Source: Sulfurimonas sp. (GTDB lineage Bacteria > Campylobacterota > Campylobacteria > Campylobacterales > Sulfurimonadaceae). Taken from it: DNA of 32,948 nt. Numbering within the stretch: the first letter of the stretch is position 1; the number at the start of each line of letters is the position of its first letter. The notes below the pieces were generated by a model. That model saw nothing but the letters and a program-made list of their open reading frames with translations. It did not search any database and was not told where the DNA came from. Of the stretch, positions 1 through 32,948 are shown one piece after another. The position numbers were made by a program, and so were the translations under genes. The stretch is from assembly GCA_027063295.1 (NCBI GenBank), contig JAMORZ010000144.1, positions 1 to 32,948 on the forward strand, read 5' to 3'.

Positions 1-69
1 AGTTTTCATGAAGAAGATAAAAAGATATTTGCAGAGTTTGAAAAGTTGTTACATCAGCAACAACACTAA
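1..69 (+). CDS. 3' end of an unidentified gene (partial)
   Basis: Frame 1 is open from the window edge to a TAA and encodes the last 22 residues of a protein, ending KLLHQQQH. The peptide is charged, rich in Glu and Lys, and probably helical. The stop lies 2 nt before the ATG of the adenylate cyclase gene, so it is probably the upstream member of the same operon. Too little is present to name it. Confidence 0.6.
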   Translation, partial: SFHEEDKKIFAEFEKLLHQQQH

Positions 70-71
70 GT

Positions 72-2147
72 ATGAGAAATTTTTTTATATATAGCCTCTT
101 TGTATTTCCTTTTCTTGGGGCTGTTTTATCGTTTGTATATTATCAAGTAGAGCCATTTGAGAGTTTCGCATTACACTTTAATGATGTTAATTTTGAGTTA
201 GACAATAAAAAACCACATGATGATATAGTATTTGTAGCAGTTGATGAGAAGAGTGTCAATGAATATGGACGTTGGCCTTGGGATCGTGAAAAAATTGCAA
301 AAGGTTTAGATAATCTTACTCAAGCTGATGTTGTTTTGTTTGATATGATTTTTTCTGAACCAACATCATACAAACAAGATAGTATCTTAAGTCGATCGTT
401 GCAGCATCTTGACAATAGTGTTTGTGGATTTTTTTTACGACATAATGCAACACAAAATATTAGTGAGGATGCTTTGGATATCCTAAGTGATTCTGCACTC
501 GATAGATTGCAAATGCAGATTGCTGCCTCACAAAATGCAAAGCCACGTTTTATATCTGCTCCATTTGCAGAAGTTAATATTATTCCTTTTTTAGAATCAT
601 GTACATTATCTGCTACATTCTCCACTATTAGAGCATCTGATGAAAAGTTTAGAGAGTATCCTGTTGCACTCTATTTTCAAAATCTTCTTTATCCAACTTT
701 AGCAATTCAGGGGTTGCGTTTAAAACTGAACCAAGATATACAAAGAGTGAGCGATACACAAGTGCAGATAGGATCCAAACTTATTGATCTTAGTGATAGG
801 GGCACAGTTCGTTTAAATTATTATCCCCTTGAAAGCTATAGGGTTGTCTCTTTTTTAGATGTAGTAGAGAAAAAGATCACCCCATCATACTTCAAAGATA
901 AGATTGTTATCTTGGGTGTAACAGAAGTTGGATCTGGAGATATTGTAAGTGCACCTATAGGATCGATTCCAGGACCGTTAGTCCATTATACTTTTCTTTC
1001 AAATATATTAGATGGAACATTGATTTATGAAAAAAATTGGATCAATTATACTTTAGTGATTATACTATCTTTGCTTCCTCTGTTTTTTATTTTATTTATT
1101 CAAAAAACTTTCTATAGAGTTTTATTCAATCTCAGTATCTATATCATTGTATATATATTGGTTCGTTATCTTTTTGTACAAGAACATATCTATATAGACC
1201 TCTTTTATCCTCTTGTAGGTCTTGTAGGTAGTACAATGATTGTAGAGGTGTTGGCTTTTACTCAAAAAGAAAAAAGTGAAAAGTTTTTAACGGGTGCATT
1301 TTCTTCTTATCTATCAGGTGATCTTTTAGACCAGCTTGTAAAAAATCCCCAAGCACTTGCTTTAGGTGGAGAGAAAAAAGAGTTAAGCATACTTTTTAGT
1401 GATATTCGTGATTTTACATCAATGTCGGAGAGTATGGAACCAGAAGAGCTCATTGTTTTGTTAAATCGTTACTTTACACCAATGACAGAGGTAGTATTAC
1501 AAAATAAGGGGATGCTTGACAAATATATTGGTGATGCTGTTATGGCTTTTTTTAATGCACCTGTTGATGTGAAAGATCATGCTTCTGCTGCTTGTTTGAG
1601 TGCTGTTGAGATGCTCAAAAAACTTGAAATTCTCAATCATGAACTCACTAGCGAGGGTAAACCTTCTTTAAAGATAGCAATTGGGATCAATACCGCTGAG
1701 GTTATTGTTGGCAATATGGGGTCAAATAGCCGTTTTAACTATACTGTTGTAGGTGATGGTGTGAATCTTGCATCACGTGTTGAGGGACTAACAAAGATTT
1801 ATAATCAAGAGCATGGGGAGATCAGCGTAGATATATTGATTACAGAATTTACAGTAAAGCACTTAGAAGATAAATCATTTGTATACAGAGAAGTAGAACC
1901 AGTACAAGTAAAAGGTAAAGAAGATGTTGTAGTGATTTTTCATCTTCTTCCTCAAACGAAAAAAGCACAACAATTAAAAGAGGAGTATGAAAAAGCTCTT
2001 AATACCTATAAAGATCACGATCTTACACAAGCGAAGATTCTTTTTGAAAATATTGTACAAAAGTATGATGATAGTTTATCTAAATATTTTGTAAAAAAGA
2101 TTACAGAAGGTAAAAAATGGGGTGTGCATATAATGGAAGGGAAATAG
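72..2147 (+). CDS. CHASE2-domain class III adenylate cyclase, membrane-bound
   Basis: This 691-residue protein probably makes cAMP at the inner membrane in response to a periplasmic signal. Residues 1-20 form a first membrane segment. Residues about 30-315 read as a CHASE2 sensor (VAVDEKSVNEYGRWPW near 55-70). Three hydrophobic segments follow at about 324-343, 350-369 and 375-397. The class III cyclase domain spans about 435-620. It has metal-binding Asp444 (FSDIRDFT) and Asp488 (LDKYIGDAVMAFF), and transition-state Asn565 and Arg569 in GDGVNLASR. Lys484 and Thr558 sit at the purine-specifying positions, the combination expected for adenylate rather than guanylate cyclase; that assignment is an inference. 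A charged tail of about 70 residues follows. The start has little Shine-Dalgarno sequence, suggesting coupling to the gene ending 2 nt upstream. The TAG stop directly abuts the ATG of the phosphodiesterase gene. Confidence 0.9.
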   Translation: MRNFFIYSLFVFPFLGAVLSFVYYQVEPFESFALHFNDVNFELDNKKPHDDIVFVAVDEKSVNEYGRWPWDREKIAKGLDNLTQADVVLFDMIFSEPTSYKQDSILSRSLQHLDNSVCGFFLRHNATQNISEDALDILSDSALDRLQMQIAASQNAKPRFISAPFAEVNIIPFLESCTLSATFSTIRASDEKFREYPVALYFQNLLYPTLAIQGLRLKLNQDIQRVSDTQVQIGSKLIDLSDRGTVRLNYYPLESYRVVSFLDVVEKKITPSYFKDKIVILGVTEVGSGDIVSAPIGSIPGPLVHYTFLSNILDGTLIYEKNWINYTLVIILSLLPLFFILFIQKTFYRVLFNLSIYIIVYILVRYLFVQEHIYIDLFYPLVGLVGSTMIVEVLAFTQKEKSEKFLTGAFSSYLSGDLLDQLVKNPQALALGGEKKELSILFSDIRDFTSMSESMEPEELIVLLNRYFTPMTEVVLQNKGMLDKYIGDAVMAFFNAPVDVKDHASAACLSAVEMLKKLEILNHELTSEGKPSLKIAIGINTAEVIVGNMGSNSRFNYTVVGDGVNLASRVEGLTKIYNQEHGEISVDILITEFTVKHLEDKSFVYREVEPVQVKGKEDVVVIFHLLPQTKKAQQLKEEYEKALNTYKDHDLTQAKILFENIVQKYDDSLSKYFVKKITEGKKWGVHIMEGK

Positions 2148-4064
2148 ATGAAAGATTTTAACTTTTTAGATTCAGAGGAGGTTTTGGGATTAGTATTTAA
2201 GTATCTAACAGATCTTTCAACACTCCAGGATTTTGATGAGATTTTGATTAAGCTAGCTGATCTTGGTAGGGCATTGACATATTCTCATCGTGCTACAGTG
2301 TGGGTTGTTCATGCTAATCGAGAAACAATATGGACAAAAGTTGCTCATGGGATAGATCATATAGAGTTACCTATAGATTCTGGATTGGTTGGATATGCAA
2401 TGAAGCATAAAAAGCAGCTTTTGGTTGATGATGTTTATCGTGATCCCCGTTTTAATCAAGAGGTCGATAGGGTTACAGGGTACAAAACAAAAAGTATGCT
2501 AGTGATTCCGATGTATGATCATGTTGGTGAAGTGATAGGTGCATTTCAAGTGATGAACAACATGAGAACAGATCAGAGATACTCACAAAAAGATTTAGAT
2601 CATCTTCTATTGGCTGCAACTTATGCTACAGAAACACTTATAACAAAACAGTTGGCTACTGAGATAGAAGAGACCCAAAGAGAGGTAGTATTTACAATGG
2701 GTGCTATTGGAGAGAGTCGTTCTCAAGAAACAGGTTATCATGTAAAACGTGTAGCAGAATACTCAAAAGTACTCGCATTGGCATATGGACTTTGTGAAGA
2801 TGAAGCAGAGCTTTTAAAGCAAGCTTCCCCTATGCATGATATAGGAAAAATTGCTATTCCTGATTCGATTTTAAATAAGCCAGGAAGATTTAATGATGAT
2901 GAAAGAAAGATTATGAATACCCATGCAGAGCTTGGGTACAATATGATCAAGAACTCTCAAAGAGATCTTTTAAAAGCGGCTGCTATTGTGGCTTATGAAC
3001 ATCATGAAAAATGGGATGGAACAGGCTATCCTCGTGGTTTGTCGGGTGAAAACATTCATATATATGGTCGTATTACTGCAATCGCAGATGTATTTGATGC
3101 GTTGGGTAGTGATAGAGTTTACAAAAAAGCTTGGAAGGATGAAAAAATTTTAAAACTTTTTCATCAAGAAAAAGGGAAACATTTTGATCCTAAGTTAGTT
3201 GAGCTGTTTTTTGAAAATCTTAATGAGTTTTATTCAATTAGAGAAAAATTTAAAGATCACTATGAACCAAAAGAAGTCAAAGAGGCAAAAAGATCTGTAA
3301 AAGTTTTGGGAGCATACGGAACAAAAGCTAAAAATTATGGAACAACATCTTTTTTACTTAATGACAACCATGTGATAGATGCTGGCAACTTATTAAGTGC
3401 TTTAGAGGAAAAGTCTGTACAAATAACCCATGTCTGGCTTACACATGCTCATTTGGATCATATATCAGATATAGCATATATTTTAGATAACTATTTCTCA
3501 CTTCGTAAACACACTTTACATATAATGGGATTAGAATCAACAATTAAAGCATTGCAAGAACATTACCTCAATGATATTATATGGCCAGATTTTTCAAAAA
3601 TATATTTGTATGATAGTGATGTTGTTGCTGTAGAATATACAATTATCGATCTGGAAAAATCTTATCAAATAGGTAAAGATGAGTACATTTTAGCATACAG
3701 CACAGATCATACTGTCGAGAGCTGTGGTTATATATATACTCAAGATGATAAAGCATTACTTATTAGTGCAGATACATTCTCTTTAACATCTACATTGGAG
3801 ATGTTGGAAAAAAATCAAAATATCTCTGCAATGGTTCTAGAATGTTCATTTCCATCATCATTGGAAGATTTGGCAAAAACAACAAAACATTTAACACCAA
3901 AAACTCTCTTTAGTGGATTAGAGAATATGCCAAGAGAGGATATTGCACTTTATATTAACCATATTAAGCCAATATATGAAAATAAAGTTATTTCAGAAGT
4001 CAATGAAAAAAGCGGTAAAATAGGGGCTAAGATAGTAAAAGATGGAGAAATTTTACATTTTTAA
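2148..4064 (+). CDS. GAF - HD-GYP - class II cyclic-nucleotide phosphodiesterase fusion
   Basis: This 638-residue protein has no membrane segment and three readable domains. Residues about 28-165 are a GAF sensor. Residues about 185-365 are an HD-GYP phosphohydrolase with HDIGK at 230 and the full HHEKWDGTGYP signature at 285-295, the c-di-GMP phosphodiesterase hallmark. Residues about 385-638 are a metallo-beta-lactamase fold resembling class II cAMP phosphodiesterases: THAHLDHIS at 432-440, a downstream His521, Asp542 in ISADT, ECSF at 565, and His581 in KHLTP, so the expected metal ligands are present. By inference one polypeptide may destroy both c-di-GMP and cAMP, with the GAF domain sensing a ligand, possibly a cyclic nucleotide. 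Its ATG touches the cyclase stop, so the two are co-translated. The C-terminal domain could be a diverged MBL hydrolase, but the HAHLDH motif favours class II PDE. Confidence 0.85.
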   Translation: MKDFNFLDSEEVLGLVFKYLTDLSTLQDFDEILIKLADLGRALTYSHRATVWVVHANRETIWTKVAHGIDHIELPIDSGLVGYAMKHKKQLLVDDVYRDPRFNQEVDRVTGYKTKSMLVIPMYDHVGEVIGAFQVMNNMRTDQRYSQKDLDHLLLAATYATETLITKQLATEIEETQREVVFTMGAIGESRSQETGYHVKRVAEYSKVLALAYGLCEDEAELLKQASPMHDIGKIAIPDSILNKPGRFNDDERKIMNTHAELGYNMIKNSQRDLLKAAAIVAYEHHEKWDGTGYPRGLSGENIHIYGRITAIADVFDALGSDRVYKKAWKDEKILKLFHQEKGKHFDPKLVELFFENLNEFYSIREKFKDHYEPKEVKEAKRSVKVLGAYGTKAKNYGTTSFLLNDNHVIDAGNLLSALEEKSVQITHVWLTHAHLDHISDIAYILDNYFSLRKHTLHIMGLESTIKALQEHYLNDIIWPDFSKIYLYDSDVVAVEYTIIDLEKSYQIGKDEYILAYSTDHTVESCGYIYTQDDKALLISADTFSLTSTLEMLEKNQNISAMVLECSFPSSLEDLAKTTKHLTPKTLFSGLENMPREDIALYINHIKPIYENKVISEVNEKSGKIGAKIVKDGEILHF

Positions 4065-4073
4065 CAAAAACCC

Positions 4074-4102
4074 TTGACATTAAAAACTTTTTTGTCTATA
4101 AT
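4074..4102 (+). promoter_or_regulatory. Consensus sigma70 promoter for the tRNA-tuf operon
   Basis: TTGACA (4074-4079) and TATAAT (4097-4102) are separated by exactly 17 bp, a perfect match to the housekeeping consensus. Initiation would fall near 4109, 13 nt before the first tRNA. The -35 box begins 10 nt after the preceding stop codon. Confidence 0.9.
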
Positions 4103-4121
4103 TTCGCCATCAATAACCGTT

Positions 4122-4198
4122 GCCGACATAGCTCAGTTGGCTAGAGCAGCTGATTTGTAATCAGCAGGCCCGGGGTTCAAATCCTCGTGTCGGCACCA
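4122..4198 (+). tRNA. tRNA-Thr (UGU)
   Basis: A complete cloverleaf of 77 nt including an encoded CCA. The acceptor stem pairs GCCGACA with TGTCGGC. The anticodon stem GCTGA/TCAGC encloses loop TTTGTAA with anticodon TGT at 4156-4158, reading ACA threonine codons. The T arm contains GGTTCAAATCC. First gene of the tRNA-tuf cluster, which parallels the thrU-tyrU-glyT-thrT-tufB order of E. coli. Confidence 0.97.
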
Positions 4199-4237
4199 TT
4201 GATAAATATTAGAAACAGTGTTAGACCAGATTAAGAT

Positions 4238-4322
4238 GGTGGGATAGTCAAGTGGCCAACGACGGCAGACTGTAAATCTGCTCCCTATGGGTTCAGAGGT
4301 TCGACTCCTCTTCCCACCACCA
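4238..4322 (+). tRNA. tRNA-Tyr (GUA)
   Basis: A class II tRNA of 85 nt with an extended variable arm (about CTCCCTATGGGTTCAGA) and encoded CCA. The acceptor stem pairs GGTGGGA with TCCCACC. The anticodon stem GCAGA/TCTGC holds GTA at 4272-4274. The 39-nt spacer from tRNA-Thr has no obvious promoter, so it is probably cut from the same transcript. Confidence 0.97.
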
Positions 4323-4338
4323 CTTTTTGATATCATAT

Positions 4339-4414
<76 letters not shown>

Positions 4415-4420
4415 CTAAAG

Positions 4421-4450
4421 TTATCAAAATTCTGGAAGCTGAAGTATAAT
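4421..4450 (+). promoter_or_regulatory. Possible internal promoter before tRNA-Thr(GGU)/tuf
   Basis: TTATCA and a perfect TATAAT (4445-4450) are 18 bp apart in the 152-nt gap (4415-4566) between tRNA-Gly and the second tRNA-Thr. The gap is unusually long for this cluster and strongly AT-rich, and otherwise holds nothing recognisable. The -35 match is 4 of 6, so this is a candidate only. Confidence 0.35.
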
Positions 4451-4566
4451 GCAAAATTACTTCATAATATATATTATCTATATAGCTTTTCATCTAATAA
4501 TCAAATCTAGTACTGTATAAGAATTATTCAATTATTGCTTGAGATCTTATGATTTAAAAGACTGTT

Positions 4567-4638
<72 letters not shown>

Positions 4639-4640
4639 CT

Positions 4641-5840
4641 ATGGCAAAAGAAAAGTTTGAACGTAATAAACCGCATGTTAACATCGGTACAATCGGTCAC
4701 GTTGACCACGGTAAAACAACACTAACAGCTGCTATTACAGCAGTACTTGCAGTAACTAATGATGCAGCACTTATGGATTATGATCAAATCGATAATGCAC
4801 CAGAAGAAAGAGAGCGTGGTATTACTATCGCTACTTCACACGTTGAGTATGAAACAGATTCACGTCACTATGCACACGTTGACTGTCCAGGTCACGCGGA
4901 TTATGTTAAAAACATGATTACTGGTGCTGCACAAATGGATGGTGCTATCTTAGTTGTATCTGCAGCTGATGGTCCAATGCCACAAACTCGTGAGCACATC
5001 CTTCTTTCTAAACAAGTTGGTGTACCATACATCGTTGTTTTCATGAACAAAGAAGATATGGTTGATGATGAAGAACTTCTTGAACTAGTAGAGATGGAAA
5101 TTCGTGAACTTCTAGATGCTTATGATTTCCCAGGTGACGATACTCCAATCGTAGCTGGTTCTGCTCTTAAAGCTCTTGAAGAAGCAAAAACTGGTACACT
5201 TGGTGAGTGGTCAGAAAAAATTAAAAAACTTATGGCTGAAGTAGATGCTTACATCCCTGAGCCAGCACGTGAAACTGATAAAGATTTCTTAATGCCAGTT
5301 GAAGATGTATTCTCTATCTCTGGTCGTGGTACAGTTGTTACTGGTCGTATCGAGCGTGGTGTGATCAAAGTTGGTGAGGAAGTTGAGATCGTTGGTATCA
5401 AAGACACTCAAAAAACTACTGTAACTGGTGTTGAAATGTTCCGTAAAGAGATGGAACAAGGTGAAGCAGGTGATAACTGTGGTATCCTTATCCGTGGTAT
5501 TGCTAAAAATGAAGTTGAGCGTGGTCAAGTTCTTTGTAAGCCAGGTTCAATCACTCCACATACTAAGTTTACAGCTGAGATCTATGTACTTAGCAAAGAT
5601 GAGGGTGGTCGTCATACTCCATTCTTTAATGGTTACCGTCCACAATTCTATGTACGTACTACAGACGTAACTGGTGCGATCACTTTACCAGAAGGTACTG
5701 AGATGGTTATGCCAGGTGATAATGTAAGTATTACTGCTGAGTTAATCCACCCAATTGCAATGGAGCAAGGTACTAAGTTCGCTATCCGTGAAGGTGGTAG
5801 AACTGTTGGTGCTGGTGTTGTTGCTGAGATTCTTGCATAA
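4641..5840 (+). CDS. tuf: Elongation factor Tu
   Basis: EF-Tu is the GTPase that delivers aminoacyl-tRNA to the ribosome. The true start is ATG 4641 ([20 protein letters not shown]), giving 399 residues. The longer ORF from 4539 merely reads through tRNA-Thr. The G motifs are GHVDHGKT near residue 19, the RGITI effector region, DCPGHADY near 80, and NKEDM near 135 (the middle residue is Glu where many EF-Tus have Cys). Domains 2 and 3 run to the end. The start codon lies 2 nt after the tRNA discriminator base, so any ribosome-binding sequence would have to be inside the tRNA, and none resembling AGGAGG is present. No second tuf follows fusA, so this may be the only copy nearby. Confidence 0.99.
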
Positions 5841-5854
5841 TTAGCTTCGGCTAA
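5841..5854 (+). promoter_or_regulatory. C(UUCG)G hairpin after tuf
   Basis: TTAGC-TTCG-GCTAA begins directly after the tuf stop and closes with the very stable C(UUCG)G tetraloop. Outer bases GCAT/ATGC could extend the stem. There is no T-run, so it is more likely a 3'-end stabiliser or processing block than a terminator. Confidence 0.6.
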
Positions 5855-5883
5855 TATGCAAAATCCTTTACAAAGGTACTAAA

Positions 5884-6036
5884 ATGAGAGAAGCAATTCA
5901 CTTAGGTTGTGAGAAGTGTACAAGACGTAACTATCACACAACTAAAAACAAAAAAACTCATACTGAAAAATTTTCAGTAAGAAAGTATTGTAAATTCTGT
6001 AAAGAACATACAGTACACAAAGAGATGAAACTGTAA
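5884..6036 (+). CDS. rpmG: 50S ribosomal protein L33
   Basis: A 50-residue protein, too short for the ORF track, starting MREAIHLGCEKCTRRNYHTT. It has the paired CEKC (residues 9-12) and CKFC motifs of the zinc-binding form of L33, a small basic protein of the large ribosomal subunit near the E site. AAAGGT about 6 nt upstream is a plausible ribosome-binding site. It sits between tuf and tRNA-Trp, the usual place for rpmG in Campylobacterota and many other bacteria, and is flanked by two UUCG hairpins. Confidence 0.97.
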   Translation: MREAIHLGCEKCTRRNYHTTKNKKTHTEKFSVRKYCKFCKEHTVHKEMKL

Positions 6037-6051
6037 TTTCAGTTTCTCTCT

Positions 6052-6065
6052 TGAGCTTCGGCTCA
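6052..6065 (+). promoter_or_regulatory. C(UUCG)G hairpin between rpmG and tRNA-Trp
   Basis: TGAGC-TTCG-GCTCA, a second hairpin with the same tetraloop, ends 5 nt before the first base of tRNA-Trp. It has no T-run. Once the tRNA 5' end is cut, it would cap the 3' end of the tuf-rpmG message. Confidence 0.6.
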
Positions 6066-6070
6066 CTTAT

Positions 6071-6146
6071 AGGCGTATAGCTCCAATGGTAGAGCACCGG
6101 ATTCCAAATCCGGGTGTTGGGAGTTCGAGTCTCTCTACGCCTGCCA
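6071..6146 (+). tRNA. tRNA-Trp (CCA)
   Basis: A 76-nt cloverleaf with encoded CCA. The acceptor stem pairs AGGCGTA with TACGCCT, discriminator G. The anticodon stem CCGGA/TCCGG holds CCA at 6104-6106. It lies between rpmG and secE as in many bacteria. A run of six T follows shortly after the CCA. Confidence 0.97.
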
Positions 6147-6180
6147 CCATTTTTTATTAGTGTAACTTACGAGTTTTACT

Positions 6181-6186
6181 TATAAT
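6181..6186 (+). promoter_or_regulatory. Candidate -10 box for secE-nusG
   Basis: A perfect TATAAT lies 30 nt before the secE ATG, without a recognisable -35 box. This matches the usual Campylobacterota promoter pattern, but it may simply be AT-rich spacer. Confidence 0.4.
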
Positions 6187-6216
6187 AAATGACAATATTT
6201 TTTGGGAAAGTATAAA

Positions 6217-6396
6217 ATGAGTTTAAACAAACATATTCATAATGCAAAAGTAGAACTAAGTAAGGTTATCTTTCCTACATCAGGTCAGGTAAAGCAAGCA
6301 TATATAGCAGTAATTGTAGTTGTTTCTGCAATTGCTGCTTTTTTAGCATTAGTTGATTTGATTATGTCATCAATTATGTCAGCAATCTTAGGTTAA
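6217..6396 (+). CDS. secE: Preprotein translocase subunit SecE
   Basis: A 59-residue single-span membrane protein that clamps SecY in the SecYEG channel. The N-terminal amphipathic part ends AKVELSKVIFPTSGQVKQAY, the typical SecE signature, followed by one hydrophobic segment at about residues 31-52. The ORF track begins at a TTG at 6202. I prefer ATG 6217 because GGGAAAG lies about 6 nt upstream of it and the TTG start would overlap that site. The stop overlaps the AAGGAG of nusG, so the two are tightly coupled. Confidence 0.95.
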   Translation: MSLNKHIHNAKVELSKVIFPTSGQVKQAYIAVIVVVSAIAAFLALVDLIMSSIMSAILG

Positions 6397-6405
6397 GGAG
6401 TTATA

Positions 6406-6933
6406 ATGGCACATCAATGGTACTCTATTCAGACCTATGGAAGTGACAGGGCAGTTAGAGATGCAATCTTTAACATGATAGAAGAATATGGTCTTCAAGA
6501 GCAGATTCAAGAGGTTATTGTCCCAACAGAGGATGTTATTGAAGTAAAAGATGGAAAGAAAAAAGTAAGTGAGCGTTCACTTTATTCTGGATATGTATTT
6601 GCAAAAATTGATCTCAATACTGAGATTCAGCATATGATTCAGTCAATTCCTAAAGTATCTGGATTTATTGGTGAGTCTAATATTCCAACACCTCTAAGTG
6701 AGCATGATATTAATGTTATCTTAGATCGTGTGAATAATCGTGCTGCACCAAAACCAAAAGTATTTTTTGACAATGGTGAGACTGTTCGTATTATTGATGG
6801 ACCATTTGCAAACTTTACTGCAACTGTGGATGAGTATGACCTTGAACATGGTACTCTTAAACTTAATGTTTCGATTTTTGGACGTGCGACACCGGTAGAC
6901 ATATCGTATACGCAAGTTGAAAAAATCATCTAA
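6406..6933 (+). CDS. nusG: Transcription termination/antitermination factor NusG
   Basis: This 175-residue protein binds RNA polymerase and links it to Rho or to ribosomes. The N-terminal NGN domain starts HQWYSIQTYGSDRAVRDAIF. The C-terminal KOW domain includes GETVRIIDGPFANFTATVDE at about residues 125-144. Its AAGGAG site overlaps the secE stop. The gene order secE-nusG-rplK is nearly universal in bacteria. Confidence 0.98.
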   Translation: MAHQWYSIQTYGSDRAVRDAIFNMIEEYGLQEQIQEVIVPTEDVIEVKDGKKKVSERSLYSGYVFAKIDLNTEIQHMIQSIPKVSGFIGESNIPTPLSEHDINVILDRVNNRAAPKPKVFFDNGETVRIIDGPFANFTATVDEYDLEHGTLKLNVSIFGRATPVDISYTQVEKII

Positions 6934-6959
6934 ATTTAAATTCATAAAAAGGACAAAAA

Positions 6960-7385
6960 ATGGCAAAAAAAGTCATGGATTATATCAAGCTACAAATTGA
7001 AGCTGGTAAAGCAAACCCTGCTCCACCAGTTGGACCTGCACTCGGACAACGTGGTGTTAACATTATGGAATTCTGTAAAGCATTCAACGAAAAAACAAAA
7101 GATAAGATGGGATTTAAAGTTCCTGTAGTTATTACTGTTTACAATGATAGAAGTTTTTCTTTCGTTACAAAACAACCACCTGCATCTGAGCTTCTTATGA
7201 AAGCTGCTGGACTTAAAAAGGGTACAGACAATCCACTTAAAAACAAAGTTGGAAAACTTACTCGTGCACAACTTATGGAAGTAGTTGAGCAAAAAATCGA
7301 AGATTTAAACACTGATGATAAAGAGATGGCTGCTAATACTTTAGCTGGTTCTGCTCGTTCAATCGGTATCGAGATCGTAGACTAA
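6960..7385 (+). CDS. rplK: 50S ribosomal protein L11
   Basis: A 141-residue protein of the GTPase-associated centre on 23S rRNA. It has the canonical proline-rich N-terminal segment [19 protein letters not shown] and the C-terminal RNA-binding part [11 protein letters not shown]. Length is the family standard. An AAGGAC site lies about 7 nt before the ATG. It follows nusG by 26 nt and precedes rplA, as in the L11 operon of most bacteria, where L1 represses translation. Confidence 0.99.
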
Positions 7386-7452
7386 GACAAAACTATCATC
7401 GACCACAGTGATATAAAATTGTGTGGCAGAATTAATATGGAGAATTTGACAA

Positions 7453-8145
7453 ATGAGTAAAAGATATAAACAATTAGTTGAAAAAATTGATGCTACTAAA
7501 TCATATACAGTTGAGGAAGCTTCTGCAACTGTAAAAGATTTAAAAAGTGCAAAATTTGATGAAACTGTTGAAATTGCTATGAATTTAAATGTTGATCCAC
7601 GTCATGCTGATCAAATGGTACGTGGTGCAATCGTTCTTCCACACGGTACAGGTAAAACTGTTCGTGTTGCAGTATTTGCTAAAGGTGCTAAAGCTGATGA
7701 GGCTAAGGCTGCTGGTGCAGATATTGTTGGAACTGATGATTTAGTTGCACAAATCAAAGAGGGAATCTTCAACTTTGATGTAGTTGTTGCTGCACCTGAC
7801 TGTATGGGTCTTGTTGGACAAATCGGTCGTATTTTAGGGCCAAAAGGTCTTATGCCAAACCCTAAAACTGGTACAGTAACTCCAGATGTTGCAACTGCTG
7901 TTAACAATGTAAAGGGTGGTCAAGTTACTTTCCGTGTTGACAAAAAAGGTAATATCCATGCTGGTATCGGTAAAGCTAGTTTTGATGCAGATAAAATTGC
8001 TGAAAACATTTCTGCGTTTGTAGCAGCGATTAACAAGCAAAAACCAGCATCTGCAAAAGGTCGTTATATTAAAAATGCAGCACTTTCTCTTACTATGAGT
8101 CCTGCTGTAAAACTTGATGTTATTGCTTTAGCAGATATCAAGTAG
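7453..8145 (+). CDS. rplA: 50S ribosomal protein L1
   Basis: A 230-residue protein of the L1 stalk that helps E-site tRNA leave. Recognisable segments include [12 protein letters not shown], the [19 protein letters not shown] motif near residue 127, and the C-terminal [12 protein letters not shown]. Full length. The 67-nt gap from rplK contains a small possible hairpin (CCACA/TGTGG, 7403-7426). GGAG lies about 10 nt before the ATG. L1 commonly represses its own operon; the repressor site is not identified here. Confidence 0.99.
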
Positions 8146-8329
8146 TTTCAGACGCCTTTGGCGTTTGAAAGTCTTTAGTTTGAGATAAGTGTATCTTTAA
8201 CTAAAGATTTTCGTTTTTGGAAATCTGAATTACTTGGACTAAAGATAGATGGGGGTATCTACCATGTTGGTAGTGAGCTTAATTGGCCTTTCCCGCCCCT
8301 CTTGAAGTTATGTCTAGAAAGGAGAATTT
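8146..8329 (+). ncRNA. L10-type mRNA leader (autoregulatory) before rplJL
   Basis: The 184-nt gap is strongly structured. An 11-bp stem (TTTCAGACGCC / GGCGTTTGAAA, 8146-8170, one G-T pair) directly follows rplA. A second long hairpin follows: TCTTTAGTT (8172-8180) with AACTAAAGA (8199-8207), extended inside by GAGATA/TATCTT. ACTAAAGAT occurs again at 8238-8246 and could pair with the same TCTTTAGT. Then come GGGGG and CCCGCCCC tracts and the rplJ ribosome-binding site. L10-L12 repress their own leader in many bacteria. The position and structure fit that family, but I have not aligned it to the Rfam model. Confidence 0.6.
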
Positions 8330-8815
8330 ATGCTTAAGTCTAAAAAAGCTGAAGTGATAGCTAACTTAACTGCTGCATTTGAAAATACAACTGCAGTTGT
8401 TATTTGTGACTATAAAGGGCTTACTGTAAGTAAACTTGAAGAGTTACGTAAAGCTGCACGCGCAAAAGACACAAGTGTTCAGGTTGTTAAAAATACTTTG
8501 GCAACAATCGCATTAAACAATGCAGGAATGAGTGGTGTTGAGATCAAAGATACAAACATTTTTGTTTGGTCTGATGATGTTATCGCTGCTGCTAAGATTG
8601 CTGCTGATTTTGCAAAAACAAATGAACAATTTGTTATCAAAGCTGGTTACTTAGATAAAGAACCTGCTGACATAGCTAAAATCGAAGCATTTGCTAAACT
8701 TCCAGGTCGTGATGAGCTTCTTGGTATGCTTGCTGCAACTTGGATGGCTCCAGTTACAAACCTTGCAATTGGAATCGATGCACTTCGTAAGAAGAAAGAA
8801 GAAGAGGAAGCTTAA
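8330..8815 (+). CDS. rplJ: 50S ribosomal protein L10
   Basis: A 161-residue protein that anchors L7/L12 dimers to the ribosome. The N-terminal rRNA-binding half includes VVICDYKGLTVSKLEELRKA (residues 24-43) and VKNTLATIALNNA. The C-terminal helix that carries L12 dimers ends KKKEEEEA. A strong AAAGGAG lies 5 nt before the ATG, behind the structured leader. Confidence 0.98.
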   Translation: MLKSKKAEVIANLTAAFENTTAVVICDYKGLTVSKLEELRKAARAKDTSVQVVKNTLATIALNNAGMSGVEIKDTNIFVWSDDVIAAAKIAADFAKTNEQFVIKAGYLDKEPADIAKIEAFAKLPGRDELLGMLAATWMAPVTNLAIGIDALRKKKEEEEA

Positions 8816-8877
8816 TAAGCTTTCTTTGATGTGAATTATCACATTAAACAAAATAAAAATACTCATAGGAGAAAAAT

Positions 8878-9252
8878 ATGGCTGTAACTAAAGAAGACGT
8901 ATTAGAATTTATTTCAGGACTTTCTGTATTAGAACTTTCTGAATTAGTAAAAGAGTTCGAAGAAAAATTTGGTGTATCTGCACAACCTGTAGCTGTTGCT
9001 GGTGTTGCTGGTGGTGATGCTGCTGGTGCTGCTGCTGAAAAAACAGAGTTTGATGTAGTACTTACTGATGCTGGTGCTAAGAAAATTGGTGTTATTAAAG
9101 CTGTTCGTGCTCTTACTGGTCTTGGACTTAAAGAAGCAAAAGAAGCATGTGAAGCACTACCATCTACAATCAAAGAGGGTGTAGATAAAGAAACTGCTGA
9201 AGAAGCTAAAGCTGCTCTAGAAGAAGCTGGTGCAACAGTAGAAGTTAAATAA
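8878..9252 (+). CDS. rplL: 50S ribosomal protein L7/L12
   Basis: A 124-residue stalk protein that recruits translation GTPases. N-terminal dimerisation domain ([20 protein letters not shown]), a Gly/Ala/Val-rich hinge (about residues 40-56) and a C-terminal domain with [20 protein letters not shown] and [19 protein letters not shown] precedes the ATG. It is needed in several copies per ribosome, which fits the partial transcription stop predicted just downstream. Confidence 0.99.
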
Positions 9253-9268
9253 TTATTTAACACTTTTA

Positions 9269-9292
9269 TGAGGGGTTTAACCCCTCAATTTT
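9269..9292 (+). terminator. Probable attenuator after rplL
   Basis: TGAGGGG-TTTAA-CCCCTCA followed by ATTTT. The stem is short but GC-rich and the T tract is weak, so partial termination between rplL and rpoB is expected rather than a full stop. Confidence 0.65.
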
Positions 9293-9336
9293 GGGCGCTT
9301 TAGCAAAGAGAAACTTCTCTCTTTGCTAAAGTGCCC
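9293..9336 (+). promoter_or_regulatory. Long hairpin, possible RNase III site, between rplL and rpoB
   Basis: GGGCGCTTTAGCAAAGAGA (9293-9311) pairs with TCTCTTTGCTAAAGTGCCC (9318-9336): 19 bp with a single G-T wobble and a 6-nt loop. It has no T-run. E. coli carries an RNase III cleavage hairpin in the same rplL-rpoB position, so an analogous processing role is inferred. A further 7-bp hairpin, GAGCTTG-CTTT-CAAGCTC, lies at 9367-9384 before rpoB. Confidence 0.6.
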
Positions 9337-9436
9337 TTATGTCGTTTATAAGCACTGTAAATAAACGAGCTTGCTTTCAAGCTCAAAATCATTCTGGTGA
9401 CGACTAGAATTGATAACTAACAACTCATCGAGGTAG

Positions 9437-18101
<8,665 letters not shown>

Positions 18102-18213
18102 TAACTCCTTTCTCTTCCCCATTTGAAACAATATCTTCATAATATATCTTTAAGTATTAACATTCACTTAAAATAAGCTTTCTTTAAATACTATTTTTGT
18201 ATCATTGCGTGTC

Positions 18214-18219
18214 TATAAT
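18214..18219 (+). promoter_or_regulatory. Candidate promoter (-10) for rpsL-rpsG-fusA
   Basis: A perfect TATAAT lies in the 173-nt gap after rpoC, within TGTCTATAATT, the same string found at the tRNA-operon promoter. No convincing -35 box. A small hairpin (CTCTAA/TTAGAG, 18221-18236) follows. A weak AGGAG/CTCCT stem overlaps the rpoC stop. Confidence 0.55.
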
Positions 18220-18274
18220 TCTCTAAAAATTTAGAGGATTACATTCTACTGGAAAAATTAAGTAAAGGAATTCT

Positions 18275-18649
18275 ATGCCTACAATCAATCAATTGATTCG
18301 TAAAGAGCGTAAAAAAGTAGTAAAGAAATCAAAATCTGCTGCTTTAAATGCTTGTCCACAGCGTCGTGGTGTTTGTACACGTGTTTACACAACTACACCT
18401 AAAAAACCAAACTCGGCTTTAAGAAAAGTTGCAAAAGTTAGATTAACTTCAGGTTTTGAAGTTATCTCTTATATCGGTGGTGAAGGTCACAACCTTCAAG
18501 AACACTCTATCGTACTTGTACGTGGTGGTAGGGTAAAAGATTTACCAGGTGTTAAGTACCATATTATTCGTGGTGCGCTCGATACTGCTGGTGTTGCAAA
18601 CCGTATGGTTGCTCGTTCTAAATACGGAACTAAAAAACCTAAAAAATAG
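18275..18649 (+). CDS. rpsL: 30S ribosomal protein S12
   Basis: A 124-residue decoding-centre protein. [17 protein letters not shown] at 41-57 and [10 protein letters not shown] at 87-96 are canonical. Lys43, Lys44 and Lys88 are the residues found in streptomycin-sensitive strains, and Asp89 is the usual site of methylthiolation. AAAGGA lies 7 nt upstream. First gene of the rpsL-rpsG-fusA cluster; the tuf that often ends this operon is at the tRNA cluster instead. Confidence 0.99.
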
Positions 18650-18718
18650 TCTTAGACTAAGATATTCAAGCTAGCTACAGGGTTGTTGGTTTTATGCTAA
18701 CGCTTTGAGTAAATTTGA

Positions 18719-19213
<495 letters not shown>

Positions 19214-19226
19214 TTAGGAAATCATA

Positions 19227-21317
19227 ATGGCAAGAAGTCACAAATTAGAAGATGTAAGAAACATCGGTATTGCTGCGCACATTGATGCTGGTAAAACTAC
19301 AACTACAGAGAGAATCCTGTTCTATACAGGTGTTGAGCATAAAATCGGTGAAGTTCACGATGGTGCTGCAACAATGGACTGGATGGAGCAAGAGCAAGAG
19401 CGTGGTATTACAATTACTTCAGCTGCAACAACATGTGAATGGCAAGGAAAACAGATCAATATTATTGATACTCCGGGCCACGTTGACTTTACTATTGAAG
19501 TTGAGCGTTCTATGCGTGTACTTGATGGTGCTGTTTCAGTGTTCTGTGCTGTTGGTGGGGTTCAACCACAATCAGAAACAGTTTGGAGACAACGTAACCG
19601 TTATAAAGTACCTTCAATTGTTTTTGTTAACAAAATGGATAGAACTGGTGCAGATTTCTACGAAGTTGAAAACCAAATTCGTGAGCGTCTTAAGGGTAAC
19701 CCAATGCCTTTCCAACTTCCAATTGGTGCAGAAGACAACTTCGAAGGTGTTATTGACCTTGTAAAAATGAAAGAGATCGTTTGGGATGCTGATGCTGCAA
19801 TGGGTTCTGCTTATCATGAGCAAGATATTCGTCCAGAGCTTCAAGATAAAGCTGATGAGTATAGAGAAAAAATGCTTGAGACTCTTTCTGAGGTAGATGG
19901 TAATGATGAATTTGCTATGAAATTTCTTGAGGGTGAAGAGATCACTCAAGAAGAGATCAAAGCTGCGATCAAGTCTGCTACTTTAGGTATGGCGATCGTT
20001 CCTATGACTCCAGGTACTGCATTTAAAAACAAAGGTGTTCAAACTCTACTTGATGCTGTTGTTGATTACCTTCCTTCACCAGTTGAAGCAGAGGCTATCC
20101 GTGGTACAATGATGGAAGACGAAGAACAAGAAGTTGTTGTTGAGTCTACTGATGATGGTGCATTTGCTGCACTCGCATTTAAAATCATGACTGACCCATT
20201 CGTTGGTGTTCTTACGTTTATCCGTGTTTACCGTGGTTCTTTAGAGTCTGGTTCGTATGTTCACAATACAACAAAAGACAAAAAAGAGCGTGTTGGTCGT
20301 ATCGTTAAGATGCATGCGATCAAACGTGAAGAGGTAAAAGAGATCTATGCTGGTGAGATCGGTGCTGTTGTTGGTCTTAAGTCAACTACTACTGGTGATA
20401 CTCTTTGTGATCCAGAAGAAAAAGTTGTACTTGAGCGTATGGACTTTCCAGAGCCAGTTATCTCTGTTGCAGTTGAGCCTAAAACAAAAGCTGACCAAGA
20501 AAAAATGGGTATTGCACTTGGTAAACTTGCTGCAGAAGATCCTTCTTTTAGAGTTCATACTGATGAGGAAACTGGTCAAACTATTATCTCTGGTATGGGT
20601 GAGCTTCACCTTGAGATCCTTGTTGATCGTATGAAACGTGAGTTTAAAGTTGAGGCAGAAGTTGGTGCTCCACAAGTATCTTACCGTGAGTCTATCAAGG
20701 TAGAAGTTGATCAAGAGTACAAATATGCAAAACAATCTGGTGGTCGTGGTCAATATGGTCATGTATTTATCAAAGTTAAGCCAGGTGAGCCAGATACAGG
20801 ATTTATCTTCAACAACGAGATCAAAGGTGGTGCAATTCCAAGAGAATACATCCCAGCAGTTGAAAAAGGTTGTGAGGAAGCTATGCAAAACGGTGTTCTT
20901 GCAGGTTATCCAATGGAAGATGTTGAAGTTACACTTTACGATGGTTCTTACCACGATGTGGATTCAAACGAGATGGCGTTTAAACTTGCTGGTTCTATGG
21001 CATTTAAAGAGGCTTGTCGTAAAGCAAACCCTTCAATCTTAGAGCCAATGATGAAAGTTGAAGTTGAAGTACCTGAAGAGAATATGGGTGATGTTATCGG
21101 TGACCTTAACCGTCGTCGTGGTCAAGTAAACTCTATGGGTGATCGTGCTGGAAACAAAATTGTTGATGCATTTGTTCCACTTGCAGAGATGTTTGGTTAT
21201 TCAACTGACCTTCGTTCAGCTACTCAAGGGCGTGCAACATACGCTATGGAATTTGATCACTATGAAGAAGTTCCTAAAAATGTTTCTGAAGAGATTATCA
21301 AAAAACGTAACGGTTAA
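19227..21317 (+). CDS. fusA: Elongation factor G
   Basis: The 696-residue GTPase that drives ribosomal translocation. The G motifs are [20 protein letters not shown] at 15-34, [20 protein letters not shown] and [10 protein letters not shown]. Domain IV carries the tip region ([20 protein letters not shown]), and domain V precedes the C terminus. AGGA precedes the ATG, 13 nt after rpsG. Several long ORFs in other frames here are shadows. A strong terminator follows. Confidence 0.99.
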
Positions 21318-21333
21318 TCCTTCTTTCTTTTAA

Positions 21334-21366
21334 AAACTCTCCTTTTGGAGAGTTTCTTTCCTTTTT
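21334..21366 (+). terminator. Rho-independent terminator after fusA
   Basis: AAACTCTCC-TTTT-GGAGAGTTT (9 bp, no mismatch) followed by CTTTCCTTTTT. It lies 16 nt after the fusA stop and closes the ribosomal and polymerase block. Confidence 0.92.
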
Positions 21367-21379
21367 GCTCACAAAACTT

Positions 21380-21388
21380 TGCTATAAT
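21380..21388 (+). promoter_or_regulatory. Extended -10 promoter
   Basis: TGCTATAAT is a full extended -10 element (TG-n-TATAAT), 34 nt before the ATG of the following gene and just after the fusA terminator. Confidence 0.65.
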
Positions 21389-21422
21389 CTTTTAGAATTT
21401 ATATTTAATATTAGGATTTAAT

Positions 21423-22091
21423 ATGAAACTGTTTTTTTATATTGTACTATTTTTTTCTCTTAATCTTTTTGCTAGTAACCCTCAAGTTTATGCTGCATTG
21501 GGTGATACTATCTATAACAATGCTCCAAAAATTGAAAAGTTAAAAGATATCGAAAAGTTTAAAATCATAAAGCTTGATGTTGAAAAGTATGTTTCAATGG
21601 TAAAACTTATAAAAGAGTATGGCTTTGCAGTTGAAAAAAAAGATAAAAGATACAATCAAAAAGAATACCTTCAGCATCTTAGAAAGCTCTCTAAAAAGAA
21701 TGATTTTTTTGTAAAATTTGCAAAAAACAATTTTAAGCTTTCTATTGATAATGAAGATAGTAAAACTTTTGAAAAAATCATTAATACTGGTCTTATAGAT
21801 ACAAAGCGAAACAAAGATAAGATCATGCAATACTATTTTGCACATCAAAATGAAGTCGATCCAAAGGGTGTGATACAAGCTTTTCTTGATCAAGATGCAA
21901 AATTAAGAGAAAAACAGATGCAAAGTAAAAAACAATCAAAATCAAAAAAAGAGCTAGAAGCAGAAAGAATTCGTTATATTCGTGAAAATGATAAACGCAA
22001 GCATGAAGCACTACAAAGAAAACTTCTTGAAGAAGTAAATCGTAAGAAGCTTGAGATTCGTCAAGAGCAAAAAAAAGAACTTTTTAACTAA
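21423..22091 (+). CDS. Exported coiled-coil protein of unknown function
   Basis: I do not recognise this 222-residue protein. Residues 1-18 (MKLFFYIVLFFSLNLFAS) look like a cleavable signal peptide ending at Ala-Ser, so it is probably periplasmic. The middle is Lys- and Asp-rich and mostly helical. From about residue 155 the chain is almost entirely charged (Lys, Glu, Arg, Gln) with heptad-like spacing, suggesting a long coiled coil. It has its own extended -10 promoter and an AGGA site before the ATG. Its stop overlaps the stop of convergent bpt by 4 bp, so it is a single-gene unit. Confidence 0.75.
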   Translation: MKLFFYIVLFFSLNLFASNPQVYAALGDTIYNNAPKIEKLKDIEKFKIIKLDVEKYVSMVKLIKEYGFAVEKKDKRYNQKEYLQHLRKLSKKNDFFVKFAKNNFKLSIDNEDSKTFEKIINTGLIDTKRNKDKIMQYYFAHQNEVDPKGVIQAFLDQDAKLREKQMQSKKQSKSKKELEAERIRYIRENDKRKHEALQRKLLEEVNRKKLEIRQEQKKELFN

Positions 22092-22801
22092 AGATAGATA
22101 TAGGGCTGATCTATCTCTGGTCTTCCTTGAAGAGTATAAAGAGGTTGGTAAGATGCCTTATAGCTGAGTGATGGACACTCTTGAACATAGTAACCAAGAT
22201 ATATCCATCTTTTTTTTCTCTCTTTAGCATAGATAATCTGGTTATAAAGAGAGAGTCTACCAAGAGAATATGCACTATATTCAGGATCATAATAAAAGTA
22301 GATTGAAGATATACCATTTTGCAGTATATCTACAAGATCTACACCGATAAGTCTTTCTTCAAAGAAGTAAAGGATCTCATATCCAAACTCCTGTGATCCA
22401 TCTACAAAAGATTGGTAATAGTGCATCGCTGATGTTTCTTGAAAATCCCACCCTTTTTTTTGATGCATATAACGATGATAAGCATCAAAAAGATTGAGAT
22501 GTTCTTGTGTTAGTGTAGGTTTTTGTATGTAAGTTTGGATATCAGATCCTTTTTTGAGAACCCGTTTTGCTGATTTTGAAAAGTGGTAGTTTTCTACATC
22601 GATTTTCACTGTTTGACACTCTGTACAATCATGACATACAGGGCGAAAAAACATTTTTCCAAAACGCCTAAAACCTCTTTCAATAAGCTCTTGGCAATGT
22701 TCTTTATCACACTGATCGATAAGTTGATAAAACATTTGTTGATTTTTACCTTGAAGGTAAGAACATTTATCTTCAAGATAGAACTCTTTTAGAAGTTGCA
22801 T
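22088..22801 (-). CDS. bpt: Aspartate/glutamate leucyltransferase (N-degron aminoacyl-transferase)
   Basis: This 237-residue enzyme transfers Leu from Leu-tRNA to proteins with N-terminal Asp or Glu, marking them for ClpS-ClpAP. The N-terminal ATE domain has CSYLQGK near residue 13 and GKMFFRPVCHDCTECQTVKI at about 48-67 with its cysteine cluster. The C-terminal acyltransferase-like part has SIYFYYDPEYSAYSLGRLSL near 165. The length fits the bacterial Bpt family. Whether it transfers Leu rather than Arg is inferred from the family. It starts 4 nt after the prfB stop, so the two form an operon. Its 3' end overlaps the upstream convergent gene. Confidence 0.9.
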   Translation of the reverse strand: MQLLKEFYLEDKCSYLQGKNQQMFYQLIDQCDKEHCQELIERGFRRFGKMFFRPVCHDCTECQTVKIDVENYHFSKSAKRVLKKGSDIQTYIQKPTLTQEHLNLFDAYHRYMHQKKGWDFQETSAMHYYQSFVDGSQEFGYEILYFFEERLIGVDLVDILQNGISSIYFYYDPEYSAYSLGRLSLYNQIIYAKERKKRWIYLGYYVQECPSLSYKASYQPLYTLQGRPEIDQPYIYL

Positions 22802-22805
22802 CAGA

Positions 22806-23903
22806 TTAGGCTCTATTCATAGATATAAGCACACCCTCTATCATTGTATCGATATCACCATCAAGGATAGCAGAGACATTGGAGTACGCTTCATTGCTAC
22901 GTGTATCTTTTACTTGCTGGTAAGGTTGCATCACATACGAGCGTATTTGATGTCCCCAACCTATCTCGCTCTTTGCAATACCTGCTTCAGCAGCTTTTTG
23001 CTCTTCAAGCTCAAGTTCGTAAAGACGAGATTTTAGCATTTTCATAGCAGTGGCTTTATTTTTGTGTTGACTTCTGTCATTTTGGCACTGCACAACGACC
23101 CCCGTTTTTATGTGGGTGATACGGATGGCAGATTCTGTTTTGTTAACATGTTGTCCACCAGCACCACTTGCACGGTATGTATCTATACGTATATCTTTAT
23201 CTTCGATAACAATATCGATATCATCATCAATCTCAGGAGATACCATTACTGAGCTAAAAGATGTATGGCGTTTAGCATTGGAATCAAAAGGAGATATACG
23301 AACAAGACGGTGGATACCATTTTCAACTTTGAGATATCCATAAGCATTGAGCCCTTTTATAAGAAGTGTCGCATCTTTGATCCCAGCTTCTTCTCCACTT
23401 TGATAATCTAGCATCTCTACTTTAAAGTCGTGTCTCTCAGCCCAACGTTTATACATTCGTAGCAACATCGCAGCCCAGTCTTGAGACTCTGTTCCACCTG
23501 CACCTGGATGGATGGTAAGAATTGCATTTGCAGAATCACTTTCACCACTAAGAAGTACTTCTATCTCCATAGAACGTATCTGTTCTTCAAGTGAAGGTGC
23601 ATCATCAAAAAGAGCTTGAAGTGATTCTTCATCCTCCTCCTCTTTAGCCATCTCATAAAGTTCTACCGCATCCTCAACAGCACTTTTTGCAACTTGAAAT
23701 TTTTCAAGTTTTCTTTGTAGTTGTGTTTTTTCTTTTTGGATCTTTGCTGCATTTGGTGCATCATTCCAAAACTCTGGATTATTTTCAAGCTCTTCAATCT
23801 CACTGAGTCTTGCTTTTATTTTTTCAGGTTCAACAACATCTTCGATATTTTGCATTTTGATGGTGATGTTTTTTAAAAGTTCTGTATATTCGTAATTATC
23901 CAT
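22806..23903 (-). CDS. prfB: Peptide chain release factor 2
   Basis: This 365-residue factor terminates translation at UGA and UAA. The SPF recognition tripeptide is at 204-206 ([14 protein letters not shown]), and GGQ at 249-251 ([20 protein letters not shown]) enters the peptidyl-transferase centre. The reading frame is continuous from the ATG, so the autoregulatory +1 frameshift at an in-frame UGA, present in E. coli prfB, is absent here. It is followed by bpt on the same strand and is divergent from panC. Confidence 0.97.
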
Positions 23904-23922
23904 AAATTTGTTCCATATATTG

Positions 23923-23937
23923 TATAATGCGATTATA
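23923..23937. promoter_or_regulatory. Palindromic bidirectional promoter between prfB and panC
   Basis: TATAATGCGATTATA is a perfect inverted repeat in which each half is a -10 box: TATAAT on the plus strand (toward panC) and TATAAT on the minus strand (toward prfB). The whole intergenic space is 51 bp. There is no -35 match on either side. Predicted starts would be about 10 bp apart and face each other, so only one polymerase could use the site at a time. Confidence 0.6.
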
Positions 23938-23954
23938 TTAAATAGAGGCTTAAA

Positions 23955-24776
23955 ATGAAGATTATTTCTACTGTTGATGAACTAAAAAATTATCTTAAGG
24001 GAGTGGATGGTTCTATCGGTTTTGTTCCTACGATGGGTGCACTGCATGATGGACATCTCTCTTTGATAAAAAAAGCAAAAGAGCAAAATAGTTTTGTTGT
24101 TGTTTCTATCTTTGTCAACCCTACACAGTTTTTGGCTGGAGAAGATTTAGACCAGTACCCTAGAAAAGATGAAGCAGATAAAAAGATCTGTCAGCTCGCA
24201 GGTGTTGATGTTGTGTTTTTTCCAACTCCAGATGAGATATATAGTGTAGATGAAGTGAGTCTTCAAGCACCACACATACGAGGATATGTTTTAGAGGGTA
24301 TGACAAGACCAGGGCATTTTAGTGGAGTGCTTACAGTTGTAAACAAACTTTTAAACATAGTAAATCCAACAAGAGCATACTTTGGTAAAAAAGACGCACA
24401 GCAACTCAACCTGATCACTCTTATGGTAAAACAGCTTTTTATGGATGTTGAGATAGTTCCTGTTGATACTGTACGTGAGAGTGATGGACTTGCACTCTCA
24501 AGTAGAAATGTGTATTTGACAAAGGAGCAAAGAGCAGAAGCACTAAAAATATCATCTTCACTCTATGAGGCTTCAAAAATGGTGAGTCAAGGTATCTTAG
24601 ATGTTAGTAAGATAAAAGAGGAGATGCTTAAAATTTTAGAGGGCTTAGAGATAGGATATGTTGAGATACTCAATCGTAACTTTGAGGTTATCAAAGAGGT
24701 TGAGGTGACTCAAAGTATTGTGTTGGTAGAGGTGTTGATTGGTGAGACAAGGTTACTTGATAACATCTGGCTCTAA
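23955..24776 (+). CDS. panC: Pantoate--beta-alanine ligase (pantothenate synthetase)
   Basis: This 273-residue enzyme joins pantoate and beta-alanine with ATP to make pantothenate, the precursor of coenzyme A. It has [16 protein letters not shown] at 23-38 with the HxGH nucleotide-binding motif, the [10 protein letters not shown] segment near 50, [15 protein letters not shown] near 116-130, and [10 protein letters not shown] near 142. Length is close to the usual 280. The 3' end overlaps the convergent penicillin-binding protein gene by 24 bp. Confidence 0.97.
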
Positions 24777-26513
24777 GTAACCATCTTCAACCATAATATC
24801 AACAGCTTTTTTAAAAACAGGAACAGCAGTTTGTGAAGCAAAGTGACTCCCCTTTGGTTGGATAACAAGAACACCTATGGAGTAGTGGTGTTTTTTGTCG
24901 TTTGCAAAGCCCATAAATGCAGTGTTGTATTTGTGAACATATTTTCCTTTCTCAACGATATGAGCTGTTCCTGTTTTACCTCCTATCTCTAGCCCTGGAG
25001 TGATTGCTTTTTTCCCAGTTCCTTTCATAACAGTTTTGATAAGGATCTTTTTCATTCGCTGTGCTGTGGCACTGCTGAGTACTTGCACTTCATCAAGTTG
25101 CTCTCGTGGTATCTCCCTTTTGAACTCATCAAGAAAACTTGTTACTATCCTTGGGTACACCATCGCACCATGGTTGTTAAACGCAGAGTATGCACGAAGT
25201 ATTTGCATCAGATTTGCTTCCATCCCATAACCGTAAGAACATGTTGCCTTATAGATCTCATTTTCCAAGCGTCTTTGTGATGGTATAGAACCTTTTTTCT
25301 CATAGATAAGATCGGGTGTGGAGAGGTGAGAAAATCCAAAACTCTCAAGCCCCTCATAAAATTCATATCCTGAGAGCTTTTGTGCAAGCTGAGCTATACC
25401 TACATTTGAGGAATAAACGATAACATCTTCAGCAGAGAGCCAGTCAAAACGGTGCTCATCTGTGATAACTTTTCTCCCAATTTTAAAACGACCATTGTGA
25501 CCATTTACAAGATCATAAGGGTTTACAAGTTTTTTTTCAAGTAGAAGTGAAAATGTAATAGGCTTGATAACACTACCAGGCTCAAAACTATACTCGATCA
25601 TTCCAGCATTGAGAGAGGGATAATCGCTGCGTTTGATATGTTTTGGCAGATATCTGTTTGAAGATGCCATCGCTAAAACATCACCTGAGTGAGAGTCCAT
25701 AATAGCGATCATTATCTCTTTGGCGTCGAGTTGTACTTTCATGCTATCTAACATCTTTTCCATTTTTATCTGCAAAGAGATCGGTATAGTGAGTTTTATA
25801 TCATACCCATTGAGTTTTGTTTTTGTAAAACTCTCTTTATCTAAGATGATATATGAGTTTACATCTCTTCTTCCCCTTATGAGGGCATTTTGTCGAGCTA
25901 AAAGTGTAGAATCAAACTTTTTTTCTAACCCTTTGACACCTTTTACAAAGGTGTAGCCATCATCTTCAAGCTTGTGAGGGTAGCCTATAATAGGGGTTAA
26001 AACTTTGTTGTATGGATACTCTCTACTCTCTCCACTCTCAATGATACTGAGTCCATGGATAGACTTGTAGCCTGTTTTTGGGTTTTTTAGTTCCATAAAA
26101 ACTTTAAAACGGCGAAGTTCATAAGCGAGTTTTTTAAGGTATTGTGCCTGGATTTGTGAGATATTATAACTCAGTACAACAACACCCTTGCGTTTGTCGA
26201 GTTTTTTTCTGATCTCATCTGTTTTAATACCAGAGTAGATGCTAAAGAGTTCGATAAAAAGTTCTTTTTTTTGAGGGTCAATATAGCGTGTATTGACAAC
26301 AGCTTTGTAGAGTTTTTTTGTGGTTGCTAGATGAAAACCATCTGCAGAGATGATATCTCCTCTTCGAGCACGTGAAGTTTCTTTTGCATACAAAGAGGGT
26401 GTATGGCGCGGTTTTAGGACATTTAGCAACATTACACTTAAAAATACTAAAAATCCAAATGTAATAAGGATATAAAGAGCAGTAATCTTTTGACTTTTGG
26501 AGTTGTTTATAAT
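24753..26513 (-). CDS. ftsI: Penicillin-binding protein 2/FtsI, septal transpeptidase; start likely AUU
   Basis: This membrane-anchored transpeptidase cross-links septal peptidoglycan. Numbering from ATG 26432, the N-terminal dimerisation region begins RARRGDIISADGFHLATTKK. The catalytic motifs are EPGSVIKPITF (Ser287, Lys290), YSSNVGIAQ (341-343) and GGKTGTAH near 490. The ORF track starts at ATG 26432, after the anchor. The frame stays open upstream for 29 codons to a TAG at 26522-26520, and these codons encode a short Lys-containing stretch then ITALYILITFGFLVFLSVML, a typical anchor. No ATG, GTG or TTG lies in frame there. I infer an AUU start at 26513 (or AUA at 26510), with AGGT 8 nt upstream, overlapping the fliE stop. 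The flgB-flgC-fliE-ftsI order matches H. pylori. Confidence 0.85.
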   Translation of the reverse strand: MINNSKSQKITALYILITFGFLVFLSVMLLNVLKPRHTPSLYAKETSRARRGDIISADGFHLATTKKLYKAVVNTRYIDPQKKELFIELFSIYSGIKTDEIRKKLDKRKGVVVLSYNISQIQAQYLKKLAYELRRFKVFMELKNPKTGYKSIHGLSIIESGESREYPYNKVLTPIIGYPHKLEDDGYTFVKGVKGLEKKFDSTLLARQNALIRGRRDVNSYIILDKESFTKTKLNGYDIKLTIPISLQIKMEKMLDSMKVQLDAKEIMIAIMDSHSGDVLAMASSNRYLPKHIKRSDYPSLNAGMIEYSFEPGSVIKPITFSLLLEKKLVNPYDLVNGHNGRFKIGRKVITDEHRFDWLSAEDVIVYSSNVGIAQLAQKLSGYEFYEGLESFGFSHLSTPDLIYEKKGSIPSQRRLENEIYKATCSYGYGMEANLMQILRAYSAFNNHGAMVYPRIVTSFLDEFKREIPREQLDEVQVLSSATAQRMKKILIKTVMKGTGKKAITPGLEIGGKTGTAHIVEKGKYVHKYNTAFMGFANDKKHHYSIGVLVIQPKGSHFASQTAVPVFKKAVDIMVEDGYLEPDVIK

Positions 26514-26806
26514 TGTGTTCTACCTAACTCTTTGTATGCATTGAGTGCTTTGTTACGTATCTCAAGCATAAGTTTCATACTTGTCTCTGCTTTGCCTATG
26601 GCAAGTGCAGCTTGATGAAGATCTTTTACCTGTCCAGTTGCTAGATCAGCCAAAGCTTCCTCTTTTGTCTCTTGAAGTTCATTTACTTCTCCCAAAGCGT
26701 TTTTAAGCTCTTGGGCAAATGCACTCCCATCACCACTAGCTACTTGGCTTTTTTGTTTGAGTAGATCAGCAGTTGAGGTGGATGAAACACCATTAATATT
26801 TGTCAT
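26507..26806 (-). CDS. fliE: Flagellar hook-basal body protein FliE
   Basis: This 99-residue protein joins the MS ring to the proximal rod of the flagellum. The C-terminal segment, LHQAALAIGKAETSMKLMLE followed by IRNKALNAYKEL, is the conserved rod-like helix, and the length is typical. AGGAGAG lies about 8 nt before the ATG. It follows flgC with an 18-nt gap. Its terminal CAA TTA TAA overlaps the inferred non-standard start of ftsI. Confidence 0.95.
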   Translation of the reverse strand: MTNINGVSSTSTADLLKQKSQVASGDGSAFAQELKNALGEVNELQETKEEALADLATGQVKDLHQAALAIGKAETSMKLMLEIRNKALNAYKELGRTQL

Positions 26807-26824
26807 AAATCTTCTCTCCTAGTT

Positions 26825-27322
26825 TTATTGCAAGAGTGAAATAGATGAGTTTGCCATATCTTTTGCACTCTGAAACGCAGCAACATTTGCCTGGTAGCTT
26901 CTTGTTGCTTCAACTAAATCGGCCATTTCTATCACAGGATTAATATTTGGGTATGCAACATAACCTGAAGCATCAGCATCTGGATGATTTGGTTCATACT
27001 TCATCTTTGGTGCTCTATCATCTCGTGATATTTTATCAACAACTACACTCATTATAGCAGGATTTACCTTACTACCAAATTTGCCTTCATCAAGAGGATC
27101 TTCAAAACCATTGTCATTACTCATAGCACCAAGTGCTTTGTTGTATTCTTCATTAAAATCAATTGCACGAAATACAACCTCTTTGCGACGGTATGGTCCA
27201 CCCTCTTCGGTACGGGTAGTTTGAGCATTTGCGATATTACTTGAGATGGTATTTACCCTAACACGTTGTGCTGAGAGTCCATAACCACTTATGTCAAAAC
27301 TGTTTAAAAAGTTACTCATCAT
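26825..27322 (-). CDS. flgC: Flagellar basal-body rod protein FlgC
   Basis: This 165-residue proximal rod protein has the N-terminal motif FDISGYGLSAQRVRVNTISS followed by NIANAQTTRTEEGGPYRRKE. The C-terminal motif is MADLVEATRSYQANVAAFQS, which packs with the N-terminus in the rod. Two ATGs stand in tandem (27322 and 27319). The AAGGGG ribosome site is only 3 nt from the first and 6 nt from the second, so the second may be used. It starts 7 nt after the flgB stop. Confidence 0.96.
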   Translation of the reverse strand: MMSNFLNSFDISGYGLSAQRVRVNTISSNIANAQTTRTEEGGPYRRKEVVFRAIDFNEEYNKALGAMSNDNGFEDPLDEGKFGSKVNPAIMSVVVDKISRDDRAPKMKYEPNHPDADASGYVAYPNINPVIEMADLVEATRSYQANVAAFQSAKDMANSSISLLQ

Positions 27323-27329
27323 TTACCCC

Positions 27330-27761
27330 TTAGTTGAGTTTTTGTGAAGCTTCGATAACACTTCTAAAGATTGCACTATCTTTTTTCTTTGCCATCACAA
27401 TGGCATTGAACATCACTGAGTTTTTACTCATCTCTGTTGTTTCTACATCTATATCTACCGAGTTGCCATCATTTCTTGCCATATGACCATCTCTAAAATA
27501 GAGTGTTGGCTGAGTTGAACTGCACTCACTTTTTGGTGAGAGATGTTTTGCATCAGTTTGAGCCATCTTGAGTTGCCCTTTGTCTTTGTAAAAGATCTCA
27601 GCTTTTTTTGCGGCCAAAGCTTCTTCAAAACGGATATCACGAGGTTGGTACCCTGGAGTGTCTGCGTTTGCGATGTTAGATGCTATCATATCTTGTCTCG
27701 CTGCTCGATAATCAAGTGCTGCAGATGCTAACTCTGCTGAACGTGATACTGCATAACTCAT
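27330..27761 (-). CDS. flgB: Flagellar basal-body rod protein FlgB
   Basis: This 143-residue proximal rod protein is first in the flgB-flgC-fliE-ftsI operon. The N-terminal motif is AALDYRAARQDMIASNIANA followed by DTPGYQPRDIRFEEAL. The C-terminal part (MSKNSVMFNAIVMAKKKDSA) is the conserved rod interaction region. TAAGGAG lies 7 nt before the ATG. A sigma54-type promoter is centred about 45 bp upstream, tying expression to the RpoN tier of flagellar genes. Confidence 0.96.
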   Translation of the reverse strand: MSYAVSRSAELASAALDYRAARQDMIASNIANADTPGYQPRDIRFEEALAAKKAEIFYKDKGQLKMAQTDAKHLSPKSECSSTQPTLYFRDGHMARNDGNSVDIDVETTEMSKNSVMFNAIVMAKKKDSAIFRSVIEASQKLN

Positions 27762-27797
27762 AAAAACTCCTTAGATATCTTCATATAGATGTGAATA

Positions 27798-27814
27798 AAG
27801 CAAAATACATTCCA
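27798..27814 (-). promoter_or_regulatory. Sigma54 (RpoN) promoter for flgBC-fliE
   Basis: On the minus strand TGGAATGTATTTTGCTT has the invariant GG and GC separated by exactly 10 nt (-24/-12), close to the Campylobacter form GGAA-N-TTTGCTT. The predicted start, near 27788, is about 27 nt before the flgB ATG. Proximal rod genes are RpoN-dependent in C. jejuni. Confidence 0.8.
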
Positions 27815-27931
27815 TAAAAACAAATGTGAAGTAAAAGTGAAAAATTCAGCAAACTTTAAACAAAATCGGCTCATAATCTCACTTAAGGTTACTAGTGTAA
27901 TCCAAATTTTTACAACATAAAAGGAGTTCTT

Positions 27932-28366
27932 ATGAAAAGAGCTGGTTTTACAATGATCGAATTGATCTTCGTTATCGTTATCTTAGGTATTTTAGCAGCA
28001 GTTGCTATTCCAAAACTTGCGGCTACTCGTGATGACGCTAAAATCTCTAAAGGTGCAAGTGAAGTTGCAACAATCGTAGCTGATATTGGTGCTTACTATA
28101 CATCAAAAGGTAAATTTGATGCATTTAGTAAAATGACAAATGTTAAAGTTGATGACAACACAAAAGGTGCAGCTAATAATGATGTTATCAACTATGAGTC
28201 AAAAGATGGTACTGCATGTGTTGAGTTTAAAATTAACAGTGCTGCTGATGGAAATGTAACTGTAACTGTAGATAAAAGTACTGATAAAGTTTGTGCTGGT
28301 ATCTCTGATATCGCAGGTGACTTAAATGGTACACATGTATTTGGTGGTTCATCAGTTAGTTATTAA
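27932..28366 (+). CDS. Type IV pilin-like protein (pilin 1), probable major subunit
   Basis: A 144-residue class III signal protein. The leader MKRAG is cut before Phe6 (FTMIELIFVIVILGILAAVA), with Glu at mature position 5, giving the hydrophobic stalk helix of type IV pilins and type II secretion pseudopilins. The rest is small and Ala/Gly/Thr-rich. Cys96 and Cys121 could form the D-region disulfide. AAAAGGAG before the ATG is strong. Codons are of the highly expressed type (ATC, TTC, GGT, CGT), unlike the two paralogues behind it. No assembly ATPase, secretin or prepilin peptidase is in the window, so pilus or secretion role is undecided. Confidence 0.88.
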   Translation: MKRAGFTMIELIFVIVILGILAAVAIPKLAATRDDAKISKGASEVATIVADIGAYYTSKGKFDAFSKMTNVKVDDNTKGAANNDVINYESKDGTACVEFKINSAADGNVTVTVDKSTDKVCAGISDIAGDLNGTHVFGGSSVSY

Positions 28367-28384
28367 TTGTAACTTGCTAACTTA

Positions 28385-28407
28385 GGTCATCCTTCTTCTG
28401 GATGACC
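28385..28407 (+). terminator. Stem-loop between pilins 1 and 2
   Basis: GGTCATCC-(7 nt)-GGATGACC, an 8-bp perfect stem 19 nt after the first pilin stop, without a T-run. It is more likely a 3' mRNA stabiliser or partial stop than a full terminator. It would let pilin 1 accumulate more message than pilin 2. Confidence 0.5.
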
Positions 28408-28426
28408 CCAATGACAAAGGTTTGTT

Positions 28427-28882
28427 TTGAAGAAAGCTTTTACTATGATAGAACTTATTTTTGTTATTGTTATTTTGGGTATTTTGGCAGCTGTTGCCAT
28501 CCCAAAACTTGCTGCTACTCGTGATGATGCTAAAATTTCTAGACTCTCAATGAATATTGAAACAGCTATTGCAGAGATTGGTTCTTATGCGGCTTCAAAA
28601 GGGAAGACTGAAAGTGATCTCTCCAAGATGTCTGCTGCCATTGAATATATGGTTCGAGGTGGTGAAGCAGATGTTAGTGAGAATGACAAAGCAAAGATAA
28701 AAGTTGGTGAAAATTCTGATTGTATCACTATTGAAGTGGTTACAAGTGCAGATGGAAATGATAAAAATGTGACTGTTGTAGCAAATGATGATGATGGTGA
28801 TGGTAAATGTAAAACTATACAAACCGTTATAAAAGATCAAAACTACAATATGCAACTAGAAGGAAGTACTGTTACTTACTAA
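28427..28882 (+). CDS. Type IV pilin-like protein (pilin 2)
   Basis: A 151-residue paralogue of the preceding gene. The start is a TTG with AAAGG 6 nt upstream; the first in-frame ATG falls inside the signal. The stalk FTMIELIFVIVILGILAAVA plus the next 14 residues is identical to pilin 1, but the codons differ at many third positions. The residue before the cleavage site is Ala4, not Gly. Cys99 and Cys128 could form the C-terminal disulfide. NDDDGDGKC at 120-128 is an acidic loop that could bind calcium, as in the major pseudopilin GspG. Probably a minor or specialised subunit. Confidence 0.82.
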   Translation: MKKAFTMIELIFVIVILGILAAVAIPKLAATRDDAKISRLSMNIETAIAEIGSYAASKGKTESDLSKMSAAIEYMVRGGEADVSENDKAKIKVGENSDCITIEVVTSADGNDKNVTVVANDDDGDGKCKTIQTVIKDQNYNMQLEGSTVTY

Positions 28883-28899
28883 AATTTTCTTCTTAATTG

Positions 28900-28927
28900 G
28901 GAACATGCTGCTTTAGTGTGTTCCTTT
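28900..28927 (+). terminator. Weak hairpin after pilin 2
   Basis: GGAACA pairs with TGTTCC around a 13-nt loop, then TTTC. It is a weak terminator candidate, supported by the new -10 box just downstream. Confidence 0.4.
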
Positions 28928-28966
28928 CACATTTTCTTCTTCAAACAAAATTAACATACATTACAC

Positions 28967-28972
28967 TATAAT
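28967..28972 (+). promoter_or_regulatory. Candidate -10 box for pilin 3
   Basis: A perfect TATAAT in CACTATAATAC, 33 nt before the ATG of the third pilin gene, with no recognisable -35 box. It suggests that pilin 3 has its own transcript. Confidence 0.5.
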
Positions 28973-29005
28973 ACTTCAAAACTACTACATTGTAAGGAAT
29001 TTGTT

Positions 29006-29452
29006 ATGAGATCTGCTTTTAGTATGATAGAACTTGTTTTTGTAATCGTTATTTTAGGTATTTTGGCTGCAGTGGCTGTCCCAAAACTTGCTGCAACTCG
29101 TACCGATGCACAGATAGCTAAAGGTAGATCTGATATCGCTTCTGTACGTTCTGCTATCATTAATGAACGTCAATCTCGCCTTATTACAGGTGATTCTACT
29201 TTCATTAAAGGAACAAAGATTAATGATGGGGGAGTGTTTGGTGGAGTGTTGACATACCCACTAACTTCAAGTACTGCTGATGGTCATTGGGAAGATGTTG
29301 ATGATAGTAATGATGATAATGCAACTTACAAATTTAGAGCACAAGGTGTAGCAGTGGAGTTTACTTATACACGCTCCAATGGTGTTTTTACTTGTGATGA
29401 GGGTGATGAGAGTACAGATGAGCAAAAGCTTTGTGCAAAACTTATTCACTAA
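29006..29452 (+). CDS. Type IV pilin-like protein (pilin 3)
   Basis: A 148-residue third member. Cleavage would fall after Ala4, releasing FSMIELVFVIVILGILAAVA with Glu at +5. KLAATRTDAQIAKG follows the stalk, slightly diverged from pilins 1 and 2. The C-terminal half differs from both: it contains TYPLTSSTADGHW, an acidic DVDDSNDDN stretch, and Cys130/Cys143 as a possible disulfide pair. AAGGA lies 8 nt before the ATG. It has its own candidate promoter and is followed after 16 nt by the DnaJ-domain gene. Function within a pilus or type II system is not resolved. Confidence 0.85.
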   Translation: MRSAFSMIELVFVIVILGILAAVAVPKLAATRTDAQIAKGRSDIASVRSAIINERQSRLITGDSTFIKGTKINDGGVFGGVLTYPLTSSTADGHWEDVDDSNDDNATYKFRAQGVAVEFTYTRSNGVFTCDEGDESTDEQKLCAKLIH

Positions 29453-29468
29453 TGTGGAGTTTTAGATA

Positions 29469-30218
29469 ATGGGTAATCTTCTTCTCTTCTTGCTCTTAGG
29501 TGGTGTTTTTTATTATATTTTTAAGAGCTATAGTCGTTATGAGTCTTACTCAAAAGAGGCTTTTAAAGATTTCTCTATCTCCCATGAGGCACTCAAAAAT
29601 TCAGAACTTGGACTTTTTGTAGCTCTTGTAGCAAAGGTAGCAAAGGCAGATGGAAGAGTCGATGCTCTTGAAGCTGAACTAGTAGGACTAATGTTTGATG
29701 ATATCTCATCGGTTTTTCCTGAACCTGAGAGAACGAAGCAGATCCTCAAAGATATTTTTGCCAAAGAGAAAAACAAAAACAATGTAGCACAAACAGCTCA
29801 AAAACTCTCTCATGCCATTAAAAATAACCCACAAAAAACGCAGCAGTTTATGGGGTTTTTGATCCAACTTGCGTTTGTTGATGGTGAAGTGAGTAGTTCT
29901 GAAGAGGAGGTGCTACAAACAATTGCCCAAGCACTTGCATTTGATCCAAAGCTTTATCATGCTATTTTTGATAGATTTGAGCAGATGATGCAACACCAAA
30001 GCCCAAAAGCTTCACTTGATGATGCTTATGCACTTCTTGGTGTGAGTAAAAATGATGATATGGCAACCATTAAAAAAGCATATAGAAAGCTAATTCGCCA
30101 GTATCATCCAGATATCATCAAGTCACAAGGAAAAAGTGAAGAGTATATGCAAGAAGCAACAGCAAAAACACAAGAGATCAACCAAGCTTATGAGATGATC
30201 AAAGAGGCTAGAAAATAG
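29469..30218 (+). CDS. Membrane-anchored TerB/DnaJ-domain protein (DjlA-like co-chaperone)
   Basis: A 249-residue protein. Residues 3-20 form a membrane anchor (LLLFLLLGGVFYYIF). Residues about 40-165 are an all-helical TerB-like domain (ALVAKVAKADGRVDALEAEL and IQLAFVDGEVSSSEEEVLQT, the repeated DG acidic motif that can bind metal). Residues about 184-249 are a J domain (DAYALLGVSKNDDMATIKKA) with the HPD tripeptide in RQYHPDI, which stimulates DnaK ATPase. The order anchor-TerB-J is that of DjlA, an inner-membrane DnaK co-chaperone. GGAG lies about 11 nt before the ATG. It converges with the phosphoribosyltransferase gene. Confidence 0.88.
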   Translation: MGNLLLFLLLGGVFYYIFKSYSRYESYSKEAFKDFSISHEALKNSELGLFVALVAKVAKADGRVDALEAELVGLMFDDISSVFPEPERTKQILKDIFAKEKNKNNVAQTAQKLSHAIKNNPQKTQQFMGFLIQLAFVDGEVSSSEEEVLQTIAQALAFDPKLYHAIFDRFEQMMQHQSPKASLDDAYALLGVSKNDDMATIKKAYRKLIRQYHPDIIKSQGKSEEYMQEATAKTQEINQAYEMIKEARK

Positions 30219-30228
30219 CCTCTAGTTT
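30203..30228. terminator. Bidirectional terminator spanning both convergent stop codons
   Basis: AGAGGCTA-GAAAA-TAGCCTCT is an 8-bp perfect stem. Its right arm contains the TAG stop of the DjlA-like gene and, on the other strand, overlaps the TAG stop of the phosphoribosyltransferase. The plus-strand tail is AGTTTTG, and the minus-strand tail is short (TTGATC). It would serve both genes, more strongly on the plus strand. Confidence 0.65.
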
Positions 30229-30671
30229 TGTGTTGTAAAATCTGATTCCCAAAAAAATTCTATCCACTCTTTTGCTTCGTTGACCCAGTAAGTCGGTTGA
30301 TAACAAGATGTTTTTTTGTAAAAAAGTGTTGCAGATTTAAAAATCACTTCAGGGTGTAACTCCTGAAGTGTTTGCATCACATTTTGCAAAGTCTCTCCAC
30401 TGTCTGCAATATCATCAACAACAAGAACTCTTGAGACACCATCAAAACTACAACTATTACAAATTGTAAACTTTTCACGTTTTGTTGTTTTATCATAAAG
30501 CTCTGTACGTAGACTTTGGAGTTCTCTTAACTCCAAACCCTCAGCCATACAGTGTGCTAATGTTAGCCCCCCACGGGCAACTGCGACGATAGACTCAGGT
30601 TGAAACTCTTGAACCTGTGTTATCAGTTTGTTTGTATCTTGTTGAAAGTTTTTATAATCATAATAAAGCAT
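30222..30671 (-). CDS. Purine-type phosphoribosyltransferase (Gpt-like)
   Basis: A 149-residue type I PRTase from ATG 30671; the ORF track adds five residues from a TTG. VAVARGGLTLAH at 29-40 forms the phosphate loop. The PRPP-binding signature RVLVVDDIADSGETL is at 81-95 with the paired Asp residues. The size (about 150) and the TLFYKKTSCYQPTYWVNEAK segment resemble xanthine-guanine phosphoribosyltransferase, which salvages bases with PRPP, but the base specificity is not certain. A TATAAT ends exactly 7 nt before the A of the ATG, so the mRNA may be leaderless. Confidence 0.85.
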   Translation of the reverse strand: MLYYDYKNFQQDTNKLITQVQEFQPESIVAVARGGLTLAHCMAEGLELRELQSLRTELYDKTTKREKFTICNSCSFDGVSRVLVVDDIADSGETLQNVMQTLQELHPEVIFKSATLFYKKTSCYQPTYWVNEAKEWIEFFWESDFTTQN

Positions 30672-30677
30672 AGATGA

Positions 30678-30683
30678 ATTATA
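30678..30683 (-). promoter_or_regulatory. -10 box placing transcription start at the PRTase ATG
   Basis: TATAAT on the minus strand is followed by six bases (TCATCT) and then ATG, so the expected +1 is at or within a base or two of the start codon. An A7 tract lies upstream in place of a -35 box. Confidence 0.5.
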
Positions 30684-30712
30684 CAATAATTAGGTTTTTT
30701 TATTAGAAATTA

Positions 30713-30721
30713 TGGTAAAAT
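30713..30721 (+). promoter_or_regulatory. Extended -10 promoter for the lipoprotein pair
   Basis: TGGTAAAAT fits an extended -10 (TG-n-TAAAAT, one mismatch to TATAAT), 33 nt before the lipoprotein ATG. It lies back to back with the PRTase promoter. Confidence 0.45.
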
Positions 30722-30754
30722 ACTTTCAAATCAATTTAAAAAAAGGATATCCTT

Positions 30755-31339
30755 ATGATCAAAACTTTTACTTCAATAGCAGCTGCTGCATTAATCGCTG
30801 CAACAATGACAGGATGTGGTGGTGCACAACCAGCTCCTCAAAAACAAGAAGAGCCAGATTTCCGTTGTAAACAAGAGGGACAACTTGCACCAAAATGGAC
30901 TTGTGTTCCAATGGTTGAAGGTGCATATGCTGGTGTAGGTATTGCTCAAAGAAACCCAGCTGGTATGGGGATGATGAGAAGAGAAGCTCTTGCAAATGGT
31001 CGTTCAGATCTTGCACAACAAATCAAATCTCAAGTAAAAGATAAAGTAGAAACTTTTACTCGTACTATTGGTGTAGGTGATAGCGCAACAGTAGATAAAG
31101 TTACAACTGCTGTTTCTAAACAAGTTGCAAAAGTAGATCTTTCTGGTTCTAAACCTGTTGATGCTTGGCAAAGTGATGCTGGAACACTTTATCTTTTAGT
31201 TACAGTTCCTGAGTCAACTGTAAATGGTGAAGTAAAAGCGGCTGTGAAGTCTTCACTTAGAAATGAAAATGCACTATGGCAACAATTCCAATCTAAACAA
31301 GCTTTAGAAGGGTTGGAAAAAGAGTTCCCAACTAACTAA
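30755..31339 (+). CDS. LPP20-family lipoprotein 1
   Basis: A 194-residue lipoprotein. The signal peptide ends in the lipobox TMTG-Cys21. An LPP20-like domain follows from about residue 58 (GAYAGVGIAQRNPAGMGMMR, then the helical RREALANGRSDLAQQIKSQV and a strand-rich end TLYLLVTVPESTVNGEVKAA). Lpp20 of H. pylori is a surface-exposed outer-membrane-associated lipoprotein; the role here is unknown. Cys38 and Cys50 in the linker could form a disulfide. AAAAGGAT precedes the ATG. The stop overlaps the ATG of the next gene (TAATG), so the two are co-translated. Confidence 0.85.
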   Translation: MIKTFTSIAAAALIAATMTGCGGAQPAPQKQEEPDFRCKQEGQLAPKWTCVPMVEGAYAGVGIAQRNPAGMGMMRREALANGRSDLAQQIKSQVKDKVETFTRTIGVGDSATVDKVTTAVSKQVAKVDLSGSKPVDAWQSDAGTLYLLVTVPESTVNGEVKAAVKSSLRNENALWQQFQSKQALEGLEKEFPTN

Positions 31340-31746
31340 TGTTAAGATTTCTTTTTAGTTTTAGTATTGTAGTTTCTCTCTTTACAGGTTGTAACTCTTC
31401 ACAGCCTGTACCACATGTTCGCTCTGCACAGCCAGCATGGATATTAAATCCAAATCAAGATGGTAAAATCGGAGCTATCGGTGTTGCAGCAAGAACATAC
31501 GATCAAAAGATCTCTACACAAAGAAAGCTTGCGATTACTCGTGCATTGGATGAGTTGAGTTTACAACAGCAAGTGAAGGTGCACTTGAGTATGACAAAAC
31601 GTGATAAAGTTAGTAATAACTCATCATCGATGAATATGGATACTCAAAGTAATTACAAGTCAAACGCAACTATTACAGCACATATCGCTGATGTTTATAA
31701 AGATAAAACAACAGGTGAACTTTATGTGTGGATGGTGATGGATTAG
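31339..31746 (+). CDS. LPP20-family lipoprotein 2
   Basis: A 135-residue lipoprotein with a clean lipobox, LFTG-Cys18. The domain from about residue 32 (PAWILNPNQDGKIGAIGVAA followed by ISTQRKLAITRALDELSLQQ) aligns by eye with lipoprotein 1, including the Gly-Val-Ala strand and the following helix, so it is a diverged paralogue. It ends early, at GELYVWMVMD, without the C-terminal helix of lipoprotein 1. Its ATG shares one base with the upstream stop. A terminator starts at its stop codon. Confidence 0.82.
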   Translation: MLRFLFSFSIVVSLFTGCNSSQPVPHVRSAQPAWILNPNQDGKIGAIGVAARTYDQKISTQRKLAITRALDELSLQQQVKVHLSMTKRDKVSNNSSSMNMDTQSNYKSNATITAHIADVYKDKTTGELYVWMVMD

Positions 31747-31775
31747 ATCTTCCTTTTGGAAGGTCGCCCATTTTT
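31746..31775 (+). terminator. Terminator after the lipoprotein operon
   Basis: GATCTTCC-TTTT-GGAAGGTC (8 bp with one G-T pair) overlaps the TAG stop and is followed, after GCCCA, by TTTTT. Confidence 0.6.
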
Positions 31776-31801
31776 CAATCTCTTTCTCAGTACAAATTCG
31801 T

Positions 31802-31807
31802 TATAAT
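31802..31807 (+). promoter_or_regulatory. Candidate -10 box for der
   Basis: A perfect TATAAT lies 37 nt before the der ATG and just after the lipoprotein terminator, with no clear -35 box. Confidence 0.5.
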
Positions 31808-31844
31808 CTCTCAATAAACTTCTTTTATCTAAGGTATATCTACT

Positions 31845-32948
31845 ATGAAAAAAATCGCCATTGTTGGTCGTCCAAATGTTGGAAAAAGCTCTCTGTTTAA
31901 TCGTTTAGTTAAAAAGCGTGATGCTATTACATCTGATCTTGCAGGAACTACACGTGATGTAAAACGCAAAGTTGCAGTGATAAATAACAAAGAAGCACTT
32001 CTGCTTGATACTGGTGGACTTGATAAAGGGTGTGAACTTTTTGACAAGATCAAAGAGATGAGCCTTAAGGCTGCTTATGCTGCTGATATCATCCTCTATA
32101 TGGTAGATGGAAAAGGGATTCCAGAAGATGAGGATAAAAAACTTTTCTATGAGCTTCAAGCAATGGGGAAAGATATCGCTTTGGTTGTTAATAAGATAGA
32201 TAACGACAAGATGAAAGAGAAGTTGTGGGACTATTATGAGTTTGGAACAGGAGATATCTTTGGTATCTCTGTTTCACACAATCGCCATACAGTAGAACTT
32301 TTAGAGTGGATAGCTTCAAAGATCCCCGATAGTGATATCATCAAAGAAGAAAGTGAAGATGATGTGCAAGTAGTAGAGGAAGAGGAGTTTATCGATGATG
32401 ATGAATTTTTTGCAAATATCGATGAAGAGGATGATGAGTTTATTTACTGGGATGAAGATGAGATGGATGGGATCATTGAAGATGATTCTATCTTTGGGAA
32501 CAATGATCGCATCAAAGAGTTTGATGAAGATGATATTAACCACATCAAAATTGCCATCATTGGTCGAACCAATGTAGGAAAAAGCTCCCTTCTTAATGCT
32601 CTTTTGGGTGAAGAGCGAAGTGTAGTAAGTAGTGTTGCGGGAACAACAATTGACCCAATCGATGAGACGATAGAGTATCAAGATAAGCAGATCACTTTTG
32701 TTGATACTGCAGGGCTTCGTCGTCGTGGTCGTATTGTGGGGATAGAGAAGTATGCTTTAATGCGTACAAAAGAGATGCTCAGCAATGCAAATATGGCATT
32801 GATCGTTTTAGATGCGAGTGAGCCGTTTAAAGATCTTGATGAGAAGATAGCAGGGTTGGTGGATTCTAACCGTTTGGCTTCCATTATTGTGTTAAACAAG
32901 TGGGATATAGCAAAACGTGATGAGCATGATAGAATCATCAAAGAGGTG
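31845..32948 (+). CDS. der: Ribosome-assembly GTPase Der (5' part; runs off the window)
   Basis: The frame is open from ATG 31845 to the window end (368 codons), which is why the ORF track misses it. Der (EngA) is a double GTPase needed for 50S assembly. The first G domain has GRPNVGKSS at 8-16, DTGGL near 55 and NKID near 117. The second has GRTNVGKSS near 239, DTAGL and NKWD. The C-terminal KH-like domain is beyond the edge. Between the G domains lies a linker of about 65 residues (168-232) with 33 Asp or Glu and only two basic residues, much longer than the short acidic linker of E. coli Der. AAGGT precedes the ATG. Only the truncation at the window edge is unresolved. Confidence 0.95.
   Translation, partial: MKKIAIVGRPNVGKSSLFNRLVKKRDAITSDLAGTTRDVKRKVAVINNKEALLLDTGGLDKGCELFDKIKEMSLKAAYAADIILYMVDGKGIPEDEDKKLFYELQAMGKDIALVVNKIDNDKMKEKLWDYYEFGTGDIFGISVSHNRHTVELLEWIASKIPDSDIIKEESEDDVQVVEEEEFIDDDEFFANIDEEDDEFIYWDEDEMDGIIEDDSIFGNNDRIKEFDEDDINHIKIAIIGRTNVGKSSLLNALLGEERSVVSSVAGTTIDPIDETIEYQDKQITFVDTAGLRRRGRIVGIEKYALMRTKEMLSNANMALIVLDASEPFKDLDEKIAGLVDSNRLASIIVLNKWDIAKRDEHDRIIKEV

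Follow-up and report, generated by a model that had tools for sequence, protein, structure and literature searches.

Organization of the cyclase-phosphodiesterase locus

The window, the whole stretch of 32,948 nucleotides that was analyzed, carries two adjacent genes on the forward strand, one for a CHASE2-class III cyclase and one for a protein in which a GAF, an HD-GYP and a class II phosphodiesterase (PDEII) domain are fused (Table 1). The ATG of the fusion gene directly abuts the TAG stop codon of the cyclase gene without a gap, as had been noted in an earlier sequence-only reading. The sequence GGAAGGGAAATAG is located upstream of this ATG and could act as a ribosome binding site. Downstream of the fusion gene, a perfect match to a sigma-70 type promoter precedes the tRNA/tuf genes, the first tRNA gene beginning at position 4122, so that the cyclase-phosphodiesterase operon likely ends here.

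Table 1. Features of the cyclase-phosphodiesterase locus (positions in the window).
Feature	Residues	Position	Strand	Basis
CHASE2-class III cyclase (predicted adenylate cyclase)	691 aa	72..2147	+	ORF; Pfam CHASE2 and Guanylate_cyc
CHASE2 periplasmic sensor domain	19-334	126..1073	+	Pfam PF05226, E 5.9e-41
Cyclase catalytic domain	435-620	1374..1931	+	Pfam Guanylate_cyc, E 1.3e-25
GAF-HD-GYP-class II phosphodiesterase fusion	638 aa	2148..4064	+	ORF; Pfam
GAF domain	28-161	2229..2630	+	Pfam GAF_2, E 1.3e-7
HD-GYP domain	172-370	2661..3257	+	Pfam HD_5, E 2.5e-35; full-length PmGH alignment
Flexible linker HD-GYP/PDEII	371-383	3258..3296	+	pLDDT <50 at residues 373-379, full-length model
Class II cyclic-nucleotide phosphodiesterase (metallo-beta-lactamase) domain		3297..4061	+	Pfam PDEase_II; fold match
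Sigma-70 type promoter		4074..4102	+	perfect match TTGACA-17-TATAAT; upstream of tRNA/tuf genes

The pairing of the cyclase with the GAF-HD-GYP-PDEII fusion was confirmed to be real. Near-full-length relatives were identified elsewhere (n = 22, 53-66% identity), and the fusion architecture was found repeatedly with intact catalytic residues. A chance product or a misassembly of one MAG could be ruled out, as the gene pair is present in many genomes, some of them complete.

CHASE2 class III cyclase

The CHASE2 domain forms the N-terminus of the cyclase and is followed by membrane helices, which were read from the sequence only. The residues characteristic of ATP-type class III enzymes are all present, namely the two metal-binding aspartates (Asp444 and Asp488), the Lys and Thr/Asp pair (Lys484/Thr558) and the Asn/Arg pair (Asn565/Arg569). 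All six were 100% conserved in 70 homologues, in agreement with the full set of catalytic residues described in the sequence-only reading. Among solved structures, the cyclase domain comes nearest to the Anabaena CyaB1-type domain and to P. aeruginosa CyaB, and the Lys/Thr pair aligns with that of the latter, a solved adenylate cyclase (3r5g). The product of ORF 72-2147 is therefore predicted to make cAMP.

Arrangements and linkage in Campylobacterota

Three arrangements of the predicted activities were found in Campylobacterota. Type A has the domain order of the window (GAF-HD-GYP-PDEII), type B has the reversed order PDEII-GAF-HD-GYP with an HD-GYP domain of another subfamily, and the third is a three-gene operon, in which the split genes overlap or abut. 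The architecture search proposed in the sequence-only reading thus returned the fusion together with two further arrangements, and at least three changes between the fused and the split state were counted. In the HD-GYP tree, types A and B are separated by a branch of about 3 changes per column (support 100), and type A sits among HD-GYPs unattached to PDEII. Given the opposite domain orders and the different HD-GYP subfamilies, the cAMP and c-di-GMP enzymes must have become linked on at least two occasions. The linkage is recurrent and has recruited two different HD-GYP lineages; these joinings in opposite orders suggest that cAMP and c-di-GMP are switched off together.

Among 397 Campylobacterota genomes, 75 carried both PDEII and a class III cyclase, 16 PDEII only, three a cyclase only and 303 neither, counts that are uncorrected for relatedness. 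A CHASE2-cyclase was located within 5.5 kb of PDEII at 59 of 93 loci, and at 55 of these 59 a GAF-HD-GYP was fused to PDEII or encoded nearby. Cyclase and PDEII identities were correlated (r = 0.76, likewise uncorrected for relatedness). In G266 (L168 = L010) the cyclase is absent and the fusion is broken.

FecR and/or SlipAM proteins are encoded beside 51 of the 59 cyclase-linked PDEII loci and beside one of the 34 others. In the census, FecR lies directly upstream of the cyclase in all nine other cyclase-linked type A loci; the contig of the window starts 71 bases 5' of the cyclase and does not cover this position. Of the 37 cyclase-linked type B loci, 31 encode a TPR/SlipAM protein close to the cyclase, whereas no type A locus does. 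At one locus (L130) the FecR neighbour is fused to a TbpB-like barrel. An MshEN-ATPase was rejected as a conserved effector, since MshEN occurs in 263 of the 397 genomes, far above the number of PDEII carriers, and is thus uninformative in this respect.

Outside Campylobacterota, the same PDEII subfamily was detected in Pseudomonadota (399 genomes), apparently as a stand-alone protein in nearly all cases. The sole long frame suggestive of a fusion there (G784, 647 aa) turned out to be a 339-aa ORF that overlaps the cyclase.

Class II phosphodiesterase domain

The last domain of the fusion was matched by PDEase_II (PF02112) with an E-value of 8.8e-13 and 48.5 bits (cut-off 23.7). Lactamase_B_2 (E 6.4e-6) and RNase_Z (E 7.4e-8, far below its own cut-off) scored lower, and PhnP and other metallo-beta-lactamase models remained far under their cut-offs. 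The sequence-only reading had made the identity of the domain depend on this comparison with other metallo-beta-lactamase families, and the identity holds. Yeast PDE1 (4ojv) was the top match in both a profile search of the PDB (E 1.5e-15) and a fold search with the predicted domain model (pLDDT 97.8; E 2e-15), in which the anti-Pycsar enzymes Apyc1 were also near. RNase Z, PhnP and YhfI were thereby ruled out as the best match.

The characteristic residues of the domain are H433-A-H435-L-D437-H438, H521, D542, H581 and H605. Of these, H433, H435, H438, H521 and H581 were invariant in 92 aligned domains, and H433, H435, D437, H438, H521, D542 and H605, conserved to 97-100%, form the two-metal HxHxDH, His, Asp, His site noted in the sequence-only reading. 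Across 112 domains the metal residues are near-invariant.

From its sequence the domain is predicted to cleave cAMP. It is short and divergent, with about 255 aa and 38-70 bits in the stronger Campylobacterota matches compared to 175 bits for the canonical PDEII of Psychrosphaera, and the fold search placed RNase Z, YhfI and PhnP among its structural neighbours. In some Pseudomonadota the same PDEII is flanked by trpA and accD and has no cyclase in its vicinity, a setting which, together with the 16 genomes that have PDEII without a detectable class III cyclase, points to a PDEII role outside the cyclase circuit. These properties would suit a hydrolase for RNA, for a cyclic nucleotide other than cAMP or for a metabolite, with no part in cAMP control. 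We consider this quite improbable in view of the first rank of PDE1 in both the profile and the fold search, the NDxIWPDF and HLTP/HLSP motifs common to the window PDEII and PDE1, and the fact that PDEII and class III cyclases co-occur very strongly.

GAF-HD-GYP half of the fusion

The GAF-HD-GYP half aligns end to end with PmGH of Persephonella marina (4mcw, E 1.4e-99), an active c-di-GMP phosphodiesterase with a solved structure. All eight metal ligands listed for PmGH (PMC4159591) are kept, as E194, H198, H230, D231, H259, H285, H286 and D314, and so is the GYP motif, which substantiates the intact HD-GYP motifs of the sequence-only reading. The E/D-T-G signature of the trinuclear subgroup is present as E194-T195-G196. 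Asp183, which is required for PmGH activity (PMC4159591), is not kept; the corresponding residue is Ser192 in the window and Ser in 92 of 94 relatives. V-cGAP3 (5z7c), a named 3'3'-cGAMP phosphodiesterase, likewise has Ser at this position, so that Asp183 is no strict requirement of the family.

The same Ser implies that the substrate could be 3'3'-cGAMP, and among solved proteins V-cGAP3 is the one closest to the HD-GYP of type B. An HD-GYP domain that acts on 3'3'-cGAMP, or that serves as a c-di-GMP-sensing regulator of PDEII instead of clearing c-di-GMP, appears unlikely for the window, whose domain is far nearer to PmGH than to V-cGAP3 (E 5.5e-36) and retains the complete set of metal ligands and the GYP motif. 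Moreover, the source genome has 26 GGDEF matches, and c-di-GMP is thus likely made. The HD-GYP domain is accordingly best read as a putative c-di-GMP phosphodiesterase.

For the GAF domain of the window, the solved matches after PmGH and other HD-GYP proteins were led by CyaB2, followed by the GAF domains of PDE6/5/2/10; CyaB2 GAF was the top solved match for type B (E 3.1e-18). In both types the closest solved non-HD-GYP GAFs therefore belong to cyclic-nucleotide enzymes. The strict NKxnFx3DE motif is absent from the window GAF, which has N-N-x-Y-x3-D-L instead; it was found in none of 24 type A proteins compared to 32 of 45 long type B proteins. T2SSE matches in the fusion proteins are explained by common GAF similarity alone. 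The ligand of the GAF domain would most likely be cAMP (or cGMP), gating one or both active sites.

Linkage might also serve co-expression only, with each domain acting on a separate pool and a GAF domain that senses no cyclic nucleotide. The flexible linker and the uncertain domain packing, which the full-length model (pTM 0.46) does not fix, would allow this, and the split versions with their repeated changes of state indicate that physical fusion is not essential. The independent joining of different HD-GYP subfamilies in opposite order, the overlapping or abutting genes where the system is split, and the similarity of both types' GAFs to those of cyclic-nucleotide enzymes make such an arrangement improbable.

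Proposed function

We regard it as reasonably probable that the locus pairs a periplasm-sensing source of cAMP with an eraser of cAMP and c-di-GMP that is probably cAMP-gated at its GAF domain. The two genes would form the core of an envelope-sensing cAMP circuit, in which CHASE2, probably in concert with a FecR-domain protein of the periplasm or outer membrane that relatives encode beside the cyclase, would set the cAMP rate of the cytoplasmic cyclase. The PDE1-like metallo-beta-lactamase domain of the fusion would remove cAMP, and the HD-GYP domain c-di-GMP or a related cyclic dinucleotide. Binding of cAMP (or cGMP) by the GAF domain would gate one or both active sites, in which case a cAMP rise would be self-limiting and accompanied by a local drop in c-di-GMP. 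We infer both the dual removal and the GAF feedback.

A more specific version, in which one polypeptide erases both messengers, the GAF domain is a main cAMP receptor of these bacteria, and a pulse from the envelope-sensing cyclase leads to c-di-GMP removal and then to cAMP removal, so that one messenger would be relayed to the other in a self-terminating way, is offered tentatively. In line with this version, the GE..R(S/T)A cAMP signature was missing from the Crp/Fnr-sized proteins examined (11 such genomes, part of the matches) except for a PAS-like 258-aa protein and a 138-aa protein.

If the activities hold, the predicted erasers of both messengers, covalently joined and encoded in the same operon as the source of cAMP, would constitute a compact, testable natural circuit that clears two second messengers together. 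The host group comprises sulfur-metabolising relatives of Campylobacter, and the locus is a possible clue to cAMP function in Campylobacterota, most species of which are without an adenylate cyclase. Overall, the domain assignments of the sequence-only reading were right and rest on stronger evidence than it gave, and its interpretation as a whole is partly supported.

Comparison with known systems

PmGH resembles the GAF-HD-GYP half of the fusion in its eight metal ligands and in the long helix joining GAF and HD-GYP, whereas it has no PDEII domain and carries Asp183 in place of the Ser. Yeast PDE1 shares the fold, the HxHxDH site and the NDxIWPD and HLTP/HLSP motifs; the window PDEII is about 110 residues shorter and attached to GAF-HD-GYP.

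In Bd1971 of Bdellovibrio, cAMP is also tied to c-di-GMP breakdown in a single protein. As described in PMC6717892, this protein consists of a cNMP-binding and an EAL domain, so that cAMP is sensed and not destroyed, and the description includes no cyclase partner in the same operon. Anabaena CyaB1/CyaB2 match the window in the type of their class III cyclase and in a cAMP level regulated by a cyclic-nucleotide GAF, but there GAF and cyclase form a single protein with positive feedback and without a phosphodiesterase.

The closest precedent is a Campylobacterota cluster of a CHASE2 cyclase, a cAMP phosphodiesterase, FecR and TPR proteins reported in 2022 (PMC9239204). The window has the CHASE2 cyclase and the predicted cAMP phosphodiesterase of this cluster. 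In the published cluster, as at cyclase-linked loci of the census, these accompany FecR-domain and TPR-domain proteins, and horizontal transfer was inferred there too. The claim that the arrangement is undescribed consequently does not extend to this gene cluster; it stands for the fusion, in that the main text of the report mentions no GAF domain and no fusion of HD-GYP with a cAMP phosphodiesterase, and neither the two domain orders nor the split operon. New here are the GAF-HD-GYP-PDEII fusion, the reversed PDEII-GAF-HD-GYP and the three-gene operon across Campylobacterota, joined at least twice.

The cyclase-fusion gene pair

The two abutting genes that the sequence-only reading had placed at 72-4064 were recovered with exactly these boundaries, and all domains named for them were matched. 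The ATG of the fusion directly follows the stop codon of the cyclase gene, and a purine-rich stretch inside the 3′ end of the latter is a candidate ribosome-binding site for the fusion. Since the promoter match precedes tRNA genes and an EF-Tu-like ORF, the two genes probably close a transcription unit of their own. The contig begins only 71 bases 5′ of the cyclase gene, and therefore any gene upstream is absent from the window.

Features of the cyclase-fusion region
Feature	Position	Strand	Basis or context
CHASE2 and class III cyclase gene	72-2147	+	ORF, Pfam
GAF, HD-GYP and PDEase_II gene	2148-4064	+	ORF, Pfam
Perfect promoter match	4074-4102	+	upstream of tRNA genes and EF-Tu-like ORF

Catalytic domains

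In class III cyclases, a Lys/Thr pair marks the ATP type, and by its family the cyclase of the window would convert ATP to cAMP. The residues Asp444/Asp488 (metal), Lys484/Thr558 (substrate) and Asn565/Arg569 of the cyclase were 100% conserved (n = 70 homologues), and the closest solved proteins were the Anabaena CyaB1-type cyclase domain and P. aeruginosa CyaB. For the class II phosphodiesterase domain (PDEII), whose family cleaves cAMP to AMP, the model of the isolated domain reached a pLDDT of 97.8. Its best solved relative was yeast PDE1 (profile E 1.5e-15, fold E 2e-15); YhfI, Apyc1 and RNase Z all ranked behind it. H433, H435, H438, H521 and H581 were invariant in 92 aligned PDEII domains.

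HD-GYP domains typically cleave c-di-GMP to GMP. Residues 6-370 of the fusion aligned end to end with PmGH, the solved Persephonella marina GAF-HD-GYP protein (4mcw; E 1.4e-99). The fusion retains all eight metal ligands of PmGH (E185, H189, H221, D222, H250, H276, H277, D305; PMC4159591), along with residues equivalent to D308 and K225. Asp183, in contrast, is replaced by Ser192 in the fusion and by Ser in 92 of 94 relatives, as likewise in V-cGAP3 (5z7c), named a 3′3′-cGAMP phosphodiesterase.

Distribution and gene neighborhood

PF02112 and class III cyclases were both searched in one set of 397 Campylobacterota genomes, counting matches above the family cut-off and excluding two marginal cyclase matches. 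Both were found in 75 genomes, PDEII alone in 16, the cyclase alone in 3 and neither in 303; because these genomes share ancestry, the p-value of this co-occurrence is not to be read literally. Neighbors in the 92 fetched PDEII loci were classed with profiles made from the domains of the window. A CHASE2 cyclase lay at most 5.5 kb from PDEII in 59 of 93 loci (window included), and in 55 of these 59 a GAF-HD-GYP was fused or close by. The system is real and conserved.

Three arrangements were distinguished: A, as in the window (GAF-HD-GYP-PDEII); B (PDEII-GAF-HD-GYP), mostly about 780-800 aa with an insert following HDIGK in the HD-GYP domain, and also in a short version without it; and C, three separate genes, typically cyclase, GAF-HD-GYP and PDEII, overlapping or separated by few bases. 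Tandem PDEII genes with a 4-base overlap and GAF-HD-GYP close by were seen twice (L137:7171-8714, L157:6186-7819). A genome of the window's genus (L192:6480-13500) encodes PDEII, an unfused long-insert GAF-HD-GYP, SlipAM and an unusually long CHASE2 cyclase (1069 aa). In L014 (367 + 312 aa) and L133 (545 + 135 aa) the cyclase gene is in two ORFs beside an intact fusion, reflecting either sequencing error or decay.

Within the window's genus, yaaA and tuf usually border the locus, and a FecR-domain gene stands immediately 5′ of the cyclase; this FecR-domain gene would therefore be cut off in the window. Outside this genus, FecR and a TPR/SlipAM protein of the outer membrane border the cyclase. 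At least one of FecR and SlipAM accompanied 51 of 59 cyclase-linked loci vs. 1 of 34 others. At L130:1622-3229, a FecR domain is fused to a TbpB-like beta-barrel, beside a SlipAM protein and a CHASE2 cyclase.

The same PDEII subfamily is common in Pseudomonadota, where it occurred together with a CHASE2 cyclase in eight fetched loci; in L244, CHASE2 was present and no cyclase was detected. The gene run of G754 (L241:1-12227) comprises CHASE2-Ser/Thr kinase, PP2C, FHA, CHASE2-cyclase, PDEII, cNMP-binding-rhodanese, GAF-MshEN-T2SS ATPase and GAF-HD-GYP. MshEN domains show c-di-GMP-type binding, and thus predicted making, breaking and binding of cAMP also adjoin c-di-GMP-type binding and breaking there. 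We read L241 as a putative locus through which two messengers control a secretion/pilus-type ATPase. Some Pseudomonadota carry a stand-alone PDEII between trpBA and accD-folC-like genes, remote from any cyclase (domains checked in L237:4536-9482; similar gene sizes in L228-L230, L232, L233, L236 and L242).

Origin of the fusions

The trinuclear HD-GYP subgroup is defined by residues at one position (PMC4159591). This position holds E-T in type A and nearly all type C HD-GYPs, and Tyr, His or Phe in long type B proteins, of which those with Tyr/Phe are by this residue of the bi-metal type. In the HD-GYP tree, types A and B fall on opposite sides of a branch with about 3 changes per column (support 100), and type A sits among ordinary HD-GYP proteins without a PDEII fusion; the outside HD-GYPs were gathered solely by similarity to type A, so that sampling around type B is thinner. 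Judged by this separation and by the unjoined relatives of type A, the joining arose at least twice, in opposite order. Within the A/C group, the best tree implies at least 3 changes between fused and split states.

G311, a genome of the window's genus, carries one module of type A and one of type B. Their cyclases are 30% identical to each other, and the B cyclase shares 65% identity with a cyclase of a different family; the same pattern holds for the PDEII domains. Because of this, and since cyclase and PDEII identities are correlated (r 0.76, 79 loci), the module apparently moves as a whole. In G266, a type A fusion is broken into a 325-aa GAF-HD-GYP followed by a 141-aa PDEII remnant (L168:6521-6946), and a class III cyclase search of this genome found none. 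An inverted FecR/SlipAM pair lies upstream (L168, same contig as L010).

The GAF domain and the proposed mechanism

The type A GAF matched PmGH and other HD-GYP proteins first; next among its solved matches came the GAFs of CyaB2, PDE6, PDE5, PDE2 and PDE10, all cyclic-nucleotide GAFs. The top solved match of the type B GAF was CyaB2 (E 3.1e-18), and the strict NKxnFx3DE signature occurred in 32 of 45 long type B proteins and in no type A protein. GGDEF was matched 26 times in the window's genome. The cAMP signature GE..R(S/T)A is absent from both of its Crp/Fnr-like proteins and from most of the Crp/Fnr-sized matches examined in ten related genomes, where a few other cNMP proteins contain it. 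Owing to these GAF matches and the Crp/Fnr-like proteins mostly without the signature, the GAF is at most a candidate cAMP receptor. The sequences themselves establish which domains are present, that their catalytic residues are kept, that the genes are linked and were joined more than once, and that they diverge in step; the three catalytic activities are predicted from family membership. In the proposed mechanism, CHASE2/FecR would sense a signal, the GAF would bind cAMP and both active sites would be gated.

Comparison with known systems

According to the main text of PMC9239204 (2022), every Campylobacterota adenylate cyclase has CHASE2, and most cluster with a cAMP phosphodiesterase and with one FecR and one TPR protein; the paper also infers horizontal transfer. 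This cluster was recovered here independently, and the earlier suggestion that the arrangement is undescribed does not hold for it. The main text does not mention GAF or a cAMP phosphodiesterase-HD-GYP fusion; as this applies to the main text alone, the fusion may be drawn in the figures or tables. In the literature searched, mostly without subscription papers, no account of HD-GYP joined to a class II phosphodiesterase was found. The proposed eraser of two messengers and the repeated joining of its parts both appear new to the literature. Among the accounts covered, Bd1971, an EAL phosphodiesterase that senses cAMP, comes closest in mechanism.
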